A stretch of 64,000 nucleotides of DNA, taken from contig NZ_CP089301.1 in the NCBI RefSeq assembly GCF_021227995.1, positions 5,394,001 to 5,458,000 on the forward strand, given 5' to 3'. The position numbers were made by a program, and so were the translations under genes. Below the pieces are notes generated by a model. The model saw nothing but the letters and a program-made list of their open reading frames with translations. It did not search any database and was not told where the DNA came from. This stretch comes from Novosphingobium kaempferiae. GTDB lineage: Bacteria; Pseudomonadota; Alphaproteobacteria; Sphingomonadales; Sphingomonadaceae. Shown in pieces: positions 1 through 64,000 of the stretch (the first letter of the stretch is position 1; every line of letters starts with the position of its first letter).

Positions 1-86
1 CGACGTTCATGCTCGCCTATCTCTTCGGCCTCGCCTACATCGCCGCCGGTGCGACGTACTGGATCGCGATCGCGGCGGGGCTCTGA
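1..86 (+). CDS. C-terminal tail of a membrane protein, possibly FeoB
   Basis: The frame beginning at base 3 is open from the window edge to a TGA at 84-86. It encodes about 27 residues of a hydrophobic helix (ending YWIAIAAGL). Only the last transmembrane segment is visible, so the family cannot be proved. A C-terminal helix of this kind fits the FeoB ferrous iron transporter of Sphingomonadales, which I recall near ssb in related genomes; that identification is an inference. The start and nearly all of the gene lie outside the window. Confidence 0.4.
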   Translation, partial: TFMLAYLFGLAYIAAGATYWIAIAAGL

Positions 87-107
87 CACGCCGGTCCTTC
101 CCTATCT

Positions 108-178
108 CGTCATTGCGAGCGTAGCGAAGCAATCTAAGGCCTGCGACGCTGGATTGCTTCGCTACGCTCGCAATGACG
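108..178. repeat. Dispersed palindromic repeat, copy 1
   Basis: Inverted arms of about 27 bases (CGTCATTGCGAGCGTAGCGA... and its reverse complement) flank a short unique spacer. The same arms recur at 5362, 6101, 22817, 29348 and 35333. This is a REP-like intergenic element; the full hairpin sits between the upstream membrane-protein gene and ssb. Confidence 0.9.
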
Positions 179-273
179 GTTAGAATTGTCGAAAAGGCGG
201 TCAGCCGGACTCGCATCCAGCGCCGCGCTTAGGCTAACCCGGACGCCGAAATTCGAAGGAAAGCGATTCCCGC

Positions 274-870
274 ATGGCAGGCAGCGTCAACAAGGTCATC
301 ATCGTCGGCAACCTGGGGGCCGACCCCGAGGTCAAGTCGTTCCAGAACGGCGGCCGCATCGCCAACCTGCGCATCGCGACATCGGAAAGCTGGAAGGACC
401 GCGCCACCGGCGAGCGCAAGGAACGGACCGAGTGGCACTCGGTCGTGCTCCAGTCCGACGGCCTCGTCGGCGTGGCCGAGCGCTTCCTGCGCAAGGGTTC
501 CAAGGTCTACATCGAAGGCCAGTTGCGCACCCGCAAGTGGCAGGACCAGAACGGCAACGACCGCTACACCACCGAAGTCTCGGTCGGCGGCGTCGGCGGC
601 GTGCTGACCATGCTCGACGGCGCGCCGGGTGGCGGCGGTGGTGGCCAGCGCAGCGGCGGTGGCGGCTGGAACGAGGGTGGTTCCTCGGGAGGCGGCTTCG
701 GCGGTGGTCAGCGCTCCGGCGGCGGTTCGCGCGGCGGTGATGAATGGGGCGGCGGCTCCTCGTCCGGCGGCAGCGAATGGGGCCGCACCGGCGGCTCATC
801 CTCGGGCAGCTCTTCCGGCGGTTCGGGCGGCGGCTACGGCGACGATCTGGACGACGACATCCCGTTCTGA
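274..870 (+). CDS. ssb: Single-stranded DNA-binding protein
   Basis: 198 aa. The N-terminal OB fold (about residues 1-112) has the usual SSB pattern: [15 protein letters not shown] near the start, WHSVV in the middle, and [11 protein letters not shown] leading to a final strand. A low-complexity Gly/Ser/Trp-rich linker (about 118-185) follows. The protein ends in the acidic tip DDLDDDIPF, which in this family docks partner proteins such as exonuclease I, PriA and RecO. It binds ssDNA in replication, repair and recombination. The ATG at 274 begins the conserved MAGSVNKV start. The gene stands alone, followed by a hairpin at 893-914. Confidence 0.98.
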
Positions 871-892
871 GCGCGCCGCGCCCCCTGATACT

Positions 893-914
893 CTGAGCGC
901 CTTCGGGCGCTCAG
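893..914. terminator. Stem-loop between convergent ssb and yceD genes
   Basis: A perfect 9-bp stem (CTGAGCGCC / GGCGCTCAG) is closed by a TTCG tetraloop. It lies between the ssb stop and the end of the convergent yceD-like gene, whose stop codon (911-913) lies inside the right arm. There is no long T run on either side, so rho-independent termination is plausible rather than certain. Confidence 0.6.
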
Positions 915-1438
915 TCCTTCCCCAGCTTCAATCCCTTGAGCGCGGCGAACGGCCCCTGATCCTCAGGCGCACCGATGCCCGCCGCCTTCCGGGCCGCTTC
1001 GGCATCGGGCCCCGTCAGGAACGGGTCGATTGCCAGCGCCAGGCTCTGCGCCACCGCTTCGCCAAGGTCGAAGTGCGTGCCTTCGTACTCGATCTCGTCC
1101 AGCTCGTCGGCGGTCAGCTCGATCTCTTCATCGGGCGCATAGGCGGTGCTCTGCGGTACGAAGCGGACGTAGACCGGCTCGTCGATCGATACCGGGATAT
1201 CCTCCGCCGACACCGCGCAGGGCTGCACGATCTCGGCCTTGAGGGTGCCCCGCGCCTCCACCTGGAAGCCGTCCGCCCGGTCCTTCGTCGTCAGGTCCAG
1301 TTCGGCGGAGAGCGTGTCGATCCGCACCAGCCCGAAACGCGCTGCCAGCGCCGCGCGCTCCGCCTCGTTAGGGGTGAGGGAGACATGCTTGCCCTCGACC
1401 TGGCGGACATCGAGCAGGCGGGAAAATTCAGGGTTCAT
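911..1438 (-). CDS. YceD/DUF177 family protein
   Basis: 175 aa. A Cys-containing core (VQPCAVSAEDIPVSIDEP) and the acidic stretch ELTADELDEIEYEG are typical of DUF177/YceD, the large ribosomal RNA subunit accumulation protein. In E. coli the homologue is linked to 23S rRNA accumulation; the molecular role is not fully defined. The ATG at 1438 overlaps the upstream gene's stop (ATGA), so the two are probably translationally coupled. In many bacteria yceD precedes rpmF-plsX-fabH; here it follows a bc1-complex chaperone gene instead. Confidence 0.88.
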   Translation of the reverse strand: MNPEFSRLLDVRQVEGKHVSLTPNEAERAALAARFGLVRIDTLSAELDLTTKDRADGFQVEARGTLKAEIVQPCAVSAEDIPVSIDEPVYVRFVPQSTAYAPDEEIELTADELDEIEYEGTHFDLGEAVAQSLALAIDPFLTGPDAEAARKAAGIGAPEDQGPFAALKGLKLGKD

Positions 1439-1962
1439 CGTTCGATCCTGGCAGAAAGCAGTTCTTCGTTGGAAAGCGCATCGACCTGCGCATGAAGCGT
1501 GCGCACGCGAGCCGCGAGGCGGGCGGTGTCGGCCCCTTCGACCAGCGTGACGTTGCGCTCCAGCGCCGCCGCCAGCGCCGCGTCGTCGCCTGCCAGCCCT
1601 TCGCGCAGAGCGCCGATCCTGCCACCGAGCACGCTCATGAGCTTGCCCATCCGCTTGCCGACGACGAGATCCCCCACGCCCGACTGGCGCAGTTGCCCGT
1701 CCATGTCGTCCACGAACAGCTCGGTCAGCCGCACCGAGGGATTTATGAGCGTGTCGTCCACGGCCTTGTCGCGCTCGACGCGCAGCATGACCACTGCCAT
1801 CACCAGCGTCACCGCGTCGAAGCGGCCAGGGACGGTGTCGGCGACGCCGCATTCGGCATACCATGGCTTCTCGCGCGCGATCTCCACCACGCGATGCCAG
1901 AGCGGCCGCACGGCATCGCGGGAATCTGTGCCTTTGCCGAGGAGGCGGGAAATCAGGGACAC
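1435..1962 (-). CDS. Ubiquinol-cytochrome c chaperone family protein
   Basis: About 175 aa from a GTG at 1962. The sequence WHRVVEIAREKPWYAECGV, then VTLVMAVVMLR and LFVDDMDGQLRQSGVGD, is the pattern of the CBP3/UQCC1 chaperone domain. In mitochondria and alphaproteobacteria this family assists assembly of cytochrome b into the bc1 complex. The open frame continues upstream to 2106, but that part is Arg/Pro-rich and unlike the family, and it covers the promoter region of bamE. An AGAAAGG stretch lies upstream of the chosen GTG, with somewhat long spacing. The stop overlaps the yceD start. Confidence 0.85.
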   Translation of the reverse strand: MSLISRLLGKGTDSRDAVRPLWHRVVEIAREKPWYAECGVADTVPGRFDAVTLVMAVVMLRVERDKAVDDTLINPSVRLTELFVDDMDGQLRQSGVGDLVVGKRMGKLMSVLGGRIGALREGLAGDDAALAAALERNVTLVEGADTARLAARVRTLHAQVDALSNEELLSARIER

Positions 1963-2144
1963 TATGGCGGCAAACCTTTCTACGAGGGTATCCTTAAGGA
2001 ATCCGTTCAGGGGCAATTCAAGCGGCACACCGCAACGCCCATTGCGCGGGCGCTTGTGGGGCCGTAAGGCCATCCGGCGATATATGGGTATGGACGTGGC
2101 TGGCAATGGCCGTTGCTTCCGTTCCTGCGGTTTGGAGTGTTGAA

Positions 2145-2633
2145 ATGCGCAAGGTGGGTCTCAAGGTCGCGGCAGCAGGCTTCGCGCTGGCAGTGGCGAC
2201 TCTGGTCGGCGGCTGCTCGTCGATCCGCGACCATCGCGGTTACCTGATCGACCAGGCGCTGCTCGATTCGGTCCAGCCCGGCATCGACAACCGCATGTCG
2301 GTGGAAAAGACGCTGGGCCGCCCGACCTTCGAAAGCCAGTTCGGCCAGAAGGACTGGTACTACGTCTCGCAGACCGTGAAGGCCCCGCCCTTCCGCAAGC
2401 CCCGCACGGACGAGCAGACGATCCTGCGCGTGCGCTTCGATGCGGCCAACAACGTGGTCGGCGTCGACAAGCGCGGCATCGAGCAGGTGGCGCGGATCGA
2501 TCCGGACGGCCACAGCACCCCGACGCTGGGTCGCAAGCGCGGCCTGCTCGAAGACCTGTTCGGCAACATCGGCGCTGTGGGCGCTGGCGGCATGGGCCAG
2601 GCTCCGACCGGCCCGGGTCCGAACGGCAGCTGA
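2145..2633 (+). CDS. bamE: Outer membrane assembly lipoprotein BamE/SmpA family
   Basis: 162 aa. The N terminus has a lipoprotein signal with lipobox LVGGC at about residues 21-25. The mature part contains the BamE fold signature: VQPGIDNRMSVEKTLGRPTF, then DWYYVSQ and a final LRVRFD strand. BamE stabilises the BAM complex that inserts beta-barrel proteins in the outer membrane. The ATG at 2145 starts the signal peptide; an earlier in-frame ATG at 2106 would add a non-signal extension. The gene diverges from the bc1 chaperone. A Gly/Pro-rich C-terminal tail (about 140-162) looks disordered. Confidence 0.92.
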   Translation: MRKVGLKVAAAGFALAVATLVGGCSSIRDHRGYLIDQALLDSVQPGIDNRMSVEKTLGRPTFESQFGQKDWYYVSQTVKAPPFRKPRTDEQTILRVRFDAANNVVGVDKRGIEQVARIDPDGHSTPTLGRKRGLLEDLFGNIGAVGAGGMGQAPTGPGPNGS

Positions 2634-2675
2634 TCGGTTCTTGAACCGCGCGGACAGCGGCATATATCCGCGCTC

Positions 2676-3266
2676 ATGAACAACGACGGGGCGAGCCACG
2701 GCCTTATCCAGTGGCACGGAACGACCATCATCGGCGTGCGAAAGGGCGGCAAGACCGTCATCGCCGGTGACGGCCAGGTTTCCATGGGCAATACGGTGAT
2801 GAAGCCGAACGCCCGCAAGGTCCGGCGCATCGGTGAGGGCGGCAAGGTCATCGCCGGCTTCGCGGGCGCAACGGCTGATGCCTTCACCCTCTTCGAGCGG
2901 CTCGAACGCAAGCTGGAGCAGTATCGGGGCCAGCTGATGCGCGCGGCCGTCGAACTCGCCAAGGACTGGCGCACTGACAAGTACCTGCGTAATCTCGAAG
3001 CGCTGATGATCGTGGCCGATGCGGACACGCTGCTGGTGCTGACCGGCAACGGCGACGTGCTGGAGCCCGAGGGCGCTGCAGCCGGATCATCAGGCGGCGA
3101 CAGCCAGATCACGGCTATCGGCTCGGGCGGCAACTACGCCCTCGCCGCAGCCCGCGCGATCGACGCTTATGAAAGCGACGCCGAAACCATCGCGCGCAAG
3201 GCCATGCAGGTCGCCGCCGACATCTGCGTATTCACCAACGACCGCGTGACGGTCGAGACCGTCTGA
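2676..3266 (+). CDS. hslV: ATP-dependent protease subunit HslV
   Basis: 196 aa, a proteasome-beta-like threonine protease. The catalytic Thr follows the propeptide in WHGTTI (about residue 16), and [14 protein letters not shown] and [18 protein letters not shown] are family motifs. HslV forms the double-hexamer chamber activated by HslU. Compared with E. coli HslV, the segment between GDVLEPE and AIGSGG carries about ten extra residues ([12 protein letters not shown]). The stop is 11 nt before the hslU start, so the two form an operon. Confidence 0.98.
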
Positions 3267-3277
3267 CCGGAACACAT

Positions 3278-4576
3278 ATGAACGACAACCTGACCCCCAA
3301 GGCGATCGTCGCCGCCCTCGACGCGCACATCGTCGGCCAGACGGACGCCAAGAAGGCCGTGGCCGTGGCGCTGCGCAACCGCTGGCGCCGCCAGCGCCTC
3401 GACGCCGACCTGCGTGACGAGGTGACGCCCAAGAACATCCTGATGATCGGGCCGACGGGCTGCGGCAAGACCGAGATCAGCCGCCGTCTGGCCAAGCTGG
3501 CCGATGCGCCCTTCGTGAAGGTGGAAGCCACCAAGTTCACCGAAGTGGGCTATGTCGGCCGCGACGTCGAGCAGATCGCCCGCGATCTGGTCGAGGAAGC
3601 GATCCGGCTGGAGAAGGACCGCCGCCGCGAGTCGGTGCGCGAGGCCGCTAGCAAGGCGGCGATGGATCGCCTGCTCAACGCCCTGGTGGGCGAGGGCGCC
3701 TCGGAAGCGACGCGCGCGGCCTTCCACCAGCGCATCACCGAGAACGCCATGAACGAGACCGAGGTGGAGATCGAGGTGGAGGACAGCCCCTCCGGCCCGA
3801 TGGAGATCCCGGGCATGGGCGGTTCGGTCGGCATGATCAACCTCGGCGACATCATGGGCAAGCTCGGCGGGCAGCGCATGAAGCGCCGCAAGATGAAGGT
3901 GCCCGACGCCTGGGACAAGCTGGTCGACGAGGAGTCGGAAAAGCGCATGGACCAGGACGATGTCGCCCGCGTCGCGCTGGCCAATGCGGAGCACAACGGC
4001 ATCGTCTTCCTTGACGAGATCGACAAGATCGCGGTGTCGGACGTGCGCGGCGGCTCGGTGTCCCGCGAGGGCGTGCAGCGCGACCTGCTGCCGCTGATCG
4101 AGGGTACGACGGTCGCCACCAAGTACGGTCCGATGAAGACGGACCATGTCCTGTTCATCGCCAGCGGCGCCTTCCACGTCGCCAAGCCGAGTGACATGCT
4201 GCCCGAACTTCAGGGCCGCCTGCCGATCCGCGTCGAGCTGAAGGCGCTGACCGAGGAGGATTTCGTGCGCATCCTGTCGGAGACGCGCGCCAACCTCATC
4301 GCCCAGTACAAGGCGCTGCTCGGCACCGAGCAGGTCACGGTCGAGGTCACGTCGGACGCCATCGGGGAGATCGCCCGCATCGCCGCGCTGGTGAACGAGA
4401 CGGTCGAGAACATCGGCGCCCGCCGCCTGCAGACGGTGATGGAAAAGCTGCTCGAGGAACTCAGCTTCGAGGCCGAGGACCGCAAGGGCGAGACGGTGAC
4501 CATCGACGAGGCCTACGTGCGCACCAAGCTCGAAGGGTTGGCGGGCAACGCGGATCTGTCGAAGTATATCCTCTGA
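3278..4576 (+). CDS. hslU: ATP-dependent protease ATPase subunit HslU
   Basis: 432 aa AAA+ unfoldase (ClpY). Walker A is [13 protein letters not shown] (about residues 57-70), Walker B is [11 protein letters not shown] (about 245-255), and the sensor/arginine region is present. The intermediate (I) domain lies between about residues 105 and 230. The C terminus ends SKYIL, the tail that inserts between HslV subunits to activate them. It lies directly downstream of hslV and is followed by a strong terminator. Length is normal for the family. Confidence 0.98.
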
Positions 4577-4600
4577 TCGGCGGATCGGACGGGAAACGGG

Positions 4601-4631
4601 AAGGGCGCTGACTTCGGTTCGCGCCCTTTTT
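4601..4631 (+). terminator. Rho-independent terminator of hslVU
   Basis: A GGGCGC / GCGCCC stem with flanking AA and TT bases is followed by five T residues, 25 bases after the hslU stop. The T run lies on the plus strand, so it ends the hslVU transcript. Confidence 0.85.
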
Positions 4632-4685
4632 GTTCCTTGAATGTTCCGTTGAAATGGGTAGCTTCGATGGCGAAGGAGAATCGCC

Positions 4686-5084
4686 ATGAGCCTAGAGGGT
4701 GGATGCCAGTGCGGCGCGGTGCGCTACAGTGTCCAAGGTGAACCGCAGCATGTCGCGTTGTGTCATTGCAGTGATTGCCGCAAGTCGGCGGGGGCGCCGG
4801 TGGTGGCATGGGCGGCTTTCGCGACACCGGACTTCACGCTGACGGCAGGGATGGCCACGGCGTACAACTCCAGCGGCGCGGCGTTCCGGCACTTCTGCCC
4901 GACCTGCGGAACAGGTCTCTACTACGTCAACGAGGATGTGCTCCCCGGACTGGTCGATATCCAGGTCGCCACGCTCGACGATCCAGATGCGCTGCAACCG
5001 CAGGCGCATATCCAGGTGGCGGAACGGGTTGGCTGGATGGAAACGACCGGCAGCCTGCCGGAATTCGCGCGCTATCCGGGCTAA
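4686..5084 (+). CDS. GFA family (glutathione-dependent formaldehyde-activating-like) protein
   Basis: 132 aa. The zinc-binding cysteine set of the GFA/CENP-V fold is complete: CQCGAVRY near the N terminus, CHCSDCRKSAGA (about residues 26-37), and FCPTCGTGLYY (about 72-82). Family members bind zinc through these cysteines; most, unlike characterised Gfa, have no proven substrate, so the role is left open. A good AAGGAGAA ribosome site precedes the ATG. It stands alone downstream of the hslVU terminator. Confidence 0.9.
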   Translation: MSLEGGCQCGAVRYSVQGEPQHVALCHCSDCRKSAGAPVVAWAAFATPDFTLTAGMATAYNSSGAAFRHFCPTCGTGLYYVNEDVLPGLVDIQVATLDDPDALQPQAHIQVAERVGWMETTGSLPEFARYPG

Positions 5085-5138
5085 GGGGCTTGCCAGCTTC
5101 TAAGGAGCGGCTAGGCATTTCTCCTCGCTTGGAGAGAG

Positions 5139-5348
5139 ATGCCGAAGATGTACCAGACGCCTGAAGATCGCCCCGTGTATCGCCTGCTCACCGGTGCGGA
5201 CGACCGCGCCTTCTGCGAGCGCGTGTCGGAGGCTCTGGCACAGGGCTGGCGGCTCTACGGTTCGCCGTCGCTGTCATGGGATACGGCGGAAAACTGCATG
5301 AAGGCGGCACAGGCCGTCGTCTGGCACGAGGCTGATGTCGTGAAGTGA
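5139..5348 (+). CDS. DUF1737 domain protein
   Basis: 69 aa. The sequence YRLLTGADDRAFCERVSEAL followed by AQGWRLYGSPSL and MKAAQAVVWHEA is the compact DUF1737 domain, of unknown function, common in proteobacteria. A GGAGAGAG ribosome site sits just before the ATG at 5139. The gene is 54 bases after the GFA gene, so they may be cotranscribed. Confidence 0.85.
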   Translation: MPKMYQTPEDRPVYRLLTGADDRAFCERVSEALAQGWRLYGSPSLSWDTAENCMKAAQAVVWHEADVVK

Positions 5349-5361
5349 TCCGGCTTCACTT

Positions 5362-5391
5362 CGTCATTGCTTCGTTACGCTCGCAATGACG
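5362..5391. repeat. Dispersed palindromic repeat, shortened copy 2
   Basis: CGTCATTGC is joined directly to TTCGTTACGCTCGCAATGACG, that is, the two outer ends of the element with the middle deleted. It lies just after the DUF1737 gene. One arm differs by a base (TTCGTTACG instead of TTCGCTACG). Confidence 0.8.
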
Positions 5392-5401
5392 AAAAGGATG
5401 C

Positions 5402-5575
5402 TCAGCGACCAGGCCGCGCTTTGTCCGCAGATATCACGGTTGTTTCAGGTTGAAGCGTTTCGGCCTGCCGGGTGTCTTCCGCCTGCGCGGGCGTGGTGGG
5501 TACGACGAGCGGGATGGCGGCCAGTGGCGCCGCCGCCAGTGCAAGTGCGCCGATGCTCGCGAAACATGGCCTCAT
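5402..5575 (-). CDS. Small predicted secreted protein (57 aa)
   Basis: An open frame runs leftward from ATG 5573-5575 to TGA 5402-5404. An AGGGAAG ribosome site is placed about 6-7 bases before the ATG. Residues 1-32 look like a signal peptide (MRPCFASIGALALAAAPLAA, then IPLVVPTTPAQA with an AQA/E cleavage site), leaving a mature peptide of only about 25 residues rich in Glu, Thr and Arg. No family was recognised. Coding is supported by the signal sequence and ribosome site only; homologues would be needed to confirm it. Confidence 0.5.
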   Translation of the reverse strand: MRPCFASIGALALAAAPLAAIPLVVPTTPAQAEDTRQAETLQPETTVISADKARPGR

Positions 5576-5756
5576 CGAATCGTCTTCCCTGTGAACCTTG
5601 CGTCGAAGAACTGACGGCTCTTCAATAGGTTCCGTGGTGTCGAGGCCATGGGTTCACCGTGATTGCGGCACGGTCCGCGGGCTTTGCGGTTGCCCGCTCC
5701 GACCATATCGCGATGCTCGGGAAACGAAATCCGCCCGACGCTTTTCGGAGAACGAC

Positions 5757-6077
5757 ATGGTCCGCAAGACGGTCGCCCCCCTGGCCTTGGCGCTCTTCGC
5801 CACACCTGCCGTGGCGCAGGACATCATCCCGCTCATCTCGCCCGGTCAGGCTGCCGAGGGCGTGTTCTACCGCTCGCGCATGGATGCCGAAGCGCGCCGC
5901 CAGCGGGAAAGGGTAGCCGATCCGGCACCGCAGGCATCCGAAGGTCGCCCCGCACCCGGCACGCCGGAATACCAGAAGCAGGCTTGTGAAAACCGTCCGA
6001 TCTATCGTCGCCAGTACGGCGAGGATCACCCGCAGGTCCAGAAGCTGGAAGAACTCTGCAAGGCGTCGGGTTATTGA
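5757..6077 (+). CDS. Small periplasmic/secreted hypothetical protein
   Basis: 106 aa. A clean signal peptide (residues 1-21, ending ATPAVAQD) precedes a basic, Gln/Arg-rich mature region with two cysteines, in QKQACENRP and EELCKASGY, which could form a disulfide. The open frame extends upstream to 5598, but GGAG before the ATG at 5757 and the signal peptide fix this start. Function unknown. The gene is flanked by copies of the dispersed palindrome. Confidence 0.75.
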   Translation: MVRKTVAPLALALFATPAVAQDIIPLISPGQAAEGVFYRSRMDAEARRQRERVADPAPQASEGRPAPGTPEYQKQACENRPIYRRQYGEDHPQVQKLEELCKASGY

Positions 6078-6100
6078 GGTCAGATTGGGGTTCCTCGTGT

Positions 6101-6175
6101 CGTCATTGCGAGCGTAGCGAAGCAATCCAGCGACACAGGCCGACCGTGGATTGCTTCGCTACACTCGCAATGACG
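6101..6175. repeat. Dispersed palindromic repeat, copy 3
   Basis: Full element: a 27-base left arm from CGTCATTGCGAGCG, a central spacer, and a right arm ending CGCAATGACG, with one substitution (TACACTCGC). It lies between convergent genes, where it could fold as a terminator-like hairpin. Confidence 0.9.
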
Positions 6176-6201
6176 ATGTAGGTAGAATCCAGCGGTACGA
6201 A

Positions 6202-8022
6202 TCACTCCGCCGCCTCGTTCATCGCCTCCGCTTCGGCCGCCTGACGCATCCACATCTCGGCATAAAGGCCGTCACGGCGCAGCAATTCGGCGTGGCTCCC
6301 GCTCTCGGCAAGCCGACCTTCGTTGAGAACCAGAATGCGGTCGGCATCGGCGATGGTGGACAGCCGGTGCGCGATCGACAGCGAAGTGCGATGTTCGGCC
6401 ACGCGATGCAGGGTAGCGAGGATGTCCTGCTCGGTCCGGGTGTCGAGCGCGCTGGTCGCTTCGTCGAGGATCAGGATCGGCGGGTTCTTGACCAGCGTGC
6501 GGGCGATGGCGACGCGCTGCTTCTCGCCGCCGGAGAGCTTGAGCCCGCGCTCGCCCACTTCGGTTTCGAAGCCCTGCGGCAGCCGGTCGACCAGTCCCAT
6601 CAGCGCCGCGCCGCGCGCCGCCGCCTCGATCTCTTCGGTCGTGGCGCCGTCGCGGCCATAGCCGATATTGTAGCCGATGGTATCGTTGAACAGCACCGAA
6701 TCCTGCGGGACGATGCCAATGGCGCCGCGCAGCGAGCCCTGCGTGACCTGCCGGATGTCCTGCCCGTCGATCAGGATGCGCCCCGAAAGCGGATCGTAGA
6801 AACGATAGAGCAACCGCGCGATGGTGGACTTGCCCGCGCCGGAGGGGCCGACGATGGCGAAGGCCTGTCCCGCCGGAACCTCAAACGACAGGCCGTGCAG
6901 GATCGTGCGGTCGGGCTCGTAGCCGAACACCACGTCGTCGAAGACGATGGAAGGCTGGCGGATGACGAGCGCCGGAGCGCCGGGGGCGTCGGGCACTTCG
7001 ACGGCGGTGTCGAGCAGGCGGAACATCTCCGCCATGTCGATCAGGCCCTGCCGGATCGTGCGATAGACCATGCCCAGCATATCGAGCGGGCGGAACAGCT
7101 GCGTCAGGTACGTCTGCACGAAGACCAGTTCGCCCGCCGTGTAGTTCCCGCGCCACCAGCCGTAGACCGTCCACGCCAGCGCGCCCGCCATCAGCAGGTT
7201 GATGACCACGCCCTGCACGATGTTCAGGAGGCCGAGCGAATTCTCGCTCTTCACGGCGGCGACGGCATAGGCGCGCGTCGCCTGCGCGTAGCGTTCCTCC
7301 TCCCGCTTTTCGGCAGAGAAGTACTTCACCGTCTCGTAGTTCAGCAGCGAATCCACCGCGCGGGCGAGCGCCTGCCCGTCGAGCCGGTTCATCTGCTCAC
7401 GCAGTTTGGTGCGCCATTCGGTGATGACGCGCGTGACCCAGATGTAGGCGGCGATGGCAACTGCGGTCGCGATCACCAGGCCGGGCCCGAAATTGACGTA
7501 GAAGATCACCGCCACCACGGCGAGCTGCAGCACCGTCGGCGCGATGTTGAACAGCATGAAGTAGAGCATCGTGTCGATGCTCTTGGTGCCGCGCTCGATC
7601 GTCTTGGTGACTTCGCCGGTGCGCCGCGCAAGGTGGAACCGCAGCGACAGGCGGTGCAACTGGCCGAACACGTTCTCCGCCAGCTGGCGCGTCGCGTCCT
7701 GCCCGACTTTCTCGAACACAATGTTGCGCAGGTTGTCGAACGCGGTCTGCGCGAGGCGCCCGGCGGAGTAGCCAAGCACCATCAGCATCGCCAGCTGCAC
7801 CAGCTTCGGACCGGTCGAACCCATGAGGTCGACCGCCCACTTCATCAGATAGGGCAGGACCAGCTGGGTCGCGGTCGAGAGCACGATGAACACGCAGGCC
7901 CACACGATCCGCCAGCGCAGCGCGGGATTGTCGCGCGGCCACAGGTAGGGAAGGAAGCGAAGCAGCGTGCGCCAGCCATCGTGGCGGGCATTCGGGTCTC
8001 TGACGGCAGTATCGGGAGGCAT
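6202..8022 (-). CDS. ABC exporter of the Atm1/heavy-metal type (ABCB family)
   Basis: 606 aa half-transporter with the membrane domain first (six predicted helices, about residues 35-310) and the nucleotide-binding domain after it. Walker A is GPSGAGKSTIARLL (about 390), the signature is LSGGEKQRVAIARTL (about 495), and LILDEATSALD is the Walker B and D-loop region. Length and motifs match alphaproteobacterial Atm1 exporters, such as the structurally known Novosphingobium aromaticivorans NaAtm1, which transports glutathione derivatives linked to iron-sulfur cluster maturation and heavy-metal tolerance. It acts as an inner-membrane homodimer. It is a single-gene unit; orthology to NaAtm1 is inferred from motifs. 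Confidence 0.92.
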   Translation of the reverse strand: MPPDTAVRDPNARHDGWRTLLRFLPYLWPRDNPALRWRIVWACVFIVLSTATQLVLPYLMKWAVDLMGSTGPKLVQLAMLMVLGYSAGRLAQTAFDNLRNIVFEKVGQDATRQLAENVFGQLHRLSLRFHLARRTGEVTKTIERGTKSIDTMLYFMLFNIAPTVLQLAVVAVIFYVNFGPGLVIATAVAIAAYIWVTRVITEWRTKLREQMNRLDGQALARAVDSLLNYETVKYFSAEKREEERYAQATRAYAVAAVKSENSLGLLNIVQGVVINLLMAGALAWTVYGWWRGNYTAGELVFVQTYLTQLFRPLDMLGMVYRTIRQGLIDMAEMFRLLDTAVEVPDAPGAPALVIRQPSIVFDDVVFGYEPDRTILHGLSFEVPAGQAFAIVGPSGAGKSTIARLLYRFYDPLSGRILIDGQDIRQVTQGSLRGAIGIVPQDSVLFNDTIGYNIGYGRDGATTEEIEAAARGAALMGLVDRLPQGFETEVGERGLKLSGGEKQRVAIARTLVKNPPILILDEATSALDTRTEQDILATLHRVAEHRTSLSIAHRLSTIADADRILVLNEGRLAESGSHAELLRRDGLYAEMWMRQAAEAEAMNEAAE

Positions 8023-8098
8023 CGGCGCTATTTAGGCAATGGCGCGCACGAAACAATCCGGCAATCGTCCCGGCAAGGCGCGAAGTCCGGGGCCGCGA

Positions 8099-9001
8099 TC
8101 ACTTGACGAGATCGAACAGAACTTTCCGGCTCGAGAAGTCGATCGCCACGCGCTTGAACGCGCGCAGTTCGCGCATCCCCAGGAACACGGCGGGCCGCTT
8201 GTCGAGCTTCAGTTCGCGGAATGCAGGCGCATCGGCATAGGCGATCACGACGTTGGTGAGCCCGGCCCCGCCCAGTTCCAGCTTCCCGGCAAGACCGAGG
8301 TCGACCGGAAGCTCATGGCCGGTCACGCTCGAGAGAGAGCCTTTCAGCAAGGCTTGCCGATGCTTGCGCGACAGCGCCTCCTGAAGCGCGCGGTTGCCGA
8401 CCGTGCCGCTCGCGCCGGTGTCTATCACCACGTCGATGCGCACGCCATCGACCAGCGCATCGGTGAGGATCAGCCGACCCGAGCGCTGCTTGGCGCGCAC
8501 GACGATCTCGTATCCGCCGCTCCCGCCGGTCTGTGCCGGATCACCGATCCGGATCGTATCGCGCACGAAATCGAGCACGACGCGCTGGTGCTGCAGGCTG
8601 TCAGTGCCGAGGATGCCGTCCGCGCCGATATTGGCGCGCTCCAGCAGCGGCACGGTCAGGTCGTAAAAGGCGCGCGGGCCGATGGCGATGCTGTCGACTT
8701 GCGCCGTAGCGACGTCACCAGCACCGGCGATGCCGACGACGCGCACTTGCGGACCCTGAGTGAGCCCCAGGGTTCCGGCCAGTGCCGTCGAGACCACGGT
8801 GCGCTGCGATCCGGTGTCGATGAGGAAGCGGTATGGCCCTATGCCATGAACTGCGACGTCGACGGTCATCCGTGCGTAGGTATCAGTCGCACCTTGTACG
8901 GTATCGCCGGATTCGACGGCAGAGGAGGGCGGCGTGGGCGTCGCACCGAGGATAACCGGATTGGCGATCAGCATCGCCAGCGCCATGCTCATTCCAGACA
9001 T
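8099..9001 (-). CDS. Retropepsin-like double aspartic protease
   Basis: 300 aa with an N-terminal signal-like segment (about residues 1-20) and two aspartyl protease halves. Each carries the catalytic triad-type motif: FLIDTGSQRTVV (about 59-70) and VVIDTGASGTVG (about 183-194). A Gly-rich flap region (GIAGAGD) follows the first. Each half resembles a clan AA retropepsin domain, so one chain could form the active site that viral proteases build as a dimer. Periplasmic location is inferred from the N terminus. Substrate unknown. It lies 76 bases from the ABC exporter gene, in the same direction. Confidence 0.85.
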   Translation of the reverse strand: MSGMSMALAMLIANPVILGATPTPPSSAVESGDTVQGATDTYARMTVDVAVHGIGPYRFLIDTGSQRTVVSTALAGTLGLTQGPQVRVVGIAGAGDVATAQVDSIAIGPRAFYDLTVPLLERANIGADGILGTDSLQHQRVVLDFVRDTIRIGDPAQTGGSGGYEIVVRAKQRSGRLILTDALVDGVRIDVVIDTGASGTVGNRALQEALSRKHRQALLKGSLSSVTGHELPVDLGLAGKLELGGAGLTNVVIAYADAPAFRELKLDKRPAVFLGMRELRAFKRVAIDFSSRKVLFDLVK

Positions 9002-9096
9002 CGCATCCTCCCGGCACGGTCAACGCCATGCCTGCATTATGGGAGAACTTGATATCACGATATTGCGTGAAACACCATGTGGAACATTGTTCCGTT

Positions 9097-10608
9097 TCAG
9101 GCCGAATGCGGATTCAGCCTGGTGCGGATCGGTTTGAGAACATGTGCCGCCATGCCGAAGAGATCGTCCCGGGCGGGGTGGCGCAGCAGCCAGATCGCTC
9201 CGATCCATGCAAGGCCGGATGCGATACCGGTAGCGACCAGGTCGAGGAAGCCGAGCGTGGCAGGCGAACGCCATACGATGACGGCGAACAGCGCCGGGGC
9301 TATCGTCACCACGGCCACGAAAATGCTTGCCGCGTAAATCCTCAGCGTCGCACTCCAGCGGAACCCGACCAGCCGTTGCAGCCAGATGGCGTAGAGGCAG
9401 AACCATCCAAGGCCATAGACCAGCCTCGATGCCGCCGCCGCTTCCACGCCGACTGCCGCCCCCGCCGCCAGCGTGCCGACGGACAGGGCGGTATCGAACA
9501 GGTTGAACCAGAGCAACTGGCGCATTCGCCCAAGGAGGATCGGCAGGTCCATGTGCAGCGGCAGCGCCACGAAGCAGCATTCCGCTATCGCCACGAAGGC
9601 GAGGAGGGGCGCTGCCCCCGCCCAGCCGGGACCGTAGAGCAGCAGGATCACCGGTTCGCTCAGCACTGCGAGCAGCGCCATGGCCGGCCATACGATGGCG
9701 CCGTGCGCCGCGACGACACGCTCGTAATAGGGGCCGAGATCCTTGCCCTCGTCGCGCAGACGGGCGAACGTGGGATAGTAGATCGAGCCCACCGCGCCGG
9801 CGACGAGGTAGTGCAACTGGGTGGCGAGGGCAACGCCCCGGCTGAACAGGCCGGCTGCGGCCATGCCCTGCATCCGCCCGATAATCAGGTCCGGCGTGCG
9901 CATGCCGATTCCGCCTGACAGGTACAGGATCGCGCTGCCCGAGCCGAAGCCGATGATCTCGCGGGCCCGGCCGAAGTTCACATGGAAGCTCGGCGGGGTG
10001 GGGCGCAGGATCTGCGCCGCGATTCCGCGTGCGGCCGCTTGCGCGATCATCGCCCAGGCTAGCGACTCGGCCGAGTAGCCCATGGCTGCAAGCGTGAGCG
10101 CGCAGGCGCTGTTCGTCACCGAGCCTGCTGCGCTGACAAGGAAAGTCCCGCGAAAGTCGAGCCGCCGCGAAAGCAGCGCCACCGGGACGATGCTCCAGGG
10201 ATTGAGCAGATAGGAGCCCGCGATCAGCGCGAGTATCGGGAAGAGCCGGGGCTCGCCGTAGAACCGCGCGACCGGCCATGCGACGGCGAGGATCAGCGCG
10301 GCAAGCAGGAACGAGAAGCACGCCGCGATCACGGTGCAATGGCGCACGGTGTCCTCGTCGGCGGTGGGGTGGCGTCCGAGGTAACGGGTAAGTCCGAAGT
10401 CCTGCACGACCGACAGGATCATCGCAGCCGCCAGCGCCACCGAGAACAGGCCGATCTCTTCCGGCTTCAGGAAGAAGCGCGAGACGATGACAGACGTCAC
10501 GAACTGCATCGCGAATTGCGTGTACTGGCTCGCGGCAGCCCAGAGCGCTGCGGATTTGACGCTGCCCGTTCCGCGTCCGCTGTCCGGAGATGCTGTCTCG
10601 GTCGACAT
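9097..10608 (-). CDS. Polysaccharide flippase (MOP superfamily, Wzx-like)
   Basis: 503 aa multi-pass membrane protein with about 12-14 hydrophobic helices. The first conserved block is ALWAAASQYTQFAMQFVTS followed by FFLKPEEIGLFSVALA, typical of polysaccharide_synt family flippases that move lipid-linked oligosaccharides across the inner membrane. The start at 10608 (MSTETASPDSG) lies 8 bases beyond the stop of the glycosyltransferase gene, so the two are cotranscribed; the longer open frame would overlap that gene by 90 bases. The substrate cannot be told from sequence. Confidence 0.88.
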   Translation of the reverse strand: MSTETASPDSGRGTGSVKSAALWAAASQYTQFAMQFVTSVIVSRFFLKPEEIGLFSVALAAAMILSVVQDFGLTRYLGRHPTADEDTVRHCTVIAACFSFLLAALILAVAWPVARFYGEPRLFPILALIAGSYLLNPWSIVPVALLSRRLDFRGTFLVSAAGSVTNSACALTLAAMGYSAESLAWAMIAQAAARGIAAQILRPTPPSFHVNFGRAREIIGFGSGSAILYLSGGIGMRTPDLIIGRMQGMAAAGLFSRGVALATQLHYLVAGAVGSIYYPTFARLRDEGKDLGPYYERVVAAHGAIVWPAMALLAVLSEPVILLLYGPGWAGAAPLLAFVAIAECCFVALPLHMDLPILLGRMRQLLWFNLFDTALSVGTLAAGAAVGVEAAAASRLVYGLGWFCLYAIWLQRLVGFRWSATLRIYAASIFVAVVTIAPALFAVIVWRSPATLGFLDLVATGIASGLAWIGAIWLLRHPARDDLFGMAAHVLKPIRTRLNPHSA

Positions 10609-10616
10609 AGGAAATA

Positions 10617-11618
10617 TCAGGCCGGGCTGGACGTCGTGAGCGTCGCGGCAAGCCTGAGCGCCCGCGCCGGTTCGCCGAAGCGCACCAGGCGAGCGACCGT
10701 GCGCCACATGCCGTCACGGCGTCCGCCATCGCGCAAGTGCGTCATGAGCAGTTCGAATCCTTCATCACGCATGGCGCTCGCCGAGTAGAGCAGCCCCAGC
10801 GCAACCTGCTCGCGCACCTGTCGGGAAATACCGGGGCGGCCGAACAGCGCATCCAGCTCATCGATCGGGGGGAGCCTGTCGAGATCGGCGGTGGGGTCGT
10901 ATCTACCGGCCTTGCGTTCGCGCCACGCAGCCTGAGCGACAGCGGTGCCGATCTGCTGTTCGGTCGCATGACGGGATGAAACCTGACCCGGATAGCGTCG
11001 ATAGCGCAGCAGCCGCTCGGGAATATTACCCAGCCAGGTCACGCTGGACAGCCGGAGCCACAAGTCCAGATCCTCGCAGTGACGGAATGCTGCATGATAG
11101 CCACCGACCGAGCGGACCACCTCACGTCGATACATGGCGGCGGGGTGGCAGATGAGCTGCCCGCCCACTTCGATGGCGGCGATAAGGTCTTCGTGCGTCT
11201 CGGGGTGATCGGCGCCTGAGCGGACAAGCTTCTCGCCGTTCTCACCGATGTCCTCGCTCCAGCTTCCGACGACGCCGTAGTCGGGATTGTCTGCAAGGAA
11301 CCCGATCTGCTTTCCGAAGCGGTCAGGACGGCAGATGTCATCGGCATCCATGCGGGCGATGATCGGCGCGCGAGCGGCCTCGATCATCTCATTGAGGCTC
11401 GCCACGAGCCCGCGGTTCTCACGAAGGATCGGACGGATACGTGAATCGGCCTGAGCATAGCGGCGGACGATGTCGGTCGAACCGTCGGTCGAGCCATCGT
11501 CGAGGATGAGAAACTCGAAGTCGCCGAAATCCTGGGCGAGAACGCTCTCGATGGCGAGCGCCAGAAAGCGGTCGCCATTGAAGACGCTCATCGCGACGCT
11601 GATTGCCGGTGTCGGCAT
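10617..11618 (-). CDS. Family 2 glycosyltransferase
   Basis: 333 aa. The GT-A fold begins at once (ISVAMSVFNGDRFLALAIES), with LILDDGSTDGS for nucleotide-sugar binding and the metal-binding ARMDADDICRPDR (about residues 88-100). ED of HCEDLDLWLR is the probable catalytic-base region. The C-terminal 100 residues are a helical extension. It probably adds a sugar to a lipid-linked oligosaccharide later moved by the adjacent flippase. It is the first gene of a two-gene leftward operon. Confidence 0.9.
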   Translation of the reverse strand: MPTPAISVAMSVFNGDRFLALAIESVLAQDFGDFEFLILDDGSTDGSTDIVRRYAQADSRIRPILRENRGLVASLNEMIEAARAPIIARMDADDICRPDRFGKQIGFLADNPDYGVVGSWSEDIGENGEKLVRSGADHPETHEDLIAAIEVGGQLICHPAAMYRREVVRSVGGYHAAFRHCEDLDLWLRLSSVTWLGNIPERLLRYRRYPGQVSSRHATEQQIGTAVAQAAWRERKAGRYDPTADLDRLPPIDELDALFGRPGISRQVREQVALGLLYSASAMRDEGFELLMTHLRDGGRRDGMWRTVARLVRFGEPARALRLAATLTTSSPA

Positions 11619-11977
11619 GAAGATGATCGGTTCCCTGGCTTGTCTGATGCGTGTGGCTGCGCCGTCTCGTCCTCGGGCTTATCCGTGGCATGGTAAAGAA
11701 AGCGTTGGGATTGATCGGCAATCACAAGACCTTGAACATGCGTCCAGCGATACCATATGAGGCCTCGCGGTGATCGAAGTCCCGGTTTTCCGGGGCTGAG
11801 ATGGCAGTGAGAGATCGTACCCGCCGGATATTCGGAGCAATTCTCCCGATCTCCCCTATATGGATGCACATCCCCGTTCCGCTGGCGTTCACGCCATTGG
11901 GACGATAGGATGACGGTCATGAACCCCATCTCCGGCCGGAACGCGCCGGATCGACGAATGAAGAGGCATCACGCCCG
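11619..11977. other. Intergenic region between glycosyltransferase and ctpA
   Basis: A 359-base gap separates divergent genes and must hold both promoters. Short open frames here show no family signature or convincing ribosome site. A small inverted repeat (TCCGGC...GCCGGA) lies near 11931-11951. No RNA gene or repeat element was recognised. Confidence 0.5.
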
Positions 11978-13333
11978 ATGAAGATCGCCCCGTTCGCGCG
12001 CGCCGCGCTTCTGGTTTCTGCCGTGGCGGTCCTGCCCGTCGCGACCTCCGGCCTCGCTGCGGTGGACACGCGCACCAGCCACGAATTCGACAAGCTCTTC
12101 ACCATCTACCAGATCGTGAAGGACAACTATGTCGACCAGGTGGACGACGACAAGCTGCTCAAGGGCGCGATCGACGGGATGCTGGCGAGCCTCGACCCGC
12201 ATTCGAATTACCTCGACGGCCAGTCGCTCCAGCGGCTGGAGACGATGATCGACGGCAAGTACACCGGCCTTGGCCTCTCGGTGGTGGAGGATGACGGCGC
12301 GGTGAAGATCGTCTCGCCGTTCAAGGGCAGCCCGGCGGAGAAGGCGGGGCTCAAGGCGGGCGACTACATCACCCACCTCGACGGCGTGCTCTATTACGAG
12401 CGCGATCTGGACGAGGCGGTGTCGAAGATGCGCGGGACGGCGGGTACCTCGATCCGCCTGACGATCTTCCGCCCGGGCCGCGATGCGCCGTTCGACGTCA
12501 CCGTGACGCGCGGCGTGATTGAGCTTGAGCCCGTGACCTGGGAGTACAAGGACAACGTCGGCGTGATCTCGGTGAACGAGTTCTCGCGCGACGTCGGCAA
12601 CGACGTGAACAGCGCGATCGCCGATCTCAAGAAGCAGGCGGCGGTGAAGGGTGGCGGCAAGCTGGCGGGCATCGTGCTTGACCTGCGTTCCAACCCCGGC
12701 GGCTCGCTGGACGAGGCGGTGGCGCTGTCGGACCTGTTCCTCGAGAAGGGCGACATCGTCTCGCAGCGCGGTCGCAACCCGAACGAGAACCAGTTCTACC
12801 GCGCCGAGTCGGTGTTCCGCGGCGATGCCGCCAAGGGCTTGCCGGTAGTCGTGCTGGTGGACGCCGGTTCGGCCTCCGCGTCGGAGATCGTTGCGGGCGC
12901 GCTGCAGGACCAGCACCGCGCGGTGGTGATGGGCGAGCGGACTTTCGGCAAGGGCTCGGTCCAGTCGTTCCTGCCGCTCGACCAGAACAGCGCGATCAAG
13001 ATCACCACGGCGCGCTACTTCACGCCGTCGGGCCATTCGGTGCAGGAGGGCGGCATCGTTCCCGACATCAAGGTGCCGCAGCTTTCCGATCCCGATGCCC
13101 GCGCGCGGGCTGAGCGGGCAGTGCGCGAATCCGACCTGCGCGGCCATCTCATCAACGAGGCGGCGCTGAAGGACAAGGATCTGGAGACCGACAAGCAGGA
13201 CGATCCGCGCTTCAAGGTGACCGCCGCAGAGCTTGAGAAGCAGGGCATCAAGGACTTCCAGCTGAATTACGCGATCTCCACCCTGCAGCGCACAGCCGGC
13301 AAGCCCGCGCTCGCCGCCGCGACCAAGAACTGA
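11978..13333 (+). CDS. ctpA: C-terminal processing peptidase (S41 family)
   Basis: 451 aa with an N-terminal signal segment (about residues 1-27). A PDZ domain (about 85-170, with YTGLGLSVVEDDGAVKIVSP) precedes the S41 protease core. The catalytic Ser lies in DAGSASASEIVAGAL (about residue 300) and the Lys in FGKGSVQSF (about 324), giving the Ser/Lys dyad of tail-specific proteases. It acts in the periplasm on C termini of envelope proteins. It heads a rightward cluster with dsbB and coq7, 18 bases before dsbB. Confidence 0.95.
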   Translation: MKIAPFARAALLVSAVAVLPVATSGLAAVDTRTSHEFDKLFTIYQIVKDNYVDQVDDDKLLKGAIDGMLASLDPHSNYLDGQSLQRLETMIDGKYTGLGLSVVEDDGAVKIVSPFKGSPAEKAGLKAGDYITHLDGVLYYERDLDEAVSKMRGTAGTSIRLTIFRPGRDAPFDVTVTRGVIELEPVTWEYKDNVGVISVNEFSRDVGNDVNSAIADLKKQAAVKGGGKLAGIVLDLRSNPGGSLDEAVALSDLFLEKGDIVSQRGRNPNENQFYRAESVFRGDAAKGLPVVVLVDAGSASASEIVAGALQDQHRAVVMGERTFGKGSVQSFLPLDQNSAIKITTARYFTPSGHSVQEGGIVPDIKVPQLSDPDARARAERAVRESDLRGHLINEAALKDKDLETDKQDDPRFKVTAAELEKQGIKDFQLNYAISTLQRTAGKPALAAATKN

Positions 13334-13351
13334 CCGGCGGAGCAGGGGGAT

Positions 13352-13834
13352 ATGGCCGTTTCCGTCGCCGCGCCCGTGCGCGCCGCCCGCTGGCTTGCGC
13401 TGGGCGTGCCCGTTTTCCTGCTCGGTGGCGCGCTGGTGAGCCAGTATGTCTTCGGGCTGCATCCTTGCGAGATGTGCTGGTGGCAGCGCTATCCGCACAT
13501 GTTCGCGATCCTGCTGGGGCTGCTCGCCTTCTTCTGGAGGCCGGTGCGCCCGCTGGTGGCCGTGGCGGCGCTGGCGGTGCTCGTCTCCGGATTGATCGGC
13601 GGCTTCCACGCAGGCGTTGAATACGGTTGGTGGGAGGGCATGACCGCCTGCACCGCCAGTCCCTTCGCAGCGGGTGGCGATCCGCTCGACGCGATCATGA
13701 AGGCGCCGGTGATCCGCTGCGACGTCGCGCCATGGAGCCTGCTTGGCGTATCGCTGGCGGGATGGAATTTCCTGTTCTCGACCGCGGGTGCGCTGGCCGT
13801 GTTCGGCCTCATCGCCCGCAGTGGAAAGGCGTGA
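13352..13834 (+). CDS. dsbB: Disulfide bond formation protein B
   Basis: 160 aa with four membrane helices. The first periplasmic loop holds the redox pair HPCEMCWWQRYPH (Cys at about 39 and 42). The second pair is represented by TACTAS and IRCDVAPWS. DsbB reoxidises DsbA and passes electrons to ubiquinone. The next gene is a ubiquinone hydroxylase, which makes a quinone-linked context interesting. The stop codon is directly next to the coq7 start. Confidence 0.9.
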   Translation: MAVSVAAPVRAARWLALGVPVFLLGGALVSQYVFGLHPCEMCWWQRYPHMFAILLGLLAFFWRPVRPLVAVAALAVLVSGLIGGFHAGVEYGWWEGMTACTASPFAAGGDPLDAIMKAPVIRCDVAPWSLLGVSLAGWNFLFSTAGALAVFGLIARSGKA

Positions 13835-13835
13835 G

Positions 13836-14357
13836 ATGACGACAATGAACAAGCGCAGCGAGCGCATGCTGCGGGTCGATCAGGCGGGCGAATACGGCGC
13901 GAATCGTATCTATGCGGGTCAGCTCGCAGTGATGGGCACGCGCGCGCCGCACTCCACAGAGGTGGCCGGCATGGCCGCGCAGGAGGCCGAGCATCAGGCG
14001 AAGTTCGACGCGATGATCGCCGAGCGCGGTGTGCGCCCGACCCTGCTCCAGCCGGTGTGGTCGGTCGCGGGCTATGCGCTGGGCGCGGCGACGGCGCTGA
14101 TGGGGCCGGAGGCGGCGATGGCCTGCACCGCCGCCATCGAGACCGAGATCGACCGTCACTATACCGAACAGCTTGAGGAACTGGGCGACGAGGATCCCGA
14201 ACTGGGTGCCGCGATCCTCAAGTTCCGGGACGAGGAGCGCGAGCACCGTGATGCCGCGCTGGCGGCGGGCGCGGAGAAGGCCCCGGCCTATCCGGTGCTG
14301 TTCCACGCCATCCGTATGGGCTGCCGTGTCGCCATCAAGCTGTCGGAACGGATCTGA
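13836..14357 (+). CDS. coq7: Demethoxyubiquinone hydroxylase COQ7
   Basis: 173 aa di-iron carboxylate hydroxylase. The ligand motifs are visible: RVDQAGEYGANRIY, EAEHQAKFD, ETEIDRHYTEQL, and EEREHRD near the C terminus, that is, two ExxH-type half-sites. It hydroxylates demethoxyubiquinone in the penultimate step of ubiquinone synthesis. The ATG at 13836 follows the dsbB stop by one base, so translation is probably coupled. A longer open frame inside dsbB is not needed. Confidence 0.93.
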   Translation: MTTMNKRSERMLRVDQAGEYGANRIYAGQLAVMGTRAPHSTEVAGMAAQEAEHQAKFDAMIAERGVRPTLLQPVWSVAGYALGAATALMGPEAAMACTAAIETEIDRHYTEQLEELGDEDPELGAAILKFRDEEREHRDAALAAGAEKAPAYPVLFHAIRMGCRVAIKLSERI

Positions 14358-14450
14358 TACCTCGCGGGTTGACGTTCTTAAGCTGTCATTCAAGCTGCCA
14401 CCTTCCTATATCGGGTGCGACGCCCCCACATCGACCTGCTGGAGCCACCG

Positions 14451-15026
14451 ATGACCCGCCTCCTCCTCTCTGCCGCAGTAGCCGCCCTCTCGCTGGCCGC
14501 TGCGCCGGCATTCGCGCAGGATGGGGGCATGGTCGACCCCTCGGGCGAGAAGGTGAACCAGCTCATCGTCTACGGTGACGATCCGTGCCCAGGCTCGGGC
14601 TCGGGAGAGATCACTGTCTGCGCGCGCAAGCCGGAAGAGGAACGCTACCGCATTCCCGAGCCGCTGCGCGGGTTCGACAGCCCCAAGTCGGATGCCTGGG
14701 CCAACCGCGTGCAGGCTTATGAGACGGTGGGCAAGTTCGGCACGCAGAGCTGCTCGCCGGTCGGTGCGGGCGGTTCGCTGGGCTGCACGCAGCAGCTCAT
14801 CAACAAGGCCTATGCCGAGAAGGCCAACGGTTCGGATGTCCGCTTCGGCGAACTGATTCAGGCCGAGCGGGAGAAGCGCCTGTCGACCATCGACGCTGAT
14901 GCCGCCGCCGATCAGGCACGGGTCGAGGAAGCCGAGAAGGCCTACTTCGAGCAACGCAAGCGTCAGGCCGCCGAGCAGGATGCGGCTGAGGGCGGTGCTC
15001 CGGTCCCTGCGCCTGAAAAGAAATAA
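14451..15026 (+). CDS. Conserved secreted hypothetical protein of sphingomonads
   Basis: 191 aa. Signal peptide residues 1-22 end in PAFAQD. The segment GDDPCPGSGSGEITVCARKP followed by EERYRIPEPLR is a pattern I recall in many Sphingomonadales hypothetical proteins, with conserved cysteines. The C-terminal third is a charged, probably helical coil ending Pro/Ala-rich. GGAG precedes the ATG at 14451. Function unknown; export to periplasm is inferred. A 12-bp inverted repeat begins four bases after the stop. Confidence 0.8.
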   Translation: MTRLLLSAAVAALSLAAAPAFAQDGGMVDPSGEKVNQLIVYGDDPCPGSGSGEITVCARKPEEERYRIPEPLRGFDSPKSDAWANRVQAYETVGKFGTQSCSPVGAGGSLGCTQQLINKAYAEKANGSDVRFGELIQAEREKRLSTIDADAAADQARVEEAEKAYFEQRKRQAAEQDAAEGGAPVPAPEKK

Positions 15027-15029
15027 GAC

Positions 15030-15079
15030 CGCGATCAACGCTTCGTACCGGATCGGTCCAGAACTACGCGTTGATCGCG
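15030..15079. repeat. Perfect 12-bp inverted repeat after the secreted-protein gene
   Basis: CGCGATCAACGC at 15030-15041 is mirrored exactly by GCGTTGATCGCG at 15068-15079 across 26 bases. It could be a terminator without a T run, or an operator for the TauE/SafE gene 125 bases on. Confidence 0.7.
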
Positions 15080-15203
15080 CATCCCGCGAAGTCCGTCTTG
15101 ACCCCCTGAAACCCGAAATCCGCTTGTCTTGGGCGGCCAAACCGGCTGGAACGGCGCGATAAGAACGCCGGGTGAAGCGCCGGGTGGCAAGCACGGGTAT
15201 GCA

Positions 15204-16055
15204 ATGGGCCTGACCGGTTCGATCGATATCTTCCACGCCGTCGCGGGACTGCTCGTGGGCACGCTGGTGGGGCTGACGGGCGTGGGCGGCGGCTCGCTGA
15301 TGACGCCGCTGCTGGTGCTGCTGTTCGGCGTCAGTGCCAAGACGGCGGTTGGCACCGACCTGTTGTTCGCCGCCATCACCAAGATCGCCGGGTCTGCCGT
15401 CCACGGATCGCGCGAGACGGTGGAATGGAAGATCGTCAAGCGCATGGCGCTGGGCAGCATTCCCGCCGCGCTGCTGACGCTGCTGGTGCTGGCCTGGGTC
15501 GGCAAGGTGGGCAAGTCCACCGAGCACGTCATCCTGATCTCGCTGGCCTGCCTGCTCGCGCTGACCTCGCTCGCCGTGATCGGCCGCAAGTGGCTGTTCC
15601 GCCACGCGCATGAGCGTCACGCCGCACGCTCGCCAGAGCGCGAGATCGGCGGCACCGTGCTGCTGGGGGCGCTGATCGGGTTTGCCGTGTCGATATCCTC
15701 GGTGGGCGCGGGCGCGATCGGCGTGACGGTGTTGCTGGTGCTCTACCCCAAGCTGCCGGTGGCGCGCATCGTCGGCTCGGACATCGCCCACGCCGTCCCG
15801 CTCGCGCTGATCGCCGGGACCGGGCACTGGATCATGGGCGACGTCAATGGGACACTGCTGACCAACTTGCTGATCGGCTCCATCCCGGGCGTGGTCGTGG
15901 GCAGCTACCTGTCCTCGCATGCGCCGGACAAGGTGCTGCAGCCGCTGCTGGCGGCGGTGCTGGCGGTGTCCTCGTGGCAGCTTTTCGTGAAGGCTACCAC
16001 GCCTGAGAAGGTCAAGGTCGATGTAATCGCGCCTGCCAAGGCGGCGGAGCGGTGA
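15204..16055 (+). CDS. TauE/SafE family membrane transporter
   Basis: 283 aa with about eight hydrophobic helices. The conserved GLTGVGGGSLMTPLLVLLFG at the N terminus and the second-half counterpart SISSVGAGAIGVTVLL show the internal duplication of the TauE/SafE/YfcA family. Members are thought to export sulfite, sulfoacetate or other organic anions, but the substrate here cannot be read. The ATG at 15204 starts the first helix; the open frame's earlier part is Gly/Pro-rich and unlike the family. A shared terminator separates it from convergent fabI. Confidence 0.9.
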   Translation: MGLTGSIDIFHAVAGLLVGTLVGLTGVGGGSLMTPLLVLLFGVSAKTAVGTDLLFAAITKIAGSAVHGSRETVEWKIVKRMALGSIPAALLTLLVLAWVGKVGKSTEHVILISLACLLALTSLAVIGRKWLFRHAHERHAARSPEREIGGTVLLGALIGFAVSISSVGAGAIGVTVLLVLYPKLPVARIVGSDIAHAVPLALIAGTGHWIMGDVNGTLLTNLLIGSIPGVVVGSYLSSHAPDKVLQPLLAAVLAVSSWQLFVKATTPEKVKVDVIAPAKAAER

Positions 16056-16092
16056 GCTTTCCGGAGAAGCTCTTACCGTAAGCGCGCCATAG

Positions 16093-16124
16093 AAAAAGGC
16101 CGGAGCATCAGCCCCGGCCTTTTC
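16093..16124. terminator. Bidirectional terminator between TauE/SafE gene and fabI
   Basis: AAAAAGGCCGG and CCGGCCTTTT arms flank a short loop. The A run on one side and T run on the other allow termination in both directions between convergent genes. Confidence 0.88.
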
Positions 16125-16147
16125 GCATTTCACAAGACCGCGAAGGC

Positions 16148-16951
16148 TCAGGCCAGCGCGATGTCCGGGGCATCTTCCTGCTTCATGCCGACCAGGTGGT
16201 AGCCCGAATCTACGTGGTGCGTTTCGCCGGTCACGCCCGAGGCGAGGTCGGAGAGGAAGTACAGCGCCGATCCGCCCACGTCCTCGATGGTGGTGTTGCG
16301 GCGGAGCGGTGAGTTCAACTCGTTCCACTTGAGGATGTAGCGGAAATCGCCGATGCCGCTGGCCGCCAGCGTCTTGATCGGCCCGGCCGAGATCGCGTTG
16401 ACGCGGATGCCCTGCGGTCCGAGGTCGTTGGCGAGGTACTTCACCGAGGCCTCGAGAGCGGCCTTGGCGACGCCCATGACGTTGTAGTGCGGCACGACCT
16501 TCTCGGCGCCGTAGTAGGTCAGCGTCAGGATCGAGCCGCCGTTGGGCATCATCGCCTCGGCGCGCTTGGTGACGGCGACCAGCGAGTAGGCCGAGATGTT
16601 CATCGTCATCAGGAAGTTGTCGAGGCTGGTGTCGACGTACTTGCCGCGCAGTTCGTTCTTGTCCGAGAACCCGATGGCGTGGACCACGAAGTCGATCGTG
16701 TCCCAGCGCGCCTTCAGCGTATCGAAGGCGGCGTCGAGCGCGGCCATGTCGGACACGTCGCAGTCGATCAGGAAATCTGAGCCGAGGCTCTCCGCCAGCG
16801 GCTTCACCCGCTTGGCAAGCGCGTCGCCCTGGTAGGAGAACGCCAGTTCGGCGCCCTGTTCGTGCAGCTTCTTCGCGATACCCCAGGCCAGCGACTTGTC
16901 GTTGGCGAGGCCCATGATGAGCCCCCTCTTGCCGTGCATCAGACCGGTCAT
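16148..16951 (-). CDS. fabI: Enoyl-[acyl-carrier-protein] reductase (NADH)
   Basis: 267 aa SDR-fold enzyme. KRGLIMGLANDKSLAWGIAK binds the dinucleotide, and the active site is YYGAEKVVPHYNVMGVAKAA, with Tyr at about 146 and 156 and Lys at about 163, as in E. coli FabI. It performs the last reduction in each fatty acid elongation cycle and is the usual triclosan target. The ATG at 16951 has an AGGAAG site; the upstream extension is Lys/Arg-rich and overlaps the preceding gene. It is the last gene of a dnaJ-like, yihY, fabI operon. Confidence 0.97.
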   Translation of the reverse strand: MTGLMHGKRGLIMGLANDKSLAWGIAKKLHEQGAELAFSYQGDALAKRVKPLAESLGSDFLIDCDVSDMAALDAAFDTLKARWDTIDFVVHAIGFSDKNELRGKYVDTSLDNFLMTMNISAYSLVAVTKRAEAMMPNGGSILTLTYYGAEKVVPHYNVMGVAKAALEASVKYLANDLGPQGIRVNAISAGPIKTLAASGIGDFRYILKWNELNSPLRRNTTIEDVGGSALYFLSDLASGVTGETHHVDSGYHLVGMKQEDAPDIALA

Positions 16952-16970
16952 TCGTTTCTTCCTGTAACTC

Positions 16971-17903
16971 TTACTTGTCGTTCGGCCCAAAAGCCGTGGC
17001 GGGGCTTGTCGGGACGTGTTCCATCTCGTTCGCCTGCGCGAGCGCTGCGTTCAGTTCAGCGCCTATGACCATCCCTAGTCCGACAAGCCAGAAAAAGAAA
17101 AGCGCGATCATCACTCCGGCGAGGCTTCCGTACGTCAAATCGTACATGAGGAAACTCTGCAACACTTTCGGAAGCGCCCAGGCGACCAGAAGCCACCAGA
17201 GTGTGACGAACGCCGGACCGGGCCATTTGCGATAGCGCCGCCGCTGATAGGCGGAGGGCGTCAGCAGATAGAACAGCAGATAGATCGAGATGAAAATCCC
17301 GCCTCCGCTCATCGCCGTGCTGAGCGCGATCTGTTCGGACAGCGTGTCGAGCCTGGGAAACAGCGTCGCCAGCACCGTCTCGGCGGTGGACAGCAGCACC
17401 TGCGATGACAGCGAGACGAGCAGCAGCAGCACCGATCCGAAGATCACCGCGCTCGACACGAGGCGCGAACGCCAGAAGCGGTGGCGCTTCTTCACGTCGT
17501 AGGCACGGTGGAGGATGTCGCGGATGGTCTCGATCAGGCTGCCGGCGGTCCATAGGCCGAGGAGACCGCCGACCCATAGGAGCCAACCGTGGCGCGCTGC
17601 GGCGACGTCATGAGCCACCGGGCGCAGCACATCGCCGACCCGCGGGGGCAGGGCGCGCAGGATCGTATCGATCGACGCGCCCATCTGGTCCTGCTCGCCC
17701 AGCGCCTTGAGGATGGCGGCGAGGGCGATGAAGAACGGGAACAGCGACAGCAGGCTCATGTAGGCAAGGTTGCCCGCGTGGATGAACCCGTCGTCCCACG
17801 TGCCGCCCACGACGCGACGGGTCACGCGGAAGAACCGCGTTCCCGGCCCCGCCTTGCGCCGGAGCTTTGCCCTCAGCGCTTCGTGGGAGGCGTCAGACGC
17901 CAA
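16971..17903 (-). CDS. YihY/virulence factor BrkB family membrane protein
   Basis: 310 aa with six predicted membrane helices. AGNLAYMSLLSLFPFFIALA, then DILHRAYDVKKRHRFWRSR, and the late YGSLAGVMIALFFFWL are hallmarks of the YihY/UPF0761 family. Members were once called ribonuclease BN by mistake; the true role is unclear. The start overlaps the dnaJ-like stop by 11 bases and the stop is 19 bases before fabI, indicating one operon. Confidence 0.9.
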   Translation of the reverse strand: MASDASHEALRAKLRRKAGPGTRFFRVTRRVVGGTWDDGFIHAGNLAYMSLLSLFPFFIALAAILKALGEQDQMGASIDTILRALPPRVGDVLRPVAHDVAAARHGWLLWVGGLLGLWTAGSLIETIRDILHRAYDVKKRHRFWRSRLVSSAVIFGSVLLLLVSLSSQVLLSTAETVLATLFPRLDTLSEQIALSTAMSGGGIFISIYLLFYLLTPSAYQRRRYRKWPGPAFVTLWWLLVAWALPKVLQSFLMYDLTYGSLAGVMIALFFFWLVGLGMVIGAELNAALAQANEMEHVPTSPATAFGPNDK

Positions 17904-18843
17904 GCTTCCCGCGCACGTCGCGGCCGTCGCTCCAGCCTTCGAGGCGGCTGGCGAGGTCGACCCCGGCTTCGGAGTCCGGCTCGGGCATCATGATCTGCAG
18001 CGTGATGAGCTGGTCGCCGCGGGTGCCGTCCTTGCGGGTCATGCCGCGGCCCTTGAGACGCAGCGCCTTGCCCGAACTCGCGCCCGCCGGGACGGAGAGC
18101 ATCACCGCCCCTGCCGGCGTGGGCGCCTTGACCTTCGCGCCGAGCAGCGCCTCGTCCAGCGTGATCGGCAGGTCGATGCGCAGGTCGTCGCCGTCGCGCC
18201 TGAAGAATGCGTGCGGCTGGATCTGGATCGTCACCGTGGCATCGCCGTTGCCGCCGGGGCCGGGCTCGCCCTTGCCCGCAAGCCGCATCTGGGTGCCGTC
18301 CTCCAGCCCCGCAGGCAGCTTGAGGTCGATGGTCTTGCCATCCGACAGGGTGATGCGCTGGGGCTTCAGTTCCGCCGCATCGGTCAGCGGCACGGCAAGG
18401 CGGTAGTTCACGTTGGCGCCCTTGGGAGCCGCGCGACGACCTCCGCCGCCCATGCCGCCCATTCCCCCGCGACCGCCGCCGCCGAAGATGCCACCAAAGA
18501 TGTCCTCCAGGTCGATCCCGTCCTCGGCCCCGAAGCCGCCGCCGAAACCGCGTTGGCCGCCCGGACCGCCGCCGTAGCCGCCCCCGCCGAAACCGCCGCC
18601 GCCGAAGGGATGCGCCGGGTTGCCCTCGGCGTCGATCTCGCCCCGGTCGAACTGGGCGCGCTTGGTCTTGTCCGAAAGCAGGTCGTAGGCGCGCGTTACG
18701 TCGTTGAAGCGCGCGGCCGCTGCCGGGTTGTCCTTGTTGGTGTCCGGGTGGAGTTCCTTCGCCAGCTTGCGATAGGCGGACTTGATGTCCTTCTCGCTCG
18801 CACCGCGTGACACGCCGAGGGTGGTATAGGGATCTGCTGCCAT
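17893..18843 (-). CDS. DnaJ/CbpA-type co-chaperone
   Basis: 316 aa. The J domain occupies residues about 4-68 with the HPD tripeptide in ELHPDTNKD. A Gly/Phe-rich linker (about 85-160) follows, and the C-terminal substrate-binding beta domains end near residue 310. The cysteine-rich zinc domain of classical DnaJ is absent, so this is a type II (CbpA-like) protein that stimulates DnaK. It is the first gene of the leftward operon with yihY and fabI. The divergent pdxH lies 183 bases away. Confidence 0.9.
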   Translation of the reverse strand: MAADPYTTLGVSRGASEKDIKSAYRKLAKELHPDTNKDNPAAAARFNDVTRAYDLLSDKTKRAQFDRGEIDAEGNPAHPFGGGGFGGGGYGGGPGGQRGFGGGFGAEDGIDLEDIFGGIFGGGGRGGMGGMGGGGRRAAPKGANVNYRLAVPLTDAAELKPQRITLSDGKTIDLKLPAGLEDGTQMRLAGKGEPGPGGNGDATVTIQIQPHAFFRRDGDDLRIDLPITLDEALLGAKVKAPTPAGAVMLSVPAGASSGKALRLKGRGMTRKDGTRGDQLITLQIMMPEPDSEAGVDLASRLEGWSDGRDVRGKLGV

Positions 18844-19026
18844 GATGCCCCTAGCTAGGTTGCGACTCGGATTTGGACAAGCGTTCCGTGGGTTGCACCG
18901 TGGGGCGCGGTTCCCTAATTCGCACAGGAGAATTGTCCGCGATCAAGGTCGTGCCTGACGCAACCGGGCACCGGCGGGCAGGTTCCCCGTTGCCATCAAG
19001 GCGTCGCAAGTCAGGACATCCATACC

Positions 19027-19650
19027 GTGAGCACCGCGCACCCCACCGATACCGACGCCCACGAAGTCATCCCGCATGGCGATCCCTTCGCGCTGTTCAC
19101 GCGCTGGTACGATGAGGCGCGCGAGGCCGAACCCAACGATTCCAACGCCATGGCGCTGGCTACCGCGACGCCTGACGGGGCGCCTTCGGTCCGCATGGTG
19201 CTGCTCAAGGGCTACGATGCCGACGGCTTCGTGTTCTACACCAATGGCCACAGCCGCAAGGGGCAGGAAATCGCCGCGAATCCGCACGTCGCGCTGCTGT
19301 TCCACTGGAAGAGCCTGCGCCGCCAGATCCGCATCGAGGGTGTGCTGTCGCCGGTGAGCGAGGCCGAGGCCGAAGCCTATTTCCACTCTCGCGCCCGCGA
19401 TTCGCAATTGGGCGCGGTCGCGTCCGACCAGTCCGCCCCGCTCGATTCGCGCGAGACCTTCCTCGCCCGCTACGAGGCGGCGCGCGCGCGGTTCGAAGGC
19501 GCTGAGGTGGAGCGTCCTGCTCACTGGGGTGGCTGGCGGGTTCGTCCGCAGGCGATCGAGTTCTGGCATGACCGCCCGTACCGCCTCCACGAGCGCCGCC
19601 GGTTCGAGCATGGCCCCGAAGGCTGGGCGAGCAGCCTGCTCTATCCGTGA
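19027..19650 (+). CDS. pdxH: Pyridoxamine/pyridoxine 5'-phosphate oxidase
   Basis: 207 aa. FMN-binding segments RMVLLKGYDADGFVFYTN and HSRKGQE, plus HWKSLRRQIRIEG, are typical. The C-terminal dimer motif WGGWRVRPQAIEFW and RLHERRRFE complete the family. It oxidises PNP or PMP to pyridoxal phosphate. It starts with GTG at 19027; the next ATG would remove the conserved N-terminal helix. The stop overlaps the GTG of the next gene. Confidence 0.96.
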   Translation: MSTAHPTDTDAHEVIPHGDPFALFTRWYDEAREAEPNDSNAMALATATPDGAPSVRMVLLKGYDADGFVFYTNGHSRKGQEIAANPHVALLFHWKSLRRQIRIEGVLSPVSEAEAEAYFHSRARDSQLGAVASDQSAPLDSRETFLARYEAARARFEGAEVERPAHWGGWRVRPQAIEFWHDRPYRLHERRRFEHGPEGWASSLLYP

Positions 19651-20570
19651 GCGATCACGCTACCCTCAATCGCAGCGCCGCCTTTGCGAGCATCGGCGCG
19701 GCGAGCCTGCTGCTGGCGATCAAGGGCTGGGCGGCATGGTTCACCGGCTCCACGGCGATGCTGGGCAGCCTTGCCGACACCACGCTCGACCTCGTCGCCA
19801 GCCTCGCCACGCTGCTTGGCGTGTGGATCGCTGCGCACCCGCCCGATGACAAGCACCGCTTCGGCCATGGCAAGGCAGAGGCGATCGCGGCGCTGTTCCA
19901 GATCGTGCTGATCTCCATCTCGGCGCTCGGCATCGCCGCGCGTGCCGTGGAGCAGTTCTTCGCCAGCGGGCGCGTCGAGGCGGCGGAGGCGGGCATCGGC
20001 GTCTCGATCGCGGCGATCCTCGTTACGTTCGCGCTGATCGGCTGGCAACGCCACGTCATCCGCCGTACCGACAGCCTCGCCATCGCCACCGACAGCGTCC
20101 ACTACCAGTCGGACCTGCTGCTGAACTGCGCGGTGATCGCGGCGCTGGTGCTGGACCGCTACCTCGGCGTCTCGCGCGCGGATCCGCTGTTTGGTCTCGC
20201 CATCGCGGTCTGGCTGGCGTGGGGGGCATGGAGTGCTTCGCGGCAGGTGCTCGATCAGCTCATGGACCACGAATGGCCTGCCGAGAAGAAGCAGCGCTTC
20301 CTGGAGGTACTCGCCCGCGATCCGGATATCACCGGCGTCCACGACATGCGCACGCGCACTTCGGGCAACCGCGACTTCGTGCAGTTCCACGTCTGGGTCG
20401 ACGGGAACATGACCGTGCGCGAGGCGCACAAGGTCATGGACGCGCTGGAGGAGAGGCTGCGGGTGGAGTTTCCCGATACCGACATCCTCATCCACCCCGA
20501 TCCCGAAGGGCTGGTGGACGAAGCCGGTGACGCCGGGCTGGACGTGCTTCCGCCGATCCGGGTGGGGTGA
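19647..20570 (+). CDS. Cation diffusion facilitator (FieF-like) metal exporter
   Basis: 307 aa with six membrane helices and a cytoplasmic C-terminal domain. The first metal site is SLADTTLDLVAS (Asp pair in helix 2) and the second is ATDSVHYQSDLLLN (HxxxD in helix 5), the FieF/YiiP pattern for Zn, Fe, Cd or Mn efflux by proton exchange. The cytoplasmic domain (about 210-290) contains GVHDMRTRTSG and DILIHPDPEG. The GTG start overlaps the pdxH stop by three bases, so expression is coupled. Confidence 0.92.
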   Translation: MSDHATLNRSAAFASIGAASLLLAIKGWAAWFTGSTAMLGSLADTTLDLVASLATLLGVWIAAHPPDDKHRFGHGKAEAIAALFQIVLISISALGIAARAVEQFFASGRVEAAEAGIGVSIAAILVTFALIGWQRHVIRRTDSLAIATDSVHYQSDLLLNCAVIAALVLDRYLGVSRADPLFGLAIAVWLAWGAWSASRQVLDQLMDHEWPAEKKQRFLEVLARDPDITGVHDMRTRTSGNRDFVQFHVWVDGNMTVREAHKVMDALEERLRVEFPDTDILIHPDPEGLVDEAGDAGLDVLPPIRVG

Positions 20571-20578
20571 GGGCGTTC

Positions 20579-20597
20579 CCTCCCCGTGCCGGGGAGG
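20579..20597. terminator. Stem-loop between convergent FieF-like and lipoprotein genes
   Basis: CCTCCCCG / CGGGGAGG, an 8-bp perfect stem with a TGC loop, begins 9 bases after the FieF-like stop. Only weak T/A runs follow. Confidence 0.6.
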
Positions 20598-20611
20598 AAT
20601 TTGATGTCTGC

Positions 20612-20638
20612 CCGCTCAGGCTGAGCTTGTCGAAGCCC
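20612..20638. repeat. Copy of a dispersed GGGCTTCGACAAGCTCAGCC-type element
   Basis: The reverse complement of CCGCTCAGGCTGAGCTTGTC followed by GAAGCCC matches a short repeat that I recall scattered between genes of many sphingomonads and other proteobacteria. Only one copy lies in this window, so repetition cannot be shown here. Confidence 0.5.
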
Positions 20639-21106
20639 TTACTTCCCCCGCAGTGCGGCGATGCAGGCTGCGCGGTCGACATCCTGTCCGTCAGAGGCGC
20701 GCCGGGTCTCCACGTAAGTCGCATGGGGCTCCTTCGACGTGGTGCTGGGATAGAGGAACACGTCGAGCACGCAGGCGGTGCCGGTGAACTGCAGCTTGCG
20801 CGCGTCGCCTTCCCATACGTCCAGGCGGGGCTGGCCGAACATGCGGGTGAGTTGGCTCTGACTGGCGCCGATCACGCCTTCGAGGCCGGGGGCCATCTGC
20901 ACGGCGGCATCGCGCGGAGCCGAACGCGTAGGTTCGCGCACGACGGGGACGCCCTTGATGCGCTTGCCAGGCGCGGCGGGCGTGCTCTTCACGGGTGTGG
21001 TGCCGCCGCTGGAACAGGCCGCCAGTGCAAGCGCCAGAGCGCCCGCACATAATGGGGCAACAAGGCGGCGGTGAAGGGAGGCTCTCCCGGGGATCGTCGT
21101 GCTCAT
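20639..21106 (-). CDS. Putative lipoprotein with a SmpA/OmlA-like C-terminal segment
   Basis: 155 aa. The signal ends at lipobox LALAACSS (Cys at about 29). Residues about 75-125 contain GVIGASQSQLTRMFGQPRLD and QFTGTACVLDVFLYP, resembling the small BamE/OmlA-type fold, with a possible disulfide to the late DRAACIAAL. The open frame continues far upstream antisense to the kinase gene, but only the part from 21106 has a lipoprotein start. Function unknown. Confidence 0.75.
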   Translation of the reverse strand: MSTTIPGRASLHRRLVAPLCAGALALALAACSSGGTTPVKSTPAAPGKRIKGVPVVREPTRSAPRDAAVQMAPGLEGVIGASQSQLTRMFGQPRLDVWEGDARKLQFTGTACVLDVFLYPSTTSKEPHATYVETRRASDGQDVDRAACIAALRGK

Positions 21107-21268
21107 GGTCGCTTGCGGCATCGCGCGGCGCACCGTGCGAGTCAACGCTGCTTCGCCGCGCCTGCGGGGCCCGTCGTCGCAGCTGCCAGCTTGTAGGCGG
21201 GCGCGGGGCAGGCTAGTCGCGCACCATACCGCAATTTCCCGATTATCACTGAAGGACTTCCCCACCCC

Positions 21269-22261
21269 ATGACGCAACCCCGTCTGGACGTCATCGCCAT
21301 CGGCAACGCCATCATCGACGTCATCGGCAATTGTTCCGACGCGCAGATCGAAGAACTCGGCCTTGTGCGCGGCGGCATGCAGCTGATCGACGGCGATCAG
21401 GCCCGCACCCTCTACGCCGCGATGGGCCCGGCCCGCGAAGTCTCGGGCGGTTCGGCCGCCAACACGCTGGCGGGCCTCGCCGCGCTGGGCGCCAAGTGCG
21501 GGTTCATCGGCCAGGTCGCCGACGACCAGCTGGGTGAAGTGTTCACGCACGACATCCGCGCTGGAGGCATCGAGTTCGATGTCCCCGCCCGCGCCGGCGA
21601 GACGCCGACTGCCCGCTGCCTGATCTTCGTCACCGCCGATGGCCAGCGGACCATGAACACCTTCCTCGGCGCCTCGCACCTGCTGTCCGCCGACATGGTG
21701 GACGATGCGGTGATCGCCGACGCTGCCGTGCTCTACCTCGAGGGTTACCTGTGGGATCCGGTCGAGCCGCGCGCGGCAATGCGCAAGGCGATCGCGGCTG
21801 CGCGGGCCGCCGGACGCAAGATCGCTTTCACGCCGTCGGAATCGTTCATCATCGACATGCATCGCGCCGACTTCCTGTCGCTGATCGACGAAGGCCTGAT
21901 CGACCTGCTGTTCTGCAACGAGAGCGAAATGGCGACGCTGACCGGCCTCGCTGCCTTCGAGGACGGCATCGCGATGCTCTCGGCCAAGGTTCCGGTGCTG
22001 GTCGTCACCAAGGGCGCGGACGGCGCCGTGGCGCTGGCGGGCGGCGAGCGGGCGGAAGTCGCCGCGCAGCCGATCGAGCGCGTGGTGGACACCACCGGCG
22101 CGGGCGACCTGTTCGCGGCGGGTTTCCTCTACGGGCACGTCCGCGGCAAGGGGCTTGAGGAAAGCCTGAAGATCGGTGCAATCTGCGCGAGCGAGATCAT
22201 CTCGCACTACGGCGCGCGCCCCGAATGCGACCTCGCTGAGTTCGTGGCTGCACGCATGTAA
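21269..22261 (+). CDS. PfkB family kinase, probable adenosine kinase
   Basis: 330 aa. The ribokinase fold shows GGSAANTLAGLAALG (about residues 66-80) and the catalytic DTTGAGDLFAAGFLYG (about 273-288), where Asp of GAGD is the base. Overall length and TPTARCLIFVTADGQRTM fit the adenosine kinase-like branch common in alphaproteobacteria, which phosphorylates adenosine or a related nucleoside for purine salvage. Other PfkB sugars cannot be excluded. It is followed closely by a 3'-5' exonuclease-like gene. Confidence 0.88.
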   Translation: MTQPRLDVIAIGNAIIDVIGNCSDAQIEELGLVRGGMQLIDGDQARTLYAAMGPAREVSGGSAANTLAGLAALGAKCGFIGQVADDQLGEVFTHDIRAGGIEFDVPARAGETPTARCLIFVTADGQRTMNTFLGASHLLSADMVDDAVIADAAVLYLEGYLWDPVEPRAAMRKAIAAARAAGRKIAFTPSESFIIDMHRADFLSLIDEGLIDLLFCNESEMATLTGLAAFEDGIAMLSAKVPVLVVTKGADGAVALAGGERAEVAAQPIERVVDTTGAGDLFAAGFLYGHVRGKGLEESLKIGAICASEIISHYGARPECDLAEFVAARM

Positions 22262-22275
22262 CGAAAGGAAATGGT

Positions 22276-22782
22276 TTGAGCTGTCCCGCACTGATCGACT
22301 TCGAGGCGAGCTGCCTGCCTGAATACGGGCAGTCCTATCCCATCGAAGTCGCGGTGGCGCGGATCGACGGCTCGAACCGGGCCTGGCTGATCAGGCCCGC
22401 CGAGGCCTGGCGCTACTGGGACTGGTCGGACGACGCGGAAAAGCTCCACGGCATCACCCAGCAGATGCTGGATGACGAGGGGCTGCCGCCCACCCAGGTG
22501 CTGGCCGAAATGGCCGAGTTCGTCCGCGATTGCCCGGTCTATGCCGATGCCGACCTCGACCAGTACTGGCTTGAGGTGCTGTGCCAGGCGATCGGCACGA
22601 AGCCGCCGTTTCCCGTGCATTACCTCGGTGAATTCCTCAAGGATGGCGGCTATTCCCGCCCGCAGGTCGTCGCCGCGCTGGAAGAGGCGAAGCTGCGGCT
22701 TCCCAAGGAGCACCTCGCGCGGGAAGACGCCAAGCGGCTGGCGCTGGTGGTGAAGCTGCTGGTGGACGGGGAAGTGGAGTAG
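22276..22782 (+). CDS. DEDDh-type 3'-5' exonuclease-like protein
   Basis: 168 aa. LIDFEASCLPEYGQSYPIEVAV carries the DxE motif (DFE, about residues 8-10). A middle Asp motif is in YADADLDQYW, and HLAREDAKRLALVV fits the Hx4D third motif, so the RNase T/DnaQ fold is likely. It is shorter than full DnaQ proteins. The start must be TTG 22276, because the ATG five bases earlier leads to an immediate stop and later starts would delete the DxE motif. Substrate (RNA or DNA) unknown. Confidence 0.75.
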   Translation: MSCPALIDFEASCLPEYGQSYPIEVAVARIDGSNRAWLIRPAEAWRYWDWSDDAEKLHGITQQMLDDEGLPPTQVLAEMAEFVRDCPVYADADLDQYWLEVLCQAIGTKPPFPVHYLGEFLKDGGYSRPQVVAALEEAKLRLPKEHLAREDAKRLALVVKLLVDGEVE

Positions 22783-22816
22783 GGCGTCGTAGAAACGAGC
22801 ACCTTCCTCCACCTTT

Positions 22817-22891
22817 CGTCATTGCGAGCGTAGCGAAGCAATCCACGGTCGGCAATCGATGGGGGATTGCTTCGCTGCGCTCGCAATGACG
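22817..22891. repeat. Dispersed palindromic repeat, copy 4
   Basis: Full-length element with both arms; the right arm has GCTGCGCTC instead of GCTACGCTC. It lies between convergent genes. Confidence 0.9.
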
Positions 22892-22932
22892 AAAAAGATA
22901 TGACCCCGCTCAGTCGGAGCAGAACTCGGTGC

Positions 22933-23433
22933 TCAGTTAAGCTGCGCCGCCTGTCCGCCACGTTGCGCCGTCTCTAGCTGCGCCGCGCACTGCATCTTGC
23001 GCTGCTCGCGCGCCTCGGACAGCGCCTGCGCGGTCTGCGTCGGCAGCGCGCAGTCCTGCGCCGGGCGGATCGGATGCTTGGCAAGGCAGCCGCGCTCGGT
23101 GGAGAACAGGTTGTCGGCGCAGTCCTCGAAGGCGGACTGGTCGGCATCGTGCATGGTCTGGCACGCCTGCGTCCAGCGCTGGTGGTAGGCGGTTTCGGCG
23201 AAGTTCACGCACTGCGCGTATTCGCCCTGCGCCGCCTGTTCGCGCCGGGCGCGTTCGGCCAGCGCGCGGGATTGCTCTGCTGCGAGGGTCTGCTTTTCCG
23301 CCATCGCCAGCGTCTGGCGGCGGATGTCCTGCGCGGGCAGGTAGATGCCGTAGTAGTATCCCACGCCCGCGCCGCCCAGCAGCGCGCCCGCCGCGAGGCA
23401 CAGCTTCAGAATCGGGTCGGCGTGCTTAAGCAT
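22933..23433 (-). CDS. Membrane-anchored hypothetical protein with cysteines
   Basis: 166 aa. One N-terminal helix (about residues 9-31, [19 protein letters not shown]) anchors it. A charged coiled-coil-like stretch rich in Ala, Gln and Glu (about 40-72) follows, then six cysteines in segments such as [27 protein letters not shown] and RGCLAKHP, suggesting an exported, disulfide-bonded domain. No family recognised. Its start overlaps the end of purD by 8 bases, so it is probably cotranscribed from purD. Confidence 0.75.
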
Positions 23434-24709
23434 GAGCCTTTTCGCGCGCCACCTCGCGCCAGCCGATGTCGCGGCGGGTGAAGCCGGTGGCGAAGTCGAT
23501 GGCGTCGACTGCCGCGTAGGCCCTGGCCTGTGCCTCGGTCACGCTGCCCGCACGGGCGGTGACGGCAAGCACGCGCCCGCCGCTCGCCACCAGTTCGCCG
23601 TCGTTCAGCGCGGTGCCCGCATGGAAGACCTTCGCGCCCTCTACCTCGGCTTCCGCGATGTTGCGGATCGCGCCGCCCTTCGCGGGGGTGCCGGGATAGC
23701 CATCGGCGGCCATCACCACCGTCAGCGCCACATCGTCCGAGAACCGCGGTGGCTCGATCGCGGCGAGGCGGTTTTCCGCGCAGGCATGGAGCAGCTCGAC
23801 GAGATCGGATTCGAGGCGCATCAGCATGACCTGGCATTCCGGGTCGCCGAAGCGGCAGTTGTACTCGATCAGCTGCGGCCCCTTGGCAGTCAGCATCAGG
23901 CCGAGGAACAGCACGCCCGAATAGGGCATGCCCTCGTCCGCAAGGGTCTTCACGGTCGGCGCGATGATCTTCGTCATCGCCTCGGCCTGCAGCTTGGGCG
24001 TCAGCACCCGGGCGGGGCTGTAGGCGCCCATGCCGCCGGTGTTGGGGCCGGTGTCGCCGTCGCCCACGCGCTTGTGATCTTGCGCGGAGGCGAAGGGGAC
24101 GATGGTCGATCCGTCCGTCAGTGCGAAGAAGCTGGCTTCCTCGCCCTCAAGGAATTCCTCGATCACCGCTTCCGCGCCGGCTTCCCCGAAGCGCCCGGCG
24201 AAGATGTCACGCACCGCCGCTTCGGCCTCGCCCATGGTCATCGCCACGGTGACGCCCTTGCCTGCGGCAAGCCCGTCCGCCTTGATGACGACGGGTGCGC
24301 CGAATTTCGCCAGCGCCGCCATGGCGGTTTCCTCGCCGGAGACGCGCTCGTAACCGCCGGTCGGGATATTGGCGCGGGCGCACAGATCCTTGGTGAAGCC
24401 CTTGGAGCCTTCGAGCTGCGCCGCCGCTTTGCCCGGGCCGAACACCGCGAAGCCTTCGGCGCGCAGCGAGTCGGCAAGGCCGTCCACCAGCGGGGCCTCG
24501 GGGCCGATCACCACGAGGCCGATCACGTTGGCCTCGCAGAAGGCCAGCACTGCGGCATGGTCGGTCGCGTCGAGGTCGATGCAGGTCGCGAGCTCGGAAA
24601 TGCCGGGATTTCCGGGCGCCGCCCACAGGGCATCGCAGCGCGGGGATTGCGCCAGCTTCCAGGCCAGCGCATGTTCGCGGCCGCCCGAGCCCAGTAGCAG
24701 GATGTTCAT
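23426..24709 (-). CDS. purD: Phosphoribosylamine-glycine ligase
   Basis: 427 aa ATP-grasp enzyme of purine synthesis. [19 protein letters not shown] begins the N domain. [19 protein letters not shown] starts the ATP-grasp region, and [11 protein letters not shown] and [12 protein letters not shown] are the family signatures. It joins glycine to phosphoribosylamine in the cytosol. The start codon is only 5 bases from the divergent xseA start, so the promoter must lie within xseA sequence. Confidence 0.97.
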
Positions 24710-24714
24710 TTCCC

Positions 24715-26205
24715 GTGCCTTCCGATCAGTTCTTCTACGACGATGACGACGCCTATCGTTCGGGGGGGCTGGTAGCGAAGGACACGGCCGGGGACAACGC
24801 CGCGCCGCTCTCGATCAGCGAGATTTCGAATCTCCTGAAGCGCACGGTGGAGGACCGCTTCGGCTTCGTGCGCCTGCGTGGCGAGCTTTCGGGCGTGAAG
24901 CGGGCGGCGTCAGGCCACCTCTACTGCGCGCTCAAGGACGACAAGGCGGTCATCGACGGCGTCATGTGGAAGGGCGGTGCGCAGCGCCTCGCCTTCCGGC
25001 CCGAGGACGGCGTCGAGGTCATCGCCACCGGCAAGCTGACGACGTATCCCGGCCGCTCGAAGTACCAGATCGTCATCGAGACGATGGAGATCGCGGGTGA
25101 GGGCGCTTTGCTGGCGCTGCTGGAAAAGCTGCGCGCCCGCCTCGCCGCAGAGGGGCTTTTCGCGCCCGAGCGCAAGCGCGCGCTGCCTTATCTGCCGCGC
25201 ACCATCGGCGTCGTCACCTCGCCCACCGGCGCGGTGATCCGCGATATCCTGCACCGTCTGGCCGACCGCTTCCCAAGCGGGGTGCTGGTCTGGCCGGTAC
25301 TGGTGCAGGGCGAGGGCGCCGCGGCGCAGGTGGCGAACGCGGTGCGCGGCTTCTCCGCCATCCAGCCCGGCGGCCCGGTTCCGCGCCCCGACCTCGTCAT
25401 CGTCGCGCGCGGCGGCGGTTCGATCGAGGACTTGTGGAGCTTCAACGAGGAGATCGTCGTGCGCGCCGTCGCCGAATCGACGATCCCCGTGATCTCGGCG
25501 GTCGGGCATGAAACCGACACGACACTGTGCGACTACGCCGCCGACCGCCGCGCGCCGACGCCGACCGCTGCCGCCGAAATGGCGGTGCCGGTGCGCGCCG
25601 AACTGATGGGCCAGCTGGCCGACCTTGCCCTGCGCAAGCGCCGCTGCGCGCTGCGCCCCGTGGTGCTCGGGCGCGAGCGGCTGGAGGCCCGCGTCCAGCG
25701 CCTGCCCAAGCCCGAGGCTATCCTTGCCGCCAAGGCGCAGAAGCTGGACGAACTTTCCGAACGCCTCCGCCGAGGCCTGCAGGACGAGGCGACCCGCAAG
25801 GGCCGCGTCTTGCAGCAGGTCGCGGGCCGTCTCTCGCTGCCGCTGCTGCGCCATCGCGTGCAGGTGAGCGAGGAGCGTCTTGCCCGCATCGGCCTCACTC
25901 CGCGCCTGCTGGAGCGACGCTGGTCGCTGGCGCGTGATTCGCTCGCCCCCGTCGCCCGCGTGCTGCCGCAGCTTGACCCGCGCCTGCCGCTCCAGCGCGG
26001 CTATGCGTTGGTGAAGACGGCGTCCGGCGCGGCGCTCACTACCCGCGATGCCGCCGCGCGCGAAGGCAATCTGGTGATCGAGTTCCGCGACGGTGAACTG
26101 GCGGTCCGTGCGGGCGAGGGCGCTCCGCCGCCCGCGCCGCGTCCCACTGCGGCCAAGCCCGCGCGACCGACTCCACCCGCGTCGCGGCAGGGTGATTTGT
26201 TCTGA
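24715..26205 (+). CDS. xseA: Exodeoxyribonuclease VII large subunit
   Basis: 496 aa. The N-terminal OB-fold (about residues 28-125, with [20 protein letters not shown]) binds DNA. The catalytic core holds [31 protein letters not shown] (about 232-247) and [21 protein letters not shown] long helical region and a Pro/Ala-rich tail follow. It starts with GTG at 24715, matching the family N terminus [17 protein letters not shown]. With XseB it degrades single-stranded DNA from both ends. Its promoter must overlap purD coding sequence. Confidence 0.95.
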
Positions 26206-26232
26206 GGCGGAGGCTCTGCTAGAACCGTGGCC

Positions 26233-26436
26233 ATGTTGATGTCCTCCGCAGACCGCCCCGCAAAGCTCGCCTACGGCCCCAACGGCTTTCGCGTGCTCAG
26301 CCCGGGCCACTACGTCACCTGCGCCGTGACCGGTGAGAAGATCGCGCTCGAAGCACTGCGCTACTGGAGCGTTGAGCACCAGGAAGCCTACGCCACGGCC
26401 GAGATCGCCACTCGGCGGCTGACCGGGCAGGCGTGA
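26233..26436 (+). CDS. DUF2093 domain protein
   Basis: 67 aa. AKLAYGPNGFRVLSPGHYVTC followed by GEKIALEALRYWSVEHQEAY is the DUF2093 domain, a small alphaproteobacterial family of unknown function that commonly follows xseA. Start choice is uncertain among GTG 26227, ATG 26233 and ATG 26239, all in frame. The stop overlaps the GTG of the M23 peptidase gene. Confidence 0.85.
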   Translation: MLMSSADRPAKLAYGPNGFRVLSPGHYVTCAVTGEKIALEALRYWSVEHQEAYATAEIATRRLTGQA

Positions 26437-27329
26437 CCCGCAAGAAACGGGGCCTTTCATCGCTGGCATTGGTCGCGGTAGCCGTGGCCGTCTCGGTGCC
26501 CTTCGTGGCGCTGCGCGCGGCACAGCCCGGCGGCGTGGCCCCGGTCGCGCCCGCCGCGCCGCCCAAGCCGGTGGCGCTCGCCTTCACCGGCGAACTGACG
26601 CAGGGCGGCTGGATTCGCGGGAATCTGCCGAGCGGCGTGCGCTCGCTCTCGCTCGATGGGATGCCGGTGAAGGTCGGTCCGGACGGTGCCTGGTTCGTTG
26701 CCTTCGATCGTGATGCGGGACCGCAGGCGGTCTTGCGCGTCTCCTATTCCAACGGCACGCTGGGCGAACAACGCCTCGCCGTCGCGCCGCGCGCTTGGCA
26801 GATCGAGAACGTCAACATCGCGCGTAGTACCGGCGGACCGTCCGAGGCGTTCATGGCTCTGCGCCGTCCCGAACTGGCCCGGATCGAGGCGGCGCGTGCG
26901 AAAGTCACTGATGCGCAGGGGTGGCGCCAGCGCTTCGCGTGGCCTGCCAAGGGGCGTATCTCGGGCCGCTTCGGTTCGCAGCGCATCTATCGCGGAGAGC
27001 CCGGCGCCTATCACTCCGGCCTCGACATCGCGACCGGCGGCAGCGGCGCGCCGTTCGTGGCTCCGGCCGACGGCGTGGTGATCCTTGCGGCGGAAAAGCC
27101 CTTCACGCTGGAGGGCAACCTGCTGATGCTGGATCACGGCATGGGGCTCAACAGCGCGTTCCTCCACTGCTCGCAGATACTTGTGAAAGAAGGCGATCAT
27201 GTGAAACAGGGGCAGGTGATCGGCCGCATCGGCATGACCGGGCGCGCCACCGGTCCGCACCTGCACTGGTCGATCAAATGGAACGATGCGCGGCTCGATC
27301 CGCTGTTGTTCACAGGGCCGATGATCTGA
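26433..27329 (+). CDS. M23 family metallopeptidase (LytM domain)
   Basis: 298 aa. An N-terminal signal/anchor helix (about residues 8-28) and a beta-rich domain (about 48-125) precede the LytM domain. The zinc site is YHSGLDIATGG (HxxxD, about 192-200) and GPHLHWSIKW (HxH, about 274-279), so all ligands are present. It is probably an envelope peptidoglycan endopeptidase. The GTG start overlaps the DUF2093 stop, and the gene belongs to the xseA operon. Confidence 0.92.
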   Translation: MTRKKRGLSSLALVAVAVAVSVPFVALRAAQPGGVAPVAPAAPPKPVALAFTGELTQGGWIRGNLPSGVRSLSLDGMPVKVGPDGAWFVAFDRDAGPQAVLRVSYSNGTLGEQRLAVAPRAWQIENVNIARSTGGPSEAFMALRRPELARIEAARAKVTDAQGWRQRFAWPAKGRISGRFGSQRIYRGEPGAYHSGLDIATGGSGAPFVAPADGVVILAAEKPFTLEGNLLMLDHGMGLNSAFLHCSQILVKEGDHVKQGQVIGRIGMTGRATGPHLHWSIKWNDARLDPLLFTGPMI

Positions 27330-27388
27330 TCGCTCCGTAACGGCCCGGTCCGGCTTGCCAAGCGAGGCGCAGGCCCTATTCAGGCCTT

Positions 27389-28396
27389 GTGCGCCGCAGC
27401 ATCGCCTTCCTGCCCCTTGCGACCTTGCTGTGGGTGACATGGACCCACGCGCCCGAGCCGAAGCGGCCCGTAGACAATTCACCCGTCATCGCGATCACGC
27501 CGGTGACGATGCCGCCCAAACGAGTGCTCGACCGATATCTCGGCCCGTTCCATTTGGAGGGTGCATGGCAGGTGACTTCGGACAATGGGCTGGTGTTCGG
27601 CTATTCGGCGCTCGTCGCGCAGCCGTATGGGCGGTTGGCAGCTTTCAACGACGGCGCGCATTCGCTGTGGTTCTCTCCGCCCGGAGCCGCGCCGTCGAAG
27701 CCGCGGGCGCGGCGGATCGTCTTCGAGCACACCCAGCGCGGCAAGGCGTGGCACGATGTCGAATCGGTGGCCTACGATCCGGCGAGCGACCGTTACTGGG
27801 TGGGCATGGAGGGGGTGAACGCGATCGTGCGCCTCTCGCCCGAACTGCACCAGACCGGGCGCGTCGAGCCGGCGGGCATGGCGGACTGGGGCACCAATAC
27901 CGGGCCGGAAGCGATGACGCGGCTGGCCGACGGTCGCTTCGTGGTGATTCGCGAGATTCCGCCCACGCTTGCCGAACCGCGTCTGCATGACGCCCTCCTG
28001 TTCGCGGGCGATCCCGTCGAGCATCCCCACGCGCAGCCGTTCCGGTTCGATGGGCCGGACAATTTCTCGGTCGTCGATATGGCGATGCTGCCTGACGGGC
28101 GCGCGCTGGTCCTGATGCGGCGGCTGCTCTGGCCGATGCCGATGCGATTCGCGGGAAGGATCGTCATCGCCGACACCGCGACGATTCGCGCAGGCGGCGT
28201 GTGGCGCTCAGCGCCGCTGGCTTCGCTGGCCTCGGTGCTGCCGGTCGACAATTTCGAGGCGATTGCGGCGGTGCCGGAGAAGGACGGGCGGATCACCGTC
28301 TGGATCATGTCCGACGACAACGCCATGCGCGTGCTCCAGCGCACGCTGCTGTGGAAGCTGTCGGTCGATCCGAAGCAATTGCCCTGGCCGAAGTAG
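27389..28396 (+). CDS. Esterase-like activity of phytase family protein
   Basis: 335 aa from GTG 27389. A signal/anchor-like N terminus (residues 1-17) is followed by beta-propeller-like sequence: WQVTSDNGLVFGYSALVAQP, DVESVAYDPASDRYWVGMEG and GPEAMTRLADGRFVVI. These fit the phytase-like esterase family PF13449. The reaction is uncertain; the family name comes from homology. It lies 59 bases downstream of the M23 peptidase and may share its transcript. Confidence 0.8.
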   Translation: MRRSIAFLPLATLLWVTWTHAPEPKRPVDNSPVIAITPVTMPPKRVLDRYLGPFHLEGAWQVTSDNGLVFGYSALVAQPYGRLAAFNDGAHSLWFSPPGAAPSKPRARRIVFEHTQRGKAWHDVESVAYDPASDRYWVGMEGVNAIVRLSPELHQTGRVEPAGMADWGTNTGPEAMTRLADGRFVVIREIPPTLAEPRLHDALLFAGDPVEHPHAQPFRFDGPDNFSVVDMAMLPDGRALVLMRRLLWPMPMRFAGRIVIADTATIRAGGVWRSAPLASLASVLPVDNFEAIAAVPEKDGRITVWIMSDDNAMRVLQRTLLWKLSVDPKQLPWPK

Positions 28397-28401
28397 ACGC
28401 G

Positions 28402-28438
28402 AAAAAAGCGCGCGAAGCCAAGCTTCGCACGCTTTTTC
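28402..28438. terminator. Bidirectional terminator between esterase-like gene and rpmB
   Basis: An A run plus GCG(C)GCGAAG pairs with CTTCGC(A)CGC plus a T run, five bases after the plus-strand stop. It can end both the rightward operon and rpmB. Confidence 0.88.
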
Positions 28439-28478
28439 AAACCCGTATCCTGACGCGCTCCCAGAAGGGAGCGACGGA

Positions 28479-28763
28479 TCAGGCTGCGGCCTGCTTCTTC
28501 AGCTCGCGCTTCACCTTGACGGCGCGCGGCGAAAGCTTGGCGTCCGAGGTCTTCAGCAGCCAGTTGTCGAGGCCGCCGTTGTGCTCGACCGAACGCAGGC
28601 CGTGCGTCGAAACGCGGAACTTGAAGCTGCGGTCCAGACCTTCCGACATCAGCGTGACGTTCTGGAGGTTGGGCAGGAAGACGCGCTTGGTCTTGTTGTT
28701 CGCGTGGCTGACGTTGCAGCCAACCTGGCGGCCCTTGCCAGTCAGTTCGCAGATGCGGGACAT
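28479..28763 (-). CDS. rpmB: 50S ribosomal protein L28
   Basis: 94 aa. [20 protein letters not shown] and [16 protein letters not shown] are the L28 signature, and the C-terminal basic helix [11 protein letters not shown] is typical of alphaproteobacteria. It is a structural protein of the large ribosomal subunit. The gene is monocistronic, with a terminator downstream. Confidence 0.97.
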
Positions 28764-28875
28764 AGTCTTTCTCGCTCGAAAATTGCTTGCCGTTAGTACG
28801 GGAAGGCGCGCCCTTACCGATTCCCCCTTCGAAGGTCAAGTTGCGCACAGCTTTTTGACGGGCTAGCGCGGAGAC

Positions 28876-29331
28876 ATGACCCGCTGGCCGCTTCCCGAAC
28901 CCATGGCGCTTGCCCTCCAGGAAGCGCGCAGAGCCGCCGATGCGGGTGAAGTGCCCATCGGTGCGGTCGTCGTCAAGGACGGGCGGGTTCTAGCCACCGG
29001 ACGTAATGCGCCGCGCGAGAGGCACGACCCCACCAGCCACGCCGAGATCGAGGCGATTCGGGCCGCCGCGCGCCTGCTCGGCAACGAGCGGCTGGAGGGC
29101 TGCGAACTGTGGGTCACGCTGGAGCCCTGCGCCATGTGCGCCGGCGCCATCGCCCACGCCCGCATCGCGCGGCTCTACTACGCGGCCTCGGACCCCAAGG
29201 GCGGCGCGGTGGAGCACGGGGCGCGGGTGTTCGAGCATCCGCAGTGCCTGCACCGGCCCGAGGTCTATTCGGGCATGGGGGAGGCCGAATCGGCGGAGAT
29301 GCTGCGCGGGTTCTTTCGCGAGCGGCGGTGA
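28876..29331 (+). CDS. tadA: tRNA adenosine(34) deaminase
   Basis: 151 aa CDA-fold enzyme. The zinc and catalytic motifs are HAEIEAIRAAARL (HAE, about residues 55-57) and EPCAMCAGAIAHARI (PCxxC, about 84-88). It converts adenosine to inosine at the wobble position of tRNA-Arg(ACG), allowing decoding of CGN codons. GGAGAC precedes the ATG. It diverges from rpmB and is followed by a palindromic repeat. Confidence 0.95.
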   Translation: MTRWPLPEPMALALQEARRAADAGEVPIGAVVVKDGRVLATGRNAPRERHDPTSHAEIEAIRAAARLLGNERLEGCELWVTLEPCAMCAGAIAHARIARLYYAASDPKGGAVEHGARVFEHPQCLHRPEVYSGMGEAESAEMLRGFFRERR

Positions 29332-29347
29332 CCGATAAGTATCCCGT

Positions 29348-29422
29348 CGTCATTGCGAGCGTAGCGAAGCAATCCAAGGCACTTGAGCTGCTCTGGATTG
29401 CTTCGCTACGCTCGCAATGACG
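29348..29422. repeat. Dispersed palindromic repeat, copy 5
   Basis: A full-length element with perfect arms lies between convergent tadA and the RNase T2 gene. Confidence 0.9.
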
Positions 29423-29434
29423 AAAATACATGAA

Positions 29435-30136
29435 TTAGAGTCCACGCCAGATCTTCAGCGCCGTCGAATCGGTGGGCCCATAAGACCGCGTCGGGCACCG
29501 CGCCGGACGGAAGTCCTTGCCGTAGCAGAGCCTGAGTTCGCGCAGCCATCCGGTGCGGCTCGTCTCGACGCCCACGGCCTCGCGCGGCCACCCGCGATTC
29601 GCCGCGATGAACTCCTCACGCAGGTCGCCCACCGTCAGGTCTTTCTTGCGCGACAGGCGGTCGGCGTCCGGCCAGCGGATCGAGCGCCACAGAATCGCGC
29701 TGACGCGGAAGTACTTCTGCGGGCTCGCCACCATGCAACTGCCGTGCTTCGCCCATTCATGCGCCAGCAGGCGCGGCGAGGGCGACATGCACAGGTTCTC
29801 GCGCAGCAGTTGGGGGGAAGGCACCGGCTGCGTCGCACACCACTGCGGAGAAGGGCCGCGCGCCGCCTCGGGCCAGAGGCCGTGCAGCACGAAGCCAAAG
29901 CGTCCGTTGGCGCGGTTGCACTGCATCGAGCGCGTATCGCCGCTGGTCTTGCAATAGTCCGGCGACCAGCTGGCGGCGAGCGTGTACCCGGCGACAGGTG
30001 TCCGGCGCGCAGGACCATCAGGCGTGATGGGACCGACCGGATCGAGCGCGCGCGGCACCGAGCACTGATAGGCCTGCGCGAAGCCCGGAGCAGGCAGGAC
30101 GGCAATCGCCGCGACGAGGGCGGCGGCCAGCCTCAC
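29435..30136 (-). CDS. Secreted ribonuclease T2
   Basis: 233 aa from GTG 30136. The signal peptide ends near PGFAQAYQC. CAS I is FGFVLHGLWPEA (His at about 84) and CAS II is AHEWAKHGSCM (about 125-134), the two conserved active-site segments of the family. It is probably exported to degrade RNA non-specifically in the periplasm or outside. The start overlaps the nadC stop (GTGA), so it is coupled to nadC; the functional link is unclear. A longer frame antisense to nadC is rejected. Confidence 0.92.
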   Translation of the reverse strand: MRLAAALVAAIAVLPAPGFAQAYQCSVPRALDPVGPITPDGPARRTPVAGYTLAASWSPDYCKTSGDTRSMQCNRANGRFGFVLHGLWPEAARGPSPQWCATQPVPSPQLLRENLCMSPSPRLLAHEWAKHGSCMVASPQKYFRVSAILWRSIRWPDADRLSRKKDLTVGDLREEFIAANRGWPREAVGVETSRTGWLRELRLCYGKDFRPARCPTRSYGPTDSTALKIWRGL

Positions 30137-30993
30137 AGCGGGGTGAAGTCCAGTCCGATGTCGGCGGCGGGGGCGCTTTGCGTCAGGCGGCCAACGGAAA
30201 CGTAAGTGACGCCGCTGGCGGCGATGGCGCCGATGGTCTTGAGATTGACCCCGCCCGAGGCTTCGGTCGGCACGCGGCCTGCGACGAGCGCCACGGCCTC
30301 GCGCAGCATGTCGGGGCCCATGTTGTCGAGCAGCAGGTGATGTGCGCCCGCAGCGATGGCGGGTTCGATCTGGTCGAGGTGGTCGACCTCGCAGATGATC
30401 TGCGCCACGCCTGCCGCCTTGGCACGGGCCACGGCGGGGCCGACGCCGCCTGCGACGAGGACGTGGTTGTCCTTTATCATCGCCGCATCCCACAGGCCCA
30501 TGCGATGGTTCTTCGCGCCACCCATGCGGGTCGCGTACTTTTCCAGATGACGCAGGCCGGGGATGGTCTTGCGGGTGTCGAGCAGCGTCGCGTTACCCGC
30601 CATCGCGTCCACGTATTCGCGCGTCATCGTCGCGATGCCGGAGAGGTGCTGCACGGTGTTGAGCGCGCTGCGCTCCGCCGTCAGCATGGCGCGCGCGTTG
30701 CCGGTCAGGCGCATGAGGTCCGATCCGGGCGAGACCTGCGCGCCTTCCTCGACGAGAATCTTGATATCCATCGCGGGATCGAGCGCGCGGAAGAAGGCCG
30801 CTGCGATGGGCAGTCCGGCGACGGTGATCGCGTCGCGCGAATCCATGACGCCGGAGAACCGGGCGTCGGCATCGATCACGCTTTCGGATGTGACGTCACG
30901 CCCGCCGCCGGGAAGCCCTTCGCCGAGGTCTTCGGCGAGCGTTGCGGTGACGAAGGCGGAGAGGTCGAAGCCGGGAAGCGCAAACTGGGTCAT
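30133..30993 (-). CDS. nadC: Nicotinate-nucleotide pyrophosphorylase (carboxylating)
   Basis: 286 aa quinolinate phosphoribosyltransferase. LLDTRKTIPGLRHLEKYA, NHRMGLWDAAMIKDNH and IICEVDHLDQI are the substrate-binding motifs. It turns quinolinate and PRPP into nicotinate mononucleotide in NAD synthesis. nadA and nadB are not in the window. It forms a two-gene unit with RNase T2. Confidence 0.96.
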   Translation of the reverse strand: MTQFALPGFDLSAFVTATLAEDLGEGLPGGGRDVTSESVIDADARFSGVMDSRDAITVAGLPIAAAFFRALDPAMDIKILVEEGAQVSPGSDLMRLTGNARAMLTAERSALNTVQHLSGIATMTREYVDAMAGNATLLDTRKTIPGLRHLEKYATRMGGAKNHRMGLWDAAMIKDNHVLVAGGVGPAVARAKAAGVAQIICEVDHLDQIEPAIAAGAHHLLLDNMGPDMLREAVALVAGRVPTEASGGVNLKTIGAIAASGVTYVSVGRLTQSAPAADIGLDFTPL

Positions 30994-31059
30994 GCGCGCT
31001 CTGTCGCGCGTTCCCGGCGGGTTGTCGAGGGGGAGCGGTTTCGCTGTTCCCCCGCAATA

Positions 31060-31857
31060 TCAGTGAACGAACCGTGCGATCACGTCGCGGTACGAGCGGC
31101 TCACCTTCACCTGCGCGCCCGAATCGAGCACGAGGAAGCATTCGCCGTTGGTATGCGGCTTCACCTGGCGGACCTGGTTGAGGTTGACGATGGTGGAGCG
31201 ATGGACGCGCTGGAACACGCGCGGGTCGAGGCGGCGCTCCAGATCCTTCATCGTCTCGCGCAGGATCAGCGAGTTGTCGGCGGTGCGGATGCACATGTAG
31301 TCGCCCGCCGCCTCGATGTGCTCGATCGAGTCCACGTCGATCCGGAAAATCTGGCCGCGGTCCTTGATGTTGATGAGCTTTTCGTAGCGGTCGGCGTTGG
31401 GGTCGGTTTCCTCGGGGATCTGGTCGACCGCATCGGGGGCGACTTCGGCGAGGACCGTCTTGAGCTTTTCCGCCTCGTCGGCCGAACGCTTCTCGGCAAG
31501 GCGCTGGCGCACGCGGGCGAGGGTGTCGTCCAGCTTGCTCTCGTCCACTGGCTTCATCAGGTAGTTCACCGCGTTCGCCTCGAAGGCGCGGACGGCGTGT
31601 TCCTGGTAGGCGGTGACGAAGACGAACAGCGGGGGTTCGATTTCCATCACGCCCTTCACGACGGAAAAGCCGTCGAAACCGGGCATCTGGATGTCGAGGA
31701 AGACGAGGTCGGGCTTTTCGGTCTTGATCTTGCGGATGGCCTCGCGCCCGTTGGCGCAAGTGTCGATGATCTCGACGTCGGGGTATTTCTCAAGCCGAAG
31801 CTGCAGGCCCTGGATGGCGAGTTTCTCGTCGTCGACAAGGATCGTGCGGATTGTCAT
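31060..31857 (-). CDS. LytTR-family response regulator
   Basis: 265 aa. The receiver domain (residues about 2-120) has LVDDEK, phospho-acceptor Asp in LVFLDIQMPG (about residue 55), and KPVD near 104. The C-terminal LytTR DNA-binding domain (about 165-262) includes IEAAGDYMCIRTADNS and RVHRSTIVNLNQV. It is the partner of the histidine kinase directly upstream (46-base gap). Targets are not evident; many such pairs control envelope or exopolysaccharide genes. Confidence 0.93.
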   Translation of the reverse strand: MTIRTILVDDEKLAIQGLQLRLEKYPDVEIIDTCANGREAIRKIKTEKPDLVFLDIQMPGFDGFSVVKGVMEIEPPLFVFVTAYQEHAVRAFEANAVNYLMKPVDESKLDDTLARVRQRLAEKRSADEAEKLKTVLAEVAPDAVDQIPEETDPNADRYEKLINIKDRGQIFRIDVDSIEHIEAAGDYMCIRTADNSLILRETMKDLERRLDPRVFQRVHRSTIVNLNQVRQVKPHTNGECFLVLDSGAQVKVSRSYRDVIARFVH

Positions 31858-31903
31858 ATGTCAGTTTCTCCGGTGCGCCCAACGCGCACGGGGCAAAAAG
31901 GTT

Positions 31904-33067
31904 TCATCGCGCCACAAATGCGGGCTGACGCGCGGGTTCGGCTATGTCCTGCGTGGTTTCGCGGCGTTCGAAAGGAAGCTCGATGACGACCGCGAAACCG
32001 CCTTCCAGCGGCTCGATCGTCTCGAAGCGGTGGTTCTCGCCATAGGCCTGCGACAAGCGATCGCGGATGTTGGACAATCCCACGCCGGTCGAGACCGGCT
32101 CCCCTCCATCGTAGGTCATGCCCGACAACCTGTTGTCGGTCGTCGGGCTTTGCAAGCCCGGGCCGGTGTCCGAGACGGTGATGCGAAGCATGGGGCCGAC
32201 GAGTTGCGTCGCCACGGTGATCTCCGCCCCGCTTTCCTGCTGGCTGACGGCGTACTTGATCGAATTCTCGACCAGCGGCTGGAGCAGGAGCGAGGGCAGC
32301 AGGCCGTGCTGCGTGGCGGAATCGATGTCGAACGTGGTGCGCAGCCGTTCCTCGAAGCGCATCCGCTCGATGTCGAGGTAGAGCTGCAGCGTCTCCACCT
32401 CCTGCTCCACGGTGACGCGCGCGGAGGGCTTGTTGATGAGCGTGTAGCGCAGGAACGACGACAGGCGACTGAGCATCGCGTTGGCGGGCTCGGTCTGCTT
32501 GAGCAGCACCAGCGTCGAGATCGAGTTCAGCGTGTTGAACAGGAAGTGCGGGTTGAGCTGGTAGCGCAGCATCGCCAACTGGGCGCTGGTCGCCTGATTC
32601 TCCAGCCGGATCAGCTGGTCGTTCTGCTCCTCCACCTGAAGGTAGAAGTTGACCATGTAGTAGAGCGCCGTCCACGCGCCGAGCAGCGTCGCGTCGAGGT
32701 AGAACACGCCGACGAAGAGCTGCGCGAAGCTGGCGTCGCCCTCGGTCCGCCAGAGCGAGATCACCCAGGCGTCGATGAAGGCGTGCAGCGCGACCGCGAC
32801 CGGCAGCACCAGGATCGTCAAGCCCCAGGTGACCAGCGCACGCTTCTTGATGAGCGTGCGGTAGACCACCGAGAGCACTAGCGAGATCGAGAAGCCGGTG
32901 ATCGTCGCGATCAGCACCAGCACCAGCGAGGCCAGCGGCAGGCTGTTGGCGAGCGCCGACATCGTGCGCAGCACCATCGCCCCGCCCCAGCCCACGGCCT
33001 GAAGCCGCCAGAAGGCGCGGTCCTTGTCGGCGAAGAAGGGGATCGGCTGGATCGGCAGGACACTCAT
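31904..33067 (-). CDS. LytS/YehU-type sensor histidine kinase
   Basis: 387 aa. Four membrane helices (about residues 25-150) are followed by the His_kinase domain, with phospho-acceptor His in LRYQLNPHFLFNTLNSIS (about residue 172). A HATPase_c domain follows (VENSIKYAV, then SDTGPGLQ and GVGLSNIRDRL). No periplasmic sensor domain is visible, so sensing is probably within the membrane. It is cotranscribed with the LytTR regulator. Confidence 0.93.
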   Translation of the reverse strand: MSVLPIQPIPFFADKDRAFWRLQAVGWGGAMVLRTMSALANSLPLASLVLVLIATITGFSISLVLSVVYRTLIKKRALVTWGLTILVLPVAVALHAFIDAWVISLWRTEGDASFAQLFVGVFYLDATLLGAWTALYYMVNFYLQVEEQNDQLIRLENQATSAQLAMLRYQLNPHFLFNTLNSISTLVLLKQTEPANAMLSRLSSFLRYTLINKPSARVTVEQEVETLQLYLDIERMRFEERLRTTFDIDSATQHGLLPSLLLQPLVENSIKYAVSQQESGAEITVATQLVGPMLRITVSDTGPGLQSPTTDNRLSGMTYDGGEPVSTGVGLSNIRDRLSQAYGENHRFETIEPLEGGFAVVIELPFERRETTQDIAEPARQPAFVAR

Positions 33068-33121
33068 GCGGGAAAGCCTAGACGATGTTGCAGGCGTTGG
33101 GAAACCTTGGAAACCGGGAGA

Positions 33122-33820
33122 TCAGCCGCCACGCGCGCCCTTCACCGCCTCGGCCAGCTTGTCGAAGCCGACCGCGCCGGGGATCAGGCGGTCGCCCGCG
33201 ATCCAGCTCGGCGTGCCGGAAAAGCCGAGGCGCTGCGCCATTTCGAGGTTGCGGCCGAGTTCCGCCTCGACCGTCGGACTGGCGGCGACGCGGCGGGCGC
33301 GCTCGATATCCAGGCCGATCTTCTTAGCGACCGCCTCGATCGTCGGCGCGTCGACCTGCCCGGCGTTGTACATGGCATCGTGGAACTGCGCGTACTTGCC
33401 CTGCTCGGCGGCGGCGAGGGCCATCTTGGCGGCCTCGGGGCTCTGCGGACCGATGATCGGCAGTTCGCGCACGACGATGCGCAGGTCCGGGTTCCTGGCG
33501 ATGAGGTTCGCCACGTCCGGCAGGCTCTGGCGGCAATACCCGCAGGCATAGTCGGAGAACTCGACCAGCGTCACCGCGCCGTTCGGGTTGCCGAGCACCG
33601 CGCCGGGGAACGGCGTCTCGACCGTCTGCTTCACGCCGGCAAGCGCCTTGGCGGCCTCGCGGCGGCGCAGTTCGTCCATCGCTTCGGGCAGGATCTCGGG
33701 GTTCTGGAGGATGTAGTCGTGGACCACGCGCTCTACGGCGACGCGCCCGCCGAACCACCCGCCGACACCCACGACGACGATGCCTGCGGCGACCACTGCG
33801 AACCTTGCGGCTGTACCCAT
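33122..33820 (-). CDS. DsbA-family thiol-disulfide oxidoreductase
   Basis: 232 aa. An N-terminal anchor helix (about residues 6-27) precedes a thioredoxin fold with CGYC (about 93-96) in FSDYACGYCRQSLP. The cis-Pro loop is FSGTPSWIAG. A helical insertion between them matches the BdbD/DsbA-like group. It probably acts in periplasmic disulfide chemistry, possibly with the DsbB at 13.4 kb. It lies 42 bases downstream of the M48 peptidase gene in the same direction. Confidence 0.9.
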   Translation of the reverse strand: MGTAARFAVVAAGIVVVGVGGWFGGRVAVERVVHDYILQNPEILPEAMDELRRREAAKALAGVKQTVETPFPGAVLGNPNGAVTLVEFSDYACGYCRQSLPDVANLIARNPDLRIVVRELPIIGPQSPEAAKMALAAAEQGKYAQFHDAMYNAGQVDAPTIEAVAKKIGLDIERARRVAASPTVEAELGRNLEMAQRLGFSGTPSWIAGDRLIPGAVGFDKLAEAVKGARGG

Positions 33821-33862
33821 TGTGCTGATGATTACCTGATCGTGAGGGAAACTGGGGGCGCT

Positions 33863-35224
33863 CTAGCGCCGCTTCTTGTCGCGTTCCAGCGCGGCGCGGG
33901 CCTGCATCTCGATGTCCTGCGCGCGCAGCCAGTCGGGCGTGCCCTGCGGCAGACCGGCGACGGCAGCCTGCGCGCTGCGCAGCGCTTCCTCCATGCGGCC
34001 CGACATCGCCTGCTGCTCGGCGCTGGCGAGGTAGGCGCGCGGCATGTCGCCGTTGGCCGCGTAGATCACGCCGAGCTGATACCACGCGAAGGGGTTCTCC
34101 CGGTCGCGCGCCACGGCGTTCTTGAGAACGCTCTGCGCCTCCTTGAAGTTTGCCGGGTCTTCCGTGGCGATCAGGGCGTGACCGAACAGCACCGCGATCA
34201 GCGGCGAGTTGCCGGACAGTTCGGTCGCCTTGCGCAAGGGGCCGAGCGCTTCGGCGGGCTTGCCCGCTTCGAGCAGGATCTGGCCGTCGAGTTCGAGGAA
34301 ATAGGGATCGTTCGGATCGGCGGCGATCAGCGCCTCGGTCTCGGTGCGGGCCTCGGCGAACTTGGATTCGCGGTGGAAGGCATAGGCGCGGGCGTAGCGG
34401 GCGGGGATCGAGTTGTCGGTCAGCGGGTATTTGCGCATGACCTGGTTGGGCTCGGCGAGGAAGCCGTAGAGCTTGGCCCGGGCGCGCATGAAGCGCTTCT
34501 GGATCGTCGCGTCGTCCGGCTTGGTCCACGCCGGATCCTTCTCGTAGGTATCCTGCAGCGTGGTGATGCGATCGCCGGTCAGCGGGTGGCTGGAATAGAA
34601 CTCGTCCCCGTCCTTGGGGCGGTAGCCGTAGCGGAATTCGAGGCTCTGGAGCTTCTTGAAGAAGTCCAGCGACCCGCGCCCGCTGATCCCGGCGCTGGAC
34701 AGGTACTGCGCACCTGCCGCGTCGGCCGAGGCTTCCTGTGAGCGGTTGTAGGCAAGGTACTTGCCCATGGCCGCCTGCTGGCCCGCCATGATGACGCCCA
34801 TCGCCGCCTCGCCCCCGCCCGCAGCGGCAGCAGCGGCACCGAGCAGCAGCGAGAGCAACGAGATGTTCGTGGCACCCTGTCCGCCGAGGTTCAGCACGGC
34901 ATGGCCGCCGGTGACGTGGCCCAGCTCGTGCGCGATCACGCCCTGCACTTCGGCGGCGGTGTCCGCCTCGTTGATGAGGCCCGAGTTGATGTAGACCGCC
35001 TGCCCGCCCGCGACGAAGGCGTTCACCGAGGAATCATTGACCAGCACGATGTCGACGTCGCCGGGGCGCAGGCCGGAGGCCTTGACCAGCGGCGCCGCCA
35101 TGTCGCGCAGCAGCGCCTCGGTTTCGGCATCGCGCAGGATCGACTGCGCATAGGCCGGAGCCGCGGACAGTCCGATCAGCGCGGGAATCGCGAGGAGCAG
35201 TGCGGGTATTCGCAGCTTCGGCAT
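33863..35224 (-). CDS. M48 family metalloprotease with TPR repeats (BepA-like)
   Basis: 453 aa. Signal peptide ends APAYAQ (about residue 25). The zinc motif is VIAHELGHVTGGHAV (HExxH, about 98-102), and SADAAGAQYL supplies the third ligand. The C-terminal half (about 250-450) has several TPR-like helices. The arrangement resembles BepA/YfgC, a periplasmic protease acting in outer-membrane protein quality control. The ATG at 35224 has an AAGGGAAA site. It is in an operon with the DsbA-like gene. Confidence 0.92.
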   Translation of the reverse strand: MPKLRIPALLLAIPALIGLSAAPAYAQSILRDAETEALLRDMAAPLVKASGLRPGDVDIVLVNDSSVNAFVAGGQAVYINSGLINEADTAAEVQGVIAHELGHVTGGHAVLNLGGQGATNISLLSLLLGAAAAAAGGGEAAMGVIMAGQQAAMGKYLAYNRSQEASADAAGAQYLSSAGISGRGSLDFFKKLQSLEFRYGYRPKDGDEFYSSHPLTGDRITTLQDTYEKDPAWTKPDDATIQKRFMRARAKLYGFLAEPNQVMRKYPLTDNSIPARYARAYAFHRESKFAEARTETEALIAADPNDPYFLELDGQILLEAGKPAEALGPLRKATELSGNSPLIAVLFGHALIATEDPANFKEAQSVLKNAVARDRENPFAWYQLGVIYAANGDMPRAYLASAEQQAMSGRMEEALRSAQAAVAGLPQGTPDWLRAQDIEMQARAALERDKKRR

Positions 35225-35332
35225 CGTTTCCCTTGGGGACCGGACGGGCTTAACCGGCGATGAAGCCGCATGCATGCACGGTTGGGATAACGGTGTCGAG
35301 GGCGGGGTGTTCCGGACGTTTGCCCTTCACTT

Positions 35333-35414
35333 CGTCATTGCGAGCGGAGCGAAGCAATCCAGTGCAGCCCACTGGGCTCCGGATTGCCGCGGGCCTGCGG
35401 CCCTCGCAATGACG
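35333..35414. repeat. Dispersed palindromic repeat, divergent copy 6
   Basis: The left arm is intact apart from one base (GAGCGGAGCG). The right arm has drifted to GGATTGCCGCGGGCCTGCGG followed by CCCTCGCAATGACG, so only the outer ends still pair well. Confidence 0.85.
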
Positions 35415-35432
35415 AACGATAAAAGAGCGCAG

Positions 35433-36794
35433 TTACCCCAGCAACCGCCGCGCCGCGCGCTGGAGCAGGGCCTCGTCGTCGCCGACTTCACCCACCAGCA
35501 CCACTTCGCCGCTTGGCAGGCGGCGGGCGACGAGGAGGGTGAACTCTTCCCCGTCCGAGGCGAGATCGGCCAGCGGGCGCGCCTCGATGGTGCGCAGGTC
35601 GCTGGCGAGACGCTCGCGGGCATTGGCGGGGACCGTGCCAGCCTCCTCGCGGCGCAGGCGGCGTTCTTCGCGCACCACGGCCTTGAGCCCGCCCTGTGTC
35701 GTCGCCAGATGGGCCGCCAGCATGCCGCGCCCCAGCGACAGGCGCTGGCCGTGAGCGATGACGGTGGCGTATTCGGTGAGGCGGGTCTTGTCGTAGTCGG
35801 CGCCGAAGACGAGCTTCACCAGCGCCAGCAGCGGGGCGCGCTCCTGCACCTTCAGCCCGGCATCCTCGACCAGTTCGGCCAGATCCTCAGGGAAATCCTG
35901 CGCGGCGAGCGCGAAGTCGTAGGCCCTGCCCACCGCCTCGTAGAGCGCCTGGTGCGAGCGGTCCTCGGCGCGGCTGGCGGCCAGCGCCAGATCGCGGGCC
36001 GAGGCGAGCCAGTCGGCGAGGCCGAAGGTGCTCTCGTCGAACGCGGTCGGCTCGGCATCGAAGGAAAAGCCAGTGTCGAAGCCGGGGCTCGGCAGTTCCA
36101 TCGGCGCATAGGCGTCGATGGCGGGCAGCGCGAAGCCGAAATCGGCGGGGCCGTCCGCCCAGTCGGTCAGCGGCGCGGGTGCGCGCAGCATGGCGGGGCG
36201 CTCGTCCGCGTCCTCGTCCACCGGGGCAGGTGCGTGGGGCGGCAGCGGCTCGGCGCTCTCCTTCCAGTTGATGACGCCGTAGATGTAGTCGATCCGGTAG
36301 CCATCGCGCGAAAACGGCATGAGGATGCCGCGATAGAGCACCGTCATCCCGCGCGGGTTGACGTATTCCGCCTCGAACCCGATCGGCGCCTCATTGGCGA
36401 GGATCTGCATGTAGTGATCGGTGATGCGCGACAGCAGCGAGCCGCCCGGCACGTCGGCCAGCCGCACGATGGGGCCGTCCGCTCCGCATTCCTGTGCCAG
36501 TGTCGCGCCGACATAGGCGATGGCGGGATCCTCGATGCCGCTGCCGTGCTCGGGGCTGAAATCGAGCAGAACGCTGCGCGGGCCGAAGTCGGGCAGGTTG
36601 GCGGGATCGAGGTCGGCGATGTCGGGGAAGGTCTTCTCGCCCAGCAGGCTCGCCCAGAAATTGTAGGCGCGCACCTGCATGCGGCGCTCGTCGTTGCCGG
36701 ACTTGCGCGCAGGCGTGGCGGCACCGGCATCGGTTCCGAGGTCTTCCCCTTCGGAATCATCCTGACCGGAAAACTCACCGCGCAAACTGTCCAT
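35433..36794 (-). CDS. PAS_5-type sensor-like protein
   Basis: 453 aa. The N-terminal part (about residues 40-180) contains YNFWASLLGEKTFPDIADLD, PANLPDFGPRSVLLDF and MTVLYRGILMPFSRDG, the pattern of the alphaproteobacterial PAS_5 (PF07310) domain. The middle is acidic and Pro/Ala-rich (about 185-260). The C-terminal part is helical and charged, without kinase or cyclase motifs. No membrane helix is visible. It may be a cytoplasmic signalling or scaffold protein; the output is unknown. Confidence 0.75.
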   Translation of the reverse strand: MDSLRGEFSGQDDSEGEDLGTDAGAATPARKSGNDERRMQVRAYNFWASLLGEKTFPDIADLDPANLPDFGPRSVLLDFSPEHGSGIEDPAIAYVGATLAQECGADGPIVRLADVPGGSLLSRITDHYMQILANEAPIGFEAEYVNPRGMTVLYRGILMPFSRDGYRIDYIYGVINWKESAEPLPPHAPAPVDEDADERPAMLRAPAPLTDWADGPADFGFALPAIDAYAPMELPSPGFDTGFSFDAEPTAFDESTFGLADWLASARDLALAASRAEDRSHQALYEAVGRAYDFALAAQDFPEDLAELVEDAGLKVQERAPLLALVKLVFGADYDKTRLTEYATVIAHGQRLSLGRGMLAAHLATTQGGLKAVVREERRLRREEAGTVPANARERLASDLRTIEARPLADLASDGEEFTLLVARRLPSGEVVLVGEVGDDEALLQRAARRLLG

Positions 36795-36886
36795 GTCGAA
36801 TCCCGACTCGCCCCTGTAGTTCGCCCGTTCTGGCGCAACATGGTTTATTAAGGCTTAAGTTGCGCCCGCCGGTGATCCCCGCGATC

Positions 36887-38188
36887 TCAGGCCTGCTTGA
36901 CGATACCCTCGCCCGGCTTCGGCAGCGGGGCGACCACGCGCAGCGCGACGAACGAGACGATCAGGAACACCGATCCGGCGTGAAGCGCCACGGACAGGCT
37001 CTGCCAGTCGGCCACCGCGCCCCAGGTCCACGATCCCAGCGCCATGCCGCCGAACGTCACCGCCTGGTAGATCGACAGGCACCGCCCGAGGATCGCGTCG
37101 GGCGAGCGCAGCTGAACGGCGGTGTTGAGGGTCGTCAGGATCATCACCCAGGCCATGCCGGAGATGAACGCGGCGGGCAGGGCGAAGGCCACGCTCTGCA
37201 CCTCTGCCACGACCGAGAGCGATATGACGAACATCGCCGCGCCTGCCGCGAGGATGCCCTCCAGCCCGATCTTCCGGCGCAGCGGCCCGGTGAAGGGGGC
37301 GGCGATGATCGAGCCGATCCCGAACAGGCCGAGCATCAGCCCGAAATCCAGCTCGGTCCCGTGCATCGGGCCGTTCACCACGGTCGGCAGCAGCGACTGG
37401 TAGGCAGAGAGGCTGAACCCCAGCGCGAAGCCGCGCATCAGGATGCGCCGGACCGGGCCGTTGGTGGCGCAGTAGCGGATGCCGACACCGACGGCGGGCA
37501 GGATCGGGCGGCGCTCGATCGGGCGCGGCTCGGGCTTCCACCACAGCAGCACGCCGATCAGGCCGATGTAGCTGAGCGCATTGAAGGCAAAGGCGAACGA
37601 CACGTCCCAGATCGAGATCAGCAGCCCGCCCAGCGCCGGGCCGACCGAGCGGGCGATGTTGAACGAGATCGAATTGAGCGCGATCGCCTGCGGAATCTCG
37701 CGCGGGGCGACCTGCTGGCGGACCGATGCCTGCCACGCGGGCGAGTTCAGCGCGGTGCCGATGCCGACGCTCAGCGTGAAGGCGAGCAGCAGGAACGGCG
37801 TCAGCATCCCCGCGTAGGCGAGGGCGGCCAGCGCGGCGGAGACGACCAGCATGCCCACCTGCGCCACCAGCATGACCAGTCGCCGGTCGTAGTTGTCGGC
37901 GATGGCCCCTGCGAAGACGCCGAACAGCATGATCGGCACCGTCGCCGAAGCCTGCACCAGTGCGACCAGTTGGTGCGAGGGCGTCAGTTCGGTCATCAGC
38001 CACGCTGCGCCTACGCCCTGCAGCGTGCCGCCGAGGTTGGAGAACAGGTTCGCGGTCCAGATCGCGCGGAACACCGGGTAGCGGAACGGCGAGAACGCAC
38101 CGCTGGGCGGAGGCGGAACCAGCCCCGCCGTCGTCGCCTCGACCGTCTTCTCGACGGCCTCCTCAAGCCTGTCCTCGTCCCGTCTCAC
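36887..38188 (-). CDS. MFS transporter, MFS_3 (EntS-like) family
   Basis: 433 aa from GTG 38188, with 12 predicted helices after a charged N-terminal tail (about residues 1-30). FRAIWTANLFSNLGGTLQGV, then ADNYDRRLVM in loop 2-3 and NSPAWQASVRQQVAPREIPQ are typical of the MFS_3/EntS group of exporters. In E. coli EntS exports enterobactin; the substrate here is unknown. It stands alone between the PAS protein gene and the DUF2141 gene. Confidence 0.88.
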   Translation of the reverse strand: MRRDEDRLEEAVEKTVEATTAGLVPPPPSGAFSPFRYPVFRAIWTANLFSNLGGTLQGVGAAWLMTELTPSHQLVALVQASATVPIMLFGVFAGAIADNYDRRLVMLVAQVGMLVVSAALAALAYAGMLTPFLLLAFTLSVGIGTALNSPAWQASVRQQVAPREIPQAIALNSISFNIARSVGPALGGLLISIWDVSFAFAFNALSYIGLIGVLLWWKPEPRPIERRPILPAVGVGIRYCATNGPVRRILMRGFALGFSLSAYQSLLPTVVNGPMHGTELDFGLMLGLFGIGSIIAAPFTGPLRRKIGLEGILAAGAAMFVISLSVVAEVQSVAFALPAAFISGMAWVMILTTLNTAVQLRSPDAILGRCLSIYQAVTFGGMALGSWTWGAVADWQSLSVALHAGSVFLIVSFVALRVVAPLPKPGEGIVKQA

Positions 38189-38229
38189 CTGTCCGGGGTA
38201 AGCCGGGCGGCGGGGCGGGGCAAGGGCGG

Positions 38230-38670
38230 CTAGAGCAGATATCGCATGTGGATCGCCAGGCGGACATTTTCGCCGCCGATGTCGACCGCGGCGCGGCTGA
38301 AACTAGGCGGTCCGAAGCGCACGGCGGCATCGCGGGAGAAGCCGTAGCCCTCGCGCGGGATCATCAGGCTGGTGTCGAGCTTGCCGTTGCCGTTCTCGTC
38401 ATGGATCAGCGAGACGGCGTAGCGCCCGGCGGGGACGCGACCGAAATCGAGGTGCAGGTCTTCGCTGGCGGTGACGGTCAGCTTGCGGGCCTGCGGATCC
38501 TTGCTGCAATCGGGGAAGGCGTCGGCTCGGGTGGTGAGGCAGGCGAGCACCTGACCTTTCGCCGAGCGCATTCCGCTGACCGCCACGGACACCCCGGTCT
38601 CCTGAACTGGCGCAGCCGCCGTCAGCGCGAGGAGGAGAATGCCTGCGAGAGCCCGGCGTCGGTCCCGCAC
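38230..38670 (-). CDS. DUF2141 domain protein
   Basis: 146 aa from GTG 38670. A signal peptide (about residues 1-22) precedes a beta-sandwich-like domain: VSGMRSAKGQVLACLTTR, YAVSLIHDENGNGKLDTSLM and PREGYGFSRDA, the DUF2141 pattern. It is probably periplasmic; function unknown. It overlaps the end of the hydroxylase gene by 49 bases; an alternative ATG at 38709 would extend the overlap. Confidence 0.82.
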   Translation of the reverse strand: MRDRRRALAGILLLALTAAAPVQETGVSVAVSGMRSAKGQVLACLTTRADAFPDCSKDPQARKLTVTASEDLHLDFGRVPAGRYAVSLIHDENGNGKLDTSLMIPREGYGFSRDAAVRFGPPSFSRAAVDIGGENVRLAIHMRYLL

Positions 38671-39365
38671 AAGTGGTCCCAGTGGCGGAAGTAGAGGCCG
38701 TAGTTGCATCGATAACTCTCATGGTGCCGCTGGTGGTGGCTGGCGGTGATGAGCCAGCGGCCAAGCGGCGAATACACCAGGGCGCGGGGAAACATCTCCC
38801 AGCCCATGTGGTTGGTGATGCCCATCACGGTCATGATCGTGAGCACGACGCCGAGCGCGCCGACGTGGATGGGGACGAGGAACACCAGCGCCGGGATCAC
38901 GATGGCGCCGGTCACCGCCTCGACGGGGTGGAAGCTCATCGCCGCCCAGGCCGTCGGCGGGCGGCTGGCGTGATGGACGGCATGGGCGACGCGGAACACG
39001 CGCGGCTCGTGCATCCAGCGATGGGTCCAGTAGAACCATGCGTCGTGGAGCAGGAGGTAGGCGAGCACCGAGAACGGCAGCCACCACAGCGGATAGTCCT
39101 GCACGTTGGTATAGATCCGCGTCCAGCCATGCTCGCGCCAGCCCCATGCGACGACGCCGGCGGGAAAGCCGTAGATCGCCGCCGAGGCGAGCGACCACGC
39201 GATCTCGCGCCGGATCTGCCGGTCGAGGCCTCGATAGTGCCCCGGCCTCACCCGCGCGGTGATCCACGCGAACAGGCCCGATGTCAGGAGATAGCGGACG
39301 CCCATGATCGCCGTCATGGCCAGCGCCGAGGCGCATATCGCAAGAAGGGGAGCGTCGAGCGCCAT
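38622..39365 (-). CDS. Sterol desaturase/fatty acid hydroxylase family protein
   Basis: 247 aa with about four membrane helices. The histidine clusters of the di-iron site are present: HDAWFYWTHRWMH, AHAVHHASRPP, and ASHHQRHHESYRCNYG near the C terminus. Members hydroxylate or desaturate lipid chains; in sphingomonads fatty acid and carotenoid hydroxylases share this fold, so the substrate is not assigned. The ATG at 39365 precedes the first helix. It is in an operon with the DUF2141 gene. Confidence 0.88.
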   Translation of the reverse strand: MALDAPLLAICASALAMTAIMGVRYLLTSGLFAWITARVRPGHYRGLDRQIRREIAWSLASAAIYGFPAGVVAWGWREHGWTRIYTNVQDYPLWWLPFSVLAYLLLHDAWFYWTHRWMHEPRVFRVAHAVHHASRPPTAWAAMSFHPVEAVTGAIVIPALVFLVPIHVGALGVVLTIMTVMGITNHMGWEMFPRALVYSPLGRWLITASHHQRHHESYRCNYGLYFRHWDHLCGTDAGLSQAFSSSR

Positions 39366-39431
39366 GGGCGCCGGGCTTATGCCTTCGACGGGGCAAGGGG
39401 AAGTGAAAAGGCATATCCCGGAAACCAAAGA

Positions 39432-39455
39432 AGCCCGAGGCGTCGGCCCCGGGCT
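39432..39455 (-). terminator. Terminator of the DEAD-box helicase gene
   Basis: AGCCCGAGG / CCCCGGGCT arms flank a short loop about 30 bases after the helicase stop. Read leftward, the stem is followed by TCTTTGGTTT. Confidence 0.65.
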
Positions 39456-39483
39456 CCCTTGTTTCTGCCTCAGCGGATCAGGC

Positions 39484-40968
39484 TCAGCCTGCGCGCTTCA
39501 CCGCACCCTTGTGAGCGCCCATGCCCTTGGGGCCGCGCGGACGGAAGCGACGCTTGCGCTCGCCACCCTCGGCGCCTTCGCGACGGTCGCCGCGCGGAGC
39601 TTCGGAGCGGCTGCGCTCCCCCTGGGGACGATCGCTGCGCTGGCCGTCACGCTGGCCTTCGCGGCGCGGCTGGCCACCACGGCCTTCACCGCGACCTTCG
39701 CCGCCGCGACCACCGCCGCTGCGGCCGCCGCCCTGGCGACGCTCGCCCTGCGGCTGTTCCACCTTGCGCGAGGGCGCGGGCAGGCGCGCGGCCAGCTGCA
39801 TGAAGTTCTCCGGCAGCGGCAGCGCTTCCAGCTTCACGCGGGTCAGGCGTTCGATGTCGCGGATGTAGGGCTTCTCGTCCGGCGCGACGTAGCTGATCGC
39901 GACGCCGTCCGCACCCGCACGCGCGGTGCGGCCGATGCGGTGGACGTACTGCTCGGCGACGTTCGGGATCTCGAAGTTATAGACGTGGCTGACGCCCGAG
40001 ACGTCGATGCCACGCGCCGCGATGTCGGTGGCGACGAGGATGCGCACGGTGCCTTGGCGGAAGCCGCCGAGCGCGGCGGTGCGCTGGGCCTGGCTCTTGT
40101 TGCCGTGGATCGCGGCGGCGGGGATGCCGGCGGCGACGAGGTGGCGCACCACGCGGTCGGCGCCGTGCTTGGTCCGGGTGAACACCAGAGCGCGGTCGAT
40201 GGCGCCGTGGCTGGCGTTCTCGGCGGCGTCGGGGGCGAGGCCCTCACGCAGCGAGATGGTCAGCAGCGCCTGCTTCTCGGCCTGGTTGATGTGCGTCGCG
40301 TACTGCTCGACGCGCTCGGCGGTGGTCGACTGCGGGGCGACCTCGACCTTGACCGGATCGTTGATGAACTGACGGCCCAGTTCCGCGATCGCCTGCGGCA
40401 TGGTGGCCGAGAAGAACAGGCTCTGGCGGGTCTTGGGCAGCAGCGCGGCGACGCGCTTCAGCGGCACGATGAAGCCGAGGTCCATCATCTGGTCGGCTTC
40501 GTCGAGCACGAAGATCTCGACGTGCTTGAGCGTCAGTGCGCGCTGGTCGATCAGGTCGAGCAGGCGGCCGGGCGTCGCGACGAGGATGTCGGTGCCGCGC
40601 TCAAGCGCACGCGCCTGCTTGCCCACCGGCACGCCGCCGAAGATGCACTGCACGGTGAGGTTCAGGAACTTCGCATAACCGCGCATGTTCTCGGCGATCT
40701 GCGCTGCGAGTTCGCGGGTCGGCGAAAGCACCAGCATGCGGCAGCCGGCGTTCTGGCGCGGCTTGGGATCGTTGGCGAGGCGGTGGAGCGAGGGGAGCGA
40801 GAACGCGGCGGTCTTGCCGGTGCCGGTCTGCGCGATGCCGAGGAGGTCACGGCCTTCGAGCAGCGAGGGGATCGCCTTGCGCTGGATCGGCGAGGGATCG
40901 GTATAGCCCTTGGCTGCGAGCGCGCGGAGAATGGGCTCGGCGAGGCCAAGTTCAGAGAAATAGGACAT
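39484..40968 (-). CDS. DEAD-box RNA helicase (RhlE type)
   Basis: 494 aa. The Q motif is SPIQRKAIPS, motif I is AQTGTGKTAAF (about residues 45-55), motif II is DEAD in FVLDEADQMMDLG, motif III is SAT and motif VI is HRIGRTARAG. After about residue 370 the tail is Arg/Gly/Glu-rich with repeats such as GGRSGGGRGGEGRG, as in RhlE proteins that remodel RNA in ribosome assembly and mRNA decay. It is a monocistronic leftward gene. Confidence 0.95.
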   Translation of the reverse strand: MSYFSELGLAEPILRALAAKGYTDPSPIQRKAIPSLLEGRDLLGIAQTGTGKTAAFSLPSLHRLANDPKPRQNAGCRMLVLSPTRELAAQIAENMRGYAKFLNLTVQCIFGGVPVGKQARALERGTDILVATPGRLLDLIDQRALTLKHVEIFVLDEADQMMDLGFIVPLKRVAALLPKTRQSLFFSATMPQAIAELGRQFINDPVKVEVAPQSTTAERVEQYATHINQAEKQALLTISLREGLAPDAAENASHGAIDRALVFTRTKHGADRVVRHLVAAGIPAAAIHGNKSQAQRTAALGGFRQGTVRILVATDIAARGIDVSGVSHVYNFEIPNVAEQYVHRIGRTARAGADGVAISYVAPDEKPYIRDIERLTRVKLEALPLPENFMQLAARLPAPSRKVEQPQGERRQGGGRSGGGRGGEGRGEGRGGQPRREGQRDGQRSDRPQGERSRSEAPRGDRREGAEGGERKRRFRPRGPKGMGAHKGAVKRAG

Positions 40969-41220
40969 GCGTCACTTTCAAAAGTGCGGGGCGCGCGAAG
41001 GCTTTTGAGAAAGGCGCGCGCACGGCAAGGTGTCGTTGTGGCGACCCTGCGTGAGGAAGGAAGCTGGTTGGTCGCAACCGCAAGTCCGGGCCGGCCTTGG
41101 CATTGCGCCGTGGCCTCACGCTGCTCTCGGATTGCGGCGGGGTGGACCCCGCACGCCGGTTGCTGGGCCGCTACATAGTGTGCATTGCAGCGTTGCGCAA
41201 GATAATTGCGGATAACTGCG

Positions 41221-41730
41221 TCAGCCGTCGCTGCCCCATTGGGCCGTATGCGGATCGCCCAGCGTGACCAGCCGCCGCAGCGAGGCGCGGGCGAGGCGCT
41301 CCGTCTCCACCTTGCGACGCGCGGCGGCAAGCTGGCGCAGCGGCGCCGGGCGCAGGATTTCCGCATCGTAGCCGTCGCCCACGATCACGCCGCAACTGTC
41401 GGGCAGGAACGCCTCGCCCTCCAGCGGCGAACGGTCGAGCGCGGGGGAAAGCCCCCAGTAGAACCTGTCGCAATAGTCGAGATAGTCGGTCCACTTGCCG
41501 TCGCCGAGCAGGTCGGCGCGCGAAACCTTGATCTCCACGATGATGACGTGGCCCTTGGCGTCGATCCCCATGAGGTCCGCCCGCCGCCCTCCGCGCAGCG
41601 GCATTTCCGGCAGGCACCAGATCCCGTTGCGCGCGAAAAGCCGCGAGATTCCCCGCGCCACATCGGCGGCGACGTGCGAAGCGAGGGGAGAGAAGGAGAG
41701 CGAATCGGCTTCGGCCATGTGGGTCATCAT
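41221..41730 (-). CDS. MmcB family DNA repair protein
   Basis: About 169 aa. [41 protein letters not shown] and [15 protein letters not shown] match the MmcB family, first linked to DNA damage response in Caulobacter. The D...ExK arrangement suggests a PD-(D/E)XK-like fold. Start is uncertain among ATG 41730, 41727 and 41718; none has a strong ribosome site. It is the last chromosomal protein gene before the tRNA and the inserted element. Confidence 0.85.
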
Positions 41731-41821
41731 AGGAACATAAAGGGAACTTGCAAGTCTCGTCACCCGACGCGAAATTTGCCGCTGGAAGTCCCCGCCGCCC
41801 TCTGCTACCCGCCGCTGCACT

Positions 41822-41898
<77 letters not shown>

Positions 41899-42022
41899 TG
41901 TTTATTTTTCTAACTATCTGATTTTGCGCGGAAATGGGCCGGCAGAGATTTGATGGTTCCCACACTTTATCCCACATTTGGGGGCTGACGTATGCCTATT
42001 AGGCTTGGCGACAGGATTGAGC

Positions 42023-42415
42023 GTGGGCAGGCTTACCTCCGTTATGCGTAATGCGTTCGCAGGCGATGACCTGAAAGAAAGGTCTGGGGTTTGGCTGGCA
42101 TCGGAAGAGGCAAGGCATTTTGCCGCGTACGCACACCTTGTCGGATTGAAGGCTCCGAGTTTGGCGAGCGTCCTCATCGTTCGTGCTGTGCATCTAGGGG
42201 TTTTGCCGGAAGATGCGATTGATTTCCCCTCCCCTGGGGCTAGCTCATTGAGACGCCGCATCACCTTGCCGGGGCACTCTCAGGAACACGCTCTGCGTTT
42301 TGAGCACCTCGCATCTACAACTGGTATCAGCTTTGATGCGGGTTTACGCTTGCTCATTGCAACCGAGTTGCGCGATCGCTGGTTAGCTCAAGCGATGGGT
42401 GTGGAATCAAGTTGA
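42023..42415 (+). CDS. Hypothetical protein, first gene after the tRNA
   Basis: About 130 aa from GTG 42023, which has AGGA seven bases upstream; ATG 42044 is an alternative. A helical segment, LASEEARHFAAYAHLVGLKA, and a second one near the C terminus (LRLLIATELRDRWLAQAMG) surround a basic, Pro-containing middle. No family recognised. Its place next to the tRNA is where many elements carry an integrase or excision gene, but it has no tyrosine-recombinase motif. Confidence 0.55.
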   Translation: MGRLTSVMRNAFAGDDLKERSGVWLASEEARHFAAYAHLVGLKAPSLASVLIVRAVHLGVLPEDAIDFPSPGASSLRRRITLPGHSQEHALRFEHLASTTGISFDAGLRLLIATELRDRWLAQAMGVESS

Positions 42416-42484
42416 TTCCACGCTGGACGAAATGTTACTCTTGCGCCATGGGCGCCGACTGCCGATGTTATGGGGATCAGCTCA

Positions 42485-43075
42485 ATGGACCTGGGAGTCG
42501 CAGAAATGCACCCCGATAATCAGGTGGCGGCGCGGGCCGCAGACTCGATGGTCAACTGGCCGTCGATTGGCGCTGAAGAATTCGAAAATCTTCAGTTTGA
42601 TCAGTTCTGCCATGACGAAAATTTCCATCGTGAAATCAGCCGCTTGACGGTCAAAGAGCGGCTGACCCACATGACGCTGCACTTTGCGAAGTACTCAGGT
42701 TACCTTGCGAACGATCCAGACGACCTTCGTCTACGCCGTACTATCACAGACCTTTTCGTGATCGGGCTCTCAACGCTTAATGGGTTGAACGTCAGAGCCC
42801 ATCCATTGGTCACTGAGATAGGCCAGATCGAAGATACCTCACGGTCGGCGTTGGCCCGTCGTGTCGCGATATTGGCAGGTGAAATGGCGTCGGCGTGTGA
42901 GCGTCTCGATCATCTTGAAGAGTTTCCTTACCGCCAGACGCTCCAAGGCGCGGCAGCGACAATGGTCGCTTTGGCGCTAAGCGCAGCAGAAGCGCGTCAG
43001 TGGTCTATGCCTCTGCTTGTGAAGGAGCGCCTTCAGCGGGTCAAAGAGAAGTCCATTTTCTATGGGCGCCTGTAG
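42485..43075 (+). CDS. Helical protein of unknown function next to the Dcd-like gene
   Basis: About 196 aa; the ATG at 42485 has GGGGA upstream, and ATG 42470 and 42506 are alternatives. The sequence is almost wholly helical. RRTITDLFVIGLSTLNGLNV resembles the Asp-containing helix of MazG-like all-alpha NTP pyrophosphohydrolases, but the paired ExxE motif is not convincing, so this is only a hint. The end LVKERLQRVKEKSIFYGRL is basic. It ends 14 bases before the Dcd-like gene, so the two probably work together on nucleotides. Confidence 0.6.
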   Translation: MDLGVAEMHPDNQVAARAADSMVNWPSIGAEEFENLQFDQFCHDENFHREISRLTVKERLTHMTLHFAKYSGYLANDPDDLRLRRTITDLFVIGLSTLNGLNVRAHPLVTEIGQIEDTSRSALARRVAILAGEMASACERLDHLEEFPYRQTLQGAAATMVALALSAAEARQWSMPLLVKERLQRVKEKSIFYGRL

Positions 43076-43089
43076 GTCGGAGTGAGAGC

Positions 43090-43839
43090 GTGACCTTTTG
43101 GAGCGGGGATCGCTTGCTACGCGACGGCAAGCAAGTCGACCTGGTGACCCCGTTCGACGACAAGCTGATCGATTGTTCAGCGTATACGCTTAGGTTGGGG
43201 CATGAGTCTTTCGTGACTCCACAGTTCGGTGAAGCTGGCCCCAACATCAAGCAGCAGCTTGCCGAAGCTGGGGAAATAGACATCGCGGGCATCAAAATGC
43301 CTGTATCAGGCGGGGAATTGGTCATTCCTGCTGGCCAATTTGCGTTTCTATTGACGCATGAAGTCGTCAAGATCCCTGCTGGTTGTATGGGCTTCATCTC
43401 GCTGAAGTCGAAGCTCAAATGGAACGGCTTGATTAACGTATCCGGGTTTCACGTGGATCCTGGCTTTCACGGAAGACTGGTCTATTCAGTCTATAACGCT
43501 GGGCCGTCCAACATCCACGTAAGGCGGGGCGAGAAGCTTTTCCTTCTTTGGATTGCCGATTTGGATACCGCTACGGCTCCCGGGGCGAACCGCTTCATCA
43601 AGACCAACAACGAGCCGCTAGTAGAAATCCCCACTGATCTGGTGTCCCGAGTTGATCGTCCTCTGCACTCACTTCAAAGCCTTTCGGAAAAGGTTGAGGC
43701 CCTGCAGCGAGAGTTATCGATGATCCATCGAGTTATGGCCGCGCTAGCAGTGATAGCCGGACTAATATTGGCGGCCTGGGCTCTTCTCCCTTCTGCAGAC
43801 GGCCAGAGCAATTCAGGATCCGCGATAGAGGTATCGTGA
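43090..43839 (+). CDS. dCTP deaminase/dUTPase-fold protein with C-terminal membrane anchor
   Basis: 249 aa from GTG 43090 with GGAG upstream. The trimeric dUTPase/Dcd fold is recognisable: DCSAYTLRLGHESF, ELVIPAGQFAFLLTHEVVKI, GFHVDPGFHGRLVY and YNAGPSNIHVRRGEKLFLLW. Compared with E. coli Dcd, the catalytic Glu (E138) aligns with Ser and Arg115 with Trp, so canonical deamination is doubtful. Residues about 188-212 form a coiled coil, then about 213-233 a transmembrane helix and a short polar tail. This anchored layout is unusual for the family. It is the second gene of a two-gene unit and overlaps the opposing gene by 27 bases. Confidence 0.8.
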   Translation: MTFWSGDRLLRDGKQVDLVTPFDDKLIDCSAYTLRLGHESFVTPQFGEAGPNIKQQLAEAGEIDIAGIKMPVSGGELVIPAGQFAFLLTHEVVKIPAGCMGFISLKSKLKWNGLINVSGFHVDPGFHGRLVYSVYNAGPSNIHVRRGEKLFLLWIADLDTATAPGANRFIKTNNEPLVEIPTDLVSRVDRPLHSLQSLSEKVEALQRELSMIHRVMAALAVIAGLILAAWALLPSADGQSNSGSAIEVS

Positions 43840-44691
43840 TTTAGGCCGGCCCTCGCCAAGCCTGGTCCGCTCGTATTTGTCGAATTCACAGAGCTGGAAC
43901 TGAATGTCGTGGAGTTCCAGTTCAGGCATGTAATCCGGCAGATTTTCTTCGGCCATAGCCAGCAGCGTGATCATTTCGGCAATTAAGGCTCTTTCTTTGA
44001 CTTGGGCGCCGATGGGGCGGCCATAAAGGCGATTGAGGCCCCGCCGAGCGCCAGGTCCCGCTGGACACCAAGTATTGCGATCAAGCACATGAGACATGGC
44101 GGGAGTGTGCATCGCGTCTTGCAGCACCTCCTTTGCCATAAACCCGCTTCCGCCGAACCCGGGCATTCCTCGAAGCACGTTCGCAACCTGCTCCCAGCTT
44201 TTTGACTGGTCAGCAACGTCCGCGAGCTCGTCCCGCCGCTGCCATAGTGGCGTTAATATAAGGCGAGAAACCGCTTCAGCCTTCGGACCCCGGTGCCCTA
44301 GGCTAGGAATGATGTAAGCGCCGGTGAAAACTCGCTCACCAGCGTTCTGACGCTCCGCAGCCAAGCGACAAATCTCTTCGCTGTCCCAGTGATCCCGCCA
44401 ACCGGCAGCAGCGGCGAACTCCATTGTGCCGAAATATCGGAAGAATGCGCAATTAAAGATGATCTCCCCATGGGGACGGTTCCCATGCGGCATAGTCCAA
44501 TTTTGGCGCATCCATTTGGTCGTCCGGTCATCCTCGCGTTTGACATTCGTGAACTTGAAGGCGTTCAAGATCGGGTCTTCTGACCAAGGCCATGGGGCCC
44601 CGCTCTCTTTCCGAAGGCGGAGTTGTTCTCTTTTCGCCATGAAGGCAAAAAAGGCTTCTTCAGAATCCTGCATTGATACTGGCCTTGTCAT
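43813..44691 (-). CDS. Alpha-glutamyl/putrescinyl thymine pyrophosphorylase-like (DNA hypermodification) protein
   Basis: 292 aa. The sequence MAKREQLRLRKESGAPWPWS, then DPILNAFKFTNVKREDDR with TTKWM (about residues 40-60), GAYIIPSLG, GFGGSGFMAKEVLQDAM and WCPAGPGARRGLNRLYG match the helical domain shared by aGPT-pyrophosphorylases, amino-acid:DNA transferases and hmdU DNA kinases, known from phages such as phiW-14 and SP10 that replace thymine with modified bases. These enzymes act on pyrophosphorylated 5-hydroxymethyluracil in DNA. No hydroxymethylase or kinase is visible nearby, so the present role may differ. It is convergent with the Dcd-like gene. Confidence 0.75.
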   Translation of the reverse strand: MTRPVSMQDSEEAFFAFMAKREQLRLRKESGAPWPWSEDPILNAFKFTNVKREDDRTTKWMRQNWTMPHGNRPHGEIIFNCAFFRYFGTMEFAAAAGWRDHWDSEEICRLAAERQNAGERVFTGAYIIPSLGHRGPKAEAVSRLILTPLWQRRDELADVADQSKSWEQVANVLRGMPGFGGSGFMAKEVLQDAMHTPAMSHVLDRNTWCPAGPGARRGLNRLYGRPIGAQVKERALIAEMITLLAMAEENLPDYMPELELHDIQFQLCEFDKYERTRLGEGRPKSRYLYRGS

Positions 44692-44758
44692 ACTCAGTCG
44701 CCTGCGACATCAGGCTTTACGGCATGCCGAAGCATGCACATGGATGGGCATGATTTGA

Positions 44759-45319
44759 ATGGGCGGCTATCGATTTTCCACGTGGGTGCACACCCTTGCG
44801 CGGGCGGCAGTTTGGGCATCAATTGCGATCGCGATCACAATCCTGGCTTACGCCTCATTCCGCCTGCTCCAAGGTGGATCAAAACCGCTCTTTGGAGCAT
44901 ATGACCCGGCCGAATTAGCTGGCCTTGGATCAGTCAAAAGCGATCGCCGTATGATACGGCACGGCCAGATTAATGGAGTTAAGGTGATTTGCATTGAGCC
45001 AGCTTTTGCGCGGCGGGCATCCATGGAAAAGGTCGATACTAGCGGTCACAGGACAGATAGAGAAGACCAAGGGCCCTCAGCGCAACAGGTGGCGTGGCAA
45101 CTATGTAATGCTTACCTCAATGGGGTGATTTCCAAGGATCAATACGCTGCAGCGCTGATGCCCCGACTTGGGAACAGAGCCACGGCGGAACCGAGTGGCA
45201 AATCCCTACCGCCGCAGAAGCACCCCGTAACCCGAACTCTGAAGCGGAAATGTAATTGCAATCGACATGCGATCCCTCAACCAGACCAAGCCGCTACGAC
45301 GCTCAATGCGGCTTCGTAG
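44759..45319 (+). CDS. Single-pass membrane hypothetical protein
   Basis: 186 aa. One hydrophobic helix (about residues 16-38, AAVWASIAIAITILAYASFR) precedes a polar domain with ICIEPAFARRASMEKV and WQLCNAYLNGVISKDQYAAA. The tail is basic and Pro/Thr-rich with two cysteines (KCNCNRH). No family was recognised. The ribosome site is weak. It lies divergent from the hypermodification gene in the lower-G+C block. Confidence 0.6.
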   Translation: MGGYRFSTWVHTLARAAVWASIAIAITILAYASFRLLQGGSKPLFGAYDPAELAGLGSVKSDRRMIRHGQINGVKVICIEPAFARRASMEKVDTSGHRTDREDQGPSAQQVAWQLCNAYLNGVISKDQYAAALMPRLGNRATAEPSGKSLPPQKHPVTRTLKRKCNCNRHAIPQPDQAATTLNAAS

Positions 45320-45513
45320 GCACAGGCGATCTGAGGATTTCCGAGGGCGTCTCCTGCACGCAGATTTGGTGGCTGAAAACCGTTTCGTCCGCAGCACTTA
45401 ACGCGTCTCCGTAGCTAGGGCGTCTAGGATAAAGTGAATATCTCTAGAGACCACATTGACGCTGAAGCTCGGTTGCCGCGAGAGTGCTGGTCAGCAAGAG
45501 AAGGAATGATTCT

Positions 45514-45648
45514 GTGGCGGATAGAGAACGGGAACAGAGGAGTTATGTCCCGAAAGTAACTCCGAGGCCTGAGGGCGAGTTTTCGTATCGACCGAAACCG
45601 GCGCCAACTTCGTCTACGGCAGCGCCGCCGCCTCCGAAGAAGGGCTGA
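45514..45648 (+). CDS. Small proline-rich protein 1 (44 aa)
   Basis: GTG 45514 is preceded by AAGGA at proper spacing. The product is charged at first (VADREREQRSYVPKVTPRP), then Pro-rich, and ends AAPPPPKKG. It ends six bases before the next small gene, whose product ends in almost the same way. No family known. Coding is inferred from the ribosome site and the repeated C-terminal motif. Confidence 0.45.
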   Translation: MADREREQRSYVPKVTPRPEGEFSYRPKPAPTSSTAAPPPPKKG

Positions 45649-45653
45649 CGCAG

Positions 45654-45764
45654 ATGCCTGAGATGCCTACGCCCCCGCCTCCGGTCTACATTCCCGATAG
45701 CGTCAGACCGAAGGCTCCGCCCCCACCTCCGCCGCCCGCTCCTCCTCCTCCTAAGCGGGGGTAA
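45654..45764 (+). CDS. Small proline-rich protein 2 (36 aa)
   Basis: From ATG 45654 (or 45663): MPEMPTPPPPVYIPDSVRPK, then a run of Pro and Ala ending APPPPKRG. It is more than half proline. It follows the previous small gene directly and shares its end motif (APPPPK-K/R-G). It overlaps the convergent gene by 14 bases. Function unknown; it could be a ligand for an SH3-like or other Pro-binding domain. Confidence 0.4.
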   Translation: MPEMPTPPPPVYIPDSVRPKAPPPPPPPAPPPPKRG

Positions 45765-46371
45765 AAAGACGGTGTCGCAAGCTGACCCGCGCGATCTTTG
45801 AGGCTGGAATGTAGGTCATTCTTGCGCCCCAATACGGGACAACGGCGTCATCAATGTCGATCTCAGTGCCATCCGCCGCGACCTCGAAATTTACGTACAA
45901 GGCGACGTCGCCGTTAGCTCCAATCACCGCAGGGCCGAACGGCTGATCGGCGAACTGGCTCGTATCGTTGCAAACCAACAGCGTACCGTCATCAAGCTGA
46001 ACGGTCAGTTGGCTAAGCTCGTGTTTATTATTGCAGACCGTAATGCTTTGCCATGCGGTAGGGGTGTCATCTGCCCATGAGATGTCAGCTTCTCTCATCA
46101 GCCAATCATATACAGGTATGCCAAACCGCCTCCACAAGGCGCCGGTGATCACGGTCAACAAAACCGTTTCCGGAATAACGACCAGAGCGGGCAGCGATTG
46201 CACCACGAATAACGTTGTCGTCGCCACAAGACCGAATGCGAGCGACCGGAAGGTGACATCGACGGCGGTGTGATGGGCGCGCCGCCCAGCATAAGCCACT
46301 AGATATGCAGCATATCCGCTGCCCAATGCCAATTGGATCTGCCAAGGCAGGCTGAGAAGTTTTTCATCCAT
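45751..46371 (-). CDS. Two-helix membrane hypothetical protein
   Basis: 206 aa. Predicted helices are LALGSGYAAYLVAYAG and LAFGLVATTTLFVVQSLPALVV with VLLTVITGAL (about residues 10-75). A soluble, beta-rich C-terminal domain follows with acidic segments (VCNDTSQFAD, GTEIDIDDAVVPYWG). The layout recalls small phage or defence-linked membrane proteins, but no family was assigned. The open frame extends to 46809 over the next gene; ATG 46371 is chosen because it starts the first helix. Last gene of the leftward operon. Confidence 0.6.
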   Translation of the reverse strand: MDEKLLSLPWQIQLALGSGYAAYLVAYAGRRAHHTAVDVTFRSLAFGLVATTTLFVVQSLPALVVIPETVLLTVITGALWRRFGIPVYDWLMREADISWADDTPTAWQSITVCNNKHELSQLTVQLDDGTLLVCNDTSQFADQPFGPAVIGANGDVALYVNFEVAADGTEIDIDDAVVPYWGARMTYIPASKIARVSLRHRLFTPA

Positions 46372-46429
46372 CTGAAAACAGCTTAATGGACGCTTGAAGG
46401 CGGGGAAACCGCCAAATGCTGCTCGCTTG

Positions 46430-46978
46430 TCACTCCACCAACATCGCCTGCAGCAGCGCCTGCGCCATCTCCGGCAAAGGCACGGGGACGCTGGTGCTGA
46501 TATAGCCGACGTTCCGCGCTCGCCGCTGCCCGAACCGCTCGATCCACTGCCGCCCATTGTGGCGCCAAGCGCGCTGGAGAAGCACGACCGGGAGTAGGTA
46601 GCATCGCCGCGACGGCGCGAAGGCATAGGCGATGAAGTCGCAAGCCAGCGGCTTCTGGACCCAGCCGGGCTTGCGCCGCTCCTCATCGCTCCACTGCTCC
46701 AAGAGGATGTCCGGCCAGTCGGCGGCTCGTACTTTCTCGTCGATGGTGTAGGTCCGACCGCAAGCAAGGGTGATGACGCGATCGATACCGCCGCGCTGGG
46801 CCCATCCATCGTCGCGCACGGAGACGGCCGAGATCATGGTCGGGAACGCCTTGCGGTATAACTCGACCCACCAGCCTGCCTCGGCTTGCTCGTTCGACAT
46901 GGCGAGGCTGGCCGCGAAGTCGTGAACCTGCGGTACGCGCGCCGAAACGCCCTGATCCGGCAGGGACCAGGGCGCCAT
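46430..46978 (-). CDS. Phage PD-(D/E)XK-like hypothetical protein
   Basis: About 182 aa; ATG 46978 or TTG 46987. GIDRVITLACGRTYTIDEKV, then DWPDILLEQWSDEERRKPGW and ACDFIAYAFAPSRRCYLLP, is a pattern I recall from prophage-encoded hypothetical proteins. The spaced D and DEK fit a PD-(D/E)XK nuclease core (D...ExK), which is an inference. It is part of the leftward early-type operon. Confidence 0.65.
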   Translation of the reverse strand: MAPWSLPDQGVSARVPQVHDFAASLAMSNEQAEAGWWVELYRKAFPTMISAVSVRDDGWAQRGGIDRVITLACGRTYTIDEKVRAADWPDILLEQWSDEERRKPGWVQKPLACDFIAYAFAPSRRCYLLPVVLLQRAWRHNGRQWIERFGQRRARNVGYISTSVPVPLPEMAQALLQAMLVE

Positions 46979-47001
46979 CGGCAGCAAATGCTGCGTTTCG
47001 C

Positions 47002-47331
47002 TCAGTTGAGACCTCGCTTTCGGATACTGGCCCCCGATGTCCCCAAGGCCAGCCAGCCGTTTTCGGTGCGCCGCCCTAGCCGTCGAACTGCCCGCATGAT
47101 CCGAGCGTCGCCCCCGTGCGTTGTCCGGGCGACAAGGTAGGCCCGCCCGGCGCGGAGGTATTCGTCTGCTTCGGCCACAGAGCCATGCGTAAAGGCGCGA
47201 GGTAGCCCGCCGCCCTCGGTAAGTTCGCCGTCAGGAGTGATGATGATACGGCCGCCCGCCAGAATGAAGTCACGGATGGCCTGGGTCGTTGCGCTGCCTG
47301 ACGGGCGGCATTGTTCGGTCTTCATACTCAT
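47002..47331 (-). CDS. Phage-like hypothetical protein
   Basis: 109 aa. Its ATG overlaps the stop of the preceding gene (ATGA). ILAGGRIIITPDGELTEGG and YLRAGRAYLVARTTHGGDA suggest a small alpha/beta protein; no family was recognised. It is in the middle of a compact leftward operon under the XRE switch. Confidence 0.6.
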   Translation of the reverse strand: MSMKTEQCRPSGSATTQAIRDFILAGGRIIITPDGELTEGGGLPRAFTHGSVAEADEYLRAGRAYLVARTTHGGDARIMRAVRRLGRRTENGWLALGTSGASIRKRGLN

Positions 47332-47696
47332 CTCAGTTCTCCTTCACCCGCAGGGCGCCGGGGATCGGGGCACTGCGAAGGTATCAGCTCGCCCGAGAAG
47401 GCGACGATCCGGTAGGCTACGATGTTGTGCTTCCAACTGGTGGCGCGCCCGGTCCAGAAGCTCTCGTGCCAGAACTTGGCGTATTCGGCGTCGCGGCCGG
47501 TCAATACGAGACCGCCCCGCATACACGTTTCGACGAGCGTCATTGGATAGAACGGGAAGGGCTGCCCTACAGGATGAACGATCCACCCGTCGGGCCGGAT
47601 ACGCACTCTCGGTTTGCAGCGGCGACGCGGCGCCCAAAGCTCTGGCTGCTCGCCCTTCCGATCGAACAGGCGACGGAGGAATAGGGGCGCCTTCAC
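47328..47696 (-). CDS. Phage-like hypothetical protein
   Basis: 122 aa from GTG 47696, overlapping the stop of the preceding gene (GTGA). It is basic and rich in Arg and aromatic residues (VRIRPDGWIVHPVGQPFPFY, FWHESFWTGRATSWKHN). No family was recognised. The overlap on both sides supports translation. Confidence 0.6.
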   Translation of the reverse strand: MKAPLFLRRLFDRKGEQPELWAPRRRCKPRVRIRPDGWIVHPVGQPFPFYPMTLVETCMRGGLVLTGRDAEYAKFWHESFWTGRATSWKHNIVAYRIVAFSGELIPSQCPDPRRPAGEGELR

Positions 47697-47947
47697 ACGC
47701 CTTCCTCCTGATCGCCGCCCCAATACAGCCGCCCGTGGCGATAGACGGGAGCACAGCCGTCATCGCCAGCGAGGCAGACATCCTCCTCAGGCTCCAGATC
47801 GTGGTCGCCGTCCCGGTGGTCCAGTTCGTCGATCAGTCGCTCGATCACGTCCTCCAGTTCACCTCGCGAAAGCAGCGGGATCGACTGAGACAGCAAGCCG
47901 AGCGGTAGAGGGCGTAGGCCCGCCGTGGTGATAGTCAGAAGCGCCAT
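47693..47947 (-). CDS. Acidic phage-like hypothetical protein
   Basis: 84 aa. The first 25 residues are hydrophobic (LTITTAGLRPLPLGLLSQS), and the rest is strongly acidic (ELEDVIERLIDELDHRDGDH, DLEPEEDVCLAGDDGC) with two cysteines. No family was recognised. The acidic character is like that of DNA mimics or inhibitors, which is only a suggestion. It overlaps the next gene and is two bases from the previous one. Confidence 0.6.
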   Translation of the reverse strand: MALLTITTAGLRPLPLGLLSQSIPLLSRGELEDVIERLIDELDHRDGDHDLEPEEDVCLAGDDGCAPVYRHGRLYWGGDQEEGV

Positions 47948-47949
47948 GG

Positions 47950-48174
47950 TCAGCCCTCCACCATCTTGGCTGAGCTGAGGTGCTCCGCGAGTTGCTGGCG
48001 GTCGGCGTTCGAGAGACCGACAACCATGGAGAACGTCTCCGCGCGGTCGGCGTGAGTGCGCGTGCCAGGTGAGGGCCAGAGGTGGAGGTGATCGTCGGCG
48101 AGGACGTAGGCGCCGCCAGCTTCCTTGAAGCGGGCCATCCAGACGGCGGCGTCGAATGCGAGTTGGGTCGCCAT
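47950..48174 (-). CDS. Small phage-like hypothetical protein
   Basis: 74 aa. ATG 48174 comes one base after the preceding stop. AFDAAVWMARFKEAGGAYVL and LSNADRQQLAEHLSSAK indicate two helices around a short strand. No family was recognised. Confidence 0.6.
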   Translation of the reverse strand: MATQLAFDAAVWMARFKEAGGAYVLADDHLHLWPSPGTRTHADRAETFSMVVGLSNADRQQLAEHLSSAKMVEG

Positions 48175-48175
48175 G

Positions 48176-48589
48176 TTACGCCTCCTCGCCGCAGAGCCGG
48201 GCTTGATCGGCAGCAATTGCCGCATCCCATGCGGGATAGCCGCCATCGAACTTCTGCCAGCTGATCTTTTCCCTGAGGTCCGTCTTTGTCGGGGCGGGCA
48301 CATCCATCAGATCAGCCACAGCGGCAACCAACGCTCTATGGCGACGATCTCCCTCGTTCCTCATGTCGGCTGTGAGGGTTCCGTATCTTCCTGCATAAGC
48401 CCGCTCCGACATCGCGATGTCGCGATACTGTTTGGCAATGCTCAGCTTCAGCCAGACCGGGTGCCACGCCGCTTTCATATCCTTCTTGAGCAGGCGGCGG
48501 AATTTGTCGCTGTCAGCTACCTCTGTGCCATCAGGAAGTGGGGCAAGCAGCTGCTCAGTGAAGCGCGAAAGGTCGAATTGAGCGGACAT
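48176..48589 (-). CDS. Phage-like hypothetical protein
   Basis: 137 aa, helical. FTEQLLAPLPDGTEVADSDK, KKDMKAAWHPVWLKLSIAKQ and ALVAAVADLMDVPAPTKTD show alternating charged and hydrophobic helices. Its ATG overlaps the preceding TGA. No family was recognised. Confidence 0.6.
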   Translation of the reverse strand: MSAQFDLSRFTEQLLAPLPDGTEVADSDKFRRLLKKDMKAAWHPVWLKLSIAKQYRDIAMSERAYAGRYGTLTADMRNEGDRRHRALVAAVADLMDVPAPTKTDLREKISWQKFDGGYPAWDAAIAADQARLCGEEA

Positions 48590-49233
48590 CAGACCGGCCT
48601 CCCGTTCACGCGGGCAAGGTCCGCAGCGACGGCATTGAGAAGCTCGGTGAGCAGGCCGCCGTCGCCTTCGGTCTCACGCTGGAGGAGCGCGATCTTCTCG
48701 CTGACCAACGCAGTGTCGGAAAGTGGAAACTCGACGGCGGTTGCCCAGGTTGCTCCGCAGCCCTCGACGGCGGCCTCCCATTCGACCTGAACCTGCTGCT
48801 TCCGTTCCAGCAGCGAGACACGTTCCGGCCTTGCCTCCCACGCTTCGACGGCACGGCAGAATGCCGCATATTCGGGAGTGCCGCCGATGCGGCTCACGAC
48901 ATATTCGCTCTTGTAGTCGCCTCGGCTCACATCGACGGTCGATGCGTATGACGCCATCGTTACAGGGCCGTGGGTGAAGCCTTCCGCAGTGTACTCGATG
49001 GTCGCGGTCGGCGCGGTCTTCTTGTCCGCGAACATTTCCGCTTCCCACTCGCTGAAGCGCTTTCCGAGCACAGCAGCGTGATCGACGGCGGCCAGATAAG
49101 CGGCCTTTGCACGCTCCCAGCCAAGGAGGTCGGCGCTGGTCGGCGCAGCACTGGCAGGGGCGGTGAGCAACGCGCTCGCGGCGATGACAGGCGTAGCTTT
49201 CAACAGCGCACGCCGAGTGGTAGTGACGGTCAT
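48589..49233 (-). CDS. Tat-signal-like exported hypothetical protein, first gene of leftward operon
   Basis: 214 aa. The N terminus TTTRRALLKATPVIAASALL ends at APASAAP, resembling a twin-arginine signal (RRALLK). The rest is a helical domain (ERAKAAYLAAVDHAAVLGKR, RVSLLERKQQVQVEWEAAV). An AAGGAG site precedes ATG 49233. It is the promoter-proximal gene of the operon, 168 bases from the XRE gene with the twin operators between. Why a phage early-type operon begins with an exported protein is unclear. Confidence 0.65.
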   Translation of the reverse strand: MTVTTTRRALLKATPVIAASALLTAPASAAPTSADLLGWERAKAAYLAAVDHAAVLGKRFSEWEAEMFADKKTAPTATIEYTAEGFTHGPVTMASYASTVDVSRGDYKSEYVVSRIGGTPEYAAFCRAVEAWEARPERVSLLERKQQVQVEWEAAVEGCGATWATAVEFPLSDTALVSEKIALLQRETEGDGGLLTELLNAVAADLARVNGRPV

Positions 49234-49318
49234 AGTCGTCTCCTTGATTATGCAAGGTTGCGATTAGGTCGGGCTCGGTGGTTGCCGCCTCCTAGCTCGA
49301 CCATTACCAACTGTGGGT

Positions 49319-49370
49319 AACGGTTTTCGTTATCCTCTACCAGTTTGCACCTGTCAACGGTTTTCGTTAT
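49319..49370. promoter_or_regulatory. Twin AACG-N5-CGTT operators
   Basis: The 15-mer AACGGTTTTCGTTAT occurs at 49319-49333 and 49356-49370, 37 bases apart. Each holds the inverted repeat AACG-N5-CGTT. They lie in the divergent gap between the leftward operon (start 49233) and the XRE gene (start 49402), as expected for regulator-binding sites of a lysis/lysogeny-type switch. Confidence 0.8.
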
Positions 49371-49401
49371 GGTTGCTGAAAGCCGTTAGGAGCACGCGAT
49401 T

Positions 49402-49641
49402 TTGCTTACGCCCGCAACCTGCCGCGCCGCACGGGGGCTAGTAGGTCTGTCCCAAGCGGACTTGGCGAAACTGGCAAAGGTCGGTGAATCGACCGTTCGG
49501 AATTACGAAGCCGGTCGCTCCGTTCCGGTAGCAAATAACCTCGATGCCATTGCTGCCGTGCTGGCGAATCATGGGGCGGTGCTTATTGCCGGAGGAGAAA
49601 CTTCTGAACTAGGCGGGGCAGGCGTCAGGCTTGCCGAATGA
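49402..49641 (+). CDS. XRE-family helix-turn-helix regulator
   Basis: 79 aa from TTG 49402, with AGGAG eight bases upstream. [40 protein letters not shown] and [12 protein letters not shown] form the HTH_3 domain with a C-terminal strand (VLIAGG...GVRLAE). No peptidase or ligand domain is present, so it is a small Cro/CI-like regulator. It probably binds the twin operators at 49319-49370 and controls both the leftward operon and itself. Confidence 0.9.
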
Positions 49642-49674
49642 AGGCCCCCGGCCTGTGATGAGGCCGGGGGGCCT
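49642..49674. terminator. Bidirectional stem-loop between XRE and PGN_0703 genes
   Basis: AGGCCCCCGGCCT and AGGCCGGGGGGCCT form a near-perfect, very GC-rich stem of about 13 bp with a 6-base loop, directly after the XRE stop and before the convergent nuclease gene stop. Confidence 0.75.
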
Positions 49675-49678
49675 CGCT

Positions 49679-50668
49679 TCAACCCTCCAGTTCAGCCGGA
49701 ATGCCCTCCGCGATCACCTCGTCGATGTATTCCCACGCGCAGTAGCGGTGGCGCAGATCATCGGCGTAGTCCTCGTCGCCGTTGCTGCGCATCAGGCCGA
49801 TGAACGCTTCGAGGTTCAAGGTGGAGAAACTAGCCTTGCCTTCGGTCGGGTCTGCAAGCTGCCCGGCATATCGCTGACAGGCCCGCTGCATCGGCGTGTT
49901 CAGTTCGGGCAGGATCACCACGAACCGCCCTTCGGCGTAGTCGCCGCGCATGATCGCCGACTGAAGCAGGACATGCTCGCGCATGAGTTGCTGGATCGGG
50001 CGCTTGCGCAGTTCGGGCGCCATGGGGTCGATGAACAGGCCCGCCGCTGGCATCAGATCGGCGTACCGCTTCCGAAGCTCCTTGATGGGCTCCCAGCCGC
50101 TCTCGCTGTACTTCATCTCGATCGCGATGACGCCCTTGGTACCGTCGGCGCGAGCGTAGGTGATGGCCGCATCCCAAGCGGTGTGGTCCTCGGTGAGGTC
50201 TGCCGCGCCGCGCCCCGGGGAATGTTCGAACAGCACTGTGTCGGCTGTGGCATCGGCAAGGTCCGGGAACATGGCGCGTAGCATGGCGGTCGCCAGTTCC
50301 GGGTCCAGCCGCAGCGGACCGAGGGCATTGAAAACGAGCGGGTGGCTGGAGAGCAGGTTCGTCCACAGGCGCTGCTCGTCCGAGGTTGCCCATGGTTCGC
50401 GGTAGGCGTGCTCCAGATAGGCCAGCTTCGAGATCTCCGGCGTCATGAAGTTCCCACCCCGGCGCGCAGCGTAGTCATTGATGCGCGAGCCGAGCCAGCG
50501 TTTGTCTCCATTCGGTGAGACGTGGCGACCGGGACGAAGCTCGCGGCCACTACGCCAGAGGCTCTGCAACAGGCGCGCGCAGGAGCGGAAGCGGGTGTCG
50601 TTCGGCTCGTTCACCCGAAAGCGCCGCAGGATGGGCTCGGGGACGAGGGGTAGATGGGTTCGGTTCAA
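49679..50668 (-). CDS. PGN_0703 family putative restriction endonuclease
   Basis: 329 aa from TTG 50668, which has GGAG upstream (GTG 50716 is an alternative). RWLGSRINDYAARRGGNFMT, LWTNLLSSHPLVFNALGPL, VLFEHSPGRGAADLTEDHT, AWDAAITYARADG and VIAIEMKYSESGW match the PGN_0703 family. The D...ExK set (Asp near 163, EMK near 181) is a PD-(D/E)XK nuclease core. The family is annotated as a putative restriction endonuclease without a methylase partner, and none is seen here. It diverges from the HUH-like gene. Confidence 0.85.
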   Translation of the reverse strand: MNRTHLPLVPEPILRRFRVNEPNDTRFRSCARLLQSLWRSGRELRPGRHVSPNGDKRWLGSRINDYAARRGGNFMTPEISKLAYLEHAYREPWATSDEQRLWTNLLSSHPLVFNALGPLRLDPELATAMLRAMFPDLADATADTVLFEHSPGRGAADLTEDHTAWDAAITYARADGTKGVIAIEMKYSESGWEPIKELRKRYADLMPAAGLFIDPMAPELRKRPIQQLMREHVLLQSAIMRGDYAEGRFVVILPELNTPMQRACQRYAGQLADPTEGKASFSTLNLEAFIGLMRSNGDEDYADDLRHRYCAWEYIDEVIAEGIPAELEG

Positions 50669-50771
50669 GGTGAGTCTCCGTTCAGCCTGCGAGACTTGCA
50701 GGCCCGGAAAATTCACGGATGCATGGGAGGTGTTTACGCTTTCCCGACCTTCTGGCGGCTACGCATGCACC

Positions 50772-51728
50772 ATGGATGATGACCTCGCCTCCGATCGCTT
50801 CCGCGACCTCCCAGAACGTGAGCAACGGCTGGCTGCCTTGAGGCGCGACGGGATCGAGCCGATCGATCGACAGGGGAGGCCTCGCGTGGTGCTTGGGGAC
50901 GGCCCCGAATCGCGCCTGGCGCTTAGCACTGCGCATGTTCGCCACGTGCGCCAGCAGCCTATCTCAGACCATCTGACGCTGGCCGAATGGAAGCGCATGT
51001 ATCTTGCCGTGGCGACCGCCAACTATCGCGGCTGGATGCTCAACACCTTTGTCACGGTCTCTTGGGAATTGAGCGGCGTCCAGCACCCGCCATATATCAA
51101 ATCGCTGCATGATCGCTTCACTGACCTGATGCGGCGATGGTGCCGCGACGTGACAACAGCCCTGCAGAAGTCCCCCGACACCCGGCTGTCACAGCAGGAG
51201 GTTCCATTCGCTGGGATATGGGTCCGGGAGGTAGGCGAGCGCATGGGGCTGCACACTCACTTGCTCGTGCATGTGCCGCCGCCGCTGTTCCAACGGTTCC
51301 GGCGCGGGGCACGCCGCGCGGCCCACACTCTCACCGAAACGCCGATGCCGGATCCTCGTAAGGGCCCCACGGGGAAGCATCTCGTGCGCATCCAGCCGCT
51401 CGGTGATGTTGCCGATCAATGGCGGGTGTTCCGGTACATGATGAAGGGGTTAGATCGTGAGGTGCTGCCACCCACCATGCATCCTGACTTTCGCCAGTTT
51501 CTCACCGGCGAGTTCCCATTGCTGAAGTCGGTGCCGCAAGGGCGCATCGAAGGGGCAAGGTGCGGCGCATCCCGGTCTATCGGGCCAGCAGCAAGGGACG
51601 AGCTTCGGCGGACCATCGGATTGCCGCCGCTGTGGCCCGAGGACTTCGACCCACAAGGCCTGCACTATGGAGCAAATTACCTGAATCAGGGCGAGTTGGC
51701 GCGAAGTCTGAGGCAAATTACGATCTGA
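50772..51728 (+). CDS. HUH/Rep-like replication initiator candidate
   Basis: 318 aa. Three spaced motifs resemble HUH endonucleases: NTFVTVSWE (motif 1), GLHTHLLVHVP (HxH metal motif) and VFRYMMKGLDREV (Tyr and Lys of motif 3). HUH proteins nick one DNA strand to start rolling-circle replication or transfer. The HxH here has Thr between the histidines, so the match is imperfect. The C-terminal 60 residues (LPPLWPEDFDPQGLHYG) are typical of a uniform family I recall in alphaproteobacterial mobile elements. A long upstream frame extension is rejected. Confidence 0.6.
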   Translation: MDDDLASDRFRDLPEREQRLAALRRDGIEPIDRQGRPRVVLGDGPESRLALSTAHVRHVRQQPISDHLTLAEWKRMYLAVATANYRGWMLNTFVTVSWELSGVQHPPYIKSLHDRFTDLMRRWCRDVTTALQKSPDTRLSQQEVPFAGIWVREVGERMGLHTHLLVHVPPPLFQRFRRGARRAAHTLTETPMPDPRKGPTGKHLVRIQPLGDVADQWRVFRYMMKGLDREVLPPTMHPDFRQFLTGEFPLLKSVPQGRIEGARCGASRSIGPAARDELRRTIGLPPLWPEDFDPQGLHYGANYLNQGELARSLRQITI

Positions 51729-51867
51729 CCTCCGCCAACCGGCTCCCTGCCATTTCCGGAAGAAAATCACATAACCGGAGATTTTCGTATAAAAACCGGA
51801 TACTCTATGACCCTATCCCATTGGAAGTCCATCCAATCTCATCCGACTGTCGCGTCATACTCCACCA

Positions 51868-52368
51868 TTACCAAACCTCCCCTCTCCCCTCCATGATCTG
51901 GGCGCGCCGAGCATCCGTCATCAGCAAGTCGCCAGGGACGTAGGCGGGGTCTGCTGCCACAAAGGTACTGAATCCGGCCTCGCGAACAATGTGCTCCAGC
52001 GCGCGACGCTCGACCCACCATTCGCCTGCAACGAAAGCCCCATCGAGTAGCCCGCATTCGATCCATGCACGCACGGAGGCACCGTAGGGTCTGGGCAACC
52101 AGCTCAGCCGCAGGTCGAATGGTAGCGGGGGCCAGCAGCCCTCCGGATCAATACTGATGTCGGCAGGCGGTGCCGGAAGCTCGAATTGATTATCTAGAAA
52201 ATCCAATGGTTCTCTCCCCGGAAAGGCAAAGATTTCTGAAACCTGCAAGACAGGTAGACGATGGATGGAGGTAGAAGTGGCGATTGCATCGCATCGGCGA
52301 AGCGTGGGGAGAGCCTGATCGCGAAGGTAAACCATGCGCAAGGCGCTGGATACGTCATCGGACGGCAA
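51868..52368 (-). CDS. Hypothetical protein, third gene of AlpA-like operon
   Basis: About 166 aa from TTG 52368; ATG 52335 is an alternative. The middle has LPVLQVSEIFAFPGREPLDF, and the C-terminal half has AFVAGEWWVERRALEHIV and PAYVPGDLLMTDARRAQIM. No family was recognised. Twelve bases separate it from the preceding gene, so it belongs to the leftward operon headed by the excisionase-like gene. Confidence 0.55.
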   Translation of the reverse strand: MPSDDVSSALRMVYLRDQALPTLRRCDAIATSTSIHRLPVLQVSEIFAFPGREPLDFLDNQFELPAPPADISIDPEGCWPPLPFDLRLSWLPRPYGASVRAWIECGLLDGAFVAGEWWVERRALEHIVREAGFSTFVAADPAYVPGDLLMTDARRAQIMEGRGEVW

Positions 52369-52380
52369 CTCCCCCAGCGT

Positions 52381-52656
52381 TCAGAGCGGGAAAGCGATGA
52401 TGGTGCCGCTTACCCAGATGCCGGATTCACGCCCCCAGCGCTCGACTGCTTCGCGAAATAGGCGAAGGCCGGATTTGCGCTTGAGGTCGTCGTCCCGGTT
52501 CCAAGTCCCGGCGTCGGGCCAGACGTTGAAGGGACCGACCTTGAGTTGCAGGCTTGAGGTGCGTCGCACATTGAGGCCATGGTCGGTGCACCAGGCGGCC
52601 AGGGTCTTCATCTGCGGGCTGGCATCGTCGAGAGGGAGCGAGCGGCGCTTGGGCAT
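52381..52656 (-). CDS. Small hypothetical protein, second gene of AlpA-like operon
   Basis: 91 aa. It starts basic (MPKRRSLPLDD), followed by LAAWCTDHGLNVRRTSSLQL, KVGPFNVWPDAGTWNRDDD and a helix LRLFREAVERWG. The combination of a helix, two strands ending in a Gly turn and a final helix suggests a small alpha/beta nucleic-acid-binding protein, but no family was assigned. ATGA overlap with the preceding gene. Confidence 0.6.
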   Translation of the reverse strand: MPKRRSLPLDDASPQMKTLAAWCTDHGLNVRRTSSLQLKVGPFNVWPDAGTWNRDDDLKRKSGLRLFREAVERWGRESGIWVSGTIIAFPL

Positions 52657-52847
52657 CAACGCTCTCCCAAGGAAGGGTGAGACGCTAGCCAGCGTTCGGC
52701 TCCTTCCATCGGTATGAGGGTACGGCCACCAACCTTTTTGGCGGGCAGGGCTCCTTTGCCTATCTCCTCGTAGATCTTGGTGCGTCCGATGCGCGCCCAT
52801 TGCCGAAATTCGTTGATCGTCAGCATGGCAGGCTTGATTGGCGACAT
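52656..52847 (-). CDS. AlpA/excisionase-like helix-turn-helix protein
   Basis: 63 aa. MLTINEFRQWARIGRTKIYE followed by EIGKGALPAKKVGGRTLIPM and EGAERWLASHP is the winged-helix pattern of the excisionase/AlpA family, in which the second half forms the wing. GGAGG lies ahead of ATG 52847. Such proteins control integrase expression or excision. The integrase it might serve is not in the window. Confidence 0.85.
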   Translation of the reverse strand: MSPIKPAMLTINEFRQWARIGRTKIYEEIGKGALPAKKVGGRTLIPMEGAERWLASHPSLGER

Positions 52848-53122
52848 TGCGGTTCCTCCGTCGTTGAGGTCGCATATCGAAGTCTGCCAGTAGTAAGATC
52901 AGGCGGTACCGCCCCCACTTCCCGGAGCGTTGCAGGTGTCGCGGAAATCGCGAATGCGGGGCGCGGGTGGCGAGGCGGTTTTGTATCCTTTTCTTATACA
53001 AATGCTTTGCCGCGCAGTGCCAGCGATGCTAGACAGTTTCGGCCGGAGTTGATCTTCAACTCGACCGTTTCAGCGGCCGGTCAAAGGCAACAGACAACGC
53101 TCTCATCGCAACCTGCGCGAGA
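52848..53122. promoter_or_regulatory. Divergent regulatory gap between AlpA-like and RHH genes
   Basis: A 275-base gap with no gene. It holds a perfect 12-bp palindrome GGCGGTACCGCC (52902-52913) and an inverted repeat TTTGTAT...ATACAAA (52980-53002), both plausible binding sites for the AlpA-like or ribbon-helix-helix proteins encoded on either side. Confidence 0.55.
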
Positions 53123-53905
53123 TTGTCTGTGGCCGATCCAAACTTCTCTCATAGCGTCATGCATCTGCGGCTCCCGGCCGCCTTGAGCGATAGCGTCTCT
53201 GATGGCGCGGCATCGCTGGGCATGTCGCGGCCCGAATATGTTCGCCACGCTCTCCGTGCGGCGACTGAAGGCGCCGCATCTGTTCGCTCAGTGCCTTACA
53301 GTCCTGATCCGATCTTCATGGCGATGCTCTTTGGGCCGGACTACAAGGCACCGCCTCAAGACATATCCATCCCGGCTAAGTTGCATGACCGTCTGATCGG
53401 GGCTGCTAAGCGCCGTGGACTGCCATTTGCCACATTTCTGCATCAGGGTTTGTCGGCGCTCGCCAATGAGCCTGCGGAGATCCGGGACGATCACGCGGAT
53501 GACGATCTGCTGGCCTTTGTGGTTGCGGGTAATGTGGGCGCCATCCTTGAACTCGCGCAGCGCACCTATGACGCGCCTTTGTCCGAGGGTGTCAGCCGGG
53601 CTGAGCAACTGGCGGTGGTCCTTTTGCTGGTCCAGCTTGCCGCGATCCACCCCAACGCCACGCCGACGCAGCGCCTTCTGAGCATTCGAAGGCTAGGCGC
53701 AGCGCAGTATTTCAAGGCCTTGGATGCCGAGGAGAGAGGCGCGAACGCTTACGCTCACGAGATGGCGGCGAACGGCATGGCTAATCTCGACCGCGCTGCC
53801 GACCAGGGCGACGAAGAAAGTGCCGAACTAATTTCCATCCTTGCGTCCGACGGGCCGTCATCGGTGCCCCAGCGTGCTCGCCAAATCCGCCAGAAGAAGG
53901 ATTGA
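53123..53905 (+). CDS. Ribbon-helix-helix protein with helical C-terminal domain
   Basis: Up to 260 aa; TTG 53123, GTG 53129 and ATG 53159 are possible starts. SHSVMHLRLPAALSDSVSDG, then AASLGMSRPEYVRHALRAA, is a ribbon-helix-helix DNA-binding domain. A second similar segment follows (DISIPAKLHDRLIGAAKRRG, LPFATFLHQGLSAL), so the protein may carry two RHH units in tandem. The C-terminal helices (about 130-250) are of unknown fold. It heads the rightward virion-type block. Confidence 0.65.
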   Translation: MSVADPNFSHSVMHLRLPAALSDSVSDGAASLGMSRPEYVRHALRAATEGAASVRSVPYSPDPIFMAMLFGPDYKAPPQDISIPAKLHDRLIGAAKRRGLPFATFLHQGLSALANEPAEIRDDHADDDLLAFVVAGNVGAILELAQRTYDAPLSEGVSRAEQLAVVLLLVQLAAIHPNATPTQRLLSIRRLGAAQYFKALDAEERGANAYAHEMAANGMANLDRAADQGDEESAELISILASDGPSSVPQRARQIRQKKD

Positions 53906-53911
53906 TCTGAC

Positions 53912-55048
53912 ATGGCCCCCAATCCCTACGGCATCGAACAGGTGAGCATCCCCGAACTTATTGGCATGCATCAGGGCCTCAAGCGCCAGCGCCTGTCCGA
54001 TCTGTACATGCAGCGCCAGATGGATCGGCAGGACCGCGCCGATCAGAAAGAGATGGAAATCGAGGACGCATATCGCGCGGCGATCAGGAAGCGTCCTCCA
54101 CCTTCTACCGGGATTGGAATCACGCAGGGTCTACGCAAGCTCTCCAGTTTGCCTGAGCTTGCTGGAACGGGTGGCGCGATCCCGGCTCCTGTGCAGGACA
54201 CTGCCGGTCCGGCGGCGTCGGTGGAGTCTGCTTCTCTCGCTTCGGCACCTCAGGGCGCCTTACCGATTGAAGCACCGCGTCCGGCGATGCCCGACGTTCC
54301 CACCCCGCCGTCCTACCTCCTTCCCGACGCGGAACACTCGGATGATGGTATCGACTTCTCGCCAGGCTTGTCCTTAAACCGCGAGGGCCTCGACAAGTTG
54401 GCCGATCTGGATCCCAAGGGGGCCTACACCCTTCTGCAGATGGATGATGAAGCGCGTGCCAGAGCATTTTCCCGAGTTTCTGAACACGTTCGCTTCGTAG
54501 GACAGATTGTCGGCGCGGTTCGGAGCGCGCCCGAGGCGCAGCGGCCTGCGCTCTATCAGCAAATTCGCGACGATCTTGCCTCCAGGGGCATTCAGGGATT
54601 GCCGGAACGGTGGAGTGAGGAGGAAGCTGAAACTCAGCAGCGCATGGCTTTGACGGCTATGCAGGCGTTTCAGGATGGCAGGGCAGAACGACGGCTCGAA
54701 CAGGACGTTGCCGATGACGAAGCTGACAACGAGCGAGCGGACCGCAACACGGCCAGCCTCATTTCCGGCCGTGATGCCCGTCGGGGCCTGATTGCTCGCG
54801 GCCAGAATCTGACTGATGCACGCGGACGTCGCGGGCAGGATATTGCATCGACTGATCGTCGCCGAGGGCAGGACATCACTGACGCTCGACTTCGAGATAC
54901 GGGCAGCAAGCACGGAAGCCGAAGTGCTCCGGCGGTGCCGTCGCGCCCCACTGGCACAGGCGGGCAGAAATTCAGCCGTACTGCCACTGACCCCAGCACC
55001 GGCAAACAGGTCGGTTGGGACGGTTCTCGCTGGGTGCCGATCAACTGA
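53912..55048 (+). CDS. Phage structural-type protein with RGQD repeats
   Basis: 378 aa. N-terminal charged coiled coil (about residues 15-55), a Pro/Ala-rich linker (about 85-145), a helical domain (about 150-260), then a repeat array (about 285-325): RGQNLTDARGR, RGQDIASTDRR, RGQDITDARLR. Arrays of this type occur in phage structural or ejection proteins next to a very large virion protein, as here. The C terminus TDPSTGKQVGWDGSRWVPIN is also a phage theme. Its stop overlaps the next start (TGATG). Confidence 0.7.
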   Translation: MAPNPYGIEQVSIPELIGMHQGLKRQRLSDLYMQRQMDRQDRADQKEMEIEDAYRAAIRKRPPPSTGIGITQGLRKLSSLPELAGTGGAIPAPVQDTAGPAASVESASLASAPQGALPIEAPRPAMPDVPTPPSYLLPDAEHSDDGIDFSPGLSLNREGLDKLADLDPKGAYTLLQMDDEARARAFSRVSEHVRFVGQIVGAVRSAPEAQRPALYQQIRDDLASRGIQGLPERWSEEEAETQQRMALTAMQAFQDGRAERRLEQDVADDEADNERADRNTASLISGRDARRGLIARGQNLTDARGRRGQDIASTDRRRGQDITDARLRDTGSKHGSRSAPAVPSRPTGTGGQKFSRTATDPSTGKQVGWDGSRWVPIN

Positions 55049-58000
55049 TGGCCAGCAATCCGCTTCCTCCTCCGGGCTTTGATCTGGATGATGCTCCGGC
55101 TCCGCCGCCGGGGTTTCAATTCGATTCTCCGGCTTCCAAGCCCTCTGCCGCGCCGTCGCTATCCGGCGACATCATCGTGCGTTCGGTGGATGGCGACACG
55201 GCAAAGCTCTCCTCCGGGCAGAACCTGAGGCTGTGGGGCGTCGATGCGCCCGAACTGTCGCAGCAGGGCTGGGATCGATCGGGGCGCGCCGTCCCGATCG
55301 GGCAACAGTCACGTGACGCCTTCGGTGGCTTGCTCACCGAAGGGCCGCACACGATCGGTTCCCCTGTCGGCATGTCCTTTCGCCGTCCTGTCGCGCCTAT
55401 CGACATCGGCGGGAAGGATGCCGGGCTCACGCTGGCGAAGAATGGCAACGCGCTTGCCGCTCCCGATTACCTTGCCGCAGATCCCCAGCGCCGGTTCGAG
55501 TACATGCAGGCCGAACGCTTGGCGCGCCTCAACGGCCTCGGCATCCACGACACGAAATTCCAGTCCCCCGCCGACTATCGCAAGGAGCCTCTTCCTGCGC
55601 CATCCCGCGAAACCGTAGCGCAGTGGTGGGATACGCCGACGCCGATGGCCGGGATGCGCCCCGAGGTCGAGCAGGCTTTCCTTGGCATGGTCAACGACCC
55701 CAAGGTTTCGGTCGAGCAGGTCGTGCGTTTCTCCAAGGAGAATGGCTTCATCACCGATCCCGCCGATGTGAAACGCGCACGTGAGCAGATCGAGAAGACC
55801 GGGCTCGCCGCGACCGTCGGCTACCAGAATTACGTCCGCCCATTGACCGATCAGGGCGACGGCGCGCTCGGTGCATTCGTTCGGGGCGGCGGCAGCGGCA
55901 TTCTTGCCAGCGGCCTCGATGAGGCTGGTGCCGTCGTGGACACGCTTGGCGGCACTGATGGTCGAGAGAGCATCTGGAACAGCGACCGCCGGTTTGCCGA
56001 CATCTGGTCCAACAACCAGCAGCAGAACGCCTCGATCCTAGGCTTCGACGAATACGAACATCCCTATGCCACCACTGCTGGCGAGATCGCAGGCGGCTTG
56101 GCTGTCCCGTTTGGTGCTGAGGCGAAGACCGCTGCCGAACTGGCGCGCGTTGGCGCGATCTATGGTGGCGCCACTGGCTTTCTGGGCACCGAAGGTTCTG
56201 CGAGTGAACGTGCGCTTGGCGCTGCGGTGGGTGCTCCTGCCGGTGCTGTCCTTGGCGTGGCCGGTGGGAAACTGCTGGAGTATGCCGCTCCCCGCGTCGG
56301 TAGGCTCGCACGCCGCGTGCTCGGACGCGCATCCGATGACATGCCCGCCGCAGGAGGTGCCGTGGATGACTTGGTGGCCGGCGTCGAACAGGATGTCGCG
56401 CCGCCTCCGCCCGGATTCAAACTAGATGACGCGCCGATTCCCATGGCTGCGGAGCCAACGCCGTCGATCTCGCAGGAGGTGCGTCAGCTTGACTACCTTG
56501 CGATGGATCGGCCGCAGCCGATGGGCCAGCCTCTCACCGAGGCCCAGGTGCAGGCTCGCGCCAGCGACATACAGCCGCGCGATGTGCTGCCGACTGCCGC
56601 GAGCGAGGAATGGCCCACTGCTCCCGACTTTGCGGGCAACATCAACCTCGGCAAGCTGGATACCCCGCAGGACATCTCCCGCGCGCTGAAAACCGTTGAC
56701 CGCGAGATCGGCTTTGATGCCGCCAAGCGCGGCCGGGTGACTCAGGAAGAGACGGCGCGGCTCGCCGCTGATCTCAACATGACGCCCGAAACGCTGATGG
56801 CTCGTCGCAAGGGGCAGGCGTTCAACGCCGAGGAAGCCTTGGCCGCCCGTCAGATACTCGCCAAGTCGGGCAATGAATTGGTGAACGCCGCGAAGCGCAT
56901 CCAGGGCATGGACAGCCCCGGCGATGAACTGCTGGCCGAGTTTCGCCAGAAGCTCGTGCGGCACGTCGCCATCCAGGAGCAGGTCGCAGGCGCAACGGCG
57001 GAAGCCGGGCGGGCGCTGGCGCAGTTCCGCATGATGGCCGACAGCCGAGCCGTGCGCGGCAACGTGCTTTCCGCGATGGTGCGTGGCGGTGGTGGCAAGG
57101 ACACGCTTCAGGACGTGGCGAACGTCATTCTCGATGCGCAGGAACTGGAGCCGGGCAAGTTCAACGCGCTCATCGACAAGGCGCTCAAGCCGACGTGGAA
57201 GAACAAGCTGACCGAGCTGTACGTCAACTTCCTGCTGTCCTTCCCCCAGACGCACGCGGTCAACATCACTTCCAACACGTTGACGGCGCTCGCGCAGGTG
57301 CCGGAACATGCGGCGGCAGCGGCTATCGGCAAGGCCCGTCAGGTACTCCCCCGCGCCAACTTGGACCGCATCACCGGCACTGAGGTCGGACAGCGCATGT
57401 TCGGCCTGGTACAGGGCGCAAAGGAAGGCGCAAGGCTGTTCTCGCAGGCCTTGCGTACCGGCGAGCCTGCCGACTTCATCAGCAAGGTCGAGGGACAGGA
57501 GTACAAGGCCATCCCCGGTATCGCGGGTGAGATTGTCCGGACGCCGACCCGCCTGCTGACGGCGGAGGACGAGTTCTTCAAGGGCATCGCCCGCCGAATG
57601 GAACTCAACGGCATCGCGGCTCGGATGGCTCACAAGGAGGGGTTGCGGGGTGCCGATGCCGCCAACCGCATCGCCGATCTGGTAGCGAACCCCACGAACG
57701 GGATGCTGCATGCTGCAGAGGATTACGGGCGCTACGTCACGTTTCAGTCGAAGCTTGGGCCATTTGCCCAGGGCGTCTCGAACATGGCGAACAGCAGCAT
57801 CGTCACGAAGTTTTTCCTGCCGTTCATCCGCACACCCACGAATCTGCTCAAGTTCGCGACGGAGCGCTCCCCGGCCGCCCCGCTGCTGGCTGAATGGCGC
57901 AAGGACTACGTGGCTGGCGGTGCGCGCCGCGACCTCGCAATGGCAAAGATGCTGGTAGGGACCGGGTTTGGTGCGGCAATGTATGAAGCGGCTCGCAGCG

Positions 58001-58869
58001 GCATGATTACCGGCGCCGCCCCGTCGGACCCCAAGAAGACCCGGCTACTCTATGCCGATGGCTGGAAACCCTACAGCGTCAAGGTCGGCGATACCTACTA
58101 CAGCTATGCCCGCCTCGATCCCTTCTCGTCCACGATCGGCGTGGCGGCCGATATGGCGACCCTGCCCGAAGGCATGAGCGATCGGCAGAAGGAGGACAAG
58201 GCTACGCTGCTTGTTGCGTCGATCCTCGGGAACCTCGCCAACAAGACCTGGCTCTCCGGCGCGACTGGCTTCGTGGAAGCCCTGAGCGACCCCGAGCGCA
58301 ATGCCGACAACATGATGCAGCGCCTTGTCGGCTCGCTGCTGGTGCCCAACATCGTCGCAGGCACCGCGCGCACGCTCGATCCGACCCAGCGTGAAGTCGA
58401 GACGATGGGCGAGGCCCTGAAGGCCCGCATCCCCGGCATGCGTGAAACCCTGCTCCCCCGGCGCGACATCTGGGGCAAGGAGATCAGGAGCGAAGGCGGT
58501 ATTGGCCCGGACTTCCTTTCGCCCTCGGCAGTCAGCACCGCGCTCAATGATCCGGTCAACAAGGCGCTGCTCCAGCTCAGCTATGCGCCGGGCTATCCGT
58601 CGAAGAGGATCGGCGACCGTGAACTGACGCCGCAGGAGTACGATCGCTACGTGGCGATGGCCGGTCAGTCCTCGCACCAGGCGATGACCGCGCTCGTATC
58701 GACGCCGCAGTGGGGCGAGATGGACCACGAAGCCAAGGAGGATGCAGCCGCGAAGGTCGTGAAGCAGGCTCGCCAAGCTGCCCGAGCAGAACTGTTCCGC
58801 GGTTTTCCTCCTTCAGGTGTGAGGGCCGATCCGCCGCCGCCCGGTTTCAGTCTGGATGCTCGCCGATGA
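55048..58869 (+). CDS. 1273-aa phage virion-type protein with N-terminal SNase-like domain
   Basis: The N-terminal domain (about residues 35-170) has GDIIVRSVDGDTAKLSSGQN, LRLWGVDAPELS and RLNGLG, matching the staphylococcal nuclease fold (DGDT, RLxGxDAPE). A hydrophobic Gly/Ala-rich segment (about 370-425) may enter membranes. The long helical remainder, with LSFPQTHAVNITSNTLTALA, TAEDEFFKGIARRMEL and FFLPFIRTPTNLLKFA, resembles large virion proteins thought to be ejected with DNA. A PPPGF-x-LD motif appears at both ends and near residue 451. The nuclease role is inferred. Confidence 0.75.
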   Translation: MASNPLPPPGFDLDDAPAPPPGFQFDSPASKPSAAPSLSGDIIVRSVDGDTAKLSSGQNLRLWGVDAPELSQQGWDRSGRAVPIGQQSRDAFGGLLTEGPHTIGSPVGMSFRRPVAPIDIGGKDAGLTLAKNGNALAAPDYLAADPQRRFEYMQAERLARLNGLGIHDTKFQSPADYRKEPLPAPSRETVAQWWDTPTPMAGMRPEVEQAFLGMVNDPKVSVEQVVRFSKENGFITDPADVKRAREQIEKTGLAATVGYQNYVRPLTDQGDGALGAFVRGGGSGILASGLDEAGAVVDTLGGTDGRESIWNSDRRFADIWSNNQQQNASILGFDEYEHPYATTAGEIAGGLAVPFGAEAKTAAELARVGAIYGGATGFLGTEGSASERALGAAVGAPAGAVLGVAGGKLLEYAAPRVGRLARRVLGRASDDMPAAGGAVDDLVAGVEQDVAPPPPGFKLDDAPIPMAAEPTPSISQEVRQLDYLAMDRPQPMGQPLTEAQVQARASDIQPRDVLPTAASEEWPTAPDFAGNINLGKLDTPQDISRALKTVDREIGFDAAKRGRVTQEETARLAADLNMTPETLMARRKGQAFNAEEALAARQILAKSGNELVNAAKRIQGMDSPGDELLAEFRQKLVRHVAIQEQVAGATAEAGRALAQFRMMADSRAVRGNVLSAMVRGGGGKDTLQDVANVILDAQELEPGKFNALIDKALKPTWKNKLTELYVNFLLSFPQTHAVNITSNTLTALAQVPEHAAAAAIGKARQVLPRANLDRITGTEVGQRMFGLVQGAKEGARLFSQALRTGEPADFISKVEGQEYKAIPGIAGEIVRTPTRLLTAEDEFFKGIARRMELNGIAARMAHKEGLRGADAANRIADLVANPTNGMLHAAEDYGRYVTFQSKLGPFAQGVSNMANSSIVTKFFLPFIRTPTNLLKFATERSPAAPLLAEWRKDYVAGGARRDLAMAKMLVGTGFGAAMYEAARSGMITGAAPSDPKKTRLLYADGWKPYSVKVGDTYYSYARLDPFSSTIGVAADMATLPEGMSDRQKEDKATLLVASILGNLANKTWLSGATGFVEALSDPERNADNMMQRLVGSLLVPNIVAGTARTLDPTQREVETMGEALKARIPGMRETLLPRRDIWGKEIRSEGGIGPDFLSPSAVSTALNDPVNKALLQLSYAPGYPSKRIGDRELTPQEYDRYVAMAGQSSHQAMTALVSTPQWGEMDHEAKEDAAAKVVKQARQAARAELFRGFPPSGVRADPPPPGFSLDARR

Positions 58870-59351
58870 GTGACATGGGGGAAGATCATCCCAATGAGTC
58901 CGAACATGGAAATGCAGGCGAAAAGCAGGAGGCGCGCCATGCAGACGGCAGGTTCGCACCTGGCACCTCGGGCAATCCAGCTGGCAAGAAACCTGGGACA
59001 CGGCACCGTGCCACTCGTGCCATAGAAGAAATGCTGGCGGGTGAGCACGACAAGCTGACCAGAAAGGCGATCGACATGGCCCTTGCCGGTGACACCACCG
59101 CGATGCGCCTGTGTCTCGATCGCATTGCGCCCCCTCGCAAGGACGCCCCGATCACGTTCGACCTCCCGCCCATCAAGACGGCGGCGGATACCGTCTCGGC
59201 GTCCTGTGCGCTGTTGCAGGCGGTTTCGGAGGGCGAGGTGACACCGGACGAGGCCGGGCGCGTCATGGCGCTTCTCACCGCCCATAAGTCGCTGGTGGAG
59301 GTCGGTGATCTGGAAGCACGCATCGCAGCACTGGAGGAGAAGCAGGCATGA
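58866..59351 (+). CDS. DUF5681 domain protein
   Basis: 161 aa. ARHADGRFAPGTSGNPAGKK with PGTRHRATRAIEEMLAG is the DUF5681 domain, common in prophages and plasmids, often near terminase genes. It is followed by helices and a C-terminal coiled coil (GDLEARIAALEEKQA). The ATG overlaps the giant protein's stop (ATGA) and the stop overlaps the next start, so it is part of the rightward operon. Role unknown; a DNA-packaging accessory is one option. Confidence 0.82.
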   Translation: MSDMGEDHPNESEHGNAGEKQEARHADGRFAPGTSGNPAGKKPGTRHRATRAIEEMLAGEHDKLTRKAIDMALAGDTTAMRLCLDRIAPPRKDAPITFDLPPIKTAADTVSASCALLQAVSEGEVTPDEAGRVMALLTAHKSLVEVGDLEARIAALEEKQA

Positions 59352-59536
59352 ACCTCGAACGTCGGATCTCCAAACTGGAGACATCCCTATCATCGTCCGG
59401 TGTGGTCACGGTGTTGGTCTACGCCGGGGAGACTTTGGACGAAGCCCGAGAGCGTCATCTGGCGGACGGCGGGGCTGATCCCATCACCGCAGCACTGTCG
59501 GTCTGGATCGATAAGCCTGGACGCCGATCCCATTGA
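59348..59536 (+). CDS. Small coiled-coil protein (KLE family 1)
   Basis: 62 aa, ATGA overlap with the previous gene. It starts with a heptad-like MNLERRISKLETSL, then strands VVTVLVYAGETLDEARERHL. The opening resembles the next small gene (HRRVEKLEAG), so the two may be diverged copies. Function unknown. Confidence 0.6.
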   Translation: MNLERRISKLETSLSSSGVVTVLVYAGETLDEARERHLADGGADPITAALSVWIDKPGRRSH

Positions 59537-59597
59537 AGAAACGGCTGTCTGGATCAGCCTCGAATTAATTTTGTCAGGCACCCCTTGGAGATTGAAA

Positions 59598-59771
59598 ATG
59601 AGCACATCCAACATTCATCGCCGGGTAGAAAAGCTGGAAGCCGGGCGGCCACAGCTCGAGCGGGTTGACCGCATCGAGCTACATGGTGTGCAGCCCGGAG
59701 GCGGCATCGGCCCAATATTCGCTGCCACATTCGAAGCTGGCCGATGGTCGAAGTTCCAGCCCGAAATCTGA
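59598..59771 (+). CDS. Small coiled-coil protein (KLE family 2, 57 aa)
   Basis: ATG 59598 is preceded by TTGGAG. MSTSNIHRRVEKLEAGRPQL opens with the same short helix as the previous gene; then come strands (RIELHGVQPGGGIGPIFAAT) and a basic end. No family was recognised. It is the last gene of the rightward operon, with a convergent secreted-protein gene after it. Confidence 0.6.
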   Translation: MSTSNIHRRVEKLEAGRPQLERVDRIELHGVQPGGGIGPIFAATFEAGRWSKFQPEI

Positions 59772-59788
59772 CCTATCTGTTATCCATG

Positions 59789-60373
59789 TCAGCGGCATTT
59801 CTCCGCTAGCTTTTCGATGACGCTGTCCCGGCTCAGTAGATAATCCTCGGCATATATACGCCCGGTTTGCCCATTATCGGGGTATACCACATCTTTGAAC
59901 CCATAGCCGCGATCGTAACCAACCAACGTTTCGCCTTCCGCTGGATCGTGCCCCCTGTACCACTCCAAAAGGTAATAGCCCCTTGGCCCGTCGGCCACGA
60001 AGTAATCGCAACCTTCCGGGCGGTACACGACCGTCACAACAGCAGATGGCTTACTTGGCGTGATGTGAGCCCCCAACGGCCTGGATGCCTGCAAGGCAAC
60101 GACATCCAATGACTTGCCCTCGATCACGAGAACACCTCGGGAGGGGCAGATGACGACCTCGGGCTGATATTCGTACAGGTACTCGTATTCGTTCTGCACC
60201 TGCCAGAGTGAGCCATCATCCAGTTTGATCACTTCGTCATGGTTCCCCATGAAGGGGGATGGCGCCATTACCGTCGCCTCGTAGCAGTCGGTGGCCTTTG
60301 CACTGGACGGAGCAAATGCCTGCATCGCGAATGACGCGACGAGCGACAGTAGGAACGACAAATATCCGCGCAT
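59789..60373 (-). CDS. Secreted hypothetical protein (possible cargo gene)
   Basis: 194 aa. Signal peptide about residues 1-28 (ending SSAKATD). The mature domain has CYEATVMAPSPFMGNHDEVI and LWQVQNEYEYLYEYQPEVVI followed by CPSRGVLVIEGKSLDV, a pattern I recall in small exported bacterial proteins of unknown function, with two cysteines. A second region (YYLLEWYRGHDPAEGE, VVYPDNGQTGRIYAED) follows. GGGGG precedes the ATG. Encoded against the flanking operon, it looks like independently expressed cargo. Confidence 0.7.
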   Translation of the reverse strand: MRGYLSFLLSLVASFAMQAFAPSSAKATDCYEATVMAPSPFMGNHDEVIKLDDGSLWQVQNEYEYLYEYQPEVVICPSRGVLVIEGKSLDVVALQASRPLGAHITPSKPSAVVTVVYRPEGCDYFVADGPRGYYLLEWYRGHDPAEGETLVGYDRGYGFKDVVYPDNGQTGRIYAEDYLLSRDSVIEKLAEKCR

Positions 60374-60435
60374 GAAAAGCCCCCGCTTCGCAGACTACAT
60401 AGCACCCCTGAGGCGTCCAAGCTCAAGACCAATTT

Positions 60436-60546
60436 GCGGGTAGTACGGGTAGATACGGGTAGTCTCCCAACCTAACGCGGGGATTTGTCAGTGACAAAAT
60501 ACATATAGAGGCTGGGAAACTACCCGTATCTACCCGTACTACCCGC
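60436..60546. repeat. 111-bp symmetric palindrome with six CGGGTAG iterons
   Basis: Arms 60436-60473 and 60509-60546 are reverse complements with 2 mismatches in 38, including 28 perfect bases. Each arm holds three CGGGTAG units (60437, 60446, 60456; mirrored at 60520, 60530, 60539). The spacer contains the 15-base palindrome TTTGTCA-G-TGACAAA (60484-60498), whose centre, 60491, is also the centre of the whole structure. It lies between divergent genes and near the primase pair, so a replication origin is likely; a regulator site is the alternative. Confidence 0.85.
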
Positions 60547-60602
60547 ATTGACTTGGTGGGGAAGGTTGGCAGGTTCTGCGATGCGTAAATGGGGGAACCA
60601 CG

Positions 60603-61430
60603 GTGCAAGCGCCTGCAATTCTTGAATTTGAACTATCGTCCGGAAAGAATGCTGACGCGATCATCGCTGCCCGGGCCCTCATCGAGTGGGCGGAGGCCAT
60701 CAAAGCCGCGGCGCGGGTGATCGATCCATCAGGCGACGTTTCCATCGATCTGATCAGCGCGGAACCGGCATGCCTGAGGTTCTCAGCTGTCCTGAATTTC
60801 ATTGAGCAGAATGTTTTGGCTCCCGTTGCTGAAAAGCTGGAGCCGTATCCACGCATCAAACAGATTTTGGCACTGAATGTTCTGATCCTGCCGGGCGCAA
60901 TCATCGGAGGTATCGCGGTTAATGCATTCAGCGATGACCCCGACGTTGCAGAGAAGCAGCGCCAGGTCGCTGAATCACCGGCAGTCCAAGGGCACGTCGA
61001 GAGCTTCTACAAAATCGTGCATTCGGATCCGGCTATCAAGCGTGTGGTCGTTCGAGAGACGCGAGACGGCCCGCCGGTGATGTCAGTTAATCAATCGGAG
61101 TTTGCTGAGCGAAGCGGGCTATGGGCTATGGAAGAGGATGCTCCCAGCGAACGCGAGGGCGGGGGCGTTTGGAACGTGATCGTGACTCGACCCGTCGCGA
61201 TTGCGAAGCCTTACGCCTGGGGTTTCATGCGCGACGGTCTGCCATTCCGGGCGAAGATGGTGGACGAGCAGTTTCTTGAGGCAATGAAATTGGGCACCTT
61301 GCCAATCACTCTTCAAGAAGGCGTCACCATGGAGGTGCGGGTGTCCTATCGCGAGCGCCTAGAAGGACAGCTCTGGATCCCCGTCCCCGGTACTTACAAA
61401 ATCGTTCAGGTATTGAACCCCAAGCCTTAG
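60603..61430 (+). CDS. Phage-like hypothetical protein with a central membrane helix
   Basis: 275 aa from GTG 60603, with GGGGG seven bases upstream. Helical N terminus (AIIAARALIEWAEAIKAAAR), a hydrophobic segment near residues 95-115 (ILALNVLILPGAIIGGIAV), then a beta-rich C-terminal domain (WNVIVTRPVAIAKPYAWGFM, EGVTMEVRVSYRERLEGQLW). The layout is seen in several prophage proteins of unknown role. It sits directly downstream of the iteron palindrome and its stop overlaps the opposing small gene by 3 bases. Confidence 0.6.
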   Translation: MQAPAILEFELSSGKNADAIIAARALIEWAEAIKAAARVIDPSGDVSIDLISAEPACLRFSAVLNFIEQNVLAPVAEKLEPYPRIKQILALNVLILPGAIIGGIAVNAFSDDPDVAEKQRQVAESPAVQGHVESFYKIVHSDPAIKRVVVRETRDGPPVMSVNQSEFAERSGLWAMEEDAPSEREGGGVWNVIVTRPVAIAKPYAWGFMRDGLPFRAKMVDEQFLEAMKLGTLPITLQEGVTMEVRVSYRERLEGQLWIPVPGTYKIVQVLNPKP

Positions 61431-61603
61431 GGGCTTCCGGATTGCCGCAGCAGCGCGAGAGAGAGAAGCCCAACGACCGCTACAACCCCAGCCGTCGGGA
61501 CGGGCCATTGAGTGGCGCACCAAGTTACGATACCGCCCAATATGGCGCTAATCCCGATCACTACCGGGTCGCGGATCGCGGCAGCAATGAGCTTCATGAA
61601 CAT
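61427..61603 (-). CDS. Small two-helix membrane protein (58 aa)
   Basis: ATG 61603 (or 61597), with GAGG upstream, runs to TAA at 61427-61429. The product has two hydrophobic helices: DPVVIGISAILGGIVTWCAT and TAGVVAVVGLLSLALLR, joined by QWPVP. Size and topology are like class II holins or small phage membrane proteins; no lysis enzyme is seen beside it, so holin is only a possibility. A plus-strand frame over the same bases is Arg/Asp-rich and unconvincing. It follows the ATPase gene in the leftward direction. Confidence 0.65.
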   Translation of the reverse strand: MFMKLIAAAIRDPVVIGISAILGGIVTWCATQWPVPTAGVVAVVGLLSLALLRQSGSP

Positions 61604-61687
61604 GGTCGGGCCTCAGCTATGGGAATCGCACGCCATATCTAATGACGCAAGGATGAGTTGCCCGGCCCAACTTCGCGACGCGCCACT

Positions 61688-63241
61688 CTATCCCACCCGC
61701 ACCACCGCCCAAGTCTTCTGCTTGGCACTCTTATCATACCCGTCAACAATCTTAAGGCCATCTATCACCCGGCCCTTATGCCGACCTAGCCAGATTCCGA
61801 GCGCCTTCGCGTTGATCTCCCCCGGCCTTCCCTGCGCGACATCGAGCAGCGCCTGATAGAGGTCGCTGTGAGTGCGGTTCTCGAACATGCGCTCATCGGT
61901 CGTGGCGATCACTTTCCCGATCGTTCGCTCGGCTGAACTGATAGCGTTATGCCAAGACGCCAAGACGGCGCGGAGGCCAGAAGTGGTAGGATCATCGGCG
62001 CGGGCCGTCTCCATCGTCTTCACCGGATCAGGCTTTCCCAGCCACACAAGCGCCGAGCGCACGATTCGGCTCCAGTCCTCGAAGGACGCAAGCGCCGGAA
62101 GCTGATCGGGGTAGCCAGCCGCCGCATAGGCACGGGCCACGACCAGTGCCGCCGCCACGTACTTCCCGCGATCGGAGAGCACCTGATCCATGGGGCTTTT
62201 CTTGAACTGCCGCAGTTCCGGGCGTTCCATGTTGGGATCGAGCGAGCACAACACCACGCGGCGCGTCATATCGCCGACAAGGTGGATGTTGTTGCCCGTG
62301 GCGAAGGTTGTAGCCCGGCTCTCGATCCGCATGAGCTTTGAAGATCCCAGCACGCGTGGCTCGACGATGGGACGCTCGATCATCTGACACAGAAAGTCCC
62401 CTCCAAGATCGCCATTCACGTTGTCGATCGAGATGATGGCCTGCCCGCCCAAGAGAGCCGACACCAAGCGCTTTTCGGTTTCGGCCTCATCACGTCCAGC
62501 AGCCATCACGGGCGCGCGCTGCCCGATGCTGATGGCCGCCGCGAGGTCGATGATGTAGCTCTTGCCTGAGCCTGCTACTGGCGCGCTGGTGACGTGCATG
62601 GGGGCAACCTGCATCGCGCCGCGCACAACCGGCGTGATGAGGCCCGAGAGGGCCACCGAGCGGCTTGCCTCATCGACGAACGGGAACTCGTCCAGCAGCG
62701 CGTTGAGGAATGCCAGGGCCTTCAAGGCATCTGCGCGGGTAGGCTGCTCGGGGATCGCAGGAAGACGTGGCGGGTCCATGAGCAGAAGCTGCGTCTGGGC
62801 ATCGTAGCCGGGCGTCGAAAGGATCGTGCCGTCCGGGCGCAGCGTCGGTGTCGTGATGACCCCGGCCAGCCTCGGGAACTGCCATTCGCCATCGCGGGAA
62901 AGGATCGTCGCGGCGACGGGCCGGGGCGGGTCGGTGATGACCATGCGCTTCTTGCGGGCGTCGAACCTCTCCCAGTCTGCCTCGCGGGAAAGGTGATCGA
63001 CCAGGGTATCTGCCGTGACTTCAGCCAAGCGCGCGACCTTTGTCTTGTGGCCATGAGCGGCAGGCAACTCATCGACGATCGGGCGTACGAGACCGCCACG
63101 CACATAGAGCGGAGAACCGGCGCCGATCAGCGCGCGCTCTCCCTCCGATGCCATGAGGTGCAATTCGCCAGCGCGCACAGTGATGAGCGGGCGGGGCGGG
63201 TTTGATACGACGGCGATATTCGAATTCGGACGTGCGCTCAT
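61688..63241 (-). CDS. P-loop ATPase/helicase partner of the primase
   Basis: 517 aa. Walker A is VAGSGKSYIIDLAAA (about residue 222) and Walker B is QAIISIDNVNG, followed by FATGNNIHLVGDMTRRVVL, a sensor and arginine region seen in phage and plasmid replication ATPases. The N-terminal 200 residues lack a known motif. The C-terminal part (about 400-517) is helical with a winged-helix-like end. Overlap with the primase gene (ATGA) suggests that the pair unwinds and primes at the element's origin. Confidence 0.82.
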   Translation of the reverse strand: MSARPNSNIAVVSNPPRPLITVRAGELHLMASEGERALIGAGSPLYVRGGLVRPIVDELPAAHGHKTKVARLAEVTADTLVDHLSREADWERFDARKKRMVITDPPRPVAATILSRDGEWQFPRLAGVITTPTLRPDGTILSTPGYDAQTQLLLMDPPRLPAIPEQPTRADALKALAFLNALLDEFPFVDEASRSVALSGLITPVVRGAMQVAPMHVTSAPVAGSGKSYIIDLAAAISIGQRAPVMAAGRDEAETEKRLVSALLGGQAIISIDNVNGDLGGDFLCQMIERPIVEPRVLGSSKLMRIESRATTFATGNNIHLVGDMTRRVVLCSLDPNMERPELRQFKKSPMDQVLSDRGKYVAAALVVARAYAAAGYPDQLPALASFEDWSRIVRSALVWLGKPDPVKTMETARADDPTTSGLRAVLASWHNAISSAERTIGKVIATTDERMFENRTHSDLYQALLDVAQGRPGEINAKALGIWLGRHKGRVIDGLKIVDGYDKSAKQKTWAVVRVG

Positions 63242-64000
63242 TTCCCGAGCCTCCCCATCAGCTCGGCATTGAAATCCTTGGCCCCTACCGGGAAGATCGC
63301 GCGGCTGCTGATCCCGCGCGTCCGGTAGGCATCAATTGCAGAATCGGCCCCGGTGCGGCCCGCCTCGTCGGAATCGCCGCCGACGGTCACGTGGGACACC
63401 AGCGAGGGGAAACGCATCTTCGGCATGTTGCCCGCGCCTGCCGCCACCCAAACGGCACGGCCCATCTCCTGCTGGAGCGTCAGACCATCTTCGAGCCCTT
63501 CGCAGACCATCAGGTCGCACGCCGCAGGTGCAAGACGGACGGCGCCGCCTGAGATCCGGCCGAGCGAGAGCTTTGGCTTGCGGACGTTCGCCTTTCCGCG
63601 CCCGTCGGCTGCAAGGTAGGTCCGCTGGATGCCGCACAGGCGGTTGTCAGCCCCGGTGATGACGGCGATCAGGCAGGGATGCTTCTGGCCGTGGTTGCCA
63701 TAGGTCAGCCAAGTGAAGCGGATGGTTTCGGGAATTGCGAGGTCCAGGCCGCGGAACCGCAGATAGGCTTCAGCCAGGGTGCCCGTAGCCGGAGACGCCG
63801 CCCGCCAGATGGTGCGGGCTTCCTCGATTCGCTCTTCCTTCGTCCGCTCCGGCGCATCAACGATCGGCTTCACGGCCACGGCAGGCATGTCACCAGCGGC
63901 GAGCATGGCGGCAGCTTCGCGGAACTCGATCTGATGCAACTCGCGCAAGAAGTCGATCACGTCGCCGCCCTTGCCGCAGCCGAAACAGTACCAGCGCTTG
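63238..64000 (-). CDS. CHC2/Toprim DNA primase (5' end outside window)
   Basis: About 254 codons are visible, with no stop before the window edge. The first residues, KRWYCFGCGKGGDVIDFLRE, are the second half of a CHC2 zinc finger, so the true start lies beyond 64000. A DUF7146-like region follows, then the Toprim domain: DLMVCEGLEDGLTLQQ (catalytic Glu) and VTVGGDSDEAGRTGAD (DxD). It makes primers for replication of the element. It is the first visible gene of the leftward pair. Confidence 0.88.
   Translation of the reverse strand, partial: KRWYCFGCGKGGDVIDFLRELHQIEFREAAAMLAAGDMPAVAVKPIVDAPERTKEERIEEARTIWRAASPATGTLAEAYLRFRGLDLAIPETIRFTWLTYGNHGQKHPCLIAVITGADNRLCGIQRTYLAADGRGKANVRKPKLSLGRISGGAVRLAPAACDLMVCEGLEDGLTLQQEMGRAVWVAAGAGNMPKMRFPSLVSHVTVGGDSDEAGRTGADSAIDAYRTRGISSRAIFPVGAKDFNAELMGRLGK

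What the first reader, a model, noticed from the sequence alone, without database searches (positions are those of the whole stretch)
60436..60546. Giant 111-bp palindrome built of six mirrored CGGGTAG iterons around a TTTGTCAGTGACAAA core
Two 38-base arms, three iterons each with 9- and 10-base spacing, and a 15-base core palindrome all share the same exact centre at 60491. The intervening ten bases on each side do not pair. Such order is unlikely by chance. It lies within 1.2-3.6 kb of the primase/ATPase pair, so an origin of replication with iterons, or a cruciform recognised by the ATPase, is the leading reading.
Basis: seen in the sequence. Interest (0 to 1): 0.75.

Follow-up and report, generated by a model that had tools for sequence, protein, structure and literature searches.

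The report
Mirrored six-repeat phage replication origin
A striking DNA palindrome beside phage replication genes is most likely the phage's replication start site: the same mirrored 3+3 repeat pattern, written in different letters, recurs beside related helicase genes in many other phages.

Summary
The palindrome is real: 39-nt arms 60435-60473/60509-60547, 95% complementary, dyad core 60484-60498, common centre 60491. Its score is 33, against at most 15 in 60 surrogates of the window.

It is conserved as an architecture, not as letters. Relatives of the neighbouring ATPase carry two mirrored triads of iterons around a ~62-nt core (median of 46) just 3' of the ATPase gene. A strong array is present in 20 of 23 loci with at least 55% identity, the window included; of the other three, two contigs end too early and one scores weakly. 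Iteron letters differ widely, a fourth copy appears at 2 of 144 flanking positions, and a dyad lies at the exact core midpoint in 26 of 46 (shuffles: mean 2.6).

The ATPase is modelled as a D5/SaPI-Rep-type helicase with C-terminal winged helix. Best reading: the phage origin of replication, organised like phage-inducible-island origins. In the window, inserted cargo separates it from the ATPase.

Against: a distant clade lacks it (0 of 7), iteron/winged-helix covariation is weak, and GC skew does not help. Function was not tested.

The parts
60435..60547 (.). proposed phage origin of replication: two mirrored iteron triads around a central dyad
60437..60443 (+). iteron 1 (CGGGTAG)
60446..60452 (+). 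iteron 2
60456..60462 (+). iteron 3
60484..60498 (.). central dyad TTTGTCAGTGACAAA; in 26 of 46 cores examined, the window included, the best dyad lies within 1 nt of the midpoint
60520..60526 (-). iteron 4 (mirror of 3)
60530..60536 (-). iteron 5 (mirror of 2)
60539..60545 (-). iteron 6 (mirror of 1)
61688..63241 (-). D5/SF3-type ATPase, proposed origin-binding helicase (517 aa)
   Evidence: phrog_29234 4e-163 (unknown function), phrog_19930 DNA polymerase/primase 3e-26; no Pfam or NCBIfam match; AF2 model pLDDT 89.6; fold matches
61691..61990 (-). C-terminal domain of the ATPase (model residues 417-516), winged-helix-like, proposed iteron reader
   Evidence: helices 417-433, 440-447, 458-467, 477-486 and strands 495-502, 507-514; block pLDDT 87-92 from residue 421 on; inside the aligned range of 7pds and nearly all of it in that of 7om0
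63238..64000 (-). DnaG-type primase (CHC2 zinc finger, DUF7146, Toprim_3); its frame runs beyond the window end to coordinate 64230
60603..61430 (+). cargo gene between ATPase and origin, antisense to the ATPase (275 aa), function unknown
   Evidence: NF053583 LAPAL 37 bits, below its cut-off of 60; PDC-S42 18 bits; no Pfam or PHROGs match
61427..61603 (-). small ORF (58 aa) in the same insert, on the ATPase strand, coding status uncertain
   Evidence: no match

Best explanation
The palindrome is the origin of replication of an alphaproteobacterial (probably sphingomonad) phage or phage remnant, and the neighbouring D5/SF3-type ATPase is its initiator. Proposed mechanism: the C-terminal winged helix binds the iterons, three on each side at 9-10 bp pitch, so that two mirror-related helicase assemblies face each other across the central ~60 bp. 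ATP-driven rearrangement melts the core at the central dyad, and the zinc-finger/Toprim primase then primes the forks. Shown here: the palindrome, the recurrence of its 3+3 layout 3' of related ATPase genes, the centred dyad, and a winged-helix fold model. Inferred: origin function, binding by this protein, assembly order and bidirectionality.
For: Place: arrays 3' of the ATPase stop in 40 of 68 assessed loci at the top-1% level of 700 control tiles from the same loci; four more (window, L010, L017, L019) carry it 0.7-1.2 kb off, behind inserted genes. Of the 32 strong arrays (score 87 or more), 31 start within 100 nt of the stop and one at 102; that search looked only from -60 to +320. At 55% identity or more, 20 of 23 loci have a strong array. 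Of 7 loci not used before, 4 have it. Layout outlives letters: iterons include CGGGTAGT, TGCGGGTA, TGCAGGAT, TGCATAGA, CTTGGTTT, TTTACGGG and TAGGATGG; a fourth copy in 2 of 144 flanking positions (0.5 expected); spacing mirrored in 26 of 36. Dyad within 1 nt of the midpoint in 26 of 46 cores against a mean of 2.6, maximum 8, over 100 shuffle rounds. Protein: D5/SaPI-Rep/NrS-1-type fold with C-terminal winged helix beside a primase. Precedent: PICI origins lie immediately 3' of the initiator gene with two iteron sets flanking an AT-rich region (PMC6092414, passages); SaPI Rep recognises downstream iterons with its C-terminal domain, and the Cch2 C-terminal domain binds its putative origin (PMC7581432, passages).
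Against: No replication or binding data. Raw correlation of iteron distance with winged-helix distance (0.42) is no better than with the ATPase core (0.41); the partial correlation given the core is 0.14 (permutation p 0.042), the reverse 0.11 (p 0.12) (30 loci, not corrected for phylogeny). The cumulative GC-skew minimum lies at the site in 1 of 5 contigs. A distant clade lacks the array: 0 of 7 distinct loci; L045, L048, L062, L066, L068 and L069 also score at control level. Cores are only moderately AT-rich (48/42/50% GC by thirds). Loci are not independent: 14 of the 55 come from one metagenome, and L088 and L091 are pieces of one locus counted twice.
Confidence: 0.82

Rival explanations
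1. Packaging site (pac/cos) recognised by the small terminase, lying between the replication and packaging modules.
For: A large-terminase gene lies 0.7-4.6 kb downstream of the ATPase stop in 10 of 12 loci whose large downstream ORF was scanned. DUF5681 genes lie near the site in the window and, below the curated cut-off, in L010.
Against: The array keeps to the ATPase stop while the large terminase gene lies 717 to 4593 nt away and its best-matching family changes (phrog_38, 979, 3717, 2, 9). Mirror-symmetric triads fit a two-sided assembly better than a directional cut (inference). Small-terminase genes were not mapped.
Confidence: 0.06
2. Operator for a phage transcription factor, regulating the divergent ORFs 59789-60373 (-) and 60603-61430 (+) or whatever gene lies downstream.
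For: In the window the site lies between two divergently oriented ORFs.
Against: In the relatives with an array it lies at or near the 3' end of the ATPase gene, with different downstream sequence; its word is not dispersed elsewhere in the window above chance. Autoregulation in addition to origin function is not excluded.
Confidence: 0.08
3. A cruciform or stem-loop origin of pRN1 type, read as a structure and not as repeats.
For: pRN1 needs a ~100-bp stem-loop 3' of a primase-helicase-winged-helix gene (PMC4234260, passages). The window arms could form a long stem.
Against: Relatives keep direct repeats inside each arm where the arms pair poorly, for example L013, L015 and L031; a structure-only site would not need three copies per arm. 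No covariation count of the arms as a hairpin was run.
Confidence: 0.08
4. Telomere-resolution or site-specific recombination site.
For: Large palindromes are typical of protelomerase targets (recalled). The core lies in opposite orientation relative to the ATPase in window/L010/L017 and in L009/L011, as if flipped between the arms.
Against: The centre is a single unpaired base and about ten bases on each side do not pair. No protelomerase or recombinase was matched among the window ORFs that were scanned; not every ORF was scanned. The 3+3 pattern is not explained.
Confidence: 0.02

Closest known systems
PICI/SaPI replication origin (PMC6092414 and PMC7581432, passages read)
   Same: Immediately 3' of the initiator helicase gene; two sets of iterons flanking a central region; initiator with helicase core and C-terminal dsDNA-binding domain.
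   Different: Here in phages whose relatives encode a large terminase; three mirrored copies per side with a dyad that is often exactly centred; core not strongly AT-rich; DnaG-type primase as a separate gene in the window; no sequence-level match of the ATPase in the PDB, only fold.
pRN1 / phage BIP-1 stem-loop origin (PMC4234260, passages read)
   Same: About 100-bp inverted structure directly downstream of a primase-helicase-winged-helix gene.
   Different: [quoted passage not shown] here direct iteron identity is the conserved feature.
Satellite phage P4 origin with alpha protein (mentioned in PMC4234260; details recalled)
   Same: Toprim-type primase, helicase, and a winged helix that binds repeats at the origin.
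   Different: P4 alpha is one protein and its repeat layout differs (recalled); in the window primase and ATPase are separate genes, while many relatives have ATPase open frames of 700-1000 codons, whose primase content was not tested.
Papillomavirus E1 / SV40 large T antigen origins (PMC5295021, passages read)
   Same: Several short sites for a ring helicase that assembles as two facing hexamers; for E1 a double trimer forms first.
   Different: The review describes four sites and a separate DNA-binding domain; here six sites and a C-terminal winged helix, in a phage.

Membership tests
PICI-type origin organisation | origin immediately 3' of the initiator gene | tested here: met
   31 of 32 strong arrays found between -60 and +320 start within 100 nt of the ATPase stop; in the window, L010, L017 and L019 the array is displaced 0.7-1.2 kb.
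PICI-type origin organisation | two sets of iterons flanking a central region | tested here: met
PICI-type origin organisation | AT-rich central melting region | tested here: inconclusive
   46 cores average 48/42/50% GC by thirds, below the 59-67% of five contigs but not strongly AT-rich.
PICI-type origin organisation | drives autonomous replication with its rep gene | not testable with these tools
   needs a plasmid maintenance test
PICI (the element itself) | satellite without its own large terminase (recalled) | tested here: inconclusive
   Relatives: large-terminase match in 10 of 12 loci scanned, so those are not PICIs. The window's own element: no terminase or integrase matched among the ORFs scanned, which leaves its kind open.
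SaPI-Rep/D5-type helicase | D5-type helicase fold followed by a C-terminal winged helix | tested here: met
   [not shown]
SaPI-Rep/D5-type helicase | C-terminal domain binds the iterons | not testable with these tools
   only weak covariation
Protelomerase telomere site | inverted repeat running through the centre (recalled) | tested here: not met
   odd centre and about ten unpaired bases on each side of the core
Protelomerase telomere site | protelomerase gene in the element (recalled) | tested here: inconclusive
   none matched among the ORFs scanned; not every ORF was scanned

The most novel reading that the evidence does not exclude
A widespread, undescribed class of phage origin in which three mirrored iterons per side around a centred dyad fix the assembly of two facing helicase trimers that mature into a double hexamer: a bacterial counterpart of the papillomavirus E1 double-trimer pathway, in which the iteron letters drift together with the winged helix while the geometry stays fixed.
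Probability: 0.32. Interest if true: 0.78.

Novelty: new variant of a known kind. Interest (0 to 1): 0.62.

Why it matters
It turns an anonymous palindrome and an ATPase of unknown function into a testable origin/initiator pair across many uncultured phages, most of them probably alphaproteobacterial (inference). [quoted passage not shown] a closely similar layout appears here in phages. A repeat count that holds while the letters change gives a handle on how D5/SF3 helicases load as opposed rings in bacteria. The place between ATPase and origin also seems to take up cargo genes.

Tried and rejected
Exact searches for pieces of the array elsewhere found nothing: 0 stretches in viral contigs (26-mer), 0 in genome contigs (18-mer), 0 of the other 60 genomes (16-mer). 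The layout shows only when relatives of the ATPase are fetched first. Relatives of the 275-aa cargo in viral contigs: 5 stretches matched a pattern, none was confirmed. Sequence search of the PDB with the 12-row ATPase alignment gave one irrelevant hit at E 0.53. tblastn against cultured phages gave 59 records, all under 60% identity, the best-ranked about 30% (40 of 59 listed); these loci were not examined for arrays. GC skew of five contigs: minimum within 0.5 kb of the ATPase end in 1 of 5. Covariation was weak. Attachment-site repeats: no 14-mer of the tRNA-Arg region (41800-41960) recurs from 42000 to 112000, and 15-mers shared between 38-54 kb and 60.5-80 kb were three short unrelated ones. 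By eye the winged-helix tip goes with the iteron class (GKxRT with TGCA-type, KxGN with GGGGTTT-type), untested against phylogeny.

Limits of the finder: it demands three copies per side and a gap of 40-80 nt, so 2+2 and wider arrays count as misses (by eye L016 and L035 look wider). In one search many overlapping windows per locus were tried, against single control tiles, so those comparisons are liberal. Alignment A2 holds 51 sequences (50 of the 52 references, L048 and L049 left out by me, plus the window; loci in reversed orientation, without stop codon or with late match starts had been dropped). One search used 30 of the 36 strong arrays (those in A2).

Literature, judged from listed titles and abstract starts: searches (7 of 7 listed; 5 of 5; 10 of 42; 15 of 91; 0; 5 of 5; 1 of 1; 5 of 5) show no paper on this origin in these phages; the library is open-access only. 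Five papers were seen as passages: PMC7145576, PMC6092414, PMC7581432, PMC4234260, PMC5295021.

Full report
OBSERVATION. The palindrome is present as described. The arms 60435-60473 and 60509-60547 are 39 nt and 95% complementary with 35 nt between. Three CGGGTAG per arm have start-to-start spacings of 9 and 10. TTTGTCAGTGACAAA lies at 60484-60498, and everything is centred on 60491. The ungapped palindrome score of 33 compares with at most 15 in 60 order-1 Markov surrogates of the window. The own genome holds this one copy.

SETTING. The window lies in a single 5.70-Mb contig. On the minus strand beside the site lie a DnaG-type primase (CHC2 zinc finger, DUF7146, Toprim_3; complete frame to 64230) and an ATPase (61688-63241) that matches no Pfam or NCBIfam family but matches phage families phrog_29234 (4e-163, unknown function) and phrog_19930 (DNA polymerase/primase, 3e-26). 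Other phage-type genes nearby include a 1284-aa protein matching an internal virion protein family, a 5-hmdU-kinase helical domain and a dCTP-deaminase-like protein. Among the ORFs scanned no integrase or large terminase was matched, so the element may be a remnant or mosaic. The closest ATPase found outside this genome is 92% identical, in Novosphingobium resinovorum (L017); that the host is a sphingomonad is an inference.

RELATIVES. ATPase relatives came from IMG/VR (8 loci; 55 with an alignment, several being the same contigs), from GTDB genomes (3 loci) and from the host's family (15 of 397 genomes, the own included). In the first look four of the eight viral loci showed an inverted structure of similar layout; reading the other four by eye and L017-L019 showed one too, weakest in L016, which the later finder misses. 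A finder for two mirrored triads of 8-mers was run from -60 to +320 around the ATPase stop. Of 71 loci with a stop codon 3 were too short, leaving 68; L088 and L091 among them are pieces of one locus. Of the 68, 40 score in the top 1% and 46 in the top 5% of 700 control tiles (of 1443) from the same loci. The highest control tile (L086, 115) is itself a 3+3 array inside the 3' part of the open frame of a distant relative. The window, L010, L017 and L019 count as misses there, because inserts push their arrays 711-1156 nt away; in a longer scan (2560 nt) they score 110-112, against at most 94 in the control regions printed. By identity to the window ATPase: 20 of 23 loci at 55% or more have a strong array (score 87 or more); of the other three, L030 and L075 lie on contigs that end in or just after the gene, and L070 scores 82. 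At 40-55%, 10 of 27 are strong and 16 of 27 reach 82; at 35-40%, 4 of 11; below 35%, 2 of 11 (two too-short loci are in these denominators).

HOLD-OUT. An order-wide search (12 of 396 genomes, the own included) brought 13 loci besides the window's own. Six repeat earlier loci (L107 as L017, L109 as L077, L112 as L085, L113 as L080, L115 as L087, L120 as L090, by place or by identical protein). Of the 7 new ones, 4 carry the array (L110 91, L116 115, L117 97, L118 93) and 3 do not (L111, L114, L119). Those three are closest, among the sequences compared, to L084. With L080, L084, L085 and L090, 0 of 7 distinct members of that clade have the array (best score 79, in L113 at +976, reached by 11 of 700 control tiles). 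L045, L048, L062, L066, L068 and L069 also score at control level.

ANATOMY. In 36 strong arrays the iteron consensus takes many forms, such as CGGGTAGT, TGCGGGTA, TGCAGGAT, TGCATAGA, CTGCATAG, CTTGGTTT, TGGGGTTT, TTTACGGG, TAGGATGG and AGGTGGGA. 190 of 216 copies match their own consensus at 7 or 8 of 8 positions. A fourth copy on either side of a triad reaches that level at 2 of 144 positions, 0.5 expected from random positions. Because the finder demands three, this excludes four but says less about two. Spacing is mirrored in 26 of 36; 13 are 9,9/9,9 and 7 are 9,10/10,9. The region between the triads is 50-78 nt, median 62, in 46 arrays (36 strong and 10 weaker ones). Its best dyad lies within 1 nt of the midpoint in 26 of 46; 100 rounds of shuffled cores give a mean of 2.6 and a maximum of 8. 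Taken one by one, many dyads are not significant. The dyad letters differ: TTTGTCACTGACAAA, ATTTGTCCGGACAAAT, TGTCATCTGACA, ATTTCGCAGGGTGCGAAAT. The core has a polarity: the block CCTAACGCGGGG next to the dyad runs against the ATPase direction in the window and (as CTAACGCGGGG) in L010 and L017, while the similar block runs along it in L009 and L011. A crude motif count gives 23 forward, 12 reverse, 11 undecided.

MECHANISM. [quoted passage not shown] In PICIs the origin is immediately 3' of the initiator gene, with two iteron sets flanking an AT-rich region (PMC6092414, passages). The layout here has the same logic and the ATPase a similar build. I therefore read the site as the origin and the ATPase as its initiator helicase, with the adjacent primase starting synthesis. 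Three copies per side, mirrored pitch and a centred dyad suggest two mirror-image assemblies. In papillomavirus, E1 forms a double trimer before the double hexamer (PMC5295021, passages); the same path here is a hypothesis.

RIVALS. A packaging site is unlikely: large-terminase genes of several best-matching families lie 717-4593 nt downstream of the ATPase stop in 10 of 12 loci whose large downstream ORF was scanned (L018 with PHROGs and L010 with Pfam gave no match), while the array stays beside the ATPase. An operator cannot be excluded for the window alone but does not explain the recurrent place 3' of the ATPase. A pure cruciform origin as in pRN1 (PMC4234260, passages) does not explain why direct repeats persist where the arms pair poorly. 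Iteron distance correlates with winged-helix distance (0.42) no better than with the ATPase core (0.41); the partial value is 0.14, p 0.042 (30 loci). GC skew points to the site in 1 of 5 contigs. Both are neutral to unfavourable.

CARGO. Four loci have inserts between ATPase and origin, and the main inserted gene is read as antisense to the ATPase in each: 275 aa of unknown function in the window (weak matches only), a Bro-N protein with BstA-like C-terminal part in L010, a PIN_10/DUF433 pair in L017, and a 246-aa ORF in L019. The strand is backed by curated family matches in L010 and L017, weakly in the window, and in L019 only by my choice over a 230-aa ORF on the other strand. The window insert also has a 58-aa ORF on the ATPase strand.

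VERDICT. Real, conserved in layout and most likely an iteron origin of PICI-like organisation in phages: a new variant of a known kind. Confidence 0.82 for origin; lower for the assembly model.

Noticed in passing
window 60603-61603; L010:8011-8778; L017:7563-8659; L019:7513-8253: Four loci carry different inserts between ATPase and origin; the main gene is read as antisense to the ATPase in each (in L019 by ORF choice alone). Two look defence- or toxin-antitoxin-like (Bro-N/BstA-like; PIN_10 + DUF433). Possible cargo hotspot.
   Followed up: partly
window 60474-60508; L009 about 9543-9598; L011 about 6222-6281: The asymmetric core between the triads lies in opposite orientation relative to the ATPase in window/L010/L017 and in L009/L011, as if flipped between the inverted arms.
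   Followed up: partly
window, centres 143, 6138, 22854, 29385: A dispersed near-perfect hairpin (TCGTCATTGCGAGCGTAGCGAAGCAATC and its complement) recurs at least four times; REP- or MITE-like.
   Followed up: no
window 43000-44691: A dCTP-deaminase-like protein convergent with a 5-hmdU DNA kinase helical-domain protein (PF18723), suggesting phage DNA-base modification genes near the tRNA-Arg at 41822.
   Followed up: no
window 50478-51728: A 416-aa ORF has a sub-threshold match to replication-associated protein ORF2/G2P (19.2 bits, cut-off 27.8).
   Followed up: no
L086 (tile from 2660), L116, L117: In some distant relatives the iteron array lies inside the 3' part of the ATPase open frame, so that it may also be translated.
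   Followed up: no
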